From the NCBI GenBank assembly GCA_020447005.1, contig JAGRDO010000040.1, forward strand, positions 224 to 57,865: a DNA stretch of 57,642 nucleotides, written 5' to 3'. The DNA is from Paracoccaceae bacterium (GTDB taxonomy: Bacteria; Pseudomonadota; Alphaproteobacteria; Rhodobacterales; Rhodobacteraceae). This document shows, one piece after another, positions 1 through 57,642 of the stretch. A program made the translations under genes and the position numbers. Numbering within the stretch: the stretch's first letter is position 1; every line of letters begins with the position of its first letter. The notes beneath the pieces were generated by a model. That model did not search any database. It saw only the letters and a program-made list of their open reading frames with translations, and was not told where the DNA came from.

Positions 1-233
1 GTGATCGGCTTGTGGCCGGTCTTTTGCAGCCAGCGCAGCATCATGATGTTCAGAAGATGCCCGACATGAAGCGATTTCGCCGTGGCGTCATAGCCGATAT
101 AGGTCGGAACGATACCCTTCACCAAAGCTTCGTCCAGCCCCTGATAATCGGTGCAATCGGCCAGAAAGCCGCGTTCGGTCATCACGCGCATGAAATCCGA
201 TTTCGGGTGGTAGGTCATCGCCGTATCGTCCAT
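1..233 (-). CDS. tyrS: Tyrosyl-tRNA synthetase, N-terminal part (cut by window edge)
   Basis: Reading the minus strand from an ATG at 231-233 gives about 77 residues that continue off the left edge. They contain [18 protein letters not shown], the nucleotide-binding segment of a bacterial class I tyrosyl-tRNA synthetase in which HVGH is the HIGH-type signature, followed by [13 protein letters not shown]. TyrS charges tRNA-Tyr with tyrosine in the cytosol. The gene is divergent from anmK, with about 50 bp between the starts, an arrangement common in Alphaproteobacteria. A second possible start lies five codons in (ATG at 216-218). Identity is firm; the KMSKS loop and C-terminal domain lie outside the window. 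Confidence 0.93.
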
Positions 234-282
234 TCTGTAAGCAAGGCCCCGTATATCCGGCAGGTAGGGCAAGGGGAAGGGC

Positions 283-1395
283 ATGTTGAAACGCGAGACG
301 GTCTGGGCGCTTGGCACGATGTCGGGAACATCGCTGGACGGGGTGGATGCCGCCCTGTTGCGCACGGATGGCGAAAGGATCCACGAATTCGGCGCGCATG
401 GCTACCGGCCCTATGAGGAGGCCGAGCGGGACGTGATCCGCGCCGCGCTGGGGCGCTGGCCGGGCGATGAGGGCGTGGCCGGGGCCGCCGAGGTGGTCGA
501 GACCGCGCATGCCGTCCTGATGGCCCGGTTTGCGGGCGAGGCGCGGATTGCCGGCTTTCACGGCCAGACGCTGGCCCATGACCCCGGCGGGCGGGGCACG
601 CATCAGGCGGGCGACGGGGCGGTTCTGGCCGAGGTTCTGGGCCTGCCGGTGGTTTGGGATTTCCGTTCGGCCGATGTGAGAATGGGCGGGCAGGGCGCGC
701 CGCTCGCGTCCTTTTTCCATTTCGCCTGCGCCAAATGGATCGGGGCGAAGACACCGCTTGCCTTTCTCAATCTTGGCGGTGTGGCCAATCTGACCTGGAT
801 CGATCCCGGCGCGCCCGCGCCCGAGGCGCCGGGCGCCTGCCTTGCCTTCGATACCGGCCCGGCCAATGCGCCGATCAACGATCTGATGCGGGCAAGGCGG
901 GGGCAGGAGCGGGACGAGGCCGGGGCACTGGCCGCGTCGGGCAAGGTCGATGAGACGGTCGTCGAAGCGTTCCTGCGCCACGGGTATTTCCGCAAGATCC
1001 CGCCGAAGTCGCTGGACCGGGATGCCTTCCCCGGTCTCGCGGATGCGGTCGCGGGCCTGTCGGACGCGGATGCGGCGGCGACGCTGACGGCGGTTGCCGC
1101 GGCGTCGGTCGCGGCGGGGGCCGAACATTTTCCCACCCCCGTTGGCCGGGTGCTGGTCGGCGGCGGCGGGCGGCACAACAAGGTTCTGATGGGCATGATC
1201 GCCGCGCGGACGGGTCTGCCGGTCGACCCTGTCGAGGCGGTGGGCCTGAACGGCGACATGCTGGAAGCGCAGGCCTTTGCCTATCTGGCGGTCCGCGTGG
1301 CGCGCGGGCTGGCGACGACCTGTCCCGGCACGACGGGCGTGGCCGCCGCCATCGGGGGGGGGCGGATCAGCAGGCCCGAAGGGGGGCAGGCATGA
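283..1395 (+). CDS. anmK: Anhydro-N-acetylmuramic acid kinase
   Basis: The 370-residue protein has the usual AnmK length. It starts with the ATP-binding segment [15 protein letters not shown] and carries [24 protein letters not shown] and a C-terminal [18 protein letters not shown]. The family opens and phosphorylates 1,6-anhydro-MurNAc to MurNAc-6-phosphate, recycling peptidoglycan fragments in the cytosol. The start is supported by a strong purine-rich ribosome site (AAGGGGAAGGG) just before the ATG. It is divergent from tyrS and overlaps the next gene by four bases (ATGA), so the two are probably translationally coupled. Confidence 0.95.
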
Positions 1396-2468
1396 GCGAA
1401 CCCGTCATCGTCATCGGCGCCGGTGTGATCGGCGCGGCGATCGCCCATCGCCTTGCCGGGGCGGGATCGGATGTGACGGTCATTGATGCGGGTCTGGCGG
1501 CCGGTGCGGCCTCGGGCCGGTCCTTCGGCTGGATCAATGCGAGTTTTCACCTTGACGAGCATCACTTCCACCTGCGTCTGGCCGGGATGGAGGCGCATCG
1601 GCGGCTGGCGGCCGAGCTGGGCCCGATGGGGCCGCAATGGCCCGGCGCGCTCAGCTGGGAAGAGGGCGGCGCGGCGCAGGAGAAGATGGCCGAGGGGTTG
1701 CGCGCGCTGGGATATCCGGTCCGCCTCATCGGGCGGGACGAGATCGCAAGGCTGGAGCCGGCCCTGCGCGCGGTGCCCGAGGCGGCGCTGGTGCTGCCAA
1801 GCGAGGGTGTCTGCGATCTGGCGGTCATGACCCGCGCGCTTTTGTCCCGCGCGGCGGCGCATGGGGCGCGGCTTTGCCTTGGCGTGCCGGTGCGCGAGAT
1901 CGTGACACGGGGCGGGCGCGTGGCGGGGGTTGCCGTCGAGGGCGGGGTGATCGCGGCGCAAAGGGTGGTCGTGGCGGCCGGGACGGGGGCAGAGGATCTG
2001 CTGAGGCCCCTTGGACAGGCGCTGCCGATGCTGCGCCGCCCGGCGGTCATCCTGCGCTCGGCCCCGATCGACGCGCGTCTCAACCACATCCTCGTGACGC
2101 CCGGGATGGAGTTGCGCCAGGAGCCGGATGGCCGTGTGCTGGCGCCGGCTTCGCCGAACCATCAGGGCGATGCGACGGCCGAACTGGCCGAGCCCGCGGC
2201 GGCGCTGGCCGACAAGGCGTTCGAGCGGTTGCGCCGGCTTTTGCCCGAGGTGGGCGCCACCTGGCAGGAGGCGACGTTCGCCATGCGGCCGGTGCCGGGC
2301 GATCAGTTCCCGGTCATGGGCGCGGGGAAGGTTCCCGGCCTTTACATCGCGGTCATGCATTCCGGCGCGACGCTGGCCGCGCTGGTCGGGGAACTGGCCG
2401 CGCGCGAGATTGCGGGGCGGGGGGACGCTCCGGAGCTTCGGCCCTACCGGCCCGGCCGTTTCGACTGA
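1392..2468 (+). CDS. FAD-dependent amine/glycine oxidase-like oxidoreductase (DAO family)
   Basis: The 358-residue protein opens with the dinucleotide-binding motif [26 protein letters not shown] (residues about 6-31). It ends with a DAO-type C-terminal segment ([30 protein letters not shown]) that packs on the flavin. Family members oxidise glycine, sarcosine or D-amino acids to imino acids with hydrogen peroxide or another acceptor. The actual substrate cannot be read from the sequence. Translation is coupled to anmK through an ATGA overlap, and the 3' end overlaps the convergent rarD gene by 25 bp. Confidence 0.85.
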
Positions 2469-3358
2469 CGGAAAAGCGACCAGGAATAAAGGACAAGTGC
2501 CGCCCAGATCATCGGGAAGGCCACCGCGCGCGCCGTGCCGAAGGGTTCGCCGAACAAGAGGACCGCGGTGAGAAAGATCATCGACGGCGCGATATATTGC
2601 ATGATGGCGATGGTCGTCAGGCGCAGGCGCTTGGCGCCATTGGCGTAAAGCATCAAGGGAATGGCCGTGACCGGGCCGCAGCCGAGCAAAAGCGCGGTGA
2701 TCCCCGCATCGCCCGCCATGAAATGGCTTTCCCCCTGCCGCACCAGATAGATGTAATAGGCGATGGCAAAGGGCATCAGGATCAGGACTTCCAGCGTGAA
2801 GCCCTGATTGGGGCCGATCGGCAGGGATTTCTTGAAAAAGGCGTAAAAGCCGAAGGTCAGCGTCAGGCTGATCGCCACGACCGGAACCTGCCCGGCGACG
2901 ACTGTCAGGATCAGGACCGCGCCCCCCGCCAGCCCGATGGCCGCCCATTGCAGCGCCATCAGCTTTTCGCGCAAGAGGACCGCGCCGAGAAAGATCGAGA
3001 AAAGCGGGTTGATGTAATAGCCAAGGGCGGTGTCGAGCGCATGGCCCGCCCCGATGGCCCAGACATAGATGCCCCAGTTCGTACTGATCAGCAGCGCGGT
3101 CAGCATCGCCATCAGGATCATGCGCGGGCTTTTCAGTGCGCGCATCAGATCGGCGCCGCGCCCGGTGGCGGCAAGGACCAGAAGCGCCACCGGCAGCGAC
3201 CAGAGGACACGGTGAACCACCACTTCCGACGCGGGAACCGAGGCCAGCGCCTTCATGTAGAGCGGCAAGAGCCCCCAGAGCCCATAGGCCGAAAGCGCGA
3301 AGAAAAAGCCGGGCAGCGTGTCCTCGGCGGTGTTCGCTGGGGCAGGGGTCTTCGTCAT
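2444..3358 (-). CDS. rarD: RarD-type EamA-family transporter
   Basis: The 304-residue polytopic membrane protein has about ten hydrophobic segments. Family-typical stretches include SAYGLWGLLPLYMKAL near the N-terminus, VVVHRVLWSLP, NWGIYVWAIGAGHALDTALG, GYYINPLFSIFLG and IAIMQYIAPSMIFL. RarD proteins are inner-membrane EamA/DMT permeases first named from chloramphenicol sensitivity; the natural cargo is not settled. I chose ATG 3358 (MTKTPAP) because a GGAG lies about 10 nt upstream and the nine codons before it are unlike the family. It lies 29 bp downstream of the desaturase on the same strand and may be co-transcribed with it. Confidence 0.9.
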   Translation of the reverse strand: MTKTPAPANTAEDTLPGFFFALSAYGLWGLLPLYMKALASVPASEVVVHRVLWSLPVALLVLAATGRGADLMRALKSPRMILMAMLTALLISTNWGIYVWAIGAGHALDTALGYYINPLFSIFLGAVLLREKLMALQWAAIGLAGGAVLILTVVAGQVPVVAISLTLTFGFYAFFKKSLPIGPNQGFTLEVLILMPFAIAYYIYLVRQGESHFMAGDAGITALLLGCGPVTAIPLMLYANGAKRLRLTTIAIMQYIAPSMIFLTAVLLFGEPFGTARAVAFPMIWAALVLYSWSLFRQSKRPGR

Positions 3359-3387
3359 GTCGTGGCGCTCCGCGATGCAGGGCATGC

Positions 3388-4350
3388 TTAGCCCGCGGCG
3401 TCGTCGGGGGCCAGACCCGGCATTGTGCCCGACACATTGCCGCCCCGGGGGCCGTCGCCGCCCGGGCGGCGGCGGTCAAGATAGGCCCGCGTGAAGGCGG
3501 CATAGCCCGGTGCCGTGACGCGCAGCCGGTCGCGCATCAGCCGGTGCAGGCGCGGCAGGTGGTGAAAGGGTACGCTCGGGGCAACATGGTGTTCGACATG
3601 ATAGGGCATGTTCCAGGCCAGAAACCGGACCATGCCGGTGGTAAAGGTCGTGCGGGTGTTTTCGAACATGTTCGCGACAAAGGCGCAGTCGCCATGTTCG
3701 GCCAGCAGGTAAAGCCGCAGGAAAGGTTGCCCGATGAGCGAGGGCACGATCCAGAGCCAGACGACGAGGGGCGACCAGACGAGCGACAAGAGGGCAAGGG
3801 CGTAGACCGCAAGGTGCAGCCGTGCCTCGCGGACAAGGCGCGGCATCGCGCGGTCCGGCAGGTAGGGCGCGGGCGCGCCCCGGGCCGCCATCCGGATCAG
3901 CGTCGCGATGCTGGCACGCCAGTAGGGCAGGCCCGAGACATGGAATAGCCAGCCGCGCACCGTCGCGGGCCCCGGCGCGGCAAGCTCGGGGTCGTGGCCG
4001 GGGATGTTGGTGAAGCGGTGATGGGCAAGGTGAAAGGCGCGGAACCACTGGAAGGGCAGGATCAGGACGAGACCGGCGAGGGTGCCCGCGGCCTCGTTCA
4101 GCCAGCCGGTCGCGAAGGGGGTCTTGTGCGTGCATTCATGTTCGAGCGTGAAAAGAAAGGTGATCAGGATGCCGTGAAGCGGCAGAAAGAGGGGCCAGAA
4201 AGGCGCACGGAGCCCGATCAGGGCCGTGGTCGCCGCGATCAGCCCGAGATGCAGCGCAAGATGCCGCAGCCCGGCCCGGTCGCTGCGCTGGGTGAGGGCC
4301 GCCCGGTCGGCGCTGCCGAGGCTGGCAAGGAAGGTCTTGTGATCCGTCAT
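3388..4350 (-). CDS. Fatty acid desaturase family membrane protein
   Basis: The 320-residue integral membrane protein has the three histidine boxes of membrane di-iron desaturases/hydroxylases: HECTH (71-75), HLAHH (107-111) and HVEHH (251-255). Hydrophobic pairs lie around residues 33-68, 87-100 and 180-215. These enzymes use oxygen and electrons from ferredoxin or cytochrome to introduce double bonds or hydroxyls into lipid-like substrates. Whether the substrate is a phospholipid acyl chain, a carotenoid or an alkane is unclear. The short first loop suggests the FA_desaturase branch rather than AlkB. The start at ATG 4350 (MTDHKTFLASL) fits the family; the open frame upstream is non-coding. 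It is divergent from the SDR gene. Confidence 0.85.
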   Translation of the reverse strand: MTDHKTFLASLGSADRAALTQRSDRAGLRHLALHLGLIAATTALIGLRAPFWPLFLPLHGILITFLFTLEHECTHKTPFATGWLNEAAGTLAGLVLILPFQWFRAFHLAHHRFTNIPGHDPELAAPGPATVRGWLFHVSGLPYWRASIATLIRMAARGAPAPYLPDRAMPRLVREARLHLAVYALALLSLVWSPLVVWLWIVPSLIGQPFLRLYLLAEHGDCAFVANMFENTRTTFTTGMVRFLAWNMPYHVEHHVAPSVPFHHLPRLHRLMRDRLRVTAPGYAAFTRAYLDRRRPGGDGPRGGNVSGTMPGLAPDDAAG

Positions 4351-4452
4351 GCGCCGAGTTTCGTGCAAGCAGGTGACGCAGGCAAGCCATGCCCGTAAAG
4401 TCCGGCCAAAGACGGGGAAGTTGGCACCGATGGTCCGAAAGGCAGGCATTTG

Positions 4453-5223
4453 ATGGCGGGGGTCGAGGGGCGGGTCGCATTGGTGACGGGGGCCGGCAGC
4501 GGGGATGGCATCGGCTTTGCCTGCGCGAAGGCGCTGCGCATGGCCGGCGCGCGCGTGGCGATCACCTCGACGACCGCGCGCATTCACGATCGCCGGGCCG
4601 AACTGGGGGCCGAGGGGACCTTTGCCGCGATTGCCGATCTGACCCGGGAGGCGGAGGTTCGCGCGCTGGTGGCCGCAACCCGCGCCGCGCTTGGCCCCGT
4701 CGATATTCTGGTGAACAACGCGGGGATGGTGCAGACCGGCCGGCGGTTCGCCCGCCGCACGCTGGCAGGGATCGGCGATGAGGCCTGGGAGCACGGGCTG
4801 GCCATCAACCTGACATCGGCGATGCGCCTGTCGCGGGCGGTTCTGCCATCGATGATGCGGCGCGGATATGGCCGTATCGTGCACATGTCTTCGGTCACCG
4901 GTCCGGTTGTGGCGATCCCGGGATCGAGGGTCTATGGCGCGGCGAAGGCGGGGCTTCTCGGGTTGACCCGCGAAATGGCGGTCGAGGTGGCGGCCAAGGG
5001 GGTGACGGTCAACTGCATCGGGCCGGGCTGGATCAGGACCGGTTCATCCGGCAAGGACGAGATCGCGGCCGGGACGCATACGCCGGTGGGCCGCCCCGGC
5101 ACGCCGATGGAGGTTGCCCATGTGGCGCGGTTCCTCGCCTCGGAAGAGGCGAGCTATCTGACCGGGCAGATGATCGTGGTCGACGGCGGCAACACGATTC
5201 AGGAATTCAAGGTCGCTTTATAG
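4453..5223 (+). CDS. Short-chain dehydrogenase/reductase (SDR family)
   Basis: The 256-residue classical SDR has the cofactor motif TGAGSGDGIG (residues 12-21), the NNAG structural motif (88-91), and the catalytic Ser in HMSS (146/147) with Tyr161 and Lys165 in YGAAK. The C-terminal VDGGNTIQEFK is typical of FabG-like SDRs. It should be an NAD(P)-dependent oxidoreductase of a keto/hydroxy substrate. FabG proper is encoded at 9182, so a dedicated catabolic or biosynthetic role is more likely here. A TTG lies one codon upstream, but ATG 4453 follows a purine-rich GAAAGGCAGG and is preferred. Confidence 0.88.
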   Translation: MAGVEGRVALVTGAGSGDGIGFACAKALRMAGARVAITSTTARIHDRRAELGAEGTFAAIADLTREAEVRALVAATRAALGPVDILVNNAGMVQTGRRFARRTLAGIGDEAWEHGLAINLTSAMRLSRAVLPSMMRRGYGRIVHMSSVTGPVVAIPGSRVYGAAKAGLLGLTREMAVEVAAKGVTVNCIGPGWIRTGSSGKDEIAAGTHTPVGRPGTPMEVAHVARFLASEEASYLTGQMIVVDGGNTIQEFKVAL

Positions 5224-5236
5224 GCGCGGATCGGGG

Positions 5237-5252
5237 CCCGCCTTGCGGCGGG
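5237..5252. terminator. GC-rich hairpin between convergent SDR gene and eno
   Basis: CCCGCC (5237-5242), a four-base loop and GGCGGG (5247-5252) form a perfect 6-bp stem. It sits between the convergent stops at 5223 and 5289, so it could end transcripts from both sides. No long T-tract follows on either strand, so a classical intrinsic terminator is only moderately supported. Confidence 0.45.
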
Positions 5253-5264
5253 CGCCTCCGGCGG

Positions 5265-5287
5265 GGGGTATTTCGGCAATGAAGAAG
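5265..5287 (+). repeat. Dispersed intergenic motif, copy A
   Basis: This 23-base segment, beginning GGGGTATTT and ending CAATGAAGAAG, matches the segment at 9145-9167 at 21 of 23 positions. In both places it sits at the downstream edge of a GC-rich hairpin region in a non-coding gap. A more diverged relative lies at about 38355-38380. Such motifs are familiar between genes in Rhodobacterales genomes; their function is unknown. Confidence 0.6.
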
Positions 5288-5288
5288 C

Positions 5289-6641
<1,353 letters not shown>

Positions 6642-7523
6642 TTACGCCGTCGGGGCGGTTAACGCTAACTTCCGCTCGCGCAGATAGGTGTAGAAGGCGG
6701 CGGCGACGATCACGGCGGCGCCGGCGATCGTGTAGGGATCGGGGCGTTCGGCGAAGACCATGGCGCCGATGATCATGGAAAAGACCAGCCGCGAATAGCG
6801 GAAGGGCATCAGCGAGGAGGCGTCCGCCGCACGCATCGCGGCGACGATGGCGTAGTAGCCGGATGTGCCGCAGGCCACGGCGAAGGCGATCTGCATCCAG
6901 TTCAGCGTGCTGACCGGCAGCGGGGCGGGGCCGAAGGCCAGAAGCCCGGCGCCCGCGAGGATCACCGCGAAGAAGCCGTGAAAGGAAATGGCCATGGACG
7001 GGATGCCGGCCGGGATGCGGCGCGTGATGAGATCGCGCACCGCGATGGTCACGACGGTGACAAGGACGAGGGCGGCCTCGGGCTGAAAGCCTTCGAAGCC
7101 GGGGCGCAGGATCAGAAGAACGCCCGCAAAGCCCGCGACGATGGCGGCCCAGCGCCGCCAGCCGACCGCCTCGCCGAAGAAAAGCGCGGCCCCGGCCGTG
7201 GTGGCGAGCGGCGTTGCCTGAAACACCGCCGCCACGGTCGAGATCGGCACGAGCGAGAGCGCGGTGACGAAGGTCAGCCCGCTTACCGCCTCGGCCGCGG
7301 TGCGCAGCGCGACCTGCGGCACCAAAAGCGCGGCCCACATCCGCCGCCATGCGGACGGCCCCACGAGGGCGGCGAAGACCACCGCCCCGCCGATGCCGAG
7401 CATGACCAGCACCTGCCCGATGGGCAGGCCCCCGGTCAGGGCCTTGACGAAGGCGTCCTCGACCGAGAAAGCGGCCATGGAAAAGACGACGAGCGCGATG
7501 CCGCGCAGGTTCCGCGAGATCAT
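6642..7523 (-). CDS. EamA/DMT-family drug/metabolite exporter
   Basis: The 293-residue protein has ten predicted membrane helices in two EamA halves. The first runs from about LRGIALVVFSMAAFSVEDAF, and the second begins near LVLVTVVTIAVRDLITRRIP. The pattern GEAVGWRRWAAIVAGFAGVLLILRPG at the end of the first half is typical of the family. Substrate is unknown. It overlaps the fur-like gene by four bases (ATGA on the minus strand), so the two form a translationally coupled pair with the regulator first. Metal-responsive control of this exporter is therefore conceivable but not shown. Confidence 0.85.
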   Translation of the reverse strand: MISRNLRGIALVVFSMAAFSVEDAFVKALTGGLPIGQVLVMLGIGGAVVFAALVGPSAWRRMWAALLVPQVALRTAAEAVSGLTFVTALSLVPISTVAAVFQATPLATTAGAALFFGEAVGWRRWAAIVAGFAGVLLILRPGFEGFQPEAALVLVTVVTIAVRDLITRRIPAGIPSMAISFHGFFAVILAGAGLLAFGPAPLPVSTLNWMQIAFAVACGTSGYYAIVAAMRAADASSLMPFRYSRLVFSMIIGAMVFAERPDPYTIAGAAVIVAAAFYTYLRERKLALTAPTA

Positions 7524-7942
7524 TCGCGGCCGCGCAATTTGAGCGGCATTCCGAAAAGTTCGAGCCGGTGGCCGGTCAGGCGGTAGCCGAGGCGGCGCGC
7601 GATCCTGTCCTGCAGCGCCTCGATTTCAGGATCGACGAATTCGATGACCTTGCCGGTCGTCAGGTCGATCAGGTGATCGTGATGGGCGCGTTCGGCATCT
7701 TCGTAACGCGCGCGCCCGTCGCCGAATTCGACCTTGTCGAGGATGCCCGCCTCGTCAAAGAGCTTGACCGTCCGGTAGACCGTGGCCAGCGAGATCTTCG
7801 GGTCGATCGCCGAGGCGCGTGTATAGAGAAGTTCGGCATCGGGGTGATCGTCGGACTCCTCGAGCACGCGCGCGATGGTGCGACGCTGTTCGGTCATCCT
7901 GAGACCCTTGGCTTCGCAGCGCTCTATGATCGACTCGGTCAT
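7520..7942 (-). CDS. fur: Fur-family metal-responsive regulator (Fur/Mur)
   Basis: The 140-residue protein has a winged-helix segment (MTEQRRTIARVLEES, SLATVYRTVKLFDEAGIL) and the Fur dimerisation/metal segment ARYEDAERAHHDHLIDLTTG, whose HHDH residues are typical ligands. Rhodobacterales versions of this protein often act as manganese-responsive Mur rather than iron-responsive Fur, and sequence alone does not decide between them. I chose ATG 7942 because a GGAAAG precedes it; ATG 7963 would add seven residues but has no ribosome site. The open frame continues far upstream on this strand only as a compositional artefact. It is coupled to the downstream exporter gene. Confidence 0.88.
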   Translation of the reverse strand: MTESIIERCEAKGLRMTEQRRTIARVLEESDDHPDAELLYTRASAIDPKISLATVYRTVKLFDEAGILDKVEFGDGRARYEDAERAHHDHLIDLTTGKVIEFVDPEIEALQDRIARRLGYRLTGHRLELFGMPLKLRGRE

Positions 7943-8173
7943 CTGGCTTTCCGGTTGCTCCATTCGCGGTTTACGAAATATTGGCGGATGCGGAAAGCCA
8001 TCAAGGACAAAACTTCCATGGACACGGTGCGGCCCGCCCGAGGCCCGGCCCGCCGGGCGCGGGGGGCGCAGGCAGGCGTTGCCAAGCGCGGCGGGCCTTA
8101 TCGCGGCCATTGCGTTGCGATCGCGATACCGGCAGGTTATGGCAGCGATGAAGGACAAGGATGAGAGGGGCAG

Positions 8174-9106
8174 ATGCGGGCATTCGTTTTTCCGGGGCAG
8201 GGAGCCCAGGTAACCGGCATGGGACGCGCGCTGGCCGAGGCCTATCCGGCCGCGCGGGCCGTCTATGACGAGGTCGATGACGCGCTTGGCGAAAAGCTGT
8301 CGGCGCTGATCTGGGAGGGCACGCAGGAGGAGCTGACGCTGACGCAGAACGCCCAGCCCGCGCTGATGGCGACATCGATCGCGGCGCTGCGGGCGCTGGA
8401 GGCCGAAGGCGTCGGCGTTGCGAGCGCGGCCTATGTCGCCGGCCATTCGCTGGGTGAATATTCCGCGCTTTGCGCGGCGGGCGCGCTGAGCCTGGCCGAT
8501 ACCGCGCGTCTGTTGCGGCTGCGCGGCAAGGCGATGCAGGAGGCGGTTCCGGTCGGGGTCGGCGCGATGGCGGCGCTGCTCGGGCTTGATTTCGCGGCCG
8601 CGTCCGAGGTGGCGGCGGAGGCGGCCCGGGGCGGGGAAATCTGTCAGGCGGCCAATGACAACGATCCCGCGCAGGTGGTTGTGTCGGGTCACAAGGGCGC
8701 GGTCGAGCGGGCGCTGGAGATCGCCAGGGGGCGGGGTGCCAAGCGGGCGATCCTGCTGCCGGTCTCTGCCCCGTTCCATTGCGCGCTGATGGCGCCGGCA
8801 GCCGAGGCGATGGCGCGGGCGCTGGACGATGTCGCGATCCGGACGCCGGCGGTGCCGGTCGTGGCCAATGTCATCGCGCGCGCCGTCGATGAGCCGGATG
8901 TGATCCGTGCGCTTCTGGTCGAACAGGTGACCGGGTCGGTGCGCTGGCGGGAATCGGTCGAATGGATGGCCGCGCAGGGCGTGACGTCGTTCTGGGAGAT
9001 CGGGGCGGGCAAGGCGCTGTCGGGCATGATCCGGCGGATCGCGAAAGAGGCCGAGACGCGCGCGGTGGGCACGCCCGAGGATGTGGCGGCCGCGGTTGCG
9101 GGGTAA
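8174..9106 (+). CDS. fabD: Malonyl-CoA:ACP transacylase
   Basis: The 310-residue protein has the FabD start FVFPGQGAQVTGMGRAL and the nucleophile motif GHSLGEYSAL with Ser92. QAANDNDPAQVVVSG and PVSAPFHCALM, carrying the catalytic His, follow. It moves malonyl groups from CoA to acyl carrier protein to feed fatty acid elongation. GAGAGGGGCAG just before the ATG is a good ribosome site. It leads a fabD-fabG-acpP cluster; the 75-bp gap to fabG contains an intergenic repeat. Confidence 0.97.
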   Translation: MRAFVFPGQGAQVTGMGRALAEAYPAARAVYDEVDDALGEKLSALIWEGTQEELTLTQNAQPALMATSIAALRALEAEGVGVASAAYVAGHSLGEYSALCAAGALSLADTARLLRLRGKAMQEAVPVGVGAMAALLGLDFAAASEVAAEAARGGEICQAANDNDPAQVVVSGHKGAVERALEIARGRGAKRAILLPVSAPFHCALMAPAAEAMARALDDVAIRTPAVPVVANVIARAVDEPDVIRALLVEQVTGSVRWRESVEWMAAQGVTSFWEIGAGKALSGMIRRIAKEAETRAVGTPEDVAAAVAG

Positions 9107-9144
9107 GCGGCCGGGAAGGGCGCTGCCCTCCCCGGACCCCACCC

Positions 9145-9167
9145 GGGGTATTTGGACAATGAAGAAG
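9145..9167 (+). repeat. Dispersed intergenic motif, copy B
   Basis: This is the second copy of the GGGGTATTT...CAATGAAGAAG segment, 21/23 identical to copy A. An imperfect hairpin containing GGGCGCTGCCC lies just upstream (about 9117-9131). The motif ends 14 bases before the fabG start codon, so here it lies inside a probable operon, in the fabG leader. Confidence 0.6.
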
Positions 9168-9181
9168 ACGAGGAAAGCAGG

Positions 9182-9919
9182 ATGTTCGATCTGAGCGGGA
9201 AATCGGCGCTGGTGACGGGGGCGTCGGGGGGAATTGGTGGCGCCATCGCCAGGGCGCTTCATGGCGCGGGCGCGACCGTGGCCCTTTCGGGAACGCGTGA
9301 AGCCCCGTTGCGCGAACTGGCCGCGGATCTGGGTGAGAGGGTGCATGTGCTGACCTGCAACCTTGCGGATCCGGAAGCGGTCGAGGGGTTGCCGAAAAAG
9401 GCCGCCCTGGCGATGGGGGGGCTGGATATTCTGGTGAACAATGCCGGGATCACGCGCGACAACCTGTTCATGCGGGTGTCGGACGAGGAGTGGCGCGAGG
9501 TGCTGGATGTCAACCTGACATCGACCTTCCGGCTGTGCCGGGGCGTGTTGCGCGGCATGATGAAGGCGCGCTGGGGCAGGATCGTCAACATCACCTCGAT
9601 CGTGGGGACGACGGGCAATCCGGGGCAGGGAAATTACAGCGCGGCAAAGGCCGGGGTCACGGGGATGAGCAAGGCTTTGGCGCAGGAGGTGGCGACGCGC
9701 GGCATCACGGTGAACTGTGTTGCGCCCGGCTTCATCGCGACCCCGATGACCGACAAGCTGAATGACGACCAGAAGGCGCGGATTTCCGAGCGTATTCCCG
9801 CCGGGCGCATGGGCACGCCCGAGGAGATCGCCGCCGCCGTGCTTTATCTGGCCAGCAACGAGGCCGGCTATGTCACCGGGGCCACGCTGCATGTGAATGG
9901 CGGGATGAATATGGTGTGA
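9182..9919 (+). CDS. fabG: 3-oxoacyl-ACP reductase
   Basis: The 245-residue SDR protein has the FabG hallmarks: TGASGGIG cofactor loop (residues 12-19), NNAG, catalytic Tyr152 and Lys156 in YSAAK, NCVAPGFIATPMTDKL and the C-terminal TGATLHVNGGM. It reduces 3-oxoacyl-ACP with NADPH in the elongation cycle. The open frame extends ten codons upstream into the dispersed repeat, but ATG 9182 with AGGAAAGCAGG before it gives the standard N-terminus MFDLSGKSALVTG. Its place between fabD and acpP supports the assignment over other SDRs. Confidence 0.97.
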   Translation: MFDLSGKSALVTGASGGIGGAIARALHGAGATVALSGTREAPLRELAADLGERVHVLTCNLADPEAVEGLPKKAALAMGGLDILVNNAGITRDNLFMRVSDEEWREVLDVNLTSTFRLCRGVLRGMMKARWGRIVNITSIVGTTGNPGQGNYSAAKAGVTGMSKALAQEVATRGITVNCVAPGFIATPMTDKLNDDQKARISERIPAGRMGTPEEIAAAVLYLASNEAGYVTGATLHVNGGMNMV

Positions 9920-9973
9920 GCGGGCTTTGCCCCGCGCGGGCGATTTCGCCTGCAAAGGTGATTGCGAAAGCGT

Positions 9974-10001
9974 TTGCCAAGGGATTAGACTGTGGTATAG
10001 G
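9974..10001 (+). promoter_or_regulatory. Candidate sigma-70 promoter for acpP
   Basis: TTGCCA (9974-9979), a 16-base spacer and TATAGG (9996-10001) lie about 125 bases upstream of the acpP start, in the gap after fabG. The gap is long for an operon, and acpP is usually very highly expressed, so a private promoter is plausible. This is motif matching only. Confidence 0.45.
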
Positions 10002-10125
10002 CCAGCGCGAAGTGCCGGGAGGATGTGTTCTTTTCCGGTGGCCTTTGCTACGGGCAAGGTCGGAGCCGCTCTGATAGAGCAAGGGACAACGAAGCGGGAT
10101 TGGCCCGCAAAAATGAGGAATGACC

Positions 10126-10359
10126 ATGAGCGACATCGCAGATCGCGTTAAGAAAATCGTCGTCGAGCATCTGGGCGTTGAAGGGGACAAGGTGACGGAA
10201 GCCGCCTCGTTCATCGACGATCTCGGCGCTGACAGCCTTGACACCGTTGAGCTGGTGATGGCGTTCGAGGAAGAATTCGGGATCGAGATTCCGGACGATG
10301 CCGCCGAAACGATCCAGACCTTCGGCGATGCGGTCAAGTTCATCTCGGAAGCCGCCTGA
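10126..10359 (+). CDS. acpP: Acyl carrier protein
   Basis: The 77-residue acidic protein starts [18 protein letters not shown] and carries the 4'-phosphopantetheine attachment site [10 protein letters not shown] with Ser37. It carries acyl intermediates of fatty acid synthesis on its prosthetic arm in the cytosol. An ATG two codons upstream is in frame, but GAGGAA (10115-10120) is spaced correctly only for 10126, which also gives the canonical N-terminus. A strong terminator follows at 10386, so transcription probably stops here rather than running into a fabF gene. Confidence 0.97.
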
Positions 10360-10385
10360 ACCTTTCGGACCGGATTTCTGGAAGT

Positions 10386-10414
10386 GGCGTCCCGGTTGCG
10401 GGGCGCCATTTTCG
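10386..10414 (+). terminator. Intrinsic terminator after acpP
   Basis: GGCGTCCCG (10386-10394), loop GTTG and CGGGGCGCC (10399-10407) pair over nine positions including one G-T. The T-rich run ATTTTCGTTT follows. This is the clearest intrinsic terminator in the window, and it isolates acpP from the dehydrogenase gene downstream. Confidence 0.8.
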
Positions 10415-10514
10415 TTTGCGGCCCCGCGATGGATGGCCGTGGCCGCTGGCCAAGGGCGATCCGGCCGTGCCATGATCCGGCCTGACCGGGGATGGTGGCG
10501 GCAAGGGAGAGGCC

Positions 10515-11522
10515 ATGAAGATCGTTCGGACGGACCGCGAGCTTGAATGCCCTCATCTGGACCGCGAACTTGCGGCCCTTGGCGATCTGGTGCTGTTGCC
10601 GGAGGGCATCGCCGAGGAGGAACTGGCGGCGGTTGTCGCCGATGCCGACCTTCTGCTGATGTGTTACACGCCCGTTACCGCGACGGTGATTGCCGGGGCG
10701 CGGCGTCTGAAGGGCATCGTCAAATACGGGGTCGGGATCGACGCCATCGACATCCCGGCGGCGCGCGCAACCGGGGTGCCCGTGGTCAATATCCCCGAAT
10801 ACGCCGAGCAGACCGTGGCCGAGGGCGCCTTTGCGCTGATGCTGGCCCTTGCCAAGAAGCTGGTGCCCATCGACCGGCAGATGCAGGCCGAGGGCTGGGC
10901 CTGGCCGACCGGGCGCTGGCTGGGCGGCGATATCGCGGGCAAGACGGTGGGGATCGTCGGGCTGGGACGGATCGGCCGGGCCTTCGCGCGCATGGCCGGG
11001 CAGGGGTTCGGGGCGCGCGTGATCTCATACACGCCCGATATGGATGCGGGTGCGATGGCGGCCCTTGGCGTGACGAAGATCGACACCCTCCACGATATGC
11101 TGGCCGAGGCGGATTTCGTCTCGCTCCATTGCACGCTGAATGCCGGGACGCGCCATATCATCGGTGCGGCGGAACTGGCGCGGATGAAGCCTTCGGCCTT
11201 CCTCATCAACTCATCGCGCGGCGCGCTGGTCGATGAGGCGGCGCTGCTTGACGCGCTGCGCGAAGGCCGGATCGCCGGGGCGGGGCTTGATGTCTTCTCG
11301 CAGGAGCCTTTGACGCGGAAGGGCCATCCGCTCAGCCCGCTTTTCGGCATGGAAAACGTGATCCTGATGCCGCATCTGACCTTTTACACCGCCGAGGCGA
11401 TGGCGCGGCTGGAGGCCGAGACGCTGGAGCGCTGCCGCGAGGTGCTGGAGGGGCGGCCGGTTCTGGTCAAATCCCGCGACCCGCGCCTTTTGGCGCAGGA
11501 AAGCGGCGTCCGTTTCGGCTGA
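10515..11522 (+). CDS. D-isomer-specific 2-hydroxyacid dehydrogenase
   Basis: The 335-residue protein has the NAD-binding loop GLGRIGRAFARM (149-160) and the catalytic set Arg235 (NSSRGALVDE), Glu264 (FSQEP) and His287 (MPHLTF). It belongs to the phosphoglycerate/glyoxylate/lactate dehydrogenase-like family, which reduces 2-oxo acids to (R)-2-hydroxy acids or the reverse. At 335 residues it lacks the C-terminal ACT regulatory domain of full SerA, so it is unlikely to be the main serine-pathway enzyme. The substrate is not predictable. It follows the acpP terminator and is convergent with the aldehyde dehydrogenase, 13 bp between stops. Confidence 0.9.
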   Translation: MKIVRTDRELECPHLDRELAALGDLVLLPEGIAEEELAAVVADADLLLMCYTPVTATVIAGARRLKGIVKYGVGIDAIDIPAARATGVPVVNIPEYAEQTVAEGAFALMLALAKKLVPIDRQMQAEGWAWPTGRWLGGDIAGKTVGIVGLGRIGRAFARMAGQGFGARVISYTPDMDAGAMAALGVTKIDTLHDMLAEADFVSLHCTLNAGTRHIIGAAELARMKPSAFLINSSRGALVDEAALLDALREGRIAGAGLDVFSQEPLTRKGHPLSPLFGMENVILMPHLTFYTAEAMARLEAETLERCREVLEGRPVLVKSRDPRLLAQESGVRFG

Positions 11523-11535
11523 CCCCGCGCCGGGA

Positions 11536-13017
11536 TCAGCGCATGACGAAGGGGTTGGCCATCGGCGCGTCCGAGGTATTGACCCAGACGGTTTTCGGGC
11601 GCGTGTAGTCATACATCGCCTGAAACCCGCTTTCGCGCCCATAGCCCGACCCCCTGACCCCGCCAAACTCGGCGATGGGCGAAATGACCCGGTAGGTGTT
11701 GACCCAGACGATGCCCGCGCGGATCGCCCTGGACATCCGCATCTGGCGGGCGCCGTTGCGGGTGAATATCCCCGCCGCCAGACCGTGTCCGGTGTCATTG
11801 GCGAGCCGCAGCGCCTCTTCCTCGGTCCTGAACCTTTGCACGGCGAGGACGGGGCCGAAGAGTTCGGTATCGACAATGCGGAGATCCTGCCGGGGAATGT
11901 CGAGGATCGTCGGTTCATAATAGGTGCCCGGCAGCCCCTTCGGCCGTCGGCCGCCGGTCAGGACCGTCGCGCCTTCGCCGACGGCATGGGCGACCTCGCG
12001 TTCGATATGTTCAAGCTGGCCGGTCGTGCAGAGGGGGCCCATCTGGGTTTCCCCGTCCAAAGGATCGCCGATCACGATCCCCCGCGCCAGCGCCGTCATC
12101 TTCGACAGGAATTCCTCTGCGATATCCTCATGCAGATAAAGCCGCGAGCCTGCGACGCAGCTTTGGCCGGCGGCGCCGAAAATGCCGGCAACCGCGCCGT
12201 TGACGGCGCTTTCGATATCGGCGTCCTCGAAGACGATGAAGGGGGACTTGCCCCCGAGTTCCAGCGAAACCTCGGCGAAGTTCCGGGCGGAGTTGTTGAG
12301 GATGTGGCGCGCCGCGTCCGGTCCGCCGGTGAAGGAGATGCGCGCGACAAGGGGGTGCGAGGTCAGCGCCTTGCCGCAAGGATCGCCATGGCCGGTGACG
12401 ATGTTGACGACGCCGGGCGGAAAGCCCGCCGCCCCGATCAGTTCGCCGAATTCGAGCATCGCGGCCGAGGCGTGTTCAGAGGCTTTCAGCACCACCGTAT
12501 TGCCGGCGGCAAGGGCCGGGCCGAGCTTGACCGCCGCAAGAAAAAGCTGCGAGTTCCACGGCACGATGGCGGCGATCACGCCCAGGGCTTCGCGCCGGGT
12601 GAAGACGAAAAGATCGGGCTTGTCGATGGGCAGCGTCTCGCCCGAAATCTTGTCGGCGCAGCCGGCGTAGAAATGGAAGAATTCGGCGATGTATTTCGCC
12701 TGCCAGCGGGTTTCCTTCAGCATCTTGCCGGTATCGATGGATTCGGTGCGCCCAAGCGCTTCGGACCGTTCGGCCAGAAGATCGCCAAGCTTGCGCAGGC
12801 AGCGCCCGCGTTCGGTTGGCGCCATCCCGGCCCAGGGGCCGGAGGTGAAGGCACGCTCGGCGGCACGCACGGCGCGGTCGACATCCTCGGCGGTCGCTTC
12901 GGGGACGCGCGACCAGACCTTTCCGGTCGAGGGGTTGACGCTGTCGAAGGTCTTGCCGTCCGAGGCCGCGACCCATTCGCCGTCGATCAGCATCCTGTAG
13001 GATTTCACGTCACCCAT
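11536..13017 (-). CDS. NAD(P)-dependent aldehyde dehydrogenase
   Basis: The 493-residue protein has the standard ALDH length and active site: oxyanion Asn155 in PWNSQLFL, general base Glu253 in LELGGKSPF and nucleophile Cys287 in GQSCVAGSRL. C-terminal YRVISPIAEFGGVRGSGYGRE is typical of the betaine/aromatic aldehyde dehydrogenase branch. It oxidises an aldehyde to its acid. ATG 13017 gives the canonical MGDVKSYRMLIDGEWV start; the in-frame open stretch upstream is non-coding. It is divergent from the hydrolase-led operon at 13161, and the shared 143-bp gap should hold both promoters. Confidence 0.92.
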   Translation of the reverse strand: MGDVKSYRMLIDGEWVAASDGKTFDSVNPSTGKVWSRVPEATAEDVDRAVRAAERAFTSGPWAGMAPTERGRCLRKLGDLLAERSEALGRTESIDTGKMLKETRWQAKYIAEFFHFYAGCADKISGETLPIDKPDLFVFTRREALGVIAAIVPWNSQLFLAAVKLGPALAAGNTVVLKASEHASAAMLEFGELIGAAGFPPGVVNIVTGHGDPCGKALTSHPLVARISFTGGPDAARHILNNSARNFAEVSLELGGKSPFIVFEDADIESAVNGAVAGIFGAAGQSCVAGSRLYLHEDIAEEFLSKMTALARGIVIGDPLDGETQMGPLCTTGQLEHIEREVAHAVGEGATVLTGGRRPKGLPGTYYEPTILDIPRQDLRIVDTELFGPVLAVQRFRTEEEALRLANDTGHGLAAGIFTRNGARQMRMSRAIRAGIVWVNTYRVISPIAEFGGVRGSGYGRESGFQAMYDYTRPKTVWVNTSDAPMANPFVMR

Positions 13018-13160
13018 CGCCCGGTTCTCCCTCTCGCCGCCATCACCTATAGTGCAGAGGGGCAGGCCCGTGTTTTTAGTTTTTTCGCCAGCCGGTGGCG
13101 AAAAATACGGATGACGGGGCAGGGTGAGGTGGCAAGCCTTGGCCATGGGAGGCGCGACGG

Positions 13161-14000
13161 ATGGTGGAACGGCCGGAGATGAGACCCGCGCAGGGCGCGG
13201 GCAGGACGCCTGACGGCACGGCCTTTGCGCTTTGCGGGCCGGAACGCGCGCCGGTCGTGGTTCTGATCCACGGCCTTGGCCTGAACCGCGCCTGCTGGCA
13301 ATGGCTGGAGCCGGAACTGGCCACGGGTTTCCGGGTGCTGAGCTATGATATTCTTGGCCATGGCGGATCGGCGCCGCCACCGCCCGCGCCAGAGCTTGGG
13401 ACCCTTTCGGATCAGCTGGCCAGGCTTCTCGACCGGCTGGGGCTGGACCGCGCCGCGATTGTCGGCTTTTCGCTGGGCGGCATGATCGCGCGGCGCTTTG
13501 CGCAGGATCACCCCGAAAGGGTGACGGCGCTTGGCATCCTGCATTCGCCCCACCGCCGCACGGACGAGGCTCGGGCGGCGATCGCCGCGCGGGTGGACCA
13601 GTCGCGGGCCGAGGGGCCGAGGGCCACGGTCGAGGCCGCGCTGGTGCGCTGGTTCACCGATGATTTTCGCGCGGCAAATCCGGCGATGATGGATCTTGTC
13701 CGCGGCTGGGTTCTGGCCAATGACCCCGGGATCTATCCGTCGATCTACCGGATCCTGGCCGAGGGGGTCGATGAAATCGTTGCCCCCGAACCGCCGCTGA
13801 CCGCTCCGGCGCTGGTCATGACGGGCGACGAGGATCATGGCAACGGGCCCGCGATGACCCGTGCCATCGCCGCCGAAATCCCGGGCGCGCAGGCATTGAT
13901 CCTGCCCGGGCTTCGCCATATGGCTCTGGCTGAGCGGCCCGAGGCCGTGAACCGCCCGCTGATCGCCTTTCTGCGCCGCCATCTGGAGCATCAGACATGA
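13161..14000 (+). CDS. Alpha/beta-fold hydrolase
   Basis: The 279-residue protein has the oxyanion-loop motif VVLIHGLGLNRACW (33-46) and the nucleophile elbow GFSLGG with Ser104. An acidic residue lies in MTGDEDHG and a C-terminal His in GLRHMALAERPE. It resembles 3-oxoadipate enol-lactonase and related ester or C-C bond hydrolases; the substrate is unknown. It opens a four-gene run and overlaps the next gene by four bases. The partners (CoA-transferase/flavin reductase, DUF1185, nitrilase-type amidase) suggest breakdown of a nitrogen-containing compound. Confidence 0.85.
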   Translation: MVERPEMRPAQGAGRTPDGTAFALCGPERAPVVVLIHGLGLNRACWQWLEPELATGFRVLSYDILGHGGSAPPPPAPELGTLSDQLARLLDRLGLDRAAIVGFSLGGMIARRFAQDHPERVTALGILHSPHRRTDEARAAIAARVDQSRAEGPRATVEAALVRWFTDDFRAANPAMMDLVRGWVLANDPGIYPSIYRILAEGVDEIVAPEPPLTAPALVMTGDEDHGNGPAMTRAIAAEIPGAQALILPGLRHMALAERPEAVNRPLIAFLRRHLEHQT

Positions 14001-16081
14001 CCGGTATCCTGAAGGGCATTCGCGTTCTTGACCTGTCGCGCATGTTGTCGGGGCCGTATTGCACGATGCTGCTGGCCGATCACGGCGCCGAGGTGATCAA
14101 GATCGAGGGGCCGGAGGGCGATACCAGCCGCAGGAACGGACCCTATCGCGAAGATGACCCGAACCATGACTGGGCGGGATACTTCGTCAGCCTGAACCGG
14201 TCGAAGAAAAGCGTGATGCTGGATCTGAAGACCGCCGAGGGCAAGGCGGCCTTCCGGGCGCTGGCGGCCACGGCCGATGTCGTTGTCGAGAATTTCCGCC
14301 CCGGGGTGATGGAGCGGCTGGGGCTGTCTTACGAAAGCCTTGCCGGGGCCAACCCGCGGCTTGTCTATGCCGCGATCCGGGGGTTTGGCGATCCGCGCTC
14401 GGGTGTCAGCCCGTATCAGGACTGGCCGGCCTATGATGTCGTGGCGCAGGCGATGGGCGGGCTGGTGGCGCTGACCGGGCCGGATGCGGCCACGCCGACA
14501 AAGGTTGGCCCCGGGATCGGCGATGTCTTTGCCGGATCGCTCATGGCGTTCGGCATCCTTGCCGCCCTGCGCGCGGCCGAGGCGACGGGATACGGCCAGT
14601 TCGTGGATATCGCGATGTATGACGCGATGATCTCGCTTTGCGAGCGCGCGGTCTATCAGCATGATTTCGACGGGACGGTGCCGGGGCCGGAAGGCAACGG
14701 CCATCCGCTGCTTGCGCCCTTCGGGATCTTTCCCGCGCGCGACGGGCATATCGCGCTTGGCATCGTGGATGATGCCTTCTGGCGCAAGCTGTGCGAGGCC
14801 ATGGGACAGGCCGGGCTTGGCACGGATGTGCGCTATGCCACCCGTGCCGCGCGGTGCCGAAACGCGGCCGGGGTGAATGGCATCGTCGCGGAATGGACCG
14901 CGGCCCAGAGCAAGGCCGGGCTGGCCGCGGTGCTGGGCGGGGTGGTGCCGTTCGGTCCGGTCAATACGGTGGCCGACATCATGGCCGATCCGCATGTGGC
15001 CGCGCGCGGCATGATCGCCGAGGTTCCGCATCCCGATGCCCGGGCGCGGGGGTGGCGGGTGGCTGCAAACCCGTTGCACTTTTCGAACAATTTGACGCCT
15101 GAATATGCCACTCCATCGGCCATAGGCGGGGACAATCGAACAATTCTGGCCGGAACGGAGAAAGTTCCCGTGGATACGCGCAAGCTGCGCGACAGCTTTG
15201 GCGCCTTTGCCACCGGGGTTACGGTGCTGACCTCGCTGCAGGGGGATGGCACGCCGCGCGGCCTGACGGCGAACTCTTTCACCTCGGTATCGCTGGACCC
15301 GCCGCTTTTGCTGGTCTGCATCGCCAAGACGGCGCATAGCTGCGAGACATTCATGACCTGCAGCCACTTCGCGGTGAATGTGCTGGCCGAAGACCAGAAG
15401 GCGATCTCGGGCCTGTTTGCCGGGCGCGCACCCGACAAGTTCGCGCAATGCGCGTGGTCGCCGGGATTGAACGGCGTGCCGTTGATCGACGGGGCGCTGG
15501 CGCAGTTCACCTGCGTGCCCGAACGCAGCATGGACGCGGGGGATCATATCGTCATCGTCGGCCGGGTTGTCGAATTTTCGCAGTCCGAGGGCAATCCGCT
15601 GGGCTATTTTCGCGGCAATTACTTCTCGATCGGGATCGAGGACCGGCTGGTCTCGGCCGTGGCCGCGGCCGAGGGCACCCGGATCGGCGCGGTGCTGACG
15701 CGCCGGGGTTCGATCCTTCTGGCCGAGGATGCGGAGGGTGCGCTGTCCGTCCCCGCCGTGGGCGGGGTGAGGCCCAGCCTTGATGCGTTGCGCCGCCAGC
15801 TGGTCAGCCGGGGTCTGAAACCCGATGTCGACTTCATCTATGCGGTCTATGAGGACCGGGAAACCGGCGCCACGGGGATTTTCTATCACGGCGAGGTCGA
15901 GGGGGCGGTGCCGAAGGGTATGTGCCTTCTGCCGCTGGAAGGCCTGCCGTGGGAACGGATCGCGAATTCGGCCGAACGGTCGATGCTGCAACGCTATGCC
16001 GAAGAATATCGCCACGGCGTCTTCGGCGTTTATCAGGGCGACGAAATCACCGGCAAGGTTCGCCGGGTGACGGACAGATGA
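13997..16081 (+). CDS. CaiB/BaiF family III CoA-transferase fused to flavin reductase
   Basis: A single 694-codon frame holds two normally separate proteins. Residues 1 to about 385 form a class III CoA-transferase: GIRVLDLSRMLSGPYCTMLLAD, the catalytic Asp176 in GPGIGDVFAG, and VENFRPGVMERLGL. Residues about 395-550 are an FMN-binding flavin reductase domain (RDSFGAFATGVTVLTS, TANSFTSVSLDPPLLLVC, FAVNVLAE, AGDHIVIVGRV). About 130 further residues are NUDIX-like, as in some longer reductases of this family. An in-frame GTG at 15170 (codon 392) follows a GGAG and would start the reductase exactly where such proteins usually start. Two products, or both a fusion and a short form, are therefore possible. 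The transferase half appears to lack the last 15-20 residues of the family. Confidence 0.85.
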   Translation: MTGILKGIRVLDLSRMLSGPYCTMLLADHGAEVIKIEGPEGDTSRRNGPYREDDPNHDWAGYFVSLNRSKKSVMLDLKTAEGKAAFRALAATADVVVENFRPGVMERLGLSYESLAGANPRLVYAAIRGFGDPRSGVSPYQDWPAYDVVAQAMGGLVALTGPDAATPTKVGPGIGDVFAGSLMAFGILAALRAAEATGYGQFVDIAMYDAMISLCERAVYQHDFDGTVPGPEGNGHPLLAPFGIFPARDGHIALGIVDDAFWRKLCEAMGQAGLGTDVRYATRAARCRNAAGVNGIVAEWTAAQSKAGLAAVLGGVVPFGPVNTVADIMADPHVAARGMIAEVPHPDARARGWRVAANPLHFSNNLTPEYATPSAIGGDNRTILAGTEKVPVDTRKLRDSFGAFATGVTVLTSLQGDGTPRGLTANSFTSVSLDPPLLLVCIAKTAHSCETFMTCSHFAVNVLAEDQKAISGLFAGRAPDKFAQCAWSPGLNGVPLIDGALAQFTCVPERSMDAGDHIVIVGRVVEFSQSEGNPLGYFRGNYFSIGIEDRLVSAVAAAEGTRIGAVLTRRGSILLAEDAEGALSVPAVGGVRPSLDALRRQLVSRGLKPDVDFIYAVYEDRETGATGIFYHGEVEGAVPKGMCLLPLEGLPWERIANSAERSMLQRYAEEYRHGVFGVYQGDEITGKVRRVTDR

Positions 16082-16092
16082 GGGGGGATCCC

Positions 16093-16695
16093 ATGCTGCC
16101 GGAACTGCGCAAGGTTGTGACATATGACGAGGATATCCACCGCGACGGCCTTCGCGCCGCCGACCCGGTATTGCGGATCATCGGCGTGGCGGCGGTGGTC
16201 AGGAACCCCTGGCACGGGCGCGGATATGTCGAGGACCTGTCGCCAGAGATCCGGCGGATGGCGCCGGCGCTTGGCAGGATGCTGACCGACCGGCTGATCG
16301 CATTGGCCGGGTCGGGCGATGCGATCGAAGCCTATGGCAAGGCCGCGATTTGCGGCACGGATTGCGAGCTGGAGCACGGTTCGGCGCTGATCCACACGCT
16401 TTTCTTCGGCAACTTCTATCGCGAGGCGGTGGGGGCCAGAACCTATCTGGGCTTTACCAACACCCGTGGCCCGGCCAATACCCAGATCCAGATCCCCCTG
16501 ATGGACAAGCATGATGGCGGCCGCCGGTCGCATTATCTGACCGTGCAGTTCTCTGTCCCCGATGCGCCGGGGCATGACGAACTGGTCGTGGCGCTTGGCG
16601 CGGCGACGGGCGGGCGCCCGCATCACCGGATTGGTGACCGCTACGCGGATCTGGCCGCGATGGGCCGCGATGCGGAAAACCCGGCGGGTGTTTGA
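16093..16695 (+). CDS. DUF1185 'amino acid synthesis' family protein
   Basis: The 200-residue protein resembles the DUF1185 family, often labelled amino acid synthesis protein. Characteristic stretches are VVRNPWHGRGYVEDLSPEI, YGKAAICGTDCELEHGSALIH and FTNTRGPANTQIQIPLMDK. The biochemical function of the family is, to my knowledge, not established. ATG 16093 follows a GGGGGGA; an alternative ATG at 16078 overlaps the upstream stop. It is the third gene of the operon. In related bacteria such genes also occur beside flavin-dependent oxygenases and amidohydrolases, which agrees with the neighbours here. Confidence 0.75.
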   Translation: MLPELRKVVTYDEDIHRDGLRAADPVLRIIGVAAVVRNPWHGRGYVEDLSPEIRRMAPALGRMLTDRLIALAGSGDAIEAYGKAAICGTDCELEHGSALIHTLFFGNFYREAVGARTYLGFTNTRGPANTQIQIPLMDKHDGGRRSHYLTVQFSVPDAPGHDELVVALGAATGGRPHHRIGDRYADLAAMGRDAENPAGV

Positions 16696-16793
16696 TCAAA
16701 TGGTCATGATTGCGGTTCACTCCCGCATGAAATGGGGGTAAGCAGGACCCCAGCCGAAAATATGGCGGCCGCGCCGCCCAGCGAGAGACCGGA

Positions 16794-17783
16794 ATGACAC
16801 CTTTTGCGATTGCCGGCGTACAGATGTACGTCAACGCGCTGAATTCGAATGTCGAGGCGATGATCCAGCGTATCGACGTGCTGATGGCGCGGTTTCCCTG
16901 GACCCAGATGGTGCTGTTTTCAGAGCTTGCGCCCTTCGGGCCGCTGCACCGCTTCGCCCAGCCCTTCGAAAACGAGGCGCTGGACCAGTTCCGGGCGGCG
17001 GCAAGGAAGCATGGCATCTGGCTTGTTCCGGGATCGATGTTCGAGAAGGCCGAAGATGGCCGCATCTACAACACATCGGCCGTGATCGGGCCGGACGGCC
17101 ATGTGGTGACCCGCTATCGCAAGATGTTTCCGTTCCGCCCCTATGAGATCGAGGTGGATGCCGGAACGGAATTCTGCGTCTTCGACGTGCCCGATGTCGG
17201 GCGGTTCGGCCTGTCGATCTGCTATGATATCTGGTTCCCCGAAACGACGCGTCAGTTGACCAGCGCCGGGGTCGAGGTGCTGTTGCATCCGGTCCTGACC
17301 GGCACCACCGACCGCGACGCCGAACTGGCGATCGCGCGGGCGACGGCGGCGCAGTTCCAGTGCTATGTCATCGACGTGAATGGTCTTGGCGCCGGTGGCG
17401 TGGGCCGGTCGCTGATCGTCGATCCTTCGGCGACGGTGCTGCACCAGTCGGCCGGTCAGGAAGACATGTTCCCCATCGAGGTCGATCTTTCCTTGGTCCG
17501 CAGGCAGCGCGAGGCCGGTCTGAAAGGGCTGGGTCAGGTGCTGAAAAGCTTCCGCGACCGGTCGGCGGAGTTTTCGGTCTATGACCGCGAGAGCGGCGCG
17601 GACGCCTATCTGAAGACACTCGGGCCGCTGGAAATGCCACGGCAGGGTTCGCGCGCCGGTTTGGAGAAATCAGTTGCCGGCAGTGACCGGATAGCGCATG
17701 CTGGTGGAAATATAGACGTGCAAACAACGGCTTTGGGCCAGGGGCTTCAGTATCTGCCTGGGGATAAATCGGCAATCGGCTGA
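16794..17783 (+). CDS. Nitrilase-superfamily carbon-nitrogen hydrolase
   Basis: The 329-residue protein has the Glu-Lys-Cys triad: Glu44 in FSELAPFG, Lys110 in RYRKMFPF and Cys143 in SICYDIWFPE. The superfamily hydrolyses amides, carbamoyl compounds or nitriles. The core matches amidase branches, such as N-carbamoylputrescine amidase, rather than true nitrilases, but substrate is not resolved. The last 40 or so residues are an unrelated-looking tail. It stands 98 bp after the DUF1185 gene and 77 bp before the PLP decarboxylase on the same strand, so it could belong functionally to either group. Confidence 0.82.
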   Translation: MTPFAIAGVQMYVNALNSNVEAMIQRIDVLMARFPWTQMVLFSELAPFGPLHRFAQPFENEALDQFRAAARKHGIWLVPGSMFEKAEDGRIYNTSAVIGPDGHVVTRYRKMFPFRPYEIEVDAGTEFCVFDVPDVGRFGLSICYDIWFPETTRQLTSAGVEVLLHPVLTGTTDRDAELAIARATAAQFQCYVIDVNGLGAGGVGRSLIVDPSATVLHQSAGQEDMFPIEVDLSLVRRQREAGLKGLGQVLKSFRDRSAEFSVYDRESGADAYLKTLGPLEMPRQGSRAGLEKSVAGSDRIAHAGGNIDVQTTALGQGLQYLPGDKSAIG

Positions 17784-17860
17784 GCAGGGCTGCCCTGCCC
17801 GTCAACGGGCGGGCTGTCTTCCGGATCGCGCCCACCGCCGAACAAAAGCGGGGAAACGCG

Positions 17861-20599
17861 GTGCAGTCAGTCAATGATTACTATTCTGCCATTCAGCTTC
17901 GGTCGGATCGCTGGAGCACCTTGCGCGAGACGACAGCGGCGCTGAGCCGCGATCCGTCCGGGCGCAAGGCGGAGGCGCTGCGCAGTCAGATCGCCGAGCT
18001 TTTTTCGGCGCTGGCGCTGATCGAAAGCTATTGGGCGTTTCCGGGGGTTCAGGCCTTTGACGCGCTGCGCCGCCATTTCGAGCACGGAAACTATGACGAG
18101 GTCGCCTTTGGCGTCCACCGGGCCAGCCGCGCGCTGACGACCGGTGCCTATCGGCGGCGCCACATTCCGCTTGACCGTGAAAGCGCGGATGCCGAGGACC
18201 ATGAGGACGAGGCGCTGCAATCGCCCGAGGCGCGGGCCCTGACCAAGCCCTATTTCGAGGTGCTGATCGTCGATGACCTGAACGAGCATCAGGAACGCTG
18301 GCTGAAGAACAATGTCAGCCGCATGCGGCGTTTCGAGGATCCGTTCATCTATGAGATCGTCGTGGTGCCAAGTCTTGAGGATGCGCTGATCGGCATTCTT
18401 TTCAACCACAATGTTCAGGCCGTTGTCGTGCGCCCCGGCCTGCGGCTGAAGTCCGGGATCGACCTGCCGATCTTCAAGCGCTATCTCAACCGCGCGGGGG
18501 GCGAGGCCGGGCTTGCCGAACTGAAACCGGAAAACTACGGGCCCGAACTGTGCCGGCTGATCGCGGCGGTGCGCCCCGAGCTTGACGCCTATCTGGTCAC
18601 CGAACGTTCGGTCGAGGAGATCGCCGGGCTGGATCTGGGGATCTGCCGGCGGGTCTTCTACAATCAGGAGGATTTTCAGGAACTTCACCTGAATATCCTG
18701 CGTGGCGTTCAGGCGCGCTACAAGACGCCCTTCTTCACCGCGCTGGTGGAATATTCCAAGCAGCCGACCGGCGTCTTTCACGCCATGCCGATCAGCCGGG
18801 GCAAGTCGATCAGCCGCAGTCACTGGATTCAGGACATGGGGGCCTTTTACGGGTCCAACATCTTCATGGCCGAAACCTCGGCCACCTCGGGCGGGCTGGA
18901 CAGCCTGCTGGAGCCGCACGGCCCGATCAAGAAAGCGCAGGAACAGGCGGCGCGCGCCTTTGGCGCGAAACAGACCTTCTTTGCCACCAACGGGACATCG
19001 ACCTGCAACAAGATCGTCGTGCAAGCCCTTGTAAGGCCAGGGGATATTGTGCTGATCGACCGCGATTGCCACAAGTCGCACCATTACGGGATGGTGCTGG
19101 CGGGGGCACAGGTCGTCTATCTCGACAGCTATCCGCTGAACCAGTATTCGATGTATGGCGCCGTGCCGCTGCGCGAGATCAAGCACCAGCTTTTGAAGCT
19201 GAAGGCGGCGGGCAAGCTCGATCAGGTCAGGATGCTCTTGCTGACCAACTGCACCTTCGACGGCATCGTCTATAACGTCGAGCGGGTGATGGAGGAATGC
19301 CTCGCCATCAAGCCCGATCTGGTCTTTCTGTGGGACGAGGCGTGGTTTGCCTTCGCCCGGTTCGGCCCGACCTACCGCCAGCGCACGGCAATGAATGTCG
19401 CCAACAACATGCGCGAAAACCTGAAGCGGCCCGAACATGCCGAGGCGTGGGAAAGGCAGCAGGCCGAGCTGAAGGATGCCGATGAGGAAACCCTGCTGAA
19501 CACGCGCCTTTTGCCGCCGCCCGATGCCAGGGTGCGCGCCTATGCGACGCAATCGACGCACAAGACGCTGACAAGCCTGCGGCAGGGGTCGATGATCCAT
19601 GTCAACGATCAGGACTTCAAGGGCGAGGTCGAGCAGTCCTTCCACGAAGCCTATATGACCCATACCTCGACAAGCCCGAATTATCAGATCATCGCATCGC
19701 TTGACGTGGGGCGCAGGCAGGTCGAACTGGAAGGGTTCGAATTCGTGCAGCGTCAGGTCGAGGCGGCAATGTCGATGCGCAAGGCGATTTCGACCCATCC
19801 GCTTTTGCAGAAGTATTTCAAGGTGTTGACGGCGGGGGACATGATCCCCGAGACCTACCGCGAAAGCGGGGTGACCAGCTATTACGACCCGCATCAGGGC
19901 TGGACCGATATCTGGGAATGCTGGGAAAAGGACGAGTTCGTGCTGGATGCCACGCGGGTGACGCTGGCCGTCGGCGGCACCGGCTGGGACGGCGACACGT
20001 TCAAGACCAAGATCCTGATGGACAAATACGGCATCCAGATCAACAAGACCTCGCGCAATACCGTTCTTTTCATGACCAATATCGGCACGACGCGGTCCTC
20101 GGTCGCCTATCTGATCGAGGTGCTGGTCGAGATCGCCAAGGAACTGGACGACCGTCTTGACGATGCCTCCAACATGGAGCGGCGGGCCTTCGAGCATCGC
20201 GTCAAGGCGCTGATGGAAGACTTGCCGCCCCTGCCGGATTTCTCGCGCTTTCACGAGGCGTTCCGGACCGACGACAAGACCATCGAGGGCGATATCCGCA
20301 GCGCCTTTTTCCTGAGTTACGACGACAAGAACTGCGATTATCTGGAACTTGACGGGTCACTGAAAGAGGTGATGGACAGCGGGCGCGAAGTCGTCTCGGC
20401 CTCGTTCATCATCCCCTATCCGCCCGGATTCCCGATCCTCGTGCCGGGGCAGGTCGTCAGCCATGAAATCCTGGCTTTCATGCGTGCCCTCGATGTGAAC
20501 GAAATCCACGGCTACCGCGCCGATCTGGGTCTTCGGGTCTTTACGGAAGAGGCTTTGGCAAAACGCCTGAAGGGCGCCGCGCCGAAGGCCGCGAAATAA
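17861..20599 (+). CDS. Long PLP-dependent Orn/Lys/Arg-type decarboxylase
   Basis: The 912-residue protein has a fold-I PLP core of the OKR decarboxylase class: ETSATSGGLDSLLEPHG, FFATNGTSTCNKIVV, DRDCHKSHHYG, LWDEAWFAFARF and the cofactor lysine Lys568 in QSTHKTLTSLRQGSMIH. The C-terminal FIIPYPPGFPILVPGQV is typical. The family removes the alpha-carboxyl of a basic amino acid to give a polyamine. Usual enzymes have 710-760 residues. Here an N-terminal helical stretch of about 150-170 residues precedes a receiver-like wing domain (EVLIVDDLNEHQERWLK). GTG 17861 is the start that fits; its ribosome site is weak. It is followed 16 bp later by an ATP-grasp gene. Arginine, ornithine and lysine remain possible substrates. 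Confidence 0.88.
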   Translation: MQSVNDYYSAIQLRSDRWSTLRETTAALSRDPSGRKAEALRSQIAELFSALALIESYWAFPGVQAFDALRRHFEHGNYDEVAFGVHRASRALTTGAYRRRHIPLDRESADAEDHEDEALQSPEARALTKPYFEVLIVDDLNEHQERWLKNNVSRMRRFEDPFIYEIVVVPSLEDALIGILFNHNVQAVVVRPGLRLKSGIDLPIFKRYLNRAGGEAGLAELKPENYGPELCRLIAAVRPELDAYLVTERSVEEIAGLDLGICRRVFYNQEDFQELHLNILRGVQARYKTPFFTALVEYSKQPTGVFHAMPISRGKSISRSHWIQDMGAFYGSNIFMAETSATSGGLDSLLEPHGPIKKAQEQAARAFGAKQTFFATNGTSTCNKIVVQALVRPGDIVLIDRDCHKSHHYGMVLAGAQVVYLDSYPLNQYSMYGAVPLREIKHQLLKLKAAGKLDQVRMLLLTNCTFDGIVYNVERVMEECLAIKPDLVFLWDEAWFAFARFGPTYRQRTAMNVANNMRENLKRPEHAEAWERQQAELKDADEETLLNTRLLPPPDARVRAYATQSTHKTLTSLRQGSMIHVNDQDFKGEVEQSFHEAYMTHTSTSPNYQIIASLDVGRRQVELEGFEFVQRQVEAAMSMRKAISTHPLLQKYFKVLTAGDMIPETYRESGVTSYYDPHQGWTDIWECWEKDEFVLDATRVTLAVGGTGWDGDTFKTKILMDKYGIQINKTSRNTVLFMTNIGTTRSSVAYLIEVLVEIAKELDDRLDDASNMERRAFEHRVKALMEDLPPLPDFSRFHEAFRTDDKTIEGDIRSAFFLSYDDKNCDYLELDGSLKEVMDSGREVVSASFIIPYPPGFPILVPGQVVSHEILAFMRALDVNEIHGYRADLGLRVFTEEALAKRLKGAAPKAAK

Positions 20600-20615
20600 C
20601 AACAGGGAGAACATG

Positions 20616-22076
20616 ATGGCCAAGAACGAGTTGAAGAACATCTCGGAAATCCGCCGGCACTTCCACCGCAACGAAGAGCCGATATATTTCATTTCTGCGA
20701 CCAATTTCAACCTCTTGGGCATCGATGAATGGTGCAAGAACTTCAAGTACATCTGTTACATCGACTGCTATGACGGCCGCCATCCGAACGTGTTCTGCCC
20801 GTCAGAGCAGCCGCATGCCGAATTCCAGTCGATCGAGGAGATCAACAATTACCTTCTGCAGCACAAGGAGGTGATCGACCTGATCAAGCGGCGCGGCGGC
20901 AAGCCGAAATTCGTCTTCCTGATGTTCGATGAGGAAACCGAGCGGCTGGCCAAGGAACTTGGCGCCGATGTCTGGTTCCCGAAGGCGAAGCTGCGCACCA
21001 ACATGGACAACAAGATCCAGACGGTTCGGGTCGGCAACAAGGCCGGCGTGCCATCGGTTCCGAACGTTCTGGCCGAAGTGAAGAGCTATGCGGATTTGCA
21101 GAAGATCTGCGAAAAGGCGGGGCTGGGGCACGATCTGGTGTTGCAGTCGGCCTTTGGCGACAGCGGGCACACGACCTTTTTCATCAAGTCCGAGGCCGAT
21201 TTCCGCCGTCACGAACATGAGATCGTCGGCGAGGGCGAGATCAAGATCATGAAGCGGATCGATTGCCGCGGATCGGCGATCGAGGCCTGCGCGACCAAGG
21301 AAGGCACGATTGTCGGCCCGCTGATGACCGAGCTGGTGGGCTTCAAGGAGTTGACGCCCTATCGCGGCGGCTGGTGCGGGAACGAGATCTTTTCGACCGC
21401 CTTCGCGCCCAAGACGCGCCAGCGCGCGCGCGAGCTGACATTCCAGTTCGGCGAACAGCTGCGCAAGGAAGGCTATCGCGGCTATTTCGAGCTTGATTTC
21501 CTGATCGACAAGAAGACGGGCGAGCTGTGGCTGGGCGAGTTGAACCCGAGGATCACCGGGGCTTCGTCCATGACCAACCACGCGGCCTTTGCCCATGCGG
21601 ATGCGCCGCTGTTTCTTTTCCATCTGCTCGAATTCTCGAAGAAGAAGTTCAATCTCGACGTGGATGAGCTGAACGCCCGCTGGGCCGATTCCTCGATGAT
21701 CGATTCATGGTCCCAGATGGTGATCAAGCATACCGAGGATACGGTCGACATCGTGTCCCATGCCCCGCAATCCGGCATCTACCGGATGCTGGAGGACGGG
21801 CGTGTCGTCTATGACCGCTTCGATTATCACCGCCGCGCCGTGGAAAGCGAGAATGAGGCCTTTTTCCTGCGGATCCTGAAGCCCGGCGACTATCGCTATG
21901 AAGGTGCGGATCTGGGGATTCTGGTGACGCGCGGCCGGTCGATGACCAACGGGTTCCAGCTGAACGAGCGCGCGAAGCGGTGGATCCACGGGATCAAGCA
22001 AAGCTTCGCGGCGCGGCCGCTTGCGGCGCAAAGCGCAGGCCCCGCCCTTGCCGACCCGGCCTTCAAGATCATGTAG
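20616..22076 (+). CDS. ATP-grasp carboxylate-amine ligase-like protein
   Basis: The 486-residue protein has an ATP-grasp layout. A pre-ATP domain comes first (about 1-120, YIDCYDGRHPN, FLMFDEETERLAKELG), then ATP-binding strands (DLVLQSAFGDSGHTTFFIKS, EIKIMKRIDCRGSAIEACA). A metal/phosphate segment FELDFLIDKKTGELWLGELNPRITGASS carries the Glu/Asn ligands of the family. Relatives are annotated as biotin carboxylase-like, but no biotin domain is seen. An acyl-phosphate ligase joining an acid to an amine is more in keeping. Two adjacent ATGs are possible; 20616 is spaced six bases from GGGAG. The position between a decarboxylase and a C45 acyltransferase suggests it ligates the decarboxylase product. 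This is inference. Confidence 0.8.
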   Translation: MAKNELKNISEIRRHFHRNEEPIYFISATNFNLLGIDEWCKNFKYICYIDCYDGRHPNVFCPSEQPHAEFQSIEEINNYLLQHKEVIDLIKRRGGKPKFVFLMFDEETERLAKELGADVWFPKAKLRTNMDNKIQTVRVGNKAGVPSVPNVLAEVKSYADLQKICEKAGLGHDLVLQSAFGDSGHTTFFIKSEADFRRHEHEIVGEGEIKIMKRIDCRGSAIEACATKEGTIVGPLMTELVGFKELTPYRGGWCGNEIFSTAFAPKTRQRARELTFQFGEQLRKEGYRGYFELDFLIDKKTGELWLGELNPRITGASSMTNHAAFAHADAPLFLFHLLEFSKKKFNLDVDELNARWADSSMIDSWSQMVIKHTEDTVDIVSHAPQSGIYRMLEDGRVVYDRFDYHRRAVESENEAFFLRILKPGDYRYEGADLGILVTRGRSMTNGFQLNERAKRWIHGIKQSFAARPLAAQSAGPALADPAFKIM

Positions 22077-22119
22077 CGGGCAGGGTTCGGGATCCGGGTC
22101 CGGCCCGAGTGGATAGTCT

Positions 22120-23106
22120 ATGCAACTGGAATGGCGTGCCATCGATGAGCCGGAGCCGGGCCCGAAGCTGGCCGCGCTTTTCCATGCCTATTGGCCGGCC
22201 TACCGCCGCTGGTGGCTGCGTGAGGGCGAAGGCCCGCGCCCGACCTACGGGGCCAGCCGCGCGGCGCTGAAAACCCATATGCCGGAGTTGCTGGCGACCT
22301 ATGACGCGCTTTGCGAGGTGGTGGGCGGTTCGGATCACGCGGCACGGTTCCTGTCGTTCTGGCGGCCGCCGCCCTATCTTTCGGGCTGTTCGCAGGCGAT
22401 CTGGCCGGGGCGAGAGCCGGTCATGGTCCGCAACTATGACTATAATCCTTCGGCGTTCGACCGGCTGATCCTGCGCAGCGCATGGCAGGGGCGCGGGGTG
22501 ATGGGGCTGAGCGACGGGCTGTGGGGGCTGGTCGACGGGGTCAACGATGCCGGGCTGGCCGTGTCGCTGACCTTTGGCGGCAGGCGGGTCGTGGGCGAGG
22601 GGTTCGGTGTGCCGCTGATCCTTCGTTATGTCCTTCAGACCTGCAAGACCGCCGAGGCCGCCGCCGAAACGCTGGCGCGGATCCCGACGCATATGAGCTA
22701 TAACGTCACCGTTCTGGACGCCAGGCGCCGCTATCACACGGTGCTGATGTCGCCCGACAGGCCGGCGGTCGTGACCCATGCCGCGGTTGCCACCAATCAC
22801 CAGAAATCGGTGGAATGGACCAGCCATGCGCGGTTCACCGCGACGGTCGAGCGCGAGCGTTTCCTTTTGCAGCGCCTGACCCTGCATGTCGATCCGGTCG
22901 AAAAGTTCATTTCGGCCTTCTTGCGCCCGCCCCTTTATTCCACCGCTTTCGCGCAGGGTTTCGGCACGCTTTACACCGCCGTCTACCGGCCAAGGCGGCG
23001 CGAGATGGAGCTGCGCTGGCCCGGCGGCAGCTGGGCGCTGAGCCTGAAGGATTTTCAGGAAGGGGCACGGGTGATCTATACGCCGGACTCGGCGACGGGG
23101 ACCTAG
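22120..23106 (+). CDS. C45-family autoproteolytic acyltransferase/hydrolase (Ntn fold)
   Basis: The 328-residue protein resembles the penicillin acyltransferase (AAT) branch of Ntn hydrolases. YLSGCSQAIW places the probable nucleophile at Cys90, exposed after self-cleavage between Gly89 and Cys90. MVRNYDYNPS, GLWGLVDGVNDAGLAVSLTFGG and ATNHQKSVEW are further family landmarks. These enzymes cut or swap linear amide bonds. The first 89 residues would be a removable propeptide. The gene lies 43 bp after the ATP-grasp gene on the same strand, and its last four bases overlap the convergent phosphohexomutase stop. Acyl donor and acceptor are unknown. Confidence 0.83.
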   Translation: MQLEWRAIDEPEPGPKLAALFHAYWPAYRRWWLREGEGPRPTYGASRAALKTHMPELLATYDALCEVVGGSDHAARFLSFWRPPPYLSGCSQAIWPGREPVMVRNYDYNPSAFDRLILRSAWQGRGVMGLSDGLWGLVDGVNDAGLAVSLTFGGRRVVGEGFGVPLILRYVLQTCKTAEAAAETLARIPTHMSYNVTVLDARRRYHTVLMSPDRPAVVTHAAVATNHQKSVEWTSHARFTATVERERFLLQRLTLHVDPVEKFISAFLRPPLYSTAFAQGFGTLYTAVYRPRRREMELRWPGGSWALSLKDFQEGARVIYTPDSATGT

Positions 23107-24491
23107 CGCGGGCCGATCGCGCGGACGGCGTTCGCCAGGGTTTCGCGCACCAGCGCGCCCGCGCGCGCGGCGGTTCCCGCCTCGGCGTAACAGCGCAGTT
23201 CCGGCGCGTTGCCGGACGGTCGCAGATGGACGATTTCCCCGCTTGCGAATGTGATCCGCATCCCGTCGGTCAGGTCGAGAGCGGCCTCTGGCCCCAGATG
23301 GGCCCAGAAGGCTGCGCGCCCGGCGGGGTCGTTCGTCAATCCCTGCACCAGCCCAAGCGATTGTTCGGTCGGTATCCCGGTTGCCCGATCGCTCATCGTT
23401 CTGCGGGCCGGCAATGCGGCGACAAGCGCGGCAAGGCCCTTGCCCTGCCGGACAGCGGTGGCCAGCGGCATGAGGATTGGCAAAAGGGCATCGCGGGTCA
23501 TCAGGGGGGCAAGGCGTCCTTGGGGTCCGGTGGCCTCGAACCCCAGAAGAAAGCCGCCATTGGCTTCGAAGCCGACAACCCGGGCGCCGCCGCGCATCGC
23601 TTCGCCCATGGCCGCGATCACGTAGGGCGAACCGATCTTCGTCCGGACGGTTCCGGCGAAAGCCTTCGACGTCTCGATCATGGTATTGGACGAAACCGGC
23701 GTCACGACCGTGGTCGCGCCCAGCGCCGTGGCGGTCAGAACGCCGATGATATCGCCGGGAATGACCTCTCCCCCCGCATCGGCGACAAGCGGGCGGTCGG
23801 CGTCGCCATCGGTCGAGACGATGGCGTCAAGCCGGTGGCGCGCGGCCCATTCCCGCAGCATCGCGCGCGTATCCTCGCTGACCGCTTCGGTATCGACCGG
23901 AACGAATTCGTCCGAGCGCCCGAGGCGGACGACCCGGGCACCGAGCCTGGCCAGAAGATCGCCAAGAAGGTCGCGCGCGACCGAGCTGTGTTCATAGACC
24001 CCGACGGTCAGCCCCGAAAGGGCGGTACCGGGAAGGAAGGCGGTGTAGCGGCGCCCGTAGTCCGAAAGGGCCGCATCGAAGGCGCTGGCCCGGGCGGGCG
24101 GGCAGGCGGCGGGCGCGAAGGCGGCCTTGATCGCGGCTTCGTCCGCCTTGTCGATCTCGCCGCCCGGCGTGTAGAATTTCAGCCCGTTGCGGTCGGCGGG
24201 TATGTGGCTGCCGGTCACCATGACGGACGGCGCCCCCGCCGCCATCGCCGCATGGGCGAGGGCAGGGGTCGGAACCTCGCCGCAATCGCGCACGCTCAGC
24301 CCTTCGGCGACCCCGGCCGCGGCAACGGCGCTGGCGATGCGCGCCGAAGAGGGGCGAAGATCGCGGCCGACAAAGAGCGTGCCCGTGTGCGGGGTGACGC
24401 GCAGGAAGGCGCGCGCATAGCCCGCGCAAAGCCCGTCCGTAAGCTCGCTGACCAGTCCGCGCAACCCGCTGGTGCCGAAGTTTGGTGCCAT
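23103..24491 (-). CDS. Phosphomannomutase/phosphoglucomutase family protein
   Basis: The 462-residue alpha-D-phosphohexomutase has the N-terminal FGTSGLRG, phosphoserine loop VTGSHIPADRNGLKF (Ser95), metal-binding DGDADRP (Asp228, 230, 232), sugar-binding GFEANGGFLLG and phosphate-binding RPSGNAPELR at the C-terminus. It should move phosphate between C6 and C1 of mannose or glucose. With manC nearby, mannose-1-phosphate supply for GDP-mannose is the likely job. ATG 24491 gives the standard start MAPNFGTSG; two earlier ATGs would add residues unlike the family. It is divergent from the arylsulfotransferase-like gene across a 288-bp gap. Confidence 0.9.
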   Translation of the reverse strand: MAPNFGTSGLRGLVSELTDGLCAGYARAFLRVTPHTGTLFVGRDLRPSSARIASAVAAAGVAEGLSVRDCGEVPTPALAHAAMAAGAPSVMVTGSHIPADRNGLKFYTPGGEIDKADEAAIKAAFAPAACPPARASAFDAALSDYGRRYTAFLPGTALSGLTVGVYEHSSVARDLLGDLLARLGARVVRLGRSDEFVPVDTEAVSEDTRAMLREWAARHRLDAIVSTDGDADRPLVADAGGEVIPGDIIGVLTATALGATTVVTPVSSNTMIETSKAFAGTVRTKIGSPYVIAAMGEAMRGGARVVGFEANGGFLLGFEATGPQGRLAPLMTRDALLPILMPLATAVRQGKGLAALVAALPARRTMSDRATGIPTEQSLGLVQGLTNDPAGRAAFWAHLGPEAALDLTDGMRITFASGEIVHLRPSGNAPELRCYAEAGTAARAGALVRETLANAVRAIGPR

Positions 24492-24525
24492 CCGCCCTGT
24501 CTTCCCCCGTTCTGGAAAGGTCATG

Positions 24526-24554
24526 TTGAGAGCTTTCGACCCGAACTGTATAGT
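24526..24554 (+). promoter_or_regulatory. Candidate sigma-70 promoter toward the arylsulfotransferase-like gene
   Basis: TTGAGA (24526-24531), a 17-base spacer and TATAGT (24549-24554) form one of the better promoter matches in the window, inside an A+T-richer 288-bp gap. It would leave a leader of about 220 bases before the ATG at 24780. No riboswitch fold is apparent. A 71-codon frame (24568-24783) occupies this leader and is discussed under findings. Confidence 0.5.
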
Positions 24555-24779
24555 GAGGGTCAAGCGAATGCATTCAGTGATTCATTATTTGTCCGCAATC
24601 CCATTGGAAAACCCCGATATTTCCCCGCTTGCGTGTGCAATTCCCGGCAATGCGGCAATTGTTTCCGAACCGGCACGCGCGGCAGAAAAATCCGGCCCCG
24701 GGATCGCCTATGCGGTGAAGGCGGCCTATGCTGGGCGTCTGAAACCGGGTGCCCGGCGCCGTAACCAGATGGAACCGTC

Positions 24780-26033
24780 ATGAACGCCAGAGTCATTTCC
24801 ACCGCCGGCGCAATCTTTCTTGTGGCCGCGGGCGCCTTCACGGCGGGCATGTGGGCGACCTACAAGAACTGGTGGCCGTGGGAGAAGGCGACCGAGTTGC
24901 AGGAATCGTGGCGGGCCTATCGCGCCGTGGGCAAGTTCCTGCCCGGCGATACCTATACGCGGCGCAAGCCCGATGTGCCCGATGTGCCCCATACGGTTCA
25001 TTCGGCCAGCGACGTTGCCAGGGGCATCTGGGTGCTGAACCGCTTTGACCCCGAAACCGTGATGTATGTGGTCGATGTCATCGACACTGACGGCAATGTC
25101 CTGTCGGAACGGACGATCGACTATTCGCTGATCGTCGACGGCGCGCATCCGCGCGAATTCACCCATATCACGACGCTGCTGCCCGACGGGTCTTTGCTGG
25201 TCGTCTGGGACGACGCGCCGGGAATGGCGCGCCTTGATGCCTGCGGCAAGCCGATCTGGAAGAAGACCGACCAGATCTATCACCACTCGATCGAGAAAGG
25301 GGTGAACGGCTACTGGACATGGCAATCGGCGATCTGGAACGGCGGCGAGGATCAGCGGATGATCCGCTTCGATCCGATGACCGGGGATATTCTTGAATCC
25401 ATCGACCTGATCGACGATGTGATCGCGAAATCGCAGGACAACCACCTGAAGCTGGTCCTGCCCGAGGATTACCAGTTCGACCGCACGACGCATTACGGCG
25501 ACCGGGCGGATATCTTCCATCCCAACGATGTGGAAGAGCTTTTGCCCGAAATGGCGGCGGCCTTTCCGCAATTCGCGGCGGGCGATCTATTGGTGTCCTT
25601 GCGCAACATCGACGCGATCGCGGTGATCGGGCGCAAGGACGGGCGGGTGAAGTGGATCCAGTACGGGCCGTGGTATCATCAGCATGACGCCGATTTTCAG
25701 CCCGATGGCACGATCACGGTCTTTTCCAATTATACCGACCGGTTCCGCTCGGCGATTTTGCAGGTTGACCCGAAAACCGGCGTGACGCGCGATCTTTTCG
25801 CGGGCAAGGGCCTGTCGTTCGACAGTTTCATCATGGGCAAGCATCAGCATCTGCCCAATGGCAACTGGCAGATCACCTCGACGATCCAGGGCCGGGTCAT
25901 GGAAGTGACGCCGGATGGCCGCATCGTTCAGGAATACAACAACATCATCGATGACCGCTTCAACGCGATCCTGCCTTATGCCGAGTTTCACGGTCCGGAG
26001 TATCTGACCGGGGATCTGACTTGCGACAAGTAG
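24780..26033 (+). CDS. Membrane-anchored arylsulfotransferase-family protein
   Basis: The 417-residue protein has an N-terminal hydrophobic anchor (about 5-28, VISTAGAIFLVAAGAFTAGMW) and a beta-propeller-like body of the ASST/arylsulfotransferase family. Markers are HHSIEKGVNGYWTWQS, FHPNDVEELLPE, LLVSLRNIDAIAVIGRKDG, QHDADFQPDGTITVFSN and GKHQHLPNGNWQITST. True ASST enzymes move sulfate between phenolic compounds in the periplasm using a catalytic His. Several His are present here, but which one is catalytic is unclear. The body should face the periplasm. It sits between GDP-mannose genes, so action on a glycan or polyol acceptor is a reasonable guess. The ribosome site is weak (GGA, 24773). 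Confidence 0.78.
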   Translation: MNARVISTAGAIFLVAAGAFTAGMWATYKNWWPWEKATELQESWRAYRAVGKFLPGDTYTRRKPDVPDVPHTVHSASDVARGIWVLNRFDPETVMYVVDVIDTDGNVLSERTIDYSLIVDGAHPREFTHITTLLPDGSLLVVWDDAPGMARLDACGKPIWKKTDQIYHHSIEKGVNGYWTWQSAIWNGGEDQRMIRFDPMTGDILESIDLIDDVIAKSQDNHLKLVLPEDYQFDRTTHYGDRADIFHPNDVEELLPEMAAAFPQFAAGDLLVSLRNIDAIAVIGRKDGRVKWIQYGPWYHQHDADFQPDGTITVFSNYTDRFRSAILQVDPKTGVTRDLFAGKGLSFDSFIMGKHQHLPNGNWQITSTIQGRVMEVTPDGRIVQEYNNIIDDRFNAILPYAEFHGPEYLTGDLTCDK

Positions 26034-26091
26034 GGCCGGGCGCCCGTGGCGGCCTGGCCGATTGGCACCGGGGGATCTGAAAGGAATGGCG

Positions 26092-27498
26092 ATGCGTGAC
26101 GATATCCTTCCGGTCATTCTGTGTGGCGGCACGGGGACCCGGCTTTGGCCGGTGTCGCGCGAAGGCATGGCAAAGCAGCTTTTGCCGATCGTCGGTGACA
26201 GGACACTCTTGCAGATGACGCTCGCCCGGGTCGCGGGCAAGGGGTTTGCCGAGCCGATGGTGATCGGCAGTCATCCGGTCCGCTTCACCATCCGCGATCA
26301 GGTCGAAGCCGTTGCCCCGAAGGCCCGTGTGGTGATCGAGCCCGAGCGGCGCGACACGCTGGCCGCGGTGCTGCTGGCCGCGGCGATTGCGGCGGCGGAG
26401 GACCCGAACCGTGTGCTGGCGGTGATGCCCTCGGACCATCTGATCCGGGACGAGGCGCGGTTTCGCGATGCGGTGGCACGGGCGGCGGACGCCGTGCGCG
26501 AGGCAGGGATTGCCGTGATCGGCGTCACGCCCGATGCGCCCTCTACCGCTTATGGCTACATCAAGCCGGGTGCCGAGAGCGGACCGGGCGTGCGGATGGT
26601 GACGCGGTTTGTCGAAAAGCCGGACGAGGAACGCGCGCATCGGCTGATCTTCGATGGATGCCTTTGGAATGCGGGGATATTCTGCTTCCGCGCGGGCTGG
26701 GTTCTGGAAGCGGCGCGCCTGCATGAACCGGCAAGCGTGGCGGCGGTCGAGCGCGCGGTGGCCGCGATGGTGCCCGATCTTGGCATGTTGAAGCCGGGCG
26801 CGGATTTCGCCAGGGCACGGGCGATTTCATTCGATCACGGCTTCATGGAAAAGACCGATGCGGCACTTGTGGTTCCGGCCGATTTTCACTGGTCGGACGT
26901 GGGCGACTGGGACGCGGTCTGGGCGGCCTCGGACAAGGACGGGGCCGGGAATGCGATCCGGGGCGATGGAATCGTCCGGGGCGGGGCGGACAATCTGGTT
27001 CATTCCGAAGGCCGCCTGGTCTGCGCCCTTGGCGTCGAGGGGCTGGCGATCATCGAAACGCCGGACGCGGTGCTGGTCGCGCCGCGCGGGCGGGCGCAGG
27101 AGGTCAAGGCACTGGTCGGCGCGCTGAAGGCGGACAGCCGGCCCGAGGCCAGCGAACATATCCGCTGCCACCGCCCGTGGGGCTGGTACCAGACGACCGA
27201 TCTTGGCGACCGCTTCCGCGTCAAGCGCATTGTCGTCAAGCCGGGCGCGAAGCTGAGCCTGCAGCGCCATCATCACCGGGCAGAGCACTGGGTTGTCGTG
27301 CGCGGCACGGCAGAGGTGACGGTCGATGACAAGGTCTCGACCCTGCATGAAAACGAAAGCGTCTATATTTCCATAGGGTCCGTGCACCGGCTGGCCAATC
27401 CCGGCAAGATCCCCGTCGAGATCATCGAGGTTCAGACCGGCACCTATCTGGAAGAGGACGACATCGAGCGGATCGAGGACGAATTCAACCGGCTCTAG
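26092..27498 (+). CDS. manC: Mannose-1-phosphate guanylyltransferase / mannose-6-phosphate isomerase
   Basis: The 468-residue bifunctional protein has the nucleotidyltransferase signature VILCGGTGTRLWPVSRE followed by KQLLP, then EPERRDTLAAV and FVEKPDEERAH. After about residue 345 comes a cupin domain (RPWGWYQTTDLGDRFRVK, LSLQRHHHRAEHWVVVRG) that carries type II phosphomannose isomerase activity. It makes GDP-mannose from fructose-6-phosphate via mannose phosphates together with a phosphomannomutase. ATG 26092 is spaced seven bases from AAGG; 26086 is too close. It is convergent with the glycosyltransferase at 27504, only 5 bp between stops. Confidence 0.93.
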   Translation: MRDDILPVILCGGTGTRLWPVSREGMAKQLLPIVGDRTLLQMTLARVAGKGFAEPMVIGSHPVRFTIRDQVEAVAPKARVVIEPERRDTLAAVLLAAAIAAAEDPNRVLAVMPSDHLIRDEARFRDAVARAADAVREAGIAVIGVTPDAPSTAYGYIKPGAESGPGVRMVTRFVEKPDEERAHRLIFDGCLWNAGIFCFRAGWVLEAARLHEPASVAAVERAVAAMVPDLGMLKPGADFARARAISFDHGFMEKTDAALVVPADFHWSDVGDWDAVWAASDKDGAGNAIRGDGIVRGGADNLVHSEGRLVCALGVEGLAIIETPDAVLVAPRGRAQEVKALVGALKADSRPEASEHIRCHRPWGWYQTTDLGDRFRVKRIVVKPGAKLSLQRHHHRAEHWVVVRGTAEVTVDDKVSTLHENESVYISIGSVHRLANPGKIPVEIIEVQTGTYLEEDDIERIEDEFNRL

Positions 27499-27503
27499 GG
27501 CCG

Positions 27504-28676
27504 TCAGCGCTGCCCAAGGGTTCGGCGGAACGAGGCCTCGGCCAGTTCTGCCGCCTTGTCCCATGTGAACATGGGCGCGCGCCGACGGGCCTTTTCGGCA
27601 AGGTCGCGGCGCAGGCCGGGATCGGACAGAAGGCGGATGGTCGCGGCGGCCAGCGCGTCCGGGTCTTCGGGATCATAGTAAAGCCCCGCATCGCCGACCA
27701 CCTCGGGCAGGCTGCCGCGATCCGAGGCAAGGACCGGCGTGCCGCAATACATCGCTTCGAGCGCGGGCAGGCCGAAGCCTTCCATCAGCGAGGGAAAGAC
27801 CAGCGCGTCCGAGACATTGAGCAGCCCGGCCATGTCGTCATCGGGGATCTCGCCGGCGAAGGTGATGCGGTCCGACATGCGGGCATCGCGCGTGGCGCCC
27901 GCCTTCAATTCATCGACATTGTCCCAGAACCGTTCGCCCGTCACGCGCCCGACGATGACCAGCCGCGCATCCGGGCAGGCGGCAAGGATCGCGGGCATCG
28001 CCTCGATCAGGCGCAGCACGTTCTTGTGGCGGTTGAAGCCGCCGATATAGGTCAGAACCCGGTCTTGCGGGGCCAGCCCGTGGCGGGTGCGGATCGCGGT
28101 CAGGGCCGGTTTGTCCGTGATCTGGTGAAAGGTCGCGTCGGCGCCTTCGGTGATCACGTCGATCCGGCCCGCGGGGATCTTCAGCAGCGCGGTCAGATCG
28201 CGCGCCGAGGCGTCCGATACGGTCATGATGCGGCGCGACTGGCGCTTGGCCATCCATGTCTTGATCCGCCAGAACAGGAAATTGCGCCGGGTCGGAAAGA
28301 CAAGATCGGGGAAACGTTCGGGGATCGTGTCGTGGATGCAGGTCAGGACCGGCACGCGCGCGAAGACCGGAAAGTAGGAATAGCTGGCGGGAAAGAAGAA
28401 AAGATCGGCGCCAAGACCGGCCGCCGCACGCGACATGGTGAGCATGTCGGCCCCGGCGCGGGCGGCCTTGCCCGAGGATGCCGCGGCCATGCTGCGCGAG
28501 GCGCCCGCGACGACAAGACCGACGCCCTCCGGCACGGGCCGGTCGGGCGCACGGTCGCACAGCAGGGTATAGCGAAAGCCCGTGTCGCGCGCGGCAAGGG
28601 CCGCGACGAGCGACCGGGTAAAGCGCCCGAAGCCACGGTCATTGTCCCAGGCGCTGGCGTCGATGGCGATATGCAT
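27504..28676 (-). CDS. Glycosyltransferase, GT4 family (GT-B fold)
   Basis: The 390-residue protein has a Rossmann-like N-half (MHIAIDASAWDNDRGFGRFTRSL, TCIHDTIPERFPD) and a GT4 C-half with YIGGFNRHKNVLRLIEAM, FAGEIPDDDMAGLLN and the nucleotide-sugar motif EGFGLPALEAMYCGTP (E-x7-E). It transfers a sugar from a nucleotide donor with retention of configuration. With manC adjacent, GDP-mannose is a plausible donor. No membrane helix is obvious, so it should act at the inner face of the inner membrane. It is divergent from another GT4 gene at 28902. Confidence 0.9.
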   Translation of the reverse strand: MHIAIDASAWDNDRGFGRFTRSLVAALAARDTGFRYTLLCDRAPDRPVPEGVGLVVAGASRSMAAASSGKAARAGADMLTMSRAAAGLGADLFFFPASYSYFPVFARVPVLTCIHDTIPERFPDLVFPTRRNFLFWRIKTWMAKRQSRRIMTVSDASARDLTALLKIPAGRIDVITEGADATFHQITDKPALTAIRTRHGLAPQDRVLTYIGGFNRHKNVLRLIEAMPAILAACPDARLVIVGRVTGERFWDNVDELKAGATRDARMSDRITFAGEIPDDDMAGLLNVSDALVFPSLMEGFGLPALEAMYCGTPVLASDRGSLPEVVGDAGLYYDPEDPDALAAATIRLLSDPGLRRDLAEKARRRAPMFTWDKAAELAEASFRRTLGQR

Positions 28677-28858
28677 GAACGGCTTTCGTTTGAATTCGCC
28701 CCCTTTTATGGCCGGCGCGCGGGCTTGTCACCCGTCTGGCCGGGCCGGTGCCCGTGATGGCGTGGCGCCCGGGGCAATGGGCGCAAAGTCCGGCATTCGT
28801 TTCCAAAGCCGGATCAGACGGGCAGGCAAGGGCGGTTCGGGGTATCTCGGGGCGATGC

Positions 28859-28880
28859 ACTGCGCTATGACAAGCGCAGT
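28859..28880. promoter_or_regulatory. Inverted repeat between divergent glycosyltransferase genes
   Basis: ACTGCGC (28859-28865), an 8-base spacer and GCGCAGT (28874-28880) form a perfect 7-bp inverted repeat, 22 bases before the ATG at 28902. It could be an operator for either divergent gene or a leader hairpin. No regulator gene is adjacent. Confidence 0.4.
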
Positions 28881-28901
28881 ATTCCGACCGGGCCGATTGA
28901 T

Positions 28902-30041
28902 ATGACCGACAAGATTGCACGCGCGCCGCTTCATGTCCTTGAGATGCAGACCCAGTTCGGGGTGGGCGGTATCACGCGCCATGTGCTGGCCCTGCGGGAC
29001 TGGATGCGCGGGCAGGGGCATCGCGTCACGCTGGGGGGGACCGGGGCGGCCTGGGCGGGACCGGAGAGCGAGCCGGATTTCCTGAGCCTTCCGACAAGGT
29101 TCGTCTCAGGCGAGGGCGGCGGGCTGCCGGCGCGGCTGATGGCCACCGCACGGTCCGCATGGACGCTGCGGCGCTGGCTGAAGCGCAACCGGGTCGATCT
29201 GATCCATGCCCATGAATCCGCGCCCGCACTGGTCGCCAATCTGGCGCGGATCGGGCTTGGCGTGCCGCTGGCGGTGACCTATCACGGCTCGGAACCCGCG
29301 CGGATCGCCTCATTCGGCAAGATCGCGGGCAAGGCCGATCTGGTGATCACGCCCTCGCATCGCTCGGCGGCGGATCTGGCCGGGATCGGGGGGGTCGCGA
29401 AGGACAAGTTGAAGGTGCTGGGCCTAGGGGTGGCCCCCGCGCCCGCCGACAGCGAAGACGAGATTGCCGCCTTGCGCCGCGACCTTTTGGGCGATGGCGA
29501 CCGGCTGATCATCACCGTCGCGCGGCTGGAACATCAAAAGGGCATCGATGTGCTGATTGATGTGGTGGCCCGGCTGATCCCAGACCATCCCGGGCTGCGC
29601 TTCATCGTCGCCGGGGACGGCGTTGACGAAGCCGCGCTGAAGGCGCGGGCCGTGGAAAAGGGCGTGGCGGGGCATCTGAACTTTCTGGGCCGCGTGAACC
29701 GCCCGCATCTTTATCTGCGCGCCGCGGACCTTTTCCTGCTGACCTCGCGCTGGGAGGCGTTGCCATTTACCATCGTCGAGGCATTTCAGGCGGGCATTCC
29801 GGCCGTCGCGACCGCCTGTTCGGGCGTTGTCGAACTGATCGACGATGAGGTCGGCGCCGTCGTTCCCATCGGCGATACCGGGGCGATCGCGGGCGCGGTG
29901 GCGCGGATCGTCGGCGATGAGGCGCTGCGGGCAGGGATGGCCGGGGCCGCGCTGGAAAAATCGAAGCTTGACCGTTTCGATCCCGACTGGGTGCACCGGC
30001 AGTTCGAGACGACCTATTACGCGCTGGCCGGGCGGGGCTAA
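28902..30041 (+). CDS. Glycosyltransferase, GT4 family
   Basis: The 379-residue protein has the donor/acceptor N-half (LHVLEMQTQFGVGGITRHVLAL, LIHAHESAPALVANLAR, AVTYHGSEPARIASFG). The GT4 C-half includes VARLEHQKGIDVLIDVVARLI and the sugar-nucleotide motif SRWEALPFTIVEAFQAGIP (E-x7-E). The GGI motif near residue 25 is typical of GT4 enzymes in surface polysaccharide clusters. Its 3' end overlaps the convergent epimerase gene by four bases. Donor and acceptor are unknown. Confidence 0.9.
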   Translation: MTDKIARAPLHVLEMQTQFGVGGITRHVLALRDWMRGQGHRVTLGGTGAAWAGPESEPDFLSLPTRFVSGEGGGLPARLMATARSAWTLRRWLKRNRVDLIHAHESAPALVANLARIGLGVPLAVTYHGSEPARIASFGKIAGKADLVITPSHRSAADLAGIGGVAKDKLKVLGLGVAPAPADSEDEIAALRRDLLGDGDRLIITVARLEHQKGIDVLIDVVARLIPDHPGLRFIVAGDGVDEAALKARAVEKGVAGHLNFLGRVNRPHLYLRAADLFLLTSRWEALPFTIVEAFQAGIPAVATACSGVVELIDDEVGAVVPIGDTGAIAGAVARIVGDEALRAGMAGAALEKSKLDRFDPDWVHRQFETTYYALAGRG

Positions 30042-31105
30042 CCCCCTATGGCGCGCAGATGGTCGGCGGTCGCGGCAAGGCCGCGCGGCAGATCGAAGTC
30101 GGGCGCATAGCCCAGCCGCGCGCGGGCATGGTCGATCCGGCTGGTTCCGGCGCCGGTATATTCCTCGAGCAGGTGGTGGTTGGGCTGCAGCGCGCCGCCT
30201 TTCGACAGGCGCCGCTTGAGCATCCGCACAAGGGCTTCGAACCTTTTGTGCCCGATCAGGCGGCGCGCGGCGGCCGAGACGCGTGCCGCCGCCGAGGGTG
30301 CGTGATCGGCGCTTTCATCGCGGCGGGGGCCAAGCCTGCGCGTAAGTTCGTCCAGCGGAACGCGGTGAATGTCGCCCGTGCCGAGAATACCGGCATATCC
30401 CTGAAGAAGGGCCGACCAGGCAAAGGGTTCGGGGCCGGAAACGATGAACCGTTCCTGCCCGAGATCGGGCAGGGTGGCGGCTTTCAGGCAGGCCTGAACC
30501 ACATCGTCGACAAAGACGCCGTTGCAGCGCCCTTCGGGGTCGGGCAGCACGATCCCGCCGGCCAGCAGCGCTTCGGCAAAGCCATCGGTCCAGAGCGATG
30601 AGCCCGGCCCGTAGACGATGGTCGGTTGCAGGATCGCGGCAGGGAGAGAGCCGGCCATGAGCCGCTTTTCCATCGCGATCTTGGCCTGCCGGTAAGGGCT
30701 GCCGCCCGGGCGGGCCATGGAGCCATCCTCGGTACAGTCGCGGCCGGGCCAGGCATCGTAGACGACGATTGACGAGGTGTGGACGATCCGGCCCACGCCC
30801 GCCGATTTCGCGGCCGCGCAAAGCGCGTCGAAGCCCTTCAGGTTCTCGGCCGCCGTTGCGCGAAAGTCGTAGGCCAGGTTGAAAAGCACGTCCTGACCGG
30901 TCAGCGCGGTTTCAACCAGCGCGCGGTCGGTCAGGCTGCCGATCCGTGCCCTGACCAGCGGCCGCAACCCGCCAAGGGCCGCGCGCGAGCGGGTGAGAAC
31001 CGAGACATCGGCACCTTCGGAGACCAGCCGGGCCACCAGCCGCCGCCCGATGAAGCCGGTCGCCCCGGTCACGAAGACCTTTCTGCCCGTCAATGCTGTT
31101 TCCAT
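30038..31105 (-). CDS. NAD-dependent epimerase/dehydratase (extended SDR)
   Basis: The 355-residue extended SDR has VTGATGFIGRRLVARLVSEG (NAD loop), a Ser in HTSSIVVYD and a YRQAK active site. VYGPGSSLWTDGFAEAL and FVDDVVQACLKA in the substrate half are typical of nucleotide-sugar epimerases, dehydratases or reductases. I chose ATG 31105 (METALTGRKVFVTG) because AAAAGGGGA precedes it; the longer open frame has no family-like extension. It is divergent from the Gfo/Idh operon. The product is probably a modified nucleotide sugar for the local glycosyltransferases. Confidence 0.85.
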   Translation of the reverse strand: METALTGRKVFVTGATGFIGRRLVARLVSEGADVSVLTRSRAALGGLRPLVRARIGSLTDRALVETALTGQDVLFNLAYDFRATAAENLKGFDALCAAAKSAGVGRIVHTSSIVVYDAWPGRDCTEDGSMARPGGSPYRQAKIAMEKRLMAGSLPAAILQPTIVYGPGSSLWTDGFAEALLAGGIVLPDPEGRCNGVFVDDVVQACLKAATLPDLGQERFIVSGPEPFAWSALLQGYAGILGTGDIHRVPLDELTRRLGPRRDESADHAPSAAARVSAAARRLIGHKRFEALVRMLKRRLSKGGALQPNHHLLEEYTGAGTSRIDHARARLGYAPDFDLPRGLAATADHLRAIGG

Positions 31106-31271
31106 CCCGGTCCCCTTTTCGGCGTCACACGCAGAATAGCCACAGGGAGGCGCCATTGGAACCGCCCCGCGCGCTTCACACTGGCCCGAATCCGATCTGC
31201 GTGCTAGCCCGCAACCCATTCATATGGAATGATTTGACGCGCGGCTACCTGCCGGGCGGAAAGGACTGTCG

Positions 31272-32324
31272 ATGCGGATAGGGGTGATCGGGGCGGCGGG
31301 CAAGATCGGCCAGATGCGTGTAGCGACGATCCTTGCCGAGCCGCGCGCCGAACTTGCGGCGGTCATGGACATGAGCATGGAAAAGGCGCGCGCCCATGCG
31401 CATGGTGCGCCTGCCTTTGACCGGCTTGAGGCGTTCCTGGCCGTGCCCATGGATGCGGTGGTGATCTCGACGCCCGCGCATGTCCGCGAACCGCTCTGCC
31501 TTGCCGCCTTCGCGGCGGGTCTGCATGTGCTGTCGGAAAAGCCCCTGCATCACACCGTCGAGGGCAGCCGGCGCATCGTCGCGGCGGCAAAGGCCGCCGG
31601 GCGGCATCTGGGTGCCGGGTTCAACATGCGCTATTATCCGGCCTTTTCCTATGTGCGCGACGTGATGCAAAGCGGACAGATCGGCGAGATCGACCATATC
31701 CGCATCTATGGCGGACATGAGGGCCTGCCGAAGTTTGCCTTCGACTGGGAATACAAGTCCGAGATTTCGGGGGGCGGCGCGCTTTGGGATGTCGGCATTC
31801 ACATGACCGACATGGCCCGCCACCTGATGGGCGAGATCACCGAGGTCTATGGTGTGGCCAGTGAAAACGTCTGGAAGGTCAGGGGATCGGAAGACAATGC
31901 CATGGCGATCTTCAAGTCGCCCGAGGGGCTGCCCGCCATCTATCAGGCAAGCTGGATCGACTGGAACGGCTACAAGAGTGCGGTCGAGGTCTATGGCAGC
32001 AGGGGCATGGTGCGCGGCGCCTATGCGCCGATGGAAAATGTGCTGATCACCATGGAAAAGACCGGGGGCGCGCCACGGCGCACGGTCAACCGGCATCGCG
32101 GTATCCAGATCGCCGAGAAGCTGCGGTCGTGGAAAGTCACGGCGCTGAAATCGTTTCAGGCCGAGATGGGCGAATTCATCGATCTGATGGAGGGCCGTCA
32201 GGGTCTGCGGATCGCCGATGGCCATGCGGCGCTTCGCGCGGTCGAGGTCGCGGCCGCCGTGCCGGAAAGCAGCCGGACCGGCCTGCCGGTCAGGCTGGAC
32301 AATATCGGGGCGATGCGGCTTTGA
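31272..32324 (+). CDS. Gfo/Idh/MocA-family oxidoreductase
   Basis: The 350-residue protein has the N-terminal Rossmann start MRIGVIGAAGKIGQMRVA, the conserved LSEKPLHH lysine motif and the active-site segment GGALWDVGIHMTDMARHL. The family oxidises or reduces sugars, inositols and nucleotide sugars with NAD(P). It begins a tight three-gene operon; the next start, a TTG, overlaps this stop as TTGA. The partners (GT2-like transferase and GMC oxidoreductase) point to building or tailoring a glycan or polyol. Confidence 0.9.
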   Translation: MRIGVIGAAGKIGQMRVATILAEPRAELAAVMDMSMEKARAHAHGAPAFDRLEAFLAVPMDAVVISTPAHVREPLCLAAFAAGLHVLSEKPLHHTVEGSRRIVAAAKAAGRHLGAGFNMRYYPAFSYVRDVMQSGQIGEIDHIRIYGGHEGLPKFAFDWEYKSEISGGGALWDVGIHMTDMARHLMGEITEVYGVASENVWKVRGSEDNAMAIFKSPEGLPAIYQASWIDWNGYKSAVEVYGSRGMVRGAYAPMENVLITMEKTGGAPRRTVNRHRGIQIAEKLRSWKVTALKSFQAEMGEFIDLMEGRQGLRIADGHAALRAVEVAAAVPESSRTGLPVRLDNIGAMRL

Positions 32325-33250
32325 CGGACAGGGCGGATATCCCCGAGCTTTCCATCGTCGTCACGATCATCGATGGCGGCGACAGCCTGCGCGCCTTCCT
32401 GCGCGCGGTTACGTCCTTTGACGATCCGCCAAGCCATGAGGTGATCCTGCCCCATGATGCCAGCCGCCCGGAAGTTCCCGCGATGGCGGCGGAATTTCCC
32501 ACGGTCCGCTTTCTGGATATCGGCCGGATCGACCCGATCCACCCGATCACGACCGAGGCGGGGCTGCATGAGCTTTACGACCGCAGGCGCGCGCGGGGCC
32601 TTGCGGCCTCCAGGGGGCGGATCATCGCCATTCTGGAGGATCGCGGCCATCCGCGCGCCGACTGGGCGCGCCAGATCGTGCGGCTTCACGCCGAGACCGG
32701 CTGCCATGTCGTCGGCGGCGGCATCGAGTGCCGCGAACCGGCGAGCCTTTTGAACTTTGCCTTCTACCTGACCGATTTCGGGCGCTACGGGCTGCCTTTC
32801 GAAAGCGGGCCGGCGGAATGGGTTTCGGACGTCAATGTCAGCTATTCGCGCCAGGCGCTGGATGAGATGCGTCCCCTCTGGAAAGACCGCTATCATGAGC
32901 CGCTGGTGCATAAATATCTGATGGACAAGGGCGAAAGACTGTGGCTTTCCAATGAGATGATCATATTTCACGGCCGCGCGCCCTGCACGCTGGGCTATCT
33001 TGTGCCCGAAAGGTTCCACTGGGGGCGGCTTTTCGGGCATATCCGCACCATGACCATGGGCGAAGCCGAGCGCTGGAAACTGATCCTGATGAGCCCGCTG
33101 ATCCCGCCGCTTCTGTGGCTGCGCCACGGGGTGACGCAGTGGAAAAAGGGCCGGGGTATCAGATATCTGAAAGCCTTGCCTTACACGATGATCCTGACCA
33201 CCGCATGGATCGCGGGCGAGGTCTGGGGCTATGTGACGAAGAAGCCATGA
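32321..33250 (+). CDS. Glycosyltransferase family 2-like protein
   Basis: The 309-residue protein has a GT-A-like N-half: LSIVVTIIDGGDSLRAFLRAV, EVILPHDAS, then SRGRIIAILEDRGHPRADWARQIV, where ED replaces the usual DxD-type acid pair, and HVVGGGIECREPA. The C-terminus is hydrophobic (about 275-300), which would hold it at the membrane. I infer TTG 32321 as start because it overlaps the previous stop, and no ATG occurs before the conserved core. The first 10 residues are therefore uncertain. It also overlaps the GMC oxidoreductase gene by ATGA. Confidence 0.78.
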   Translation: MTDRADIPELSIVVTIIDGGDSLRAFLRAVTSFDDPPSHEVILPHDASRPEVPAMAAEFPTVRFLDIGRIDPIHPITTEAGLHELYDRRRARGLAASRGRIIAILEDRGHPRADWARQIVRLHAETGCHVVGGGIECREPASLLNFAFYLTDFGRYGLPFESGPAEWVSDVNVSYSRQALDEMRPLWKDRYHEPLVHKYLMDKGERLWLSNEMIIFHGRAPCTLGYLVPERFHWGRLFGHIRTMTMGEAERWKLILMSPLIPPLLWLRHGVTQWKKGRGIRYLKALPYTMILTTAWIAGEVWGYVTKKP

Positions 33251-34857
33251 GCGAAATCTGGGATCTTGTCGTCATCGGATCGGGGGCGTCGGGCGGATGG
33301 GTCGCCAAGGAGGCGGCGGAGGGTGGCGCGCGGGTCCTGATGCTCGAAGCGGGCCGGCGGCTTGATCCGGTCAGGGATTTTCCCGAGCCCGATCACGCGG
33401 GCGGCAGCCGGGTGTCGATCCTGACGCGGGCGATGGCGATGCTGAAGGGGCAGGGCGTGCAGGCGCGCTGCATGTCCTACACGCCGCAGACCGCGCATCT
33501 TTTCCTCAATGACCGCCAGAACCCCTATACCACCGGCGCGGGGGCGCGGTTCAACTGGTACCGCGCGCGGCAGGTGGGCGGGCGGTTGCATCTCTGGGGG
33601 CGCAATGCGCTGCGCATTTCCGACCTTGATCTGAAGGCGGCCGAGGCGGACGGATTTGGCGACAGCTGGCCCGTTTCCTATGCCGAGCTTGATCCCTGGT
33701 ATGCCCGTGTCGAGACGTTTCTTGGCGTCACGGGCGAGGCGGCCGGGATCGCGAACCTGCCGGACGGGCGCTATTCCGGGCCGCATCCGCTGACCGCTGC
33801 CGAACGCAGGCTTCTGGCGGACATGGCCGAGAAATGGCCCGACAGGCCGGCCACGACCTGCCGCATCATCCACCACATGCCCGACCGGACGCCCCCGCCG
33901 CTGACGGCGGCCGGGGCGACGGGGCGGTTCGATCTGCGCAGCGGCGCGGTGGTCGAACGGATCGAGACCGATCCTGAAACCGGGCAGGCGACCGGGGTCA
34001 CCTATATCGACGCCGCGACGAAAGAGCGCGTGACCGTGGCCGCGCGGCATGTCGCGGTCGCGGCCTCGACCATCGAAAGCGCGCGGATCCTGCTGAATTC
34101 CGCCGGCGGGAAACACCCGCGCGGTCTGGGCAATTCCTCGGGCAATCTCGGGCGGTACCTGTCCGATCACCTGATGGTCTTTCGCGCCGGAACCCTGCCC
34201 GAAATCGAAGGCATGGGCCGGGGTCATGATCCTTACGATTTCGGCCAGCAATCGGGGATCTACATCCCGTCCTTCCGCAATCGGCACGGCGGCGAGGGCA
34301 GGGGATTCCTGCGCGGGTATTCGCTGCTCGGCTCGGTCGGGCGGCTGGAACCGGGCTGGTTCTTCATGGCGATCGGCGAGGTTCTGCCGCGCGCCGAGAA
34401 CCGGGTAGAGATCGACCCGTCGCGCCGCGACGCATGGGGCATTCCGGTGGCCAGAGTCACGCTGCGGCATTCCGAGAACGAACGCGCGATGGTGCGTGAC
34501 ATGGATCAAAGCCTGAAAGAGCTTTCCGAAACCTTTGGCCTGCCCGACGATCTTCTGGGCCGGGAGGGTCTGGTCGCGCGGCTTGCCTACAAGCTGGCCG
34601 GCCCGATGGTCTATACGCCGGAAGGTGCCTTGATCCCCGGATCGTCGATCCACGAGACGGGGGGCGCCTGCATGGGCAGCGATCCGGGGCGCCATGTCTG
34701 TGACGGAACGAACCGGCTTTATGATGCCCGGAACGTCTGGGTGACGGATTCAGCAAGCTTTCCGACCAATCCCTTCCACAATCCCGGTCTGACGATCATG
34801 GCGCTGTCGGCGCGGGCCGGGGCGGCGATCGCGCAAGACGTGGTAGCCCGGCGCTGA
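33247..34857 (+). CDS. GMC-family FAD-dependent oxidoreductase
   Basis: The 536-residue protein has the FAD motif VVIGSGASGGWVAKEAAEGGARVLMLEAG, a GGRLHLWGRNALR segment and the GMC C-terminus: SSIHETGGACMG, VTDSASFPTNPFHNPGLTIMALSARAG. That C-terminus carries the His and Asn catalytic pair. The family oxidises sugar or alcohol hydroxyls to carbonyls, with oxygen, quinone or a protein as acceptor. No export signal is evident. Coupling to the Gfo/Idh enzyme and GT2 suggests an oxidation step on the same sugar or polyol. The start at ATG 33247 comes from the ATGA overlap. Confidence 0.9.
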   Translation: MSEIWDLVVIGSGASGGWVAKEAAEGGARVLMLEAGRRLDPVRDFPEPDHAGGSRVSILTRAMAMLKGQGVQARCMSYTPQTAHLFLNDRQNPYTTGAGARFNWYRARQVGGRLHLWGRNALRISDLDLKAAEADGFGDSWPVSYAELDPWYARVETFLGVTGEAAGIANLPDGRYSGPHPLTAAERRLLADMAEKWPDRPATTCRIIHHMPDRTPPPLTAAGATGRFDLRSGAVVERIETDPETGQATGVTYIDAATKERVTVAARHVAVAASTIESARILLNSAGGKHPRGLGNSSGNLGRYLSDHLMVFRAGTLPEIEGMGRGHDPYDFGQQSGIYIPSFRNRHGGEGRGFLRGYSLLGSVGRLEPGWFFMAIGEVLPRAENRVEIDPSRRDAWGIPVARVTLRHSENERAMVRDMDQSLKELSETFGLPDDLLGREGLVARLAYKLAGPMVYTPEGALIPGSSIHETGGACMGSDPGRHVCDGTNRLYDARNVWVTDSASFPTNPFHNPGLTIMALSARAGAAIAQDVVARR

Positions 34858-35034
34858 ACGATCCCGACATGGGGTGCCGGGCTTCGGGCCCGCCAGTGCA
34901 AAACTGCTACACAAGCGTGGCATTTCGAACAACCGCTATTCCACCGGCCAAGGTGTACATGTATTGTTCGCTTGGGTTGTTGAAACGGCGGGAACGCGCG
35001 ATGGTGCGCGTTGCGCCGTCTTGGAGGTGGTGCA

Positions 35035-35916
35035 ATGCAAGTAAAGTTTGGGTATTCGATTGCCGCATTGGCGGCAGCTGGAATGTTGGGTTCGGTGCCG
35101 CTGTCGGGCCCGGCGGCCGCAAGATCGGCACTTGTCGAGCGGCCGATTTCGGAACTGTGCGAAAGAACGGAATTCACACGTTCGGAATTGAACCGCATTC
35201 AGAGCCTGCCCAATTACGCGCGTATCCTTGACTACACGCTGGAAAACTGCGCGCCGGTTGCGGCGGTCCTGAGCAGCGGGGCGACGGCGAGCATCTCGAC
35301 AGGATCGAACGCGACGGGTTCGGGGGGCACGCTCGAGGATGAATGGGCCGACATGTGTGAACGGGATCAGTTCACGCGGAGCGAATTGCGGGCGATTCAG
35401 CGCCGGGACGACTATGTCCTGCTGTTGAACTACACGCTCGACAATTGCCCGGCGGTCGCGGCTGTCCTTTCCGACGTCGCCACGGCGACGACGACGGGCG
35501 GCGATAACGGAAACGGAAACGGCGGCAGCGGCTCTGGCGGTGGTTCCGGCGGCGGCACTGGCGGCGGCGGCACTGGCGGCGGCGGCACTGGCGGCGGCGG
35601 CACCGGCGGTGGTGGCACTGGCGGCGGCGGCACTGGCGGTGGTGGCACTGGCGGCGGCGGTACTGGCGGCGGCGGCACTGGCGGTGGTGGCACTGGCGGC
35701 GGCGGCACTGGCGGCGGCGGCACCGGCGGCGGCGGCACGGGTGGCGGCGGCACGGGCGGTGGCGACAACGGCGGTGGTGGCACTGGCGGTGGTGGCACGG
35801 GCGGTGGCGACAACGGCGGTGGTACCGGCGGTGGCGACAACGGCGGTGGTACCGGCGGTGGCGACAATGGTGGTGGCAACGGGTGCCGCTACGAAAAGCG
35901 CGACTGCGGCCAATAA
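35035..35916 (+). CDS. Secreted protein with two Cys-bounded repeats and a Gly/Thr tail
   Basis: The 293-residue protein starts with a likely signal peptide (AALAAAGMLGSVPLSGPAAA, about 9-30). Two similar blocks of about 45 residues follow. The first contains LCERTEFTRSELNRIQ and YTLENCAPVAAVLS; the second contains MCERDQFTRSELRAIQ and YTLDNCPAVAAVLS. The last 120 residues are TGGGG repeats (about 13 tandem units), then mixed GGGDNGGG units, ending in a Cys-containing CRYEKRDCGQ. I do not recognise the domain. Each block has two Cys that could form a disulfide in the periplasm. GGAGGTGGTGCA precedes ATG 35035. It may be a surface or matrix protein; function is unknown. Confidence 0.7.
   Translation: MQVKFGYSIAALAAAGMLGSVPLSGPAAARSALVERPISELCERTEFTRSELNRIQSLPNYARILDYTLENCAPVAAVLSSGATASISTGSNATGSGGTLEDEWADMCERDQFTRSELRAIQRRDDYVLLLNYTLDNCPAVAAVLSDVATATTTGGDNGNGNGGSGSGGGSGGGTGGGGTGGGGTGGGGTGGGGTGGGGTGGGGTGGGGTGGGGTGGGGTGGGGTGGGGTGGGGTGGGGTGGGDNGGGGTGGGGTGGGDNGGGTGGGDNGGGTGGGDNGGGNGCRYEKRDCGQ
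35559..35755 (+). repeat. 15-bp tandem repeat coding for TGGGG units
   Basis: About 13 near-identical copies of a 15-base unit (ACTGGCGGCGGCGGC and synonymous variants) encode Thr-Gly-Gly-Gly-Gly. Third-position differences between copies (GGC/GGT, ACT/ACC/ACG) show that the amino acid pattern is kept while codons drift. Degenerate GGGDN-type units continue to about 35880. Copy number is likely to vary between strains through slippage. Confidence 0.85.
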
Positions 35917-35944
35917 TCCGGTCTGATCTTCAAGCGGGCGGCAA

Positions 35945-36640
35945 TCAGGCTTTGGTGCCGAAGATGCCGCCCGTAAAAATCGCGTCCCAATTCGCCGGGC
36001 GCGCCGGGTTCTGCATCTTGAGGAAACTGTAACCGGTTTCGGACCAGTGCTTGATCCGGCTCGACAGGTTATCAAGAACCACATCGCCGAATTCCGTCCG
36101 CATCACGAGAACGGCGTGGGGGTTGCGCTTGCGGTCGAGCGCGGTCGCGATCAGCAGCGTTTCCGGCCTGATGCCGACGGCGACAAGCTTCATCTTCTTC
36201 AGCAGGGCGATATCCTCGCAATCGCCGCCGCGTGACGTGGGCAGCGCCCAGTATTCGCTGCGGCCATATTGCTGGATGTCCGAAATCTGGTGCGTCTTGC
36301 GATTGACCTCGGCGTTGATCCGCGTGGCGAGATCCAGATCGCTCCTGCTTGCCCGCGCTTTCCTGCCGGTACTCGAGCACAGCCAGTCATATTTGCCGCA
36401 AAGATTGCCGAACCCGGCGGGGGCGCCGATGGGTTTCTTCGCCTTGAGATAGGCCGGTGTCGGTTTCATCGCGGGTTCCGCGGCGGTCGGAACCATGGCC
36501 AGGACGGACAGCGCCAGAAGCGCCGGAGCAAGGCGCCTTCCAAGCCTGGACAGGAGCGGTTCCCTTGGCGCGAACAGGCGGCCAAAGCGGCTGTCGAGCA
36601 GCGGGTCCCCGGTCAATGCGATATGGTTCCATAAAGACAT
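35945..36640 (-). CDS. Bacterial transglutaminase-like cysteine peptidase (BTLCP)
   Basis: The 231-residue protein has the Cys-His-Asp triad of the BTLCP/DUF920 family: Cys141 in RGGDCEDIALLKK, His175 in NPHAVLV and Asp190 in VLDNLSS. One hydrophobic segment (about 37-55) after a basic stretch indicates export with a membrane anchor or signal. The best-known relative, LapG of Pseudomonas, clips surface adhesins in the periplasm to release biofilm; no LapD partner is seen here. It is convergent with the repeat protein gene 28 bp away, and that protein or another exported one could be its substrate. ATG 36640 is preferred over 36691 because it has CGGGA upstream. Confidence 0.83.
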   Translation of the reverse strand: MSLWNHIALTGDPLLDSRFGRLFAPREPLLSRLGRRLAPALLALSVLAMVPTAAEPAMKPTPAYLKAKKPIGAPAGFGNLCGKYDWLCSSTGRKARASRSDLDLATRINAEVNRKTHQISDIQQYGRSEYWALPTSRGGDCEDIALLKKMKLVAVGIRPETLLIATALDRKRNPHAVLVMRTEFGDVVLDNLSSRIKHWSETGYSFLKMQNPARPANWDAIFTGGIFGTKA

Positions 36641-36744
36641 GTCCCGATTTCGCCATGCCCGAATGGAATTTTCGGGTCCAGAATATGTCAAGATTCGGGA
36701 AATGCGGGGCTGCGCGCCGAAAAAAGCGGTGAATGTCCGGGTAA

Positions 36745-36777
36745 CTGGTATTATATTGTGTGTGCGGCTGGACCTAC
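36745..36777 (+). promoter_or_regulatory. TauR-type direct repeats upstream of tpa
   Basis: CTGGTATTAT (36745-36754) and CTGGACCTAC (36768-36777) are direct repeats with starts 23 bases apart. The second matches the TauR half-site recorded for Rhodobacter capsulatus (CTGGACYTAA, from memory) at 9 of 10 positions, the first at 7 of 10. A TCTAAT at 36801 could be the -10 element of an activator-dependent promoter. Confidence 0.7.
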
Positions 36778-36892
36778 GGCGATCAGGTCTTCCATGATGA
36801 TCTAATGGAGACGTATCGGGGTTTTACCGGCCCATGCTGTGCCGAAGCCTTCAACGCCGATGTAGCAGCCATCATTCCACGGGAACAAGACC

Positions 36893-38266
36893 ATGAATTC
36901 CAACGATATTTCCGAAATCATCGAGGCCGATCGCGCGCATCTCTGGCACCATCTGATCCAGCACAAGCCCTTCGAATCGGTCGATCCCCGGATCATCGTC
37001 GAAGGCAAGGGCATGCGGGTCTGGGATGCCAAGGGGACCGAATTGCTGGATGCGGTGTCGGGGGGCGTCTGGACGGTGAACGTGGGCTATGGCCGGGAAT
37101 CCATCGCCAAGGCGGTTTATGACCAGCTGATCAAGGTCAACTATTTCGCGAATTCCGCGGGCTCGATCCCCGGTTCGATCTTTGCCAAGCAGCTGATCGA
37201 GAAGATGCCGGGGATGAGCCGGGTCTATTACACGAACTCAGGTTCGGAGGCCAATGAGAAGGCCTTCAAGATGATCCGCCAGATCGCGCACAAGCGCTAT
37301 GGCGGCAAGAAGCACAAGATCCTTTATCGCGACCGCGACTATCACGGCGCGACGATCGCCGCGATGTCGGCGGGCGGGCAGGACGAGCGCAATGCGCAAT
37401 ACGGCCCCTTCGCCCCGGGATTCGTGCGGGTGCCCCATTGTCTGGAATACCGCCGTCAGGACGGCGCGCCGGTCGAGAACTATGGCGAATGGGCGGCCAA
37501 CGAGATCGAGAAGGTGATCCTGGCCGAGGGGCCCGATACCGTGGGCGGGCTTTGCCTTGAGCCGGTGACGGCGGGCGGCGGCGTGATCACCCCGCCCGAA
37601 GGCTATTGGGAGCGCGTGCAGGAGATCTGCAAGAAATACGAGGTGCTTCTGCATATCGACGAGGTCGTTTGCGGCGTCGGCCGGACGGGCACATGGTTCG
37701 GCTATCAGCATTACGGCATCAAGCCCGATTTCGTGACCATGGCCAAGGGCGTCGCCTCGGGTTATGCCGCGATTGCCTGCTGTGTGACGACCGAGGCGGT
37801 CTTCGAGATGTTCAAGGACGACACCTCGGACCCGATGAACTATTTCCGCGACATCTCGACCTTTGGCGGCTGCACGGCGGGGCCGGCGGCGGCGATCGAG
37901 AACATGCGGATCATCGAGGATGAGGGGCTTCTGGCCAATACGGTGAAGATGGGCGAGCGCACGATGAAGAACCTTCATGCGCTGATGGACAAGCATCGGG
38001 TCGTGGGCGATGTGCGCGGCAAGGGGCTGTTCTGCGGGGCCGAACTGGTGGCCGACCGTCAGACGAAAGAGCCTGTCGACGAGAAGAAGGTGCAGGCGGT
38101 CGTTGCCGAATGCGCGGCGCAGGGCGTGCTGATCGGGGCCACGAACCGGTCGCTGCCGGGGCTGAACAACACGCTGTGCCTGTCGCCCGCGCTGATCGCG
38201 ACGGCCGACGACATCGACCAGATCACCGCCGCGATGGACAAGGCGCTGACCAAGGTCTTCAGCTGA
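36893..38266 (+). CDS. tpa: Taurine:pyruvate aminotransferase
   Basis: The 457-residue class III PLP aminotransferase starts MNSNDISEIIEADRAHLWHHL, as Tpa proteins do. It has DAVSGGVWTVNVGYGRESIA, YYTNSGSEANEKAFKM, the cofactor aspartate region LLHIDEVVCGVGRTGTWF and the PLP lysine in FVTMAKGVASGY. Tpa moves the amino group of taurine to pyruvate, giving sulfoacetaldehyde and alanine. The order tpa-tauR-xsc is the one described in Rhodobacter capsulatus, and TauR-like direct repeats precede the gene. Strong hairpins follow its stop, so tpa is probably a single-gene transcript. Confidence 0.93.
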   Translation: MNSNDISEIIEADRAHLWHHLIQHKPFESVDPRIIVEGKGMRVWDAKGTELLDAVSGGVWTVNVGYGRESIAKAVYDQLIKVNYFANSAGSIPGSIFAKQLIEKMPGMSRVYYTNSGSEANEKAFKMIRQIAHKRYGGKKHKILYRDRDYHGATIAAMSAGGQDERNAQYGPFAPGFVRVPHCLEYRRQDGAPVENYGEWAANEIEKVILAEGPDTVGGLCLEPVTAGGGVITPPEGYWERVQEICKKYEVLLHIDEVVCGVGRTGTWFGYQHYGIKPDFVTMAKGVASGYAAIACCVTTEAVFEMFKDDTSDPMNYFRDISTFGGCTAGPAAAIENMRIIEDEGLLANTVKMGERTMKNLHALMDKHRVVGDVRGKGLFCGAELVADRQTKEPVDEKKVQAVVAECAAQGVLIGATNRSLPGLNNTLCLSPALIATADDIDQITAAMDKALTKVFS

Positions 38267-38301
38267 GCGGTTTCGGTCCGCCCCGGGCGGGCCGGGTAAG
38301 A

Positions 38302-38348
38302 GGGGGCGCTGCCCCCGCCTTCGGCCGGTCGTCTGACCGGCCGAAGGC
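38302..38348 (+). terminator. Two consecutive hairpins after tpa
   Basis: The first hairpin is GGGGGC-GCT-GCCCCC (38302-38316, 6-bp stem). The second is a perfect 14-bp stem, 38317-38330 with 38335-38348, around a GTCT loop; its inner part reads GGCCGGTC/GACCGGCC. No T-tract follows directly, although CTTTT occurs at 38361. The structures probably end tpa transcription or protect its 3' end, and they belong to the dispersed element described under findings. Confidence 0.55.
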
Positions 38349-38380
38349 CCCCCCGAGGTACTTTTCCCACGATGAAATCA
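38349..38380 (+). repeat. Dispersed intergenic motif, diverged copy C
   Basis: CCGAGGTACTTTTCCCACGA (38353-38372) followed by TGAAATC resembles the GGGGTATTT...ATGAAGAAG motif at 5265 and 9145. It again sits directly after GC-rich hairpins. Identity is much lower than between copies A and B. Confidence 0.4.
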
Positions 38381-38421
38381 GGCAGCGGGCTTGACGGGCC
38401 GGGCGCGATTGGCTTTCTGGA

Positions 38422-38453
38422 GTAAGTCCAGAAGCTTGTGTGGATGAGTCCAA
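38422..38453 (-). promoter_or_regulatory. TauR-type direct repeats upstream of tauR
   Basis: On the minus strand, TTGGACTCAT (38453-38444) is followed by CTGGACTTAC (38431-38422), with starts 22 bases apart. The second half-site matches 9 of 10 positions of the TauR consensus. On the plus strand the same segment overlaps a perfect inverted repeat, TTCTGGA-GTAAG-TCCAGAA (38416-38432... arms of seven bases). The site ends one base before the tauR ATG, so binding should block tauR transcription or translation initiation, suggesting autoregulation. Confidence 0.6.
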
Positions 38454-38454
38454 C

Positions 38455-39939
38455 ATGCCGATTCCCGTCGAGGCGTTCTTTCTGACCCCCGGGTTCCGGG
38501 GAACCCTGCAGCAGGAAATCCAGCGGCAGGTGGCCGATGGCGTCTTGCGCGGCAGGCTGCGTCCGGGCGAGAGGATGCCGTCGAGCCGCATGCTGGCCCG
38601 GCATCTGGGTGTCAGCCGCATCACGGTCACGCTGGCCTATACCGAGCTGGTGTCGGGGGATTATCTTTATTCGCGGGGCCGGTCGGGCTATTTCATCTCG
38701 CAAACCGCGCCGCTGCCGGCCGTCGTGGCGCCGGCCGCGACCGAGGCGCGGGATGCGGTCGACTGGGACAGGCGGACGGGCCGGCGCTATTCGCGCCACG
38801 AATTGCCGATCAAGCCGCGCGACTGGCATGGGTATCCCTATCCCTTCATCTACGGGCAGGCGGATGCGGCGCTTTTCGATCACCAGAACTGGCGGCAATG
38901 CGCGATCCGGGCGCTTGGCAAGCGCGATTTCGAGGTTCTGACCGACGATTTCTATGAATATGACGATCCGATGCTGATCGAATACATCGCCCGCAATATC
39001 CTGCCCCGGCGGGGAATTTCGGCGCGGCCGGAAGAGATATTGCTGACACTGGGATCGCAGAATGCGCTGTGGCTGACGGCGCAGATCCTGTTGGTGGGGC
39101 AGGGGCGGAGGGCGGTGGTGGAGAACCCCTGCTATTCGGGCCTGCGGGTCATCCTGAACCAGATGGGTGTCGTTGCGGAGACTGTCGATGTCGATGAGGG
39201 CGGGCTTCCGCCCGAGGCGGTGCCCGAGGGTGCGGATCTCGTCTTCACGACGGCCAGCCACCATTGTCCGACCAATGCGACCATGCCGGTCGACCGGCGC
39301 GAGGCGTTGCTGCGCCGGGCGGAGAAAGAGGATTTCCTGATCTTCGAGGATGACTACGAGTTCGAGATGTCGTTCCTGAGATCGGCCGTTCCGTCGCTGA
39401 AGTCGCTGGACCGGGAGGGGCGGGTGATCTATGCGGGATCCTTTTCGAAGTCGCTTTTTCCGGGGTTGCGGCTGGGATATCTGGTCGGATCGGCGCGCTT
39501 CATCGCCGAGGCCCGCGCCCTTCGCGCGGCGATGTTCCGCCATCCGCCGGGGCATATTCAGCGCACCGTCGCCTATTTCCTGTCGCAGGGGCATTACGAC
39601 GCGCTGATCAGCCGGCTGAACCGGGCCTATAGCCGGCGCCGCGCGGTGACGGAGGAGGCGATCGTCGCCCATGGGCTGGAGGTTGCCGGGCGGGGCGGTT
39701 TTGGCGGGTCGAGCTTCTGGATGCGGGCGCCGGAGGGGGTGGACAGCGCCGAACTGGCGCTGGACCTGCGCCAGAAAGGCGTATTGATCGAGCCGGGAAA
39801 GGTGTTTTTCGATCCGGCGAGCGCGCCGTCGAATTTCTACCGGCTGGCCTATTCCTCGATCGCCCAAAGCCGCATCCCGGACGGGATTGCCCTGATCGCG
39901 GCGGCGATTGCCGAACGTGGACCTAGAAGGCCATCCTAA
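38455..39939 (+). CDS. tauR: TauR, MocR/GntR-family regulator with aminotransferase-like domain
   Basis: The 494-residue protein has a GntR winged helix (residues about 15-80: TLQQEIQRQVADGVLRGRLRPG, SSRMLARHLGVSRITVTLAYTELV). A fold-I aminotransferase-like domain follows, with the PLP lysine region YAGSFSKSLFPGLRLGYLVG. This is the MocR architecture. In R. capsulatus, TauR activates taurine genes in response to taurine. GTG 38440 could add five residues, but ATG 38455 has GGATGAG upstream and gives the usual MPIPVEAFFL start. It lies between tpa and xsc, both preceded by TauR-like sites. Confidence 0.92.
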   Translation: MPIPVEAFFLTPGFRGTLQQEIQRQVADGVLRGRLRPGERMPSSRMLARHLGVSRITVTLAYTELVSGDYLYSRGRSGYFISQTAPLPAVVAPAATEARDAVDWDRRTGRRYSRHELPIKPRDWHGYPYPFIYGQADAALFDHQNWRQCAIRALGKRDFEVLTDDFYEYDDPMLIEYIARNILPRRGISARPEEILLTLGSQNALWLTAQILLVGQGRRAVVENPCYSGLRVILNQMGVVAETVDVDEGGLPPEAVPEGADLVFTTASHHCPTNATMPVDRREALLRRAEKEDFLIFEDDYEFEMSFLRSAVPSLKSLDREGRVIYAGSFSKSLFPGLRLGYLVGSARFIAEARALRAAMFRHPPGHIQRTVAYFLSQGHYDALISRLNRAYSRRRAVTEEAIVAHGLEVAGRGGFGGSSFWMRAPEGVDSAELALDLRQKGVLIEPGKVFFDPASAPSNFYRLAYSSIAQSRIPDGIALIAAAIAERGPRRPS

Positions 39940-39949
39940 CTGGCCCTAC
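39917..39949 (+). promoter_or_regulatory. TauR-type direct repeats upstream of xsc
   Basis: GTGGACCTAG (39917-39926) and CTGGCCCTAC (39940-39949) each match 8 of 10 positions of the TauR half-site. Their starts are 23 bases apart, exactly as at tpa. The first half-site lies inside the last codons of tauR. A possible -10 element TATGAA lies at 39970. Confidence 0.6.
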
Positions 39950-40036
39950 AGAGGGGCGGCAAGGCGGCATATGAACCAGGGCAGACAACGGGCGAAAGCG
40001 ACCGGCCCGCCCCCGCAATTTCCGGAGAATGCAGCG

Positions 40037-41815
40037 ATGAGAATGACCACCGAGGAAGCCTTCGTCAAAACCCTGCAAATGCACGGGATCGAACATGCTT
40101 TCGGGATTATCGGTTCGGCGATGATGCCGATCTCGGATATTTTCGGCGATGCGGGCATCACCTTCTGGGACTGCGCGCATGAAGGGTCTGGCGGGATGAT
40201 GGCCGATGGCTTCACCCGCGCGACGGGAAAGATGTCGATGATGATCGCCCAGAACGGTCCGGGCATCGCCAATTTCGTCACCGCCGTGAAGACCGCCTAC
40301 TGGAACCACACGCCGCTTTTGCTGGTGACGCCGCAGGCCGCCAACAAGACCATGGGGCAGGGCGGGTTTCAGGAAATCGAGCAGATGCGCATGTTCGCCG
40401 ACTGCGTTGCCTATCAGGAAGAGGTTCGCGATCCGGCCCGTGTCGCCGAGGTTCTGAACCGCGTGATCCTGAACGCGCGCCGCGCCTCGGCGCCCGCGCA
40501 GATCAACGTCCCGCGTGATTTCTGGACCCAGGTGATCGATATCGAACTGCCGCAGATCGTCGAGTTCGAGCGCCCCTCGGGTGGCGATGACGCGCTGACC
40601 AAAGCCGCCGGGCTGCTGTCGGGCGCGAAGTTCCCGGTCATCCTGAACGGCGCCGGCGTGGTTCTGGGCGGTGCTATCGGCGACACGATCAAACTGGCCG
40701 AGCGTCTGTCGGCCCCGGTTTGCGTCGGCTATCAGCACAATGATGCCTTTCCCGGCTCGCACCCGCTTTTCGCCGGGCCTCTGGGCTATAACGGGTCCAA
40801 GGCGGCGATGGAGCTGATCTCCAAGGCCGATGTCGTTCTGGCCCTTGGCACCCGGCTCAACCCGTTCTCGACGCTTCCCGGATACGGCATCGACTATTGG
40901 CCGACGGGCGCCTCGATCATTCAGGTCGATATCAACCCCGACCGCATCGGCCTGACCAAGAAGGTCACGGTCGGCATCATCGGCGATGCCAGGAAGGTAG
41001 CGAACGCGATCCTTGACCGTCTGGCGGAACATGCCGGTGACGCGGGCCGCGACGAACGCAAGGCGCTGATCGCCAAGACCAAGTCGGCCTGGGCGCAGGA
41101 ACTGACCTCGATGGATCACGAACAGGACGATCCCGGCACGACATGGAACCAGCGCGCCCGCGCCGCGAAGCCCGACTGGCTGAGCCCGCGCAAGGCGTGG
41201 CGCGCCATTCAGGCCGCGCTGCCCAAGAACGCCATCATCTCATCCGACATCGGCAACAACTGCGCCATCGGCAATGCCTACCCGTCTTTCGAAGAGGGCC
41301 GCAAATATCTGGCCCCGGGGCTTTTCGGGCCCTGCGGCTACGGCCTGCCCTCTGTGGTCGGCGCCAAGATCGGTTGCCCGGATGTGCCTGTCGTCGGTTT
41401 TTCGGGCGATGGCGCCTTCGGGATCGCGGTCACGGAGCTGACCGCCATCGGGCGCAAGGAATGGCCTGCCGTCACCCAGATCGTCTTCCGCAACTATCAG
41501 TGGGGCGCGGAAAAGCGCAACTCGACGCTGTGGTATGACGACAATTTCGTTGGCACCGAGCTGGACACGCAGGTGTCCTATGCCGGTATCGCCAGGGCCT
41601 GCGGGTTGCAGGGGGTTGTCGCGCGCACGCAGCAGGAACTGACCGATGCGCTGGCCAAGGCGATCGAGGACCAGATGAAGCATGGCAAGACCACGCTGAT
41701 CGAAGCCATGATCAATCAGGAGCTGGGTGAACCCTTCCGCCGCGACGCGATGAAAAAGCCGGTCTCGGTGGCGGGGATCAGCAAGGCCGACATGCGTCCG
41801 CAAAAAGGGGCGTGA
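40037..41815 (+). CDS. xsc: Sulfoacetaldehyde acetyltransferase
   Basis: The 592-residue thiamine-diphosphate enzyme has the Xsc start MRMTTEEAFVKTLQMHGIEHAFGIIGSA. It has the catalytic Glu region in DCAHEGSGGMMADG and the ThDP motif GFSGDGAFGIAVTELTAIGRK with NYQWGAEKRN. Xsc cleaves sulfoacetaldehyde with phosphate into acetyl phosphate and sulfite. The open frame extends 43 codons upstream through the TauR site, but ATG 40037 with GGAG (40023) and the conserved N-terminus fix the start. It overlaps the TSUP gene (TGATG), so the two are coupled. Confidence 0.96.
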   Translation: MRMTTEEAFVKTLQMHGIEHAFGIIGSAMMPISDIFGDAGITFWDCAHEGSGGMMADGFTRATGKMSMMIAQNGPGIANFVTAVKTAYWNHTPLLLVTPQAANKTMGQGGFQEIEQMRMFADCVAYQEEVRDPARVAEVLNRVILNARRASAPAQINVPRDFWTQVIDIELPQIVEFERPSGGDDALTKAAGLLSGAKFPVILNGAGVVLGGAIGDTIKLAERLSAPVCVGYQHNDAFPGSHPLFAGPLGYNGSKAAMELISKADVVLALGTRLNPFSTLPGYGIDYWPTGASIIQVDINPDRIGLTKKVTVGIIGDARKVANAILDRLAEHAGDAGRDERKALIAKTKSAWAQELTSMDHEQDDPGTTWNQRARAAKPDWLSPRKAWRAIQAALPKNAIISSDIGNNCAIGNAYPSFEEGRKYLAPGLFGPCGYGLPSVVGAKIGCPDVPVVGFSGDGAFGIAVTELTAIGRKEWPAVTQIVFRNYQWGAEKRNSTLWYDDNFVGTELDTQVSYAGIARACGLQGVVARTQQELTDALAKAIEDQMKHGKTTLIEAMINQELGEPFRRDAMKKPVSVAGISKADMRPQKGA

Positions 41816-42561
41816 TGACGCTTCCCTTCGATCTTGGCACGGGGGCGGCGCTTTGGCTGCTGGCCGCCGTGCTGGGCGCGGCGGTGATCAGGGGTTTTTC
41901 CGGCTTCGGCTTTTCGGCGCTGGTCGTGGCGGCGACGGGGCTGGTGTCGGACCCGTTGAACGCTGTCGCGGTGGTGCTGTTTTGCGAGGTGCTGATGACG
42001 CTTCAGGCGGCGAAGGGGATCGCGGGGGATGTCGACTGGCGGCGGGTCTGGCTGTTGCTTGCGGGGGCCGCGGTGGGTCTGCCCATCGGGGTCCACGGCC
42101 TTATCGCCATCGGGCTTGATGCCTCGCGGGTGGCGATATCGCTGTTCATCCTGGTCATGTGCGGCGTTCTGCTGACCGGCTGGCAGATCCCGCGCGAGGT
42201 GCGGGGCTGGCCCAACGCCGTGCTCGGCTTTCTGTCGGGGATCGCCAATGGCGCGGCGATGGCCGGCCTGCCGGTCGCGGCCGTCTTCTCGGCCCAGCCC
42301 ATTTCGCCAAGGGTCTTCCGGGCGACGCTGATCGCCTATTTCGCCATTCTCGATTTCCTGTCGCTGCCGGTGTTGTTCCAGGCGGGGCTTGTCACGCGCG
42401 ACACCTATGTTGCGACCGCTGTCGCGGTGCCGCTGCTTTTGATCGGCAACCATTTCGGCGGCCTCCGGTTCGGCAGGTCTGCCCCGAAGGACTTTCGCCG
42501 GCTTGCCATCGCGCTTCTTGCCACGCTTGCGTCGCTTGGCCTTGTAAAAACGGTGATCTGA
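41815..42561 (+). CDS. tauE: TSUP-family (TauE/SafE) sulfite or sulfonate exporter
   Basis: The 248-residue membrane protein has seven to eight helices and the TSUP pattern: RGFSGFGFSALVVAATGLVSDP near the N-terminus and a second-half repeat, GFLSGIANGAAMAGLPVAAVF. TSUP proteins next to xsc are thought to export the sulfite (or sulfoacetate) made during sulfonate breakdown. It starts on the ATG that shares a base with the xsc stop; a GTG one codon upstream is also possible. ackA follows after one base. The symbol rests on context as much as on sequence. Confidence 0.82.
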   Translation: MTLPFDLGTGAALWLLAAVLGAAVIRGFSGFGFSALVVAATGLVSDPLNAVAVVLFCEVLMTLQAAKGIAGDVDWRRVWLLLAGAAVGLPIGVHGLIAIGLDASRVAISLFILVMCGVLLTGWQIPREVRGWPNAVLGFLSGIANGAAMAGLPVAAVFSAQPISPRVFRATLIAYFAILDFLSLPVLFQAGLVTRDTYVATAVAVPLLLIGNHFGGLRFGRSAPKDFRRLAIALLATLASLGLVKTVI

Positions 42562-42562
42562 G

Positions 42563-43711
42563 ATGGCGGAAGACCTGATCCTTGTCGTCAATGCCGGGTC
42601 TTCGTCGATCAAGGCGGCGGTGTTCGACGGGCGATTGGCCGAGGTCGCGGCCGGTGCGGTCAGCGAGATCGGCGGCAAGGCGCGGCTGCGGGCGGGGGAT
42701 GGGGACCGGGCCTGCGATGCGCCCGACCATGGCGCGGCCCTGGCGCTTCTGCTTGGCGCGTTCGAACGCGGGGGCCATCCGGTCGCCGCGCTGAGCGCCG
42801 CCGGGCACCGTGTCGTCCACGGGGGGCGCGCCTTCGCCCGGCCAGCGCTGGTGACGCCCGAGGTCGTGGCCGCCATCGAGGCCTGCATCCCGCTTGCACC
42901 CCTGCATAATCCCGCGAACCTCGCCCCGATCCGGGCCTTGCAGCGGCTGGCGCCCGGCCTGCCGCAGGTGGCCTGCTTCGACACCGCCTTCCATGCCACC
43001 AATCCCGAGGTCGCGCTGCGCTATGCCCTGCCGCCGGCAGAGGAGGCGAAGGGGCTTCGCCGCTACGGCTTCCACGGCATATCCTTTGCGAGCCTGTCGG
43101 CGCGGGTCCCGAAGCTGCTGGGCCGCAGGCCCGAGCGTCTGCTGGCGCTTCACCTCGGCAACGGCGCCTCGCTCTGTGCGATCCGGGCCGGTGCGTCGGT
43201 CGCGACCTCGATGGGCTATTCGCCGCTTGACGGGCTGACGATGGGGACGCGGACGGGCAATATCGACGGGAATGCCGTCCTGCGCCTTGCCGCCGATCAC
43301 GGGATCGGGGGGGCCGCCCGCATTCTCAACCATGAAAGCGGGCTGAAGGGGCTTGGCGGCGCGTCCGACATGCGGGCGCTGCATGCCGCGGGGACCGACG
43401 AGGCGCGTTTCGCCATCGCGCATTTCTGCTATTGGGCGGTGCGGCATGCCGGGTCGGCCATCGCGGCGATGGGTGGGCTGGACTGTCTGGCGTTCACCGG
43501 CGGCATTGGCGAGAACGACGTCCATGTGCGCGCCGAGATTGCCGCGGGGCTGGGTTTTGCCGGCGTTTCGCTGGACGCGGCGGCGAACGCGGCCTCGGCC
43601 GCGCGGATCGACCGCGCCGGCAGCGCGGTGCCGGTCCTGATCGTGCCCGCCGAAGAGGAACGCCATATCGCGGCCGAAGTGCGAACCGTTCTTGGGCGGG
43701 CCGTCGAATGA
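42563..43711 (+). CDS. ackA: Acetate kinase
   Basis: The 382-residue ASKHA-fold kinase has LVVNAGSSSIKAAVFDG, AAGHRVVHGGRAF, FDTAFHATNPEVALRYALP, YGFHGISFASLS, LHLGNGASLCAI, GLTMGTRTGNIDG and AFTGGIGEND, together diagnostic of AckA. It converts acetyl phosphate and ADP to acetate and ATP, or the reverse. In most described xsc clusters this place is taken by phosphotransacetylase (pta). Here the kinase is separated from the exporter gene by a single base and so belongs to the xsc operon. Confidence 0.94.
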   Translation: MAEDLILVVNAGSSSIKAAVFDGRLAEVAAGAVSEIGGKARLRAGDGDRACDAPDHGAALALLLGAFERGGHPVAALSAAGHRVVHGGRAFARPALVTPEVVAAIEACIPLAPLHNPANLAPIRALQRLAPGLPQVACFDTAFHATNPEVALRYALPPAEEAKGLRRYGFHGISFASLSARVPKLLGRRPERLLALHLGNGASLCAIRAGASVATSMGYSPLDGLTMGTRTGNIDGNAVLRLAADHGIGGAARILNHESGLKGLGGASDMRALHAAGTDEARFAIAHFCYWAVRHAGSAIAAMGGLDCLAFTGGIGENDVHVRAEIAAGLGFAGVSLDAAANAASAARIDRAGSAVPVLIVPAEEERHIAAEVRTVLGRAVE

Positions 43712-43794
43712 TGGCGCGCGGGCGGAACAATCGGGTTGCATTTGCGGCGGATTGGAAAGAGCGTTCCGCTTGCGGGAAGACTTGAGGAACGGAC

Positions 43795-46581
43795 ATGACC
43801 TACCGGCAGCCGAAACTGGACACATCTCCCAAGGTCTCGGACGAGGTGAGGAAAACCACCTGCTACATGTGTGCCTGCCGTTGCGGCATCAATGTCCATC
43901 TCAAATCGGGCAAGGTCAGCTATATCGAGGGCAACCGCGACCATCCGGTGAACAGGGGCGTGCTTTGCGCCAAGGGGGCGTCGGGGATCATGCAGGTCAC
44001 CGCGCCGTCGCGGTTGCGGGCGCCGCTGAAGCGGGTCGGTCCGCGCGGATCGGGCGCGTTCGAGGAAATCGGCTGGGACGAGGCGCTGGAACTGGCGGTG
44101 TCATGGCTGAAACCCCTGCGCGAGACGGCGCCCGAGAAACTGGCCTTCTTCACCGGGCGCGATCAGTCGCAAAGTTTTACGAGCTTCTGGGCGCAGGGCT
44201 TTGGCACGCCGAATTACGCGGCCCATGGCGGTTTTTGTTCGGTCAACATGGCGGCGGCCGGGATCTATACGATGGGCGGCGCATTCTGGGAGTTCGGCCA
44301 GCCCGACTGGGACAGGGCGAAGCTGTTCATCCTGTTCGGCGTGGCCGAGGACCATGACAGCAACCCGATCAAGATCGGCATCGGCAAGCTGAAGGCGCGG
44401 GGGGCGCGTGTCATCGGCGTCAACCCGGTCCGCACCGGCTATAACGGTGTGGCCGATGACTGGTACGGGGTCACGCCGGGCACGGACGGGCTGTTGATCC
44501 TGTCGGTGATCCATGAGCTTTTGAAGGCGGGCAGGGTCGACCTCGATTACCTTGCCCGCTTTACCAATGCGCCCTGTCTGGTGGATGAGGCCGAGGGGCC
44601 GGGCCGGGGCCTGTTGCTGCGCGACAAGGACGGCAAGCTTCTGGTCATCGACAAGGCGACCGGCAAGCCGGCCCCCTTCGACAGGACAGGCGTCCGCCCC
44701 GACCTTGGTGCGACCCACAAGGGCGCGCGCACCGTCTTTCAGCACCTTGCCGAACGCTATCTGTCCGAAGAATACGCGCCCGAAGCCGTGGCCGGACGAA
44801 CCGGCATTCCGGCAGAGCGTATCAGGGGGCTTGCGGCCGAGATCGCGCATGCGGCCTTTGATGCGCCCGTCGTGCTTGACCGCGCATGGACCGATTTCCG
44901 GGGCGATGTCCACAGGCAGATGACCGGCCGCCCGGTGGCCTTCCATGCGATGCGGGGCATCAGCGCGCATTCGAACGGGTTCCAGACCTGCCGGGCGCTG
45001 CATCTGCTGCAGATCCTGATCGGATCGGTCGAGACACCGGGCGGCTTTCGCTTCAAGCCGCCCTATCCCAAGCCGCCGGAAGCCCATCCCAGGCCCCATA
45101 GCGGCTTCAATCCCTGCCGTCCGCTGAACGGCCCGCATCTGGGGTTCGTCCAGGGGCCGGGGGATCTGGCGCTGAAAGCCGACGGCAGCCCCGCCCGCAT
45201 CGACAAGGCCTTTACCTGGGAAAACCCGATGTCGGCGCACGGGCTGATGCATATGGTCATCCCGAACGCCCATGCCGGCGATCCCTACCGGATCGACACG
45301 CTGCTGCTTTACATGGCCAACATGTCGTGGAATTCGTCGATGAACACCGCGGCGGTCATGGAGATGCTGACCGACAAGGATGAGACGGGCGCCTACAAGA
45401 TCCCCCATATCATCTATTCCGATGCCTATGCCTCGGAAATGGTGGCTTATGCGGACCTGATCCTGCCCGACGCGACCTATCTGGAGCGGCATGACTGTAT
45501 CTCGCTTCTTGACCGGCCGATCTGCGAGGCCGAGGCGGCGGCGGATGCGATCCGCTGGCCGGTGGTCGAACCGGACCGCGAGGTGCGCGGCTTCCAGTCC
45601 GTGCTGGTCGATCTTGCCAACCGCCTCGGGCTGCCGGGCTTTGTCGATGAGGAAGGCCGCGCGAAATACCGCGATTACGCGGATTACATGGTCAACCACG
45701 AACGCCGCCCCGATGTCGGCCCGCTGATGGGCTGGCGCGGCAATGGCGATCAGACCGGGCGCGGGGCGCCGAACCCGGACCAGTTGCAGCGCTATATCGA
45801 CAATGGCGGGTTCGCGACCGCGCATATCCCGGACGAGGCGCAGTTCTTCAAGCCCTGGAACAGGGCCTATCAGGACTGGGCGGTGTCCCTTGGCCTTTAC
45901 GACCAGCCCCAGCCCTATATCTTTTCCCTCTGGTCCGAACCGATGCAGCGCTTCCGGCTGGCCGCCGAGGGGCATGGCGAACGCCAGCCGCCCGAACATC
46001 TGCGCGAACGGGTGGCGCGGACGATGGACCCGCTGCCCATCTGGTACGAGCCTTTCGGCGAGGCGGCAGGTGCGGCCTATCCGGTTCACGCCCTGACCCA
46101 GCGCCCGATGGCGATGTATCACAGCTGGGGTTCGCAGAACGCGTGGCTGCGGCAGATCCATGGCCATAATCCGCTTTATGTGCCGACGAAAATCTGGACC
46201 GAGAAGGGGTTCGCGGATGGCGACTGGGCGCGGGTGACTTCGCCATCGGGCGAGATCGTCGTGCCCGTGGCCCATATGGCGGCGCTGAACGAAAACACGA
46301 TCTGGACGTGGAACGCCATCGGCAAGCGCAAGGGCGCATGGGCGCTGGACCCGGCCGCACCCGAAAGCACGAAGGGCTTTCTTCTCAACCATCTGATCAG
46401 CGAACTCTTGCCGGAAAACGGCGATGGGATGCGGTGGTCAAACTCGGACCCGGTGACAGGGCAGGCGGCGTGGTTCGACCTGCGTGTCAGGATCGAAAAG
46501 GCCGATCCGCCGGGCGAGGCGCAGCCGGCCTTCGGGGCGATCGCGTCACCTGTCCCGCCAGCGCGGAGGAACCGCCCATGA
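43795..46581 (+). CDS. soeA: Sulfite dehydrogenase SoeA-like molybdopterin subunit
   Basis: The 928-residue protein is a DMSO-reductase-family molybdoenzyme. Its N-terminal [4Fe-4S] site uses Cys23, Cys26, Cys30 and Cys58 (CYMCACRCG ... GVLCAKG). Molybdopterin-binding blocks follow (GRDQSQSFTSFWAQGFG, GVNPVRTGYNGVADDWYG, MANMSWNSSMNTAA, ADLILPDATYLERHD) with a C-terminal dinucleotide-binding barrel (HSWGSQNAWLRQIHG). No Tat signal is present, which matches the cytoplasmic SoeABC complex that oxidises sulfite to sulfate. The position after xsc-tauE-ackA supports sulfite as substrate, although related polysulfide or DMSO reductases look similar. It overlaps soeB by ATGA. Confidence 0.87.
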   Translation: MTYRQPKLDTSPKVSDEVRKTTCYMCACRCGINVHLKSGKVSYIEGNRDHPVNRGVLCAKGASGIMQVTAPSRLRAPLKRVGPRGSGAFEEIGWDEALELAVSWLKPLRETAPEKLAFFTGRDQSQSFTSFWAQGFGTPNYAAHGGFCSVNMAAAGIYTMGGAFWEFGQPDWDRAKLFILFGVAEDHDSNPIKIGIGKLKARGARVIGVNPVRTGYNGVADDWYGVTPGTDGLLILSVIHELLKAGRVDLDYLARFTNAPCLVDEAEGPGRGLLLRDKDGKLLVIDKATGKPAPFDRTGVRPDLGATHKGARTVFQHLAERYLSEEYAPEAVAGRTGIPAERIRGLAAEIAHAAFDAPVVLDRAWTDFRGDVHRQMTGRPVAFHAMRGISAHSNGFQTCRALHLLQILIGSVETPGGFRFKPPYPKPPEAHPRPHSGFNPCRPLNGPHLGFVQGPGDLALKADGSPARIDKAFTWENPMSAHGLMHMVIPNAHAGDPYRIDTLLLYMANMSWNSSMNTAAVMEMLTDKDETGAYKIPHIIYSDAYASEMVAYADLILPDATYLERHDCISLLDRPICEAEAAADAIRWPVVEPDREVRGFQSVLVDLANRLGLPGFVDEEGRAKYRDYADYMVNHERRPDVGPLMGWRGNGDQTGRGAPNPDQLQRYIDNGGFATAHIPDEAQFFKPWNRAYQDWAVSLGLYDQPQPYIFSLWSEPMQRFRLAAEGHGERQPPEHLRERVARTMDPLPIWYEPFGEAAGAAYPVHALTQRPMAMYHSWGSQNAWLRQIHGHNPLYVPTKIWTEKGFADGDWARVTSPSGEIVVPVAHMAALNENTIWTWNAIGKRKGAWALDPAAPESTKGFLLNHLISELLPENGDGMRWSNSDPVTGQAAWFDLRVRIEKADPPGEAQPAFGAIASPVPPARRNRP

Positions 46582-47315
46582 CCGCCCTGCCACCGCCTTC
46601 GGCCAGGAAACTGGGCCTGGTCATCGATCTGGATACCTGCGTCGGCTGCCAGGCCTGCGTGACCGCCTGCAAGGGCTGGAACGATCAGGGCTATGGTGTT
46701 CCGCTTTCAGATCAGAATGCCTGGGGATCAGAGCCTTCGGGGACGTTCCTCAACCGGGTGCACGCTTACGAGGTGCAGCCGGATACCGGCCCCGCGCAGG
46801 TCGTCAACTTTCCCCGGTCGTGCCTTCATTGCGAAAACGCGCCCTGTGTGACGGTCTGCCCGACCGGCGCCAGCTACAAGCGGGCCGAGGACGGGATCGT
46901 TCTGGTGAACGAGGACGCCTGCATCGGTTGCGGGCTTTGCGCATGGGCCTGCCCCTATGGCGCGCGGGAACTGGACGGGGCCGCCGGCGTGATGAAGAAA
47001 TGCACGCTTTGCGTTGACCGGATCTATAATGAAAACCTGCCCGAGGCGGATCGGGTGCCGGCCTGTGTCCGCACCTGCCCGACCGGGGCGCGGCATTTTG
47101 GCGATCTTGGCGACAGCGAAAGCGCGGTCAGCCGGCTGGTGGCCGAGCGCGGCGGCTATGACCTGATGCCGGAACTTGGCACCAGCCCGGTGAACAAGTA
47201 CTTGCCGCCACGCGCCAAGGGTGCGGATGAGCGGGTGGACATCCTCGCCCCCCTGCTGGACGTGAAGGCGTCCGGTTTCGCCGGTTGGCTCGACCGGCTG
47301 CTGGAGAAGATCTGA
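46578..47315 (+). CDS. soeB: SoeB-like iron-sulfur electron-transfer subunit
   Basis: The 245-residue ferredoxin-like protein has four Cys clusters of the DmsB/PhsB type: DTCVGCQACVTACKGW, SCLHCENAPCVTVCPTGA, DACIGCGLCAWACPYGA and KKCTLCVDRI...VPACVRTCPTGA. These should bind four [4Fe-4S] clusters. It passes electrons from the SoeA molybdenum site to the membrane subunit. There is no export signal. The start is set by the ATGA overlap with soeA, and the soeC start overlaps its stop (TGATG). Confidence 0.9.
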   Translation: MTALPPPSARKLGLVIDLDTCVGCQACVTACKGWNDQGYGVPLSDQNAWGSEPSGTFLNRVHAYEVQPDTGPAQVVNFPRSCLHCENAPCVTVCPTGASYKRAEDGIVLVNEDACIGCGLCAWACPYGARELDGAAGVMKKCTLCVDRIYNENLPEADRVPACVRTCPTGARHFGDLGDSESAVSRLVAERGGYDLMPELGTSPVNKYLPPRAKGADERVDILAPLLDVKASGFAGWLDRLLEKI

Positions 47316-48220
47316 TGCATCCCGCACCTTCCGTCATCATCTTCACGGTTCTTTCGGGCGCGGGGTTCGGGCTGTTGTTCTTTCTTGCGCTGGGGGCCGC
47401 CCCGGTCTTTGGCCTTGCCGCGCTTCTGCTATGGGGGACCGGATATGCGCTGGCGGTCATCGGGCTGCTTGCCTCGACATTCCACCTTGGCAATCCCCAG
47501 CGCGCGCTGCGGGCCTTCACGCAATGGCGGACAAGCTGGCTTAGCCGGGAGGGCTGGGCATCTGTCGGCGCGCTTCTGCTGCTGGTGCCGGTGGCGCTGG
47601 CCGCGATTGCCGGGGGCGCGCTGCCGCCGGTTTTCGGACTGGTCGGCGCGGCGTTCTGTCTGGCGACGGTTGCCGCGACCTCGATGATCTATGCGCAGCT
47701 CAAAACCGTTCCGCGCTGGAACTATTGGACCACACCGGCGCTGTTTCTTGCCTTCGCGGCGACGGCAGGGGCGATCCTGACCGGCCGGAACCTGCCCGCG
47801 GCCATTCTTTCGGCCGCGCTCGGGGTGGTGCTGGTCCTGTCCTTCAGGCTGGGCGATGGCCGGTTCGCGCGGCGCGGGGCAAGCCTTGGGACGGCGACGG
47901 GGCTTGGCCGGCTGGGGGCGCCCCGTGTGCTTGCGCCGGCGCATACAAGTTCGAACTATCTCATGAAGGAAATGATCCATGTGGTCGGCCGCAAGCATTC
48001 GCGCCGTCTGCGCTGGATCGCGGTGATTTTCGCCTCGGTCCTGCCGTTGCTGATCATGCTGTTCGTGCCGCCGGTTCCGCCCGTGGTCGCCGTGGCGGCC
48101 CTTCTTCATCTGGCCGGGGCCTTTGTCGCGCGGTGGCTCTTTTTTGCCGAGGCCGAGCATGTGGTCGGGCTTTACTACGGGCAGCGCGGGCCCGAAGGCG
48201 GGACTGCCGGGGGCGGCTAG
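47315..48220 (+). CDS. soeC: SoeC-like DmsC/NrfD-type membrane anchor
   Basis: The 301-residue protein has about eight hydrophobic helices and the DmsC pattern STFHLGNPQRALRAFTQWRTSWLSREGW. A later charged loop, SSNYLMKEMIHVVGRKHSRRLR, precedes the last helices. It should anchor SoeAB at the cytoplasmic face and reduce quinone. It ends four bases inside the convergent LysR gene. The order A-B-C with two overlaps indicates one transcript. Confidence 0.88.
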   Translation: MHPAPSVIIFTVLSGAGFGLLFFLALGAAPVFGLAALLLWGTGYALAVIGLLASTFHLGNPQRALRAFTQWRTSWLSREGWASVGALLLLVPVALAAIAGGALPPVFGLVGAAFCLATVAATSMIYAQLKTVPRWNYWTTPALFLAFAATAGAILTGRNLPAAILSAALGVVLVLSFRLGDGRFARRGASLGTATGLGRLGAPRVLAPAHTSSNYLMKEMIHVVGRKHSRRLRWIAVIFASVLPLLIMLFVPPVPPVVAVAALLHLAGAFVARWLFFAEAEHVVGLYYGQRGPEGGTAGGG

Positions 48221-49179
48221 GCCTCGATAAGGCGAAATTCGGCGTCAAGCCAGGGCGCAAGCCCGGTCATCGGCGCGATCAGCCGTTCGCGGATGATGAC
48301 GCGCATGCTGGCCGCCATTTCCGACCCGATGGAGCCGGGCAGGTCTTCGCGCGCGTATAGGGCAATCTCGCGCGAAAGGGGGTCTAGCGGCAGAGGGGAA
48401 ATCGTGACCTTGGACAGAAATTCCCGCGCCCGGATCAACGCCAGCGGCGTCGTGATCGAATAGCCCGCCCCGCTGGCCACCAGAGCCATGATCGACTGAT
48501 TGCTGTCGATCTCGAACCGGTCGGGCGGGCAAAGCCGGTGCCGCGCCAGATAGGATTCGATCTGCCGGCCAAGCATCTGGCCCCGGTCATAGCGCAGGAG
48601 CGGAAGCTGAGGCAGCACGTCTGCGCCACTGCCGCCGGCGCGGAACCCGGCAGGCGTCACCAGCACGAAAGGTTCGCGCAAAAGCGTGTATTGCGTCGTG
48701 CCCGCGACGGCCGTCTCCGGCGTGGCGGCGACCCCGATGTCAAGCGCGCCTTCGGCGAGAAGCGACAAGAGCTGATGACTTGGCCGCGTTGACAGGCTGA
48801 ACTTGCAGTTTTCAAGATTTCTGGCCAGCGCCCGCACCAGATCGGGCGTGATCTCGATATCGAAATCGTCGATCATCCCAAGCTTGAGGCTGGTAAGATG
48901 GGCGACATCGGGCACGGCCAGTTCCGCACTTGCCCGCCGCAACTGACCAAGCGCATCCCTTACGCGGGCCAGATAGAGGCGGCCGGCGGGTGTCGGGGTC
49001 AGGGGCCGGTGGCTGCGGTCCAGCAGCGTGACCCCGAGAGACATTTCGAGATTTGAAATCTGCTGAGAGGCCGCCGGAAGACTGAGCCCGCAAGCCCGTG
49101 CGGCTTCCACCACCGATCCCAGCCGCACGATCGCTTCAAAAAGCTCTAAAGAGCGTATCGTGATCCCTTTTGACAACAC
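48217..49179 (-). CDS. LysR-family transcriptional regulator
   Basis: The protein of about 320 residues has an N-terminal winged helix (ITIRSLELFEAIVRLGSVVEAARACGLSLPAASQQISNLEMSLG, residues about 6-50). A periplasmic-binding-like effector domain follows. No ATG lies near the helix-turn-helix. GTG 49179 is spaced 11 bases from GGAG and gives a normal LysR length; GTG 49191 is also possible, and far-upstream ATGs would add unrelated residues. It is convergent with soeC and divergent, across about 500 bp, from the ABC importer operon. The importer is the more likely target. Confidence 0.85.
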   Translation of the reverse strand: MLSKGITIRSLELFEAIVRLGSVVEAARACGLSLPAASQQISNLEMSLGVTLLDRSHRPLTPTPAGRLYLARVRDALGQLRRASAELAVPDVAHLTSLKLGMIDDFDIEITPDLVRALARNLENCKFSLSTRPSHQLLSLLAEGALDIGVAATPETAVAGTTQYTLLREPFVLVTPAGFRAGGSGADVLPQLPLLRYDRGQMLGRQIESYLARHRLCPPDRFEIDSNQSIMALVASGAGYSITTPLALIRAREFLSKVTISPLPLDPLSREIALYAREDLPGSIGSEMAASMRVIIRERLIAPMTGLAPWLDAEFRLIEA

Positions 49180-49691
49180 GGGTGCCAACACTCCTGCCCG
49201 GCTTCGGATTTCAATATTCTGAAGCTGAGGCCGGACAAAATCAACCGACGCCGTGCCAGAGACGGTTCCGTTCAGTTCGGGCGCGCCGGCGTCGGTCCAT
49301 GGGGGCATAGGGTCGCTTTTTGTTGTTTGAATAGCCGCGCCACAGGCATAAGGTGGCATGGCTAGGGCAGGGCGCGGGGGCATTTCGATTTGCGCGACGA
49401 GAGCAGATCCGGGGTTTGGCCCATATGTGGGGCATTGGACAGAGCCTGTGCTTTTCCGCAGGCGTTTGCCAGCACCGCCAGACAAAGAAGGCTTTCAGGC
49501 AATTGATCGCGCCGCGACAAAATGCGCGCCACGAACCTTGCCGGGCCTTGCCGGCGGACCGGACACGCCTGTGAACCGCAAGAGATCAAAAAAACACAAG
49601 CAGGAGGCTTGACCGTCTGTCGCCGCCGTGTCGAGACTGGACACAAAGTAACAAGCGCATGGACGATGCGCATTCAACAAGGGAGAAACGA
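49180..49691. other. 512-bp gap between lysR and the ABC importer, no supported gene
   Basis: Short open frames of 70-105 codons occur on both strands but lack ribosome sites and family-like sequence. An A-rich patch with a good AGGAGG (49582-49607) and the GGGAG ribosome site of the next gene (49681-49685) lie at the right side. A single CTGGACACAA (49637-49646) resembles one TauR half-site but has no partner at the right spacing. The gap presumably holds the divergent promoters. Confidence 0.6.
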
Positions 49692-51260
49692 ATGACCGAA
49701 ACGATGAAAAACGGCGGCGTGCTCAGCCGTCGCGGTCTGCTCAAGGGGGCGACCGCTTTGGGTGCGGCGGGGCTGATTCTGCCCGCGAGCATGCGCAAGG
49801 CCATGGCCGAGCCGAAGAAGGGCGGAACCCTGCGCATCGCCATCACCGGCGGCTCGACCACCGACAGCCTCGATCCGGCGACCTGGTCGGAACTGTTCGT
49901 GCAGGTCTTCGCGGCCTGCCGCGTCAACTACCTGACCGAGATCGCCGCCGACGGCTCGCTGGTCGGCGAACTTGCCGAAAGCTGGGAAGCCTCGGCCGAT
50001 GCCGCCACCTGGCGCTTCAAGATCCGCAGCGGCGTGACCTTCCACAGCGGCAAGAGCCTGACGCCCGATGATGTCGTTGCCTCGATCAACCATCACCGTG
50101 GCGAGGACAGCAAATCGGCCGCAAAGCCGATCGTCGAACAGATCAAGGACATCGCCATCGATGGCGACACGGTCGTCTTCACGCTGGTGGCCGGCAATGC
50201 CGACTTCCCCTTCATCATGTCGGATTACCACCTGGCCATCCTGCCGAGCGCGGACGGCAAGATCGACCCTGCGACCGAGGATGGCACCGGCGGCTATATC
50301 GTCGACAGCTGGGAAGCGGGCGTCAACGCCAAGGTCAAGCGCAACCCGAACTACTGGAAGGCGGATCGGGCGCATTTCGACGCGGTCGAGCTTTATTCGA
50401 TCCTCGATTCCACCGCGCGCCAGAACGCGCTGCTGACCGGTCAGGTCGACGTGATCGACAAGGTCGATATCAACACGGTCGGTCTTCTGTCGCAGGCGCC
50501 CGGCATCAAGATCCTGGCGACCACGGGTACGCAGCACTTCGTTTTCCCGATGGATTACCGCGCGGCTCCGTTCAGCGACAACAACGTGCGTCTGGCCCTG
50601 AAATACGCCATCGACCGCGAGGAAATGGTGCAGAAGATCCTTGGCGGCTATGGCGCGGTCGGCAACGACCATCCGATCGGACCGGGCGACCAGTTCTTTG
50701 CCGCCGATCTCGAACAGCATGCCTATGACGCGGACAAGGCGAAGTTCTACCTGAAGGAAGCGGGCATGGATTCGCTCAACATCCAGCTTTCCGCAGCGGA
50801 CGCGGCCTTTGCGGGGGCGGTCGACGCAGCCGTCCTTTATTCCGAAAAGGCCGCCGCCGCCGGCATCAATATCGAGGTCGTGCGCGAGCCGAACGACGCC
50901 TATTGGGACAACGTCTGGATGAAGAAGCCGTTCTGCGCGTCCTATTGGGGCGGCCGTCCGACGCCGGACTGGATGTTCACGACGGCCTATGCCGCCGGTG
51001 CGCCGTGGAACGAAAGCTATTGGGATAACCCCCGGTTCAACGAACTTCTGCTTGCGGCACGCTCGGAGCTCGACTTTGCCAAGCGCAAGGACATGTATCA
51101 CGAGATGCAGATGATCTGCCAGAAAGAGGGCTCGACCGTCACGCCGATGTTCGCCAGCTATGTCATGGCGCATACCGACAAGGTGGCGACGCCGGACCAG
51201 GTTGCGACGAACTGGGGCCTCGACGGGTTCCGCTGCGTCGAGCGCTGGTGGTTCGCCTGA
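49692..51260 (+). CDS. ABC importer substrate-binding protein, family 5 (peptide/nickel type)
   Basis: The 522-residue protein has a twin-arginine-type leader (SRRGLLKGATALGAAGLILPAS) ending near residue 40 at AMAEPKKGG. A family 5 binding-protein body follows: GGTLRIAITGGSTTDSLDPATW, VTFHSGKSLTPDDVVASINHHRG, GTQHFVFPMDYRAAPFSDNNVRLAL. It should capture a small peptide or related solute in the periplasm. ATG 49692 follows GGGAGAAACGA. It leads four genes encoding a whole importer. The ligand cannot be read from sequence. Confidence 0.92.
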   Translation: MTETMKNGGVLSRRGLLKGATALGAAGLILPASMRKAMAEPKKGGTLRIAITGGSTTDSLDPATWSELFVQVFAACRVNYLTEIAADGSLVGELAESWEASADAATWRFKIRSGVTFHSGKSLTPDDVVASINHHRGEDSKSAAKPIVEQIKDIAIDGDTVVFTLVAGNADFPFIMSDYHLAILPSADGKIDPATEDGTGGYIVDSWEAGVNAKVKRNPNYWKADRAHFDAVELYSILDSTARQNALLTGQVDVIDKVDINTVGLLSQAPGIKILATTGTQHFVFPMDYRAAPFSDNNVRLALKYAIDREEMVQKILGGYGAVGNDHPIGPGDQFFAADLEQHAYDADKAKFYLKEAGMDSLNIQLSAADAAFAGAVDAAVLYSEKAAAAGINIEVVREPNDAYWDNVWMKKPFCASYWGGRPTPDWMFTTAYAAGAPWNESYWDNPRFNELLLAARSELDFAKRKDMYHEMQMICQKEGSTVTPMFASYVMAHTDKVATPDQVATNWGLDGFRCVERWWFA

Positions 51261-51361
51261 TGATCCCGGCCCCGGCGTCCGCGCCGGGGCCACTTGCCCC
51301 GAGCGGGCCAAGCCGGGCCAGAGAGCCCGTGCGACAACCATGAATTTCGGGGGGCCGTTAC

Positions 51362-52315
51362 ATGACAGCCATATGGACCATGATCGCCAAGCGCATCGGC
51401 CTCGGCCTGCTGACGCTTTTCGTCATCTCGATCATCATCTTCGGGGCGACCGAGCTTCTGCCCGGCGATCTTGCGAAGAGCATCCTTGGCCAGTCCGCCA
51501 CGCCCGAGACGGTCGCCGCGTTCCGGCGTGAGCTTGGGCTCGATCTTCCGGCGCATATCCGCTATTTCAACTGGCTTGCCGGCGCGGTTCAGGGCGATTT
51601 CGGAACGTCGCTTGCGAACAAGCGGGCGATTTCGGACCTTATCGCCACCCGGCTGAGCAATACGCTGTTCCTTGCCCTTTACGCGGCCGCGATCGCGATA
51701 CCGCTGTCGCTGACGCTGGGGATCCTCGCGGCGCTCTACCGCAATTCGGTCTTTGACCGCGCGGCGAACGCGCTGGCGCTTACGTCGATTTCGTTCCCGG
51801 AATTCTTCGTGGCCTATATCCTGATCTTCTTTCTGGCGCGGACCGGATTATTTCCGTCGATGGCGCAGGTCGATGCGCAAACCGCCTTTGGCGACATGCT
51901 TTACAAGACGTTCCTGCCCGCGCTGACTTTGACGCTGGTCGTGACCGCGCACATGATGCGGATGACCCGCGCGGCCATCATCAACCTGCTGGCCTCGCCC
52001 TATATCGAGATGGCGCGGCTCAAGGGCATGTCGCCGGGACGGGTCATTCTGAAACATGCCCTGCCGAATGCGCTGGCGCCAATCATCACGGTGGTGGCGC
52101 TGAACCTCGCCTATCTCATTACCGGGGTGGTCGTCGTCGAGGTGGTCTTTGTCTATCCCGGCCTTGGCCAGCTGATGGTCGATTCCGTGTCAAAGCGTGA
52201 TTTCCCCGTCGTGCAGGCGGTGGCGCTGATCTTTGCCGCGGCCTATGTGCTGCTCAACCTGACTGCGGACGTGTTGTCGACCTTGTCGAACCCGCGTCTC
52301 GTTCATCGCAAGTGA
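51362..52315 (+). CDS. ABC importer permease (DppB type)
   Basis: The 317-residue permease has six predicted helices. It shows the DppB N-terminal pattern RIGLGLLTLFVISIIIFGATELLPGD and a coupling-loop EAA motif (YIEMARLKGMSPGRVILKHALPNALAP) that contacts the ATPase. It forms the channel with the DppC-type subunit encoded 7 bp downstream. The 101-bp gap after the binding-protein gene contains no obvious terminator, so one operon is likely. Confidence 0.92.
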   Translation: MTAIWTMIAKRIGLGLLTLFVISIIIFGATELLPGDLAKSILGQSATPETVAAFRRELGLDLPAHIRYFNWLAGAVQGDFGTSLANKRAISDLIATRLSNTLFLALYAAAIAIPLSLTLGILAALYRNSVFDRAANALALTSISFPEFFVAYILIFFLARTGLFPSMAQVDAQTAFGDMLYKTFLPALTLTLVVTAHMMRMTRAAIINLLASPYIEMARLKGMSPGRVILKHALPNALAPIITVVALNLAYLITGVVVVEVVFVYPGLGQLMVDSVSKRDFPVVQAVALIFAAAYVLLNLTADVLSTLSNPRLVHRK

Positions 52316-52322
52316 GGCCGGC

Positions 52323-53246
52323 ATGGCGCTTTTACTGACACTTCTCAAGGTTGCCATCGCCATCGCCATCGCGATGGCCAGCGGCTGGCTTTTCCGTGCC
52401 GCACTGGTCGCGATCACGCGCGGCGAGACACGCAAGATGCTTCGCACGGCGCCGGTTTCGGCCGGGTTCGGGATGCTGGTCGTGTTCGTCTATGTCTTCG
52501 TCGCGGTCTTTGCGCATGTCATCGCCCCCTTCTCGGAGCGCGAGATCGTGGGCGCGCAGTTCCTGCCCTGGGATTCGACACATCTACTTGGCACCGACAA
52601 TCTTGGGCGCGACATGTTCAGCCGTCTGATCTATGCGGCGCGAAATACCGTGGGCATCGCCTTTGCGACGACGGCGCTTGCCTTCATCGCCGGTTCGTTC
52701 CTGGGGCTTCTGGCCGCGACCGTGGGCGGCTGGCTGGATCAGGTGCTGAGCCGGGTGGTCGATGTCCTGATGGCGATCCCGGCGCTGGTCTTTGCGCTGC
52801 TCTTGCTGACCATCTTCGGGACCTCGGTCGTCAAGATGGTGATCGTCATTGCCACGATCGATGCCACCCGGGTCTTTCGTCTGGCGCGGTCGGTGGCCAT
52901 GAACATCGTGGTCATGGATTATATCGAAGCTGCGAAACTGCGGGGCGAAGGGCTTTTTCGCCTGATCATCCGCGAGATTTTGCCCAATGCGATGGCGCCG
53001 CTGGTGGCCGAATTCGGGCTGCGCTTCTGCTTTGTCTTCCTGATGATCTCGGCGCTGTCGTTCCTTGGCCTGGGCATCCAGCCGCCGACCGCGGACTGGG
53101 GTTCGATGGTGCGCGACAACGCATCGCTGATCACGTTCGGCAACATCACCCCGCTGTTGCCGGCCGGTGCGATCGCGCTTCTGACGGTGGCGGTGAACTT
53201 CGTGGTGGACTGGTCGCTGCACCGCGCCAGCGGGTTGAAGGAGTGA
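52323..53246 (+). CDS. ABC importer permease (DppC type)
   Basis: The 307-residue permease has an N-terminal helix pair, the DppC marker HLLGTDNLGRDMFSRLIYAARNT and the EAA loop DYIEAAKLRGEGLFRLIIREILPNAMAPL. It ends with LSFLGLGIQPPTADWGSM. The first 35 residues form an additional hydrophobic helix before the usual N-terminus. It pairs with the DppB-type permease. The double ATPase gene starts 4 bp after its stop. Confidence 0.92.
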   Translation: MALLLTLLKVAIAIAIAMASGWLFRAALVAITRGETRKMLRTAPVSAGFGMLVVFVYVFVAVFAHVIAPFSEREIVGAQFLPWDSTHLLGTDNLGRDMFSRLIYAARNTVGIAFATTALAFIAGSFLGLLAATVGGWLDQVLSRVVDVLMAIPALVFALLLLTIFGTSVVKMVIVIATIDATRVFRLARSVAMNIVVMDYIEAAKLRGEGLFRLIIREILPNAMAPLVAEFGLRFCFVFLMISALSFLGLGIQPPTADWGSMVRDNASLITFGNITPLLPAGAIALLTVAVNFVVDWSLHRASGLKE

Positions 53247-53250
53247 GGCC

Positions 53251-54891
53251 ATGAAGGATACCGCCGCCAAACCTGTCCTGCTGACCATGCGCGACGTCCG
53301 GATCGACGGCCATTCCGAAGAGGTCTGGTCCCCGATCATCAAGGGTGTGGACCTGACCCTGCACAAGGGCGAGGTTCTTGGTCTGATCGGTGAAAGCGGC
53401 GCGGGCAAATCGACGCTTGGGCTTGCGGCGATGGGATTTGTCCGCGACGGTTGCCGGATTTCGGGCGGAACCATCGATTTCGACGGGATCGACCTGCTGG
53501 CGGCAAGCGACGCGAAGAAAAGGGGGCTGCGCGGCAAGCGCATCGCCTATGTCGCGCAGTCCGCGGCCGCCAGCTTCAACCCCGCGCACAAGCTTATCGA
53601 CCAGTACAGCGAAACGCCGGTGCAACACGGGGTGATGAGCGAGCAGGAGGCGCATCGCGACGCGGTCGAACTTTACCGCCGAATGCAACTGCCGAACCCC
53701 GATGAGATCGGTTTCCGCTATCCCCATCAGGTCTCGGGCGGTCAGTTGCAACGCGCCATGACCGCGATGGCCATGGCATGCCGTCCCGACCTGATCATCT
53801 TTGACGAGCCGACCACCGCCCTTGACGTGACCACGCAGATCGAGGTGCTTTCGGCGATCCGCAATATCGTGGCCCGCTTCGACACGGCCGCGATATACAT
53901 CACCCACGATCTGGCCGTGGTTGCTCAGATGGCCGACAGGATCAAGGTTCTCCTGCGCGGGAACGAGGTCGAGGAGGCGGACACGCGGACGATGCTTTCC
54001 GCCCCGAAAGAGGATTACACAAAGTCCCTCTGGGCGGTGCGCAGCTATGCGCGCCCGACCCAGCCGCCGGTCAGGAAAGGGACTGTTCCGGTCGTCGCGG
54101 TCAAGGGCGTGACCGCCGGTTACGGGCAGGTCGATATCCTCAAGAACATCAATTTCGACATTCACAAAAGGCGCACGGTGGCCGTGGTGGGCGAAAGCGG
54201 GTCGGGAAAGTCGACGGCCGCGCGGGTGATCACCGGGCTTTTGCCGCCGCGTCAGGGGCAGGTTCTGTTCAACGGCAAGACGCTGCCCCCCGATTATCGC
54301 AAACGCAACCGCGACCAGCTTCGCCAGGCGCAGATGATCTATCAGATGGCCGATACGGCGCTGAACCCGAAGTTGCGTCTGCGCGAGTTGATCGGGCGCC
54401 CGGCGCAGATGTATCTTGGCCTTAATGGCAAGGCCCTGAACGAACGGGTGCGCGCGCTTTTGGACCTGATCGAGCTGGAGCCGGACACCTATATCGACCG
54501 CCTGCCATCCGAGCTTTCGGGCGGGCAGAAACAGCGGATCGGGATTGCCCGTGCGCTGGCGGCCGAGCCGCAGTTCATCATCTGCGACGAGGTGACTTCG
54601 GCGCTGGACCAGCTTGTCGCCGAAGGGATCCTGAAGCTGCTCGACCGGCTTCAGGGCGAGTTCGACCTTGCCTATATGTTCATCACCCACGATCTGGCGA
54701 CCGTGCGCGCGATTGCCGATGAGGTCGTGGTCATGCAGAATGGCAGGGTGGTCGAACAGGGGCCGAAGGATCAGATGTTCCAGCCGCCCCACGATCCTTA
54801 TACCGAGCTTTTGCTGTCTTCCGTTCCCGAGATGGACCCGGACTGGCTGACGCGGCTTCTGGAAGAGCGGGCGGCGAAAGCGGCGGGATGA
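53251..54891 (+). CDS. ABC importer ATPase with two fused nucleotide-binding domains
   Basis: The 546-residue protein fuses DppD- and DppF-type ATPases. Domain 1 (about 1-265) has Walker A GESGAGKST, signature VSGGQLQRAM and Walker B LIIFDEPTTALD. Domain 2 (about 275-546) has GESGSGKST, LSGGQKQRIG and FIICDEVTSALD, where Val replaces the usual Pro after the catalytic Glu. The fused layout resembles GsiA/YejF. It powers the importer from the cytosolic side. A short GGCGCC/GGCGCC hairpin lies just after the stop, without a T-tract. Confidence 0.93.
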   Translation: MKDTAAKPVLLTMRDVRIDGHSEEVWSPIIKGVDLTLHKGEVLGLIGESGAGKSTLGLAAMGFVRDGCRISGGTIDFDGIDLLAASDAKKRGLRGKRIAYVAQSAAASFNPAHKLIDQYSETPVQHGVMSEQEAHRDAVELYRRMQLPNPDEIGFRYPHQVSGGQLQRAMTAMAMACRPDLIIFDEPTTALDVTTQIEVLSAIRNIVARFDTAAIYITHDLAVVAQMADRIKVLLRGNEVEEADTRTMLSAPKEDYTKSLWAVRSYARPTQPPVRKGTVPVVAVKGVTAGYGQVDILKNINFDIHKRRTVAVVGESGSGKSTAARVITGLLPPRQGQVLFNGKTLPPDYRKRNRDQLRQAQMIYQMADTALNPKLRLRELIGRPAQMYLGLNGKALNERVRALLDLIELEPDTYIDRLPSELSGGQKQRIGIARALAAEPQFIICDEVTSALDQLVAEGILKLLDRLQGEFDLAYMFITHDLATVRAIADEVVVMQNGRVVEQGPKDQMFQPPHDPYTELLLSSVPEMDPDWLTRLLEERAAKAAG

Positions 54892-55005
54892 ACCGCAAGG
54901 AGGCGCCGCGGGGCGCCCCTGCCGAAGATCCGGGCCGATGGCCAGTGCCGAAAGCTCGGCGAACTTGTCTGCCCCTTCGCCCCGGTCGCCACCGCGGCCC
55001 GCGGA

Positions 55006-55746
55006 TCAGCGTGCCTTCCGCGACCGTCGCTGCGCCCTGATATCCGCGGCCATGCTGAGCGTGTATTCGGCCAGTTTCGACAGGGTCGCCTCCGCCGTGG
55101 CGGTATCGCGCGCCTCGATCGCATCGGCAATCGCCGTGTGCAGAGAGACGATCCTGTCGCGCGACCGCGCGGTAAAGGTGATCATGTTCATCAGGGGCTG
55201 CATCGCCTCGACCGCGCCGGCAAGCTGATAGGACAGGACAGGGTTGCCCGCGGCATCGACCAATGCGCGGTGAAAGGCGACATCGGAGGCACAGAAACCC
55301 GGGTCCGAGAGGTCCGTCTGGCGCTGGCGGTGTATTTCGGCCCGCATCGCCGCAAGGTGATCGGGCCCGCGCCGCGCGGCGGCGAAGGGCACGCAGGCGC
55401 GTTCGAGCGCATAGCGCGCTTCGCAGGCGGTCTCGAAATCGATGGCGTTCATCGAAAGAAGCAGGGTCGAGGTGGTGACCTGCTGGTCGCGCGCCTCGTC
55501 ATAAGAAAGCCGGTTGACGAAGGCGCCGCCCGTCGCGCCCCGCTGCGTGCGGATCAGGCTTTGCGCCGCAAGCCGTTTCAGGGCTTCACGGACGGTCGGG
55601 CGCGAGACGCCGAACTTCTCGGCCAGTTCCTGTTCGGATGGCAGGCGTTCGTCAACGATCAGCCGGCCCTCGACGATGGCGCTTCGAATGCCTTCGGCAA
55701 TCCGGATCGGTAATTCGCCTTCCGCGCCCAGTCTGAGCTTTTCCAT
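55006..55746 (-). CDS. GntR-family regulator with FCD domain (FadR subfamily)
   Basis: The 246-residue protein has a winged helix (LPSEQELAEKFGVSRPTVREALKRLAAQSLI, about 36-66) and an all-helical FCD ligand domain (FETACEARYALERACVPFAA, DVAFHRALVDAAGNPVL). Its Asp/His residues usually hold a metal and an acid ligand. Such regulators normally repress transport or catabolic genes for organic acids. It is convergent with the ABC importer and has a consensus-type operator just upstream of its own start, so autoregulation is likely. Confidence 0.9.
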   Translation of the reverse strand: MEKLRLGAEGELPIRIAEGIRSAIVEGRLIVDERLPSEQELAEKFGVSRPTVREALKRLAAQSLIRTQRGATGGAFVNRLSYDEARDQQVTTSTLLLSMNAIDFETACEARYALERACVPFAAARRGPDHLAAMRAEIHRQRQTDLSDPGFCASDVAFHRALVDAAGNPVLSYQLAGAVEAMQPLMNMITFTARSRDRIVSLHTAIADAIEARDTATAEATLSKLAEYTLSMAADIRAQRRSRKAR

Positions 55747-55777
55747 CGCGCCCGTGTCTTGATCTGTCAGACGTTAA

Positions 55778-55788
55778 TTGTTTGACAA
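55778..55788. promoter_or_regulatory. FadR-subfamily GntR operator
   Basis: TTGTTTGACAA fits the TNGTNNNACNA consensus of FadR-subfamily regulators exactly and is the core of a longer inverted repeat (AATTGT-TTG-ACAATT, 55776-55790). It lies 32 bases upstream of the GntR start and 69 bases upstream of the DUF2182 start, so either divergent gene could be controlled. The sequence TTGACA within it could also be a -35 element on the plus strand. Confidence 0.65.
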
Positions 55789-55856
55789 TTGCCTCGGTAG
55801 GGTGGACCTTAGGGATGTCACCTTCGATCGTCCATCCTTTTTCTCCGGAATCCGAC

Positions 55857-56663
55857 ATGTCCGCGCCGAGCATGCCAGCCGACAAGCGTATGGTGTCATG
55901 GTTCCGGCCGCGCAGCCTTGGATGGGTCGGATTTTATGGTCTTATCCTTCTGGCCTGGGTCGCGGTTGCCGTGATGGCCACCGATGTTCCCGGGGCCGGG
56001 CAGGGATCCATCCCCGCGGAATTCTGGGCGGCGCTTTGTGCCGGGGCCGGTCAGGCCGGACCCTTTGCCCTTTGGTCGATGTGGGCGCTGATGGCCACCG
56101 CGATGATGCTGCCGACCTTCGTGCCGGCATTGCGCGGCTTTGCCGACCTTGGCGCGGCGGGGGCCACGGACCGGGCAGGGATTGCGGCGCTGGTCGCGGG
56201 GTATCTTGTCGTCTGGCTCGGCGCGTCTGTCGCCGGTGCCGGGGCGCAATGGGCGCTGGCGCGCGCCGGTCTTCTGACGCCTTTCGGGGCCAGCCTGTCC
56301 CCCTGGCTGACCTTCCTGCTGCTGATCGGCGCGGGCGCATATCAGTTCACGGCACTGAAAGACGCCTGTCTGACCAAGTGCCGCATGCCGCTGACCTATT
56401 TCATCGAGCGCTGGCGGCCGGGGGCGCCTGCGGCCTTTTCGATGGGCCTGCATCTTGGGGCGCTGTGCCTTGGATGCTGCTGGGCGCTGATGGCGCTTGG
56501 CTTTGTCGGCGGGGTGATGAACCTGATCTGGATGGGCGCCGCGACGCTGTTCATGACACTGGAAAAACTGCCCGATATCGGGCGCCCGCTGACCCGGCCC
56601 GCCGGGGTGGCACTGATCGCGGCGGGGGGCTTCGTCGCCCTTCGCGCCCTGCACTTCAACTGA
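55857..56663 (+). CDS. DUF2182 predicted metal-binding membrane protein
   Basis: The 268-residue polytopic protein has six to seven helices. Family features are a WSMWALMATAMMLPT segment, YQFTALKDACLTKCRMPL with paired Cys, and a helix LGALCLGCCWALMALGFVGG with three Cys. The role is not established; the family is labelled as predicted metal-binding. ATG 55857 follows CCGGAA; upstream TTG/ATG codons are less likely because they overlap the operator region or lack a ribosome site. Its stop overlaps or abuts the DUF1326 gene, and the two families frequently occur together. Confidence 0.78.
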   Translation: MSAPSMPADKRMVSWFRPRSLGWVGFYGLILLAWVAVAVMATDVPGAGQGSIPAEFWAALCAGAGQAGPFALWSMWALMATAMMLPTFVPALRGFADLGAAGATDRAGIAALVAGYLVVWLGASVAGAGAQWALARAGLLTPFGASLSPWLTFLLLIGAGAYQFTALKDACLTKCRMPLTYFIERWRPGAPAAFSMGLHLGALCLGCCWALMALGFVGGVMNLIWMGAATLFMTLEKLPDIGRPLTRPAGVALIAAGGFVALRALHFN

Positions 56664-56677
56664 TGGAGCACGAAGAG

Positions 56678-57298
56678 ATGGCTGACGCTTTGCCGGAATG
56701 GGCGATCAAGGGGGAGTTGATCCTCAACTGCAACTGCACGGTCTTCTGCCCCTGTGTCATTTCGCTTGGCGATCATCCGCCGACCGAAGGCTATTGCATG
56801 GGCTGGGCGGGGATACGTATCGACGCCGGTCATTTCGATGGCGAGAACCTGTCGGGCCTGAACGTGGGCCTTCTTCTGGAAATTCCGGGCCGGATGGGGC
56901 GGGGCAACTGGAAGGCCGCCGCCTATATCGATGACCGGGCGAGCGACAAGGCCTATGACGGTCTTCTGAAGGTCTTTACCGGTCAGGCGCGCGGGACAAC
57001 GGGCCTTTTCAAGGTGCTGGTCAGCGAGTTTCTGGGCGCCGAAAAGGCCCCGGTCAGCTATGAGACCGAGGGAAAGACCCGCCGTCTTGTCGTGGGACGC
57101 GCCATCAAGGGCGAGGTCGCCCCGGTCGCCGGGCATGGCGGCGAGGATATCGTCGTGACCAATACCGAATACTGGATGGGCCCCGACATCACTGTCGCCA
57201 AGGCGTCACAGGGAAGGGTGCGGGCCTTTGGCCGTGTCTGGGATTTCGATGGGCGTTCGGCCGAGATTTGCCAGATCGACTGGCACGGGCCGAAATAA
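56678..57298 (+). CDS. DUF1326 domain protein
   Basis: The 206-residue soluble-looking protein has a Cys-rich N-terminal motif, LNCNCTVFCPCV (four Cys, about 18-27), followed by GYCMGWAGIRIDAGHFDG and a C-terminal TNTEYWMGPDITVAKA. That is the DUF1326 layout. The Cys cluster suggests metal or persulfide binding; the function is unknown. ATG 56678 is nine bases from GGAG; ATG 56663, sharing a base with the previous stop, is an alternative. It is coupled to the DUF2182 gene. Confidence 0.78.
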   Translation: MADALPEWAIKGELILNCNCTVFCPCVISLGDHPPTEGYCMGWAGIRIDAGHFDGENLSGLNVGLLLEIPGRMGRGNWKAAAYIDDRASDKAYDGLLKVFTGQARGTTGLFKVLVSEFLGAEKAPVSYETEGKTRRLVVGRAIKGEVAPVAGHGGEDIVVTNTEYWMGPDITVAKASQGRVRAFGRVWDFDGRSAEICQIDWHGPK

Positions 57299-57379
57299 AC
57301 GCGGCGGGCATCGGATCGCGGGCCGGAAGGGCCGGGTGAGCGGTGCGGATCAATCTTGGTCAAATACAGGGAAATCAGG

Positions 57380-57642
57380 ATGATAAAGGCTCTGATCGTC
57401 GAAAAGGACGCAGAAGGAAAGACAAGCGCCTCGGTGCAAGAGATCGGTGAGGACCGGCTGCCCGAAGGCGACGTACGTGTCGCGGTCGAATATTCGACGG
57501 TGAACTACAAGGACGGGCTTTGCATCGGGCCGGGCGGCGGCCTTGTCCGCACCTACCCCCATGTGCCCGGGATCGACTTCGCCGGCACGGTCGAGACATC
57601 GTCGGACCCGCGATACAAGCCGGGCGACAAGGTCGTGCTGAC
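57380..57642 (+). CDS. acuI: AcuI-type acrylyl-CoA reductase, N-terminal part (cut by window edge)
   Basis: Translation from ATG 57380 gives about 87 residues before the edge. MIKALIVEKDAEGKTSA, YSTVNYKDGLCIGPGGGLV and YPHVPGIDFAGTV are typical of the YhdH/AcuI branch of medium-chain dehydrogenases. AcuI reduces acryloyl-CoA to propionyl-CoA with NADPH. In marine Rhodobacterales this detoxifies the acrylate arising from dimethylsulfoniopropionate, and it also serves 3-hydroxypropionate assimilation. The cofactor domain lies outside the window. An 81-bp gap separates it from the DUF1326 gene. Confidence 0.85.
   Translation, partial: MIKALIVEKDAEGKTSASVQEIGEDRLPEGDVRVAVEYSTVNYKDGLCIGPGGGLVRTYPHVPGIDFAGTVETSSDPRYKPGDKVVL

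What the first reader, a model, noticed from the sequence alone, without database searches (positions are those of the whole stretch)
17861..23106. Decarboxylase - ATP-grasp - C45 acyltransferase trio: candidate undescribed amine-conjugate pathway
Three co-directional genes with 16- and 43-bp gaps encode a basic amino acid decarboxylase (Lys568 PLP site), an ATP-grasp ligase-like protein without a biotin domain and an Ntn acyltransferase with Cys90. Families: OKR decarboxylases make polyamines, ATP-grasp enzymes join acids to amines, and C45 enzymes cut or exchange linear amides. Inference: the set makes a polyamine, couples it to an acid and then trims or exchanges the acyl group. I know of no characterised pathway with this trio.
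Basis: partly seen in the sequence, partly recalled or inferred. Interest (0 to 1): 0.82.

Follow-up and report, generated by a model that had tools for sequence, protein, structure and literature searches.

The report
Conserved arginine-linked amide ligase/hydrolase gene set
Four neighbouring genes that recur together in distantly related bacteria probably turn arginine into a small amine, join it to an acid and later split it again; no described pathway was found for the set, but the chemistry is inferred and untested.

Summary
The three genes are real and lie where stated. They are more than a chance cluster: of 299 genomes spread over the phylum, 9 hold the ATP-grasp orthologue, and all 9 also hold the decarboxylase, close by. 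In 20 orthologue-bearing sampled genomes other than the window's, the decarboxylase is near in 18 and the C45 gene in 18; order or strand is rearranged in three.

The decarboxylase is of the Rv2531c type, activity unknown. The 'biotin carboxylase' lacks the carboxylase motif and may be an amide ligase. The C45 protein folds like isopenicillin N acyltransferase. Neighbours in relatives (GABA transaminase, PuuR-like regulator, agmatinase family, SSADH-like) point to arginine-to-GABA metabolism. In three plasmids the ligase and C45 sit, without the decarboxylase, inside a D-arginine/4-guanidinobutyrate cluster.

Best reading: a conjugate-and-release arginine route, like gamma-glutamyl-putrescine catabolism in logic but built from other enzymes. 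Functional linkage is strong; arginine is more likely than not; the acid and the order of steps are unknown. New variant of a known kind.

The parts
16794..17783 (+). CN-hydrolase (nitrilase superfamily amidase), 329 aa; Glu44-Lys110-Cys143 (catalytic roles recalled)
   Evidence: PF00795 117.2 bits; E44, K110, C143 invariant in 20 of 20 aligned rows; best solved relative by profile is nitrilase homologue 2; near the ligase in 13 of 20 sampled genomes
17861..20599 (+). Orn/Lys/Arg-type PLP decarboxylase of the Rv2531c type, 912 aa; Lys568 (codon 19562-19564)
   Evidence: OKR_DC_1; 9n0o/9n0n E about 5e-253; S565-T-H-K568 and D492-E-A-W in 21 of 21 rows
20613..22076 (+). ATP-grasp protein, probable amide ligase, NCBIfam PRK06524, 487 aa
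   Evidence: 770.6 bits against cut-off 684; model pLDDT 88.8; the 50 listed nearest folds are biotin carboxylase domains and PurK; carboxylase motif absent
21537..21551 (+). ATP-grasp motif E309-L-N-P-R313
   Evidence: E309, N311, R313 and upstream D295 in 21 of 21 rows
22120..23106 (+). C45-family Ntn amidohydrolase/acyltransferase, 328 aa; Cys90 (codon 22387-22389)
   Evidence: NF040521 176.3 bits against 85; G89-C90 invariant in 28 of 28 rows; model pLDDT 89.4, top fold 2x1c isopenicillin N acyltransferase precursor, TMq 0.68

Best explanation
The four genes are one functional unit of arginine-to-GABA metabolism that works by making an amide and breaking it again. Inferred steps: the Rv2531c-type enzyme decarboxylates arginine to agmatine; the ATP-grasp enzyme activates a carboxylic acid as acyl phosphate and joins it to the amine of agmatine (or of another intermediate of the arginine-to-4-guanidinobutyrate/GABA chain); while the amine is masked, the guanidino end and/or the other carbon end is processed by ureohydrolases, transaminases and aldehyde dehydrogenases of the kinds that lie nearby in some relatives; the C45 Ntn-hydrolase then cuts the amide to release the product, and the CN-hydrolase removes a second, perhaps primary, amide. 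It works like the E. coli putrescine (Puu) route or the Ebony/Tan conjugation cycle, with other enzymes. Shown here: the gene set, its conservation and co-inheritance, kept catalytic residues, predicted folds, and neighbours. Inferred: substrate arginine (about 0.6), amide formation and release (about 0.55), identity of the acid (unknown; glutamate is only an analogy).
For: Linkage: 9 of 9 ATP-grasp genomes of 299 also hold the decarboxylase, within about 1.3 kb; of 20 sampled genomes 18 have the decarboxylase, 18 C45 and 13 the CN-hydrolase in the stretch held; rearranged in three; Mantel correlations 0.94, 0.81, 0.87 over 21 loci, 0 of 2000 permutations as high. Arginine: in the active-site stretch the arginine decarboxylases 7p9b, 5xx1, 2vyc and 6q6i (46-50 bits) outscore lysine enzymes (35-39 bits); agmatinase-family genes upstream of the set in L152, L153 and L154, 3 of 20 (over the model's cut-off), and somewhere in 13 of 17 set-bearing genomes searched; in L003, L037 and L158 ligase and C45 lie between ketoarginine decarboxylase/aldehyde dehydrogenase and D-amino acid dehydrogenase/racemase genes. 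GABA: of 89 loci, a GabT-type cluster in 26 and a PuuR-like regulator cluster in 20 (labels from one representative each); SSADH-like and class III aminotransferase genes follow the set in L123. Amide chemistry: metal-site residues kept and carboxylase motif lost in the ligase; C45 fold.
Against: No substrate was tested. Over the whole protein the decarboxylase is not closer to arginine enzymes: lysine enzymes 9e0m (189.6 bits) and 3n75 (169.3) score above arginine enzymes 7p9b (154.8) and 2vyc (153.6), though below 6q6i (205.3), and LdcC (219.1) scores above arginine decarboxylase (177.2) among NCBIfam models. Ligase and C45 also occur without the decarboxylase nearby (three plasmids of one architecture, and Cupriavidus necator N-1), so agmatine cannot be the sole partner unless made elsewhere. 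No agmatinase-family match in 4 of the 17 genomes searched (G690, G073, G045, G443), which fits catabolism to GABA poorly there. No CN-hydrolase match in the stretches held for the rhizobial symbiosis-plasmid copies or for G443, G073, G045, G828 and G692. The 50 listed structural matches of the ligase are carboxylases and PurK, not amide ligases. Most counted loci are close relatives (82-94% identical), so neighbour counts are not independent.
Confidence: 0.42

Rival explanations
1. Biosynthesis of an end product: the set makes an agmatine-type amide that is kept or exported, and C45 exchanges or trims its acyl group.
For: In fungi an ATP-grasp enzyme and an ANL-family amide synthetase together build agmatine-containing E-64 (PMC12568646, passages); four of 17 set-bearing genomes have no agmatinase-family match; in the related pair G073 and G045 only decarboxylase, ligase and C45 were labelled.
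Against: Import systems (TRAP/TAXI clusters in 38-39 of 89 loci; peptide-type ABC on a rhizobial plasmid) and GabT, SSADH-like and PuuR-like neighbours point to use rather than export. No exporter was recognised among the clusters I labelled, but many clusters were left unlabelled.
Confidence: 0.2
2. Scavenging of imported arginine-containing amides: C45 and the CN-hydrolase split the imported compound, the decarboxylase or the D-arginine route uses the arginine, and the ligase is a side or salvage activity.
For: Transporters next to the set; explains why either the decarboxylase or the D-arginine genes can sit beside ligase and C45.
Against: The ligase tracks the decarboxylase closely in evolution (Mantel 0.94) and would have no need in simple hydrolysis. 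Transport substrates were not tested.
Confidence: 0.17
3. The PLP enzyme is an oxidative or otherwise atypical decarboxylase giving 4-guanidinobutyramide, which the CN-hydrolase converts to 4-guanidinobutyrate.
For: A nitrilase-type amidase accompanies the set in 13 of 20 sampled genomes, its best solved relative being nitrilase homologue 2; the route through 4-guanidinobutyrate is suggested by the plasmid variant.
Against: The CN-hydrolase also accompanies ligase and C45 where the decarboxylase is missing (L003, L037, L158, L159); oxygen use by such enzymes is recalled, not tested; it gives the ligase no role.
Confidence: 0.1
4. The ATP-grasp protein is a true biotin carboxylase, as its database name says, unrelated to its neighbours.
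For: PRK06524 name; biotin carboxylase domains are the nearest folds.
Against: In a weak alignment (E 0.05) the residues at the carboxylase motif differ and do so in 21 of 21 rows; no carboxyltransferase or biotin-carrier gene is annotated in the stretches; and it is tied to the decarboxylase.
Confidence: 0.04

Closest known systems
gamma-Glutamyl-putrescine (Puu) catabolism
   Same: Amine is acylated by an ATP-using enzyme, processed, then released by an amidase to give GABA (recalled); a PuuR-like regulator and GabT lie near the set in some relatives.
   Different: Ligase is ATP-grasp, not glutamine-synthetase-like; hydrolase is C45, not a class I amidotransferase (Puu enzyme classes recalled); the acid is unknown.
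Ebony/Tan amine conjugation cycle of insects
   Same: Tan is a C45-family, self-cleaving protein (PMC10194958 passages); histamine is conjugated to beta-alanine and freed again in flies (abstracts in the listing). That Tan does the freeing is recalled.
   Different: Ebony is not an ATP-grasp enzyme (recalled); animal, not bacterial; no decarboxylase in a gene set.
Rv2531c of Mycobacterium tuberculosis (9n0n, 9n0o)
   Same: Decarboxylase matches over residues 14-902 at 845 bits; the activity of Rv2531c is unknown too (PMC12910592 passages).
   Different: I did not look for ATP-grasp or C45 partners in that genome.
Isopenicillin N acyltransferase (2x1c)
   Same: Same fold, TMq 0.68, and a Gly-Cys processing site (PMC10194958 passages).
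   Different: 14% identity in the structural alignment; substrate unrelated as far as known.
E-64 biosynthesis in fungi
   Same: An ATP-grasp enzyme makes a pseudodipeptide and the finished compound carries agmatine (PMC12568646 passages).
   Different: Another ATP-grasp family; an ANL-family enzyme is the second amide-forming enzyme; builds a protease inhibitor.
Arginine transamination network of rhizobial bacteroids (CATCH-N)
   Same: Labelled arginine gives 4-guanidinobutanoate and GABA in Bradyrhizobium bacteroids (PMC7268258 passages).
   Different: The terms biotin carboxylase, peptidase, amidohydrolase and racemase occur 0 times in its main text.

Membership tests
Biotin carboxylase (PRK06524 as named) | Score over NCBIfam cut-off | tested here: met
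   770.6 against 684 bits
Biotin carboxylase (PRK06524 as named) | Carboxylase motif EMNTR-QVEH (its catalytic role recalled) | tested here: not met
   ELNPRITGAS aligns, weakly, with EMNTRLQVEH of 8f41; the four places read T/S/C, G, A/I/V/C and S in 21 rows
Biotin carboxylase (PRK06524 as named) | Carboxyltransferase or biotin carrier gene nearby | tested here: not met
   None annotated in the stretches; genomes at large not searched
ATP-grasp enzyme | ATP-grasp fold and acidic/Asn metal site | tested here: met
   D295, E309, N311 in 21 of 21 rows; the assignment of these as metal ligands is recalled
ATP-grasp amide ligase | Forms an amide | not testable with these tools
   Only weak matches to peptide ligases 8ynd and 8yi6, E 0.85 and 0.99
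C45 Ntn-hydrolase | Score over cut-off, Gly-Cys site, fold | tested here: met
   176.3 against 85
C45 Ntn-hydrolase | Self-cleavage before Cys90 | not testable with these tools
   Needs protein
OKR PLP decarboxylase | OKR_DC_1 domain and PLP lysine in STHK | tested here: met
   PLP role of the lysine is recalled
Known arginine/lysine/ornithine decarboxylase models | Score over NCBIfam cut-off | tested here: not met
   Best: LdcC 219.1 against 968; arginine decarboxylase 177.2 against 1167
Puu pathway | PuuA and PuuD homologues in the set | tested here: not met
   No glutamine-synthetase-like or class I amidotransferase gene annotated in the stretches; not sought genome-wide
Agmatine deiminase route | AguA in set-bearing genomes | tested here: inconclusive
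   0 of 17 over the cut-off of 381.8 bits, 9 of 17 with weaker matches, best 306.1

The most novel reading that the evidence does not exclude
A widespread, undescribed arginine-to-GABA route in which a PRK06524 ATP-grasp ligase and a C45 Ntn-hydrolase replace, without common ancestry, the ligase and hydrolase of gamma-glutamyl-polyamine catabolism. It can be fed either by an Rv2531c-type arginine decarboxylase or by the D-arginine/ketoarginine path, and it rides on symbiosis plasmids, in one case beside nifHDKE, where it would handle arginine in root nodules.
Probability: 0.25. Interest if true: 0.78.

Novelty: new variant of a known kind. Interest (0 to 1): 0.6.

Why it matters
If right, it would give a function to three orphan enzyme groups at once: the Rv2531c-type decarboxylases (structure solved, activity unknown), the family that databases call a biotin carboxylase (PRK06524), and a bacterial branch of C45 enzymes. 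It makes the question directly testable with four proteins.

Tried and rejected
Chance clustering: rejected by the 299-genome sample. Biotin carboxylase: disfavoured on motif and context. Acid-resistance decarboxylase/antiporter: the four sampled genomes with the decarboxylase but no ATP-grasp orthologue (G035, G111, G159, G031) have an AspT-like membrane frame directly downstream (the only one tested by Pfam, in L185, is PF06826), as do the annotated plasmid relatives L165-L167; a fourth annotated relative, L168, has none. The window copy has none beside it, so this looks like a sister branch. Agmatine deiminase plus N-carbamoylputrescine amidase: not supported, since no agmatine deiminase over cut-off was found in 17 set-bearing genomes, but weaker matches up to 306.1 bits leave it open. 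Upstream CoA-transferase/aldehyde dehydrogenase genes of the window: did not fall in any of the 60 largest clusters of 89 loci, so left out. C45 profile against solved sequences gave only weak choloylglycine-hydrolase hits, E 0.03; the fold search resolved it. Paper searches on PLP arginine oxidases and on C45 with arginine led nowhere; the Rv2531c structure paper (PMC12329521) is not held and nothing of it was seen. Glutamate as the acid was considered and not adopted.
Full report
What is there. Four + strand genes: CN-hydrolase 16794-17783, OKR-type decarboxylase 17861-20599, ATP-grasp protein 20613-22076, C45 protein 22120-23106, with gaps of 77, 13 and 43 bp.

Is it more than chance? In 299 genomes drawn evenly from the phylum (own genome included), the PRK06524 profile gives 147 genomes at E<=0.001, but only 9 score above 500 bits; the next listed match has 50.6 bits, so I count the 9 as orthologues (6 of them over the family's cut-off). 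The decarboxylase at E<=1e-100 is in 13. All 9 are among the 13, and the two genes lie within about 1.3 kb of each other in all 9; hypergeometric P 1.5e-14, ignoring phylogeny. The 9 genomes fall in six families. Two more samples, 229 genomes of another class (5 with the orthologue, 2 of them already known) and 385 of the window's class (11, of which 2 already known), plus 18 of one family (2, both already known), bring the set to 20 orthologue-bearing genomes other than the window's. In these 20, fetched with flanks and labelled by tblastn: decarboxylase 18, C45 18, CN-hydrolase 13. Misses: G828 shows the ATP-grasp gene and a class III aminotransferase only; G692 has only the C-terminal part of the ATP-grasp gene, with C45; the contig of G780 ends inside the ATP-grasp gene; those of G570 and G690 end in the decarboxylase, so a CN-hydrolase could lie beyond; G443, G073 and G045 show no CN-hydrolase in the stretch held (the G443 contig ends 1.5 kb after C45). 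Arrangement varies: CN-hydrolase, decarboxylase, ligase, C45 in ten of the 13 with a CN-hydrolase (C45 unseen in one, G780); CN-hydrolase, ligase, C45, decarboxylase in G086 and G070; C45 and CN-hydrolase on the other strand in G007. Pairwise distances of the three proteins over 21 loci (window plus 20 chosen by hand among loci with the three genes whole; cut loci, L038 and the 80 loci were left out) correlate at 0.94, 0.81 and 0.87, and 0 of 2000 permutations reach this.

With 8 plasmid loci and the window, 89 in all (L001 and the short stretches L007-L036, also held then, were left out), a cluster analysis gave ATP-grasp 89, decarboxylase 87, C45 85, CN-hydrolase 76; 72 loci have all four. 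Missing decarboxylase: L003, L037. Missing C45: L055, L090, L115, L118. The clustering missed at least one CN-hydrolase, that of L037, which tblastn finds. These are close relatives and contig ends cut some, so the counts are descriptive.

The parts. Decarboxylase: OKR_DC_1; far below the NCBIfam cut-offs for known arginine, lysine and ornithine enzymes; its closest solved relative is 9n0o/9n0n, which PMC12910592 (passages) lists as Rv2531c, activity not clarified. In the active-site stretch it matches the arginine decarboxylases 7p9b, 5xx1, 2vyc and 6q6i better than lysine enzymes; over the whole protein lysine enzymes score as high as or above most arginine ones, so the substrate call is tentative. 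ATP-grasp: model pLDDT 88.8; the 50 listed folds are biotin carboxylase domains and PurK, TMq 0.49-0.62. The motif EMNTRLQVEH of methylcrotonyl-CoA carboxylase aligns weakly (E 0.05) with ELNPRITGAS here, and the places of QVEH read T/S/C, G, A/I/V/C, S in 21 rows, so carboxylation of biotin is unlikely; amide ligation is a common alternative in the superfamily (established knowledge). C45: model pLDDT 89.4, best fold the isopenicillin N acyltransferase precursor, TMq 0.68, then N-acylethanolamine amidase and acid ceramidase. CN-hydrolase: Glu44, Lys110, Cys143 invariant in 20 of 20; best solved relative nitrilase homologue 2, with aliphatic amidase and formamidase further down.

The company it keeps. 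Of the 89 loci: TAXI 38 and TRAP permease 39, GabT-type transaminase 26, FMN-type glutamate synthase-like 21, XRE-cupin regulator 20, universal stress protein 20, class III aminotransferase 20. Labels rest on one representative each: GabT over cut-off (550.1 against 506.65), regulator best matched by PuuR but under cut-off (134.6 against 211), agmatinase model over cut-off for the gene near the set in G864 and for the Shinella one. The universal stress protein label comes from a position in annotated relatives and was not scanned. In G086 an SSADH-like gene (595.6 against 646.35, under cut-off) and a class III aminotransferase follow the set on the same strand. In 17 set-bearing genomes searched (the window's and 16 of the 20; G570, G692, G780 and G828 left out), agmatinase-family matches occur in 13, over cut-off in 11, and agmatine deiminase over cut-off in none, with weaker matches in 9.

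The informative exception. On plasmids of Shinella, 'Roseateles' XES5 and Sinorhizobium RAC02 the ligase and C45 sit, with no decarboxylase in the stretch, between agmatinase, 5-guanidino-2-oxopentanoate decarboxylase and aldehyde dehydrogenase on one side and D-amino acid dehydrogenase, racemase and RidA on the other; a CN-hydrolase and an Lrp regulator lie at the head on the other strand (RAC02 labelled by tblastn only). XES5 carries a decarboxylase (57%) elsewhere on the same plasmid, some kilobases from arginase, ornithine cyclodeaminase and ArgP genes. Cupriavidus necator N-1 has CN-hydrolase, ligase and C45 with a peptide-type ABC transporter and a GntR-aminotransferase (MocR-type) regulator. 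So ligase plus C45, usually with an amidase, can stand without the decarboxylase, and arginine to 4-guanidinobutyrate/GABA is the recurring theme. This pulls against a fixed 'decarboxylate, conjugate, trim' order.

Rhizobia. On one R. leguminosarum plasmid (Vaf10) decarboxylase, ligase and C45 stand next to nifHDKE and to a peptide-type ABC transporter and an amidase-family gene; on two others the same trio or its remains lies near RiPP genes. Some copies look decayed, so the set is not needed for every symbiosis. Bradyrhizobium bacteroids make 4-guanidinobutanoate and GABA from arginine (PMC7268258, passages).

Mechanism and weighing. I favour a conjugate-and-release arginine route (0.42). 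Strongest support: a ligase and an amide hydrolase kept together in 18 of 20 sampled genomes and also where the decarboxylase is gone, with an amine source and GABA-handling genes around them. Strongest objections: no assay; an ambiguous decarboxylase specificity; four of 17 set-bearing genomes without any agmatinase-family match; carboxylases as best folds for the ligase.

Novelty. Each enzyme family is known; the set as a pathway did not show in the listings of nine paper searches of an open-licence library, which misses most subscription journals. Papers seen as passages only: PMC12910592, PMC7268258, PMC12568646, PMC2242806, PMC10194958, PMC8503589, PMC7901475; all others as listings. New variant of a known kind.

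Noticed in passing
This looks like an acid-resistance decarboxylase/antiporter pair.
   Followed up: partly
L157:9517-10170 (G692): A frame that begins like a TAXI solute-binding protein (by eye) and continues into the C-terminal part of the ATP-grasp protein; no transporter, CN-hydrolase or decarboxylase was labelled nearby, as after a deletion. C45 remains.
   Followed up: no
L005, L039 and short matches H25-H30 in Sinorhizobium plasmids: Several rhizobial plasmid copies of the set look decayed: decarboxylase in pieces and C45 cut short next to an IS30 transposase in L005 (a longer C45 match lies elsewhere on that plasmid), partial ligase matches in H25-H30.
   Followed up: no
L003:11779-13566: The 595-aa racemase has an ornithine-racemase-like N-terminal part (393.3 bits, under the cut-off of 480) and a weak arginase-like match in its C-terminal part.
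   Followed up: no
window 13997-16081: One 694-aa frame with a CoA-transferase family III domain followed by a flavin-reductase domain, a fusion that struck me as unusual.
   Followed up: no
L006 and L039: Nif11-type RiPP precursor genes with radical SAM epimerase and C-methyltransferase genes lie a few kb from the set on R. leguminosarum plasmids.
   Followed up: no
L113, L117: Records titled Oceanobacillus and Woeseia carry copies 82-83% identical to the window's ligase, close to the Rhodobacterales ones; the labels or bins may be wrong.
   Followed up: no
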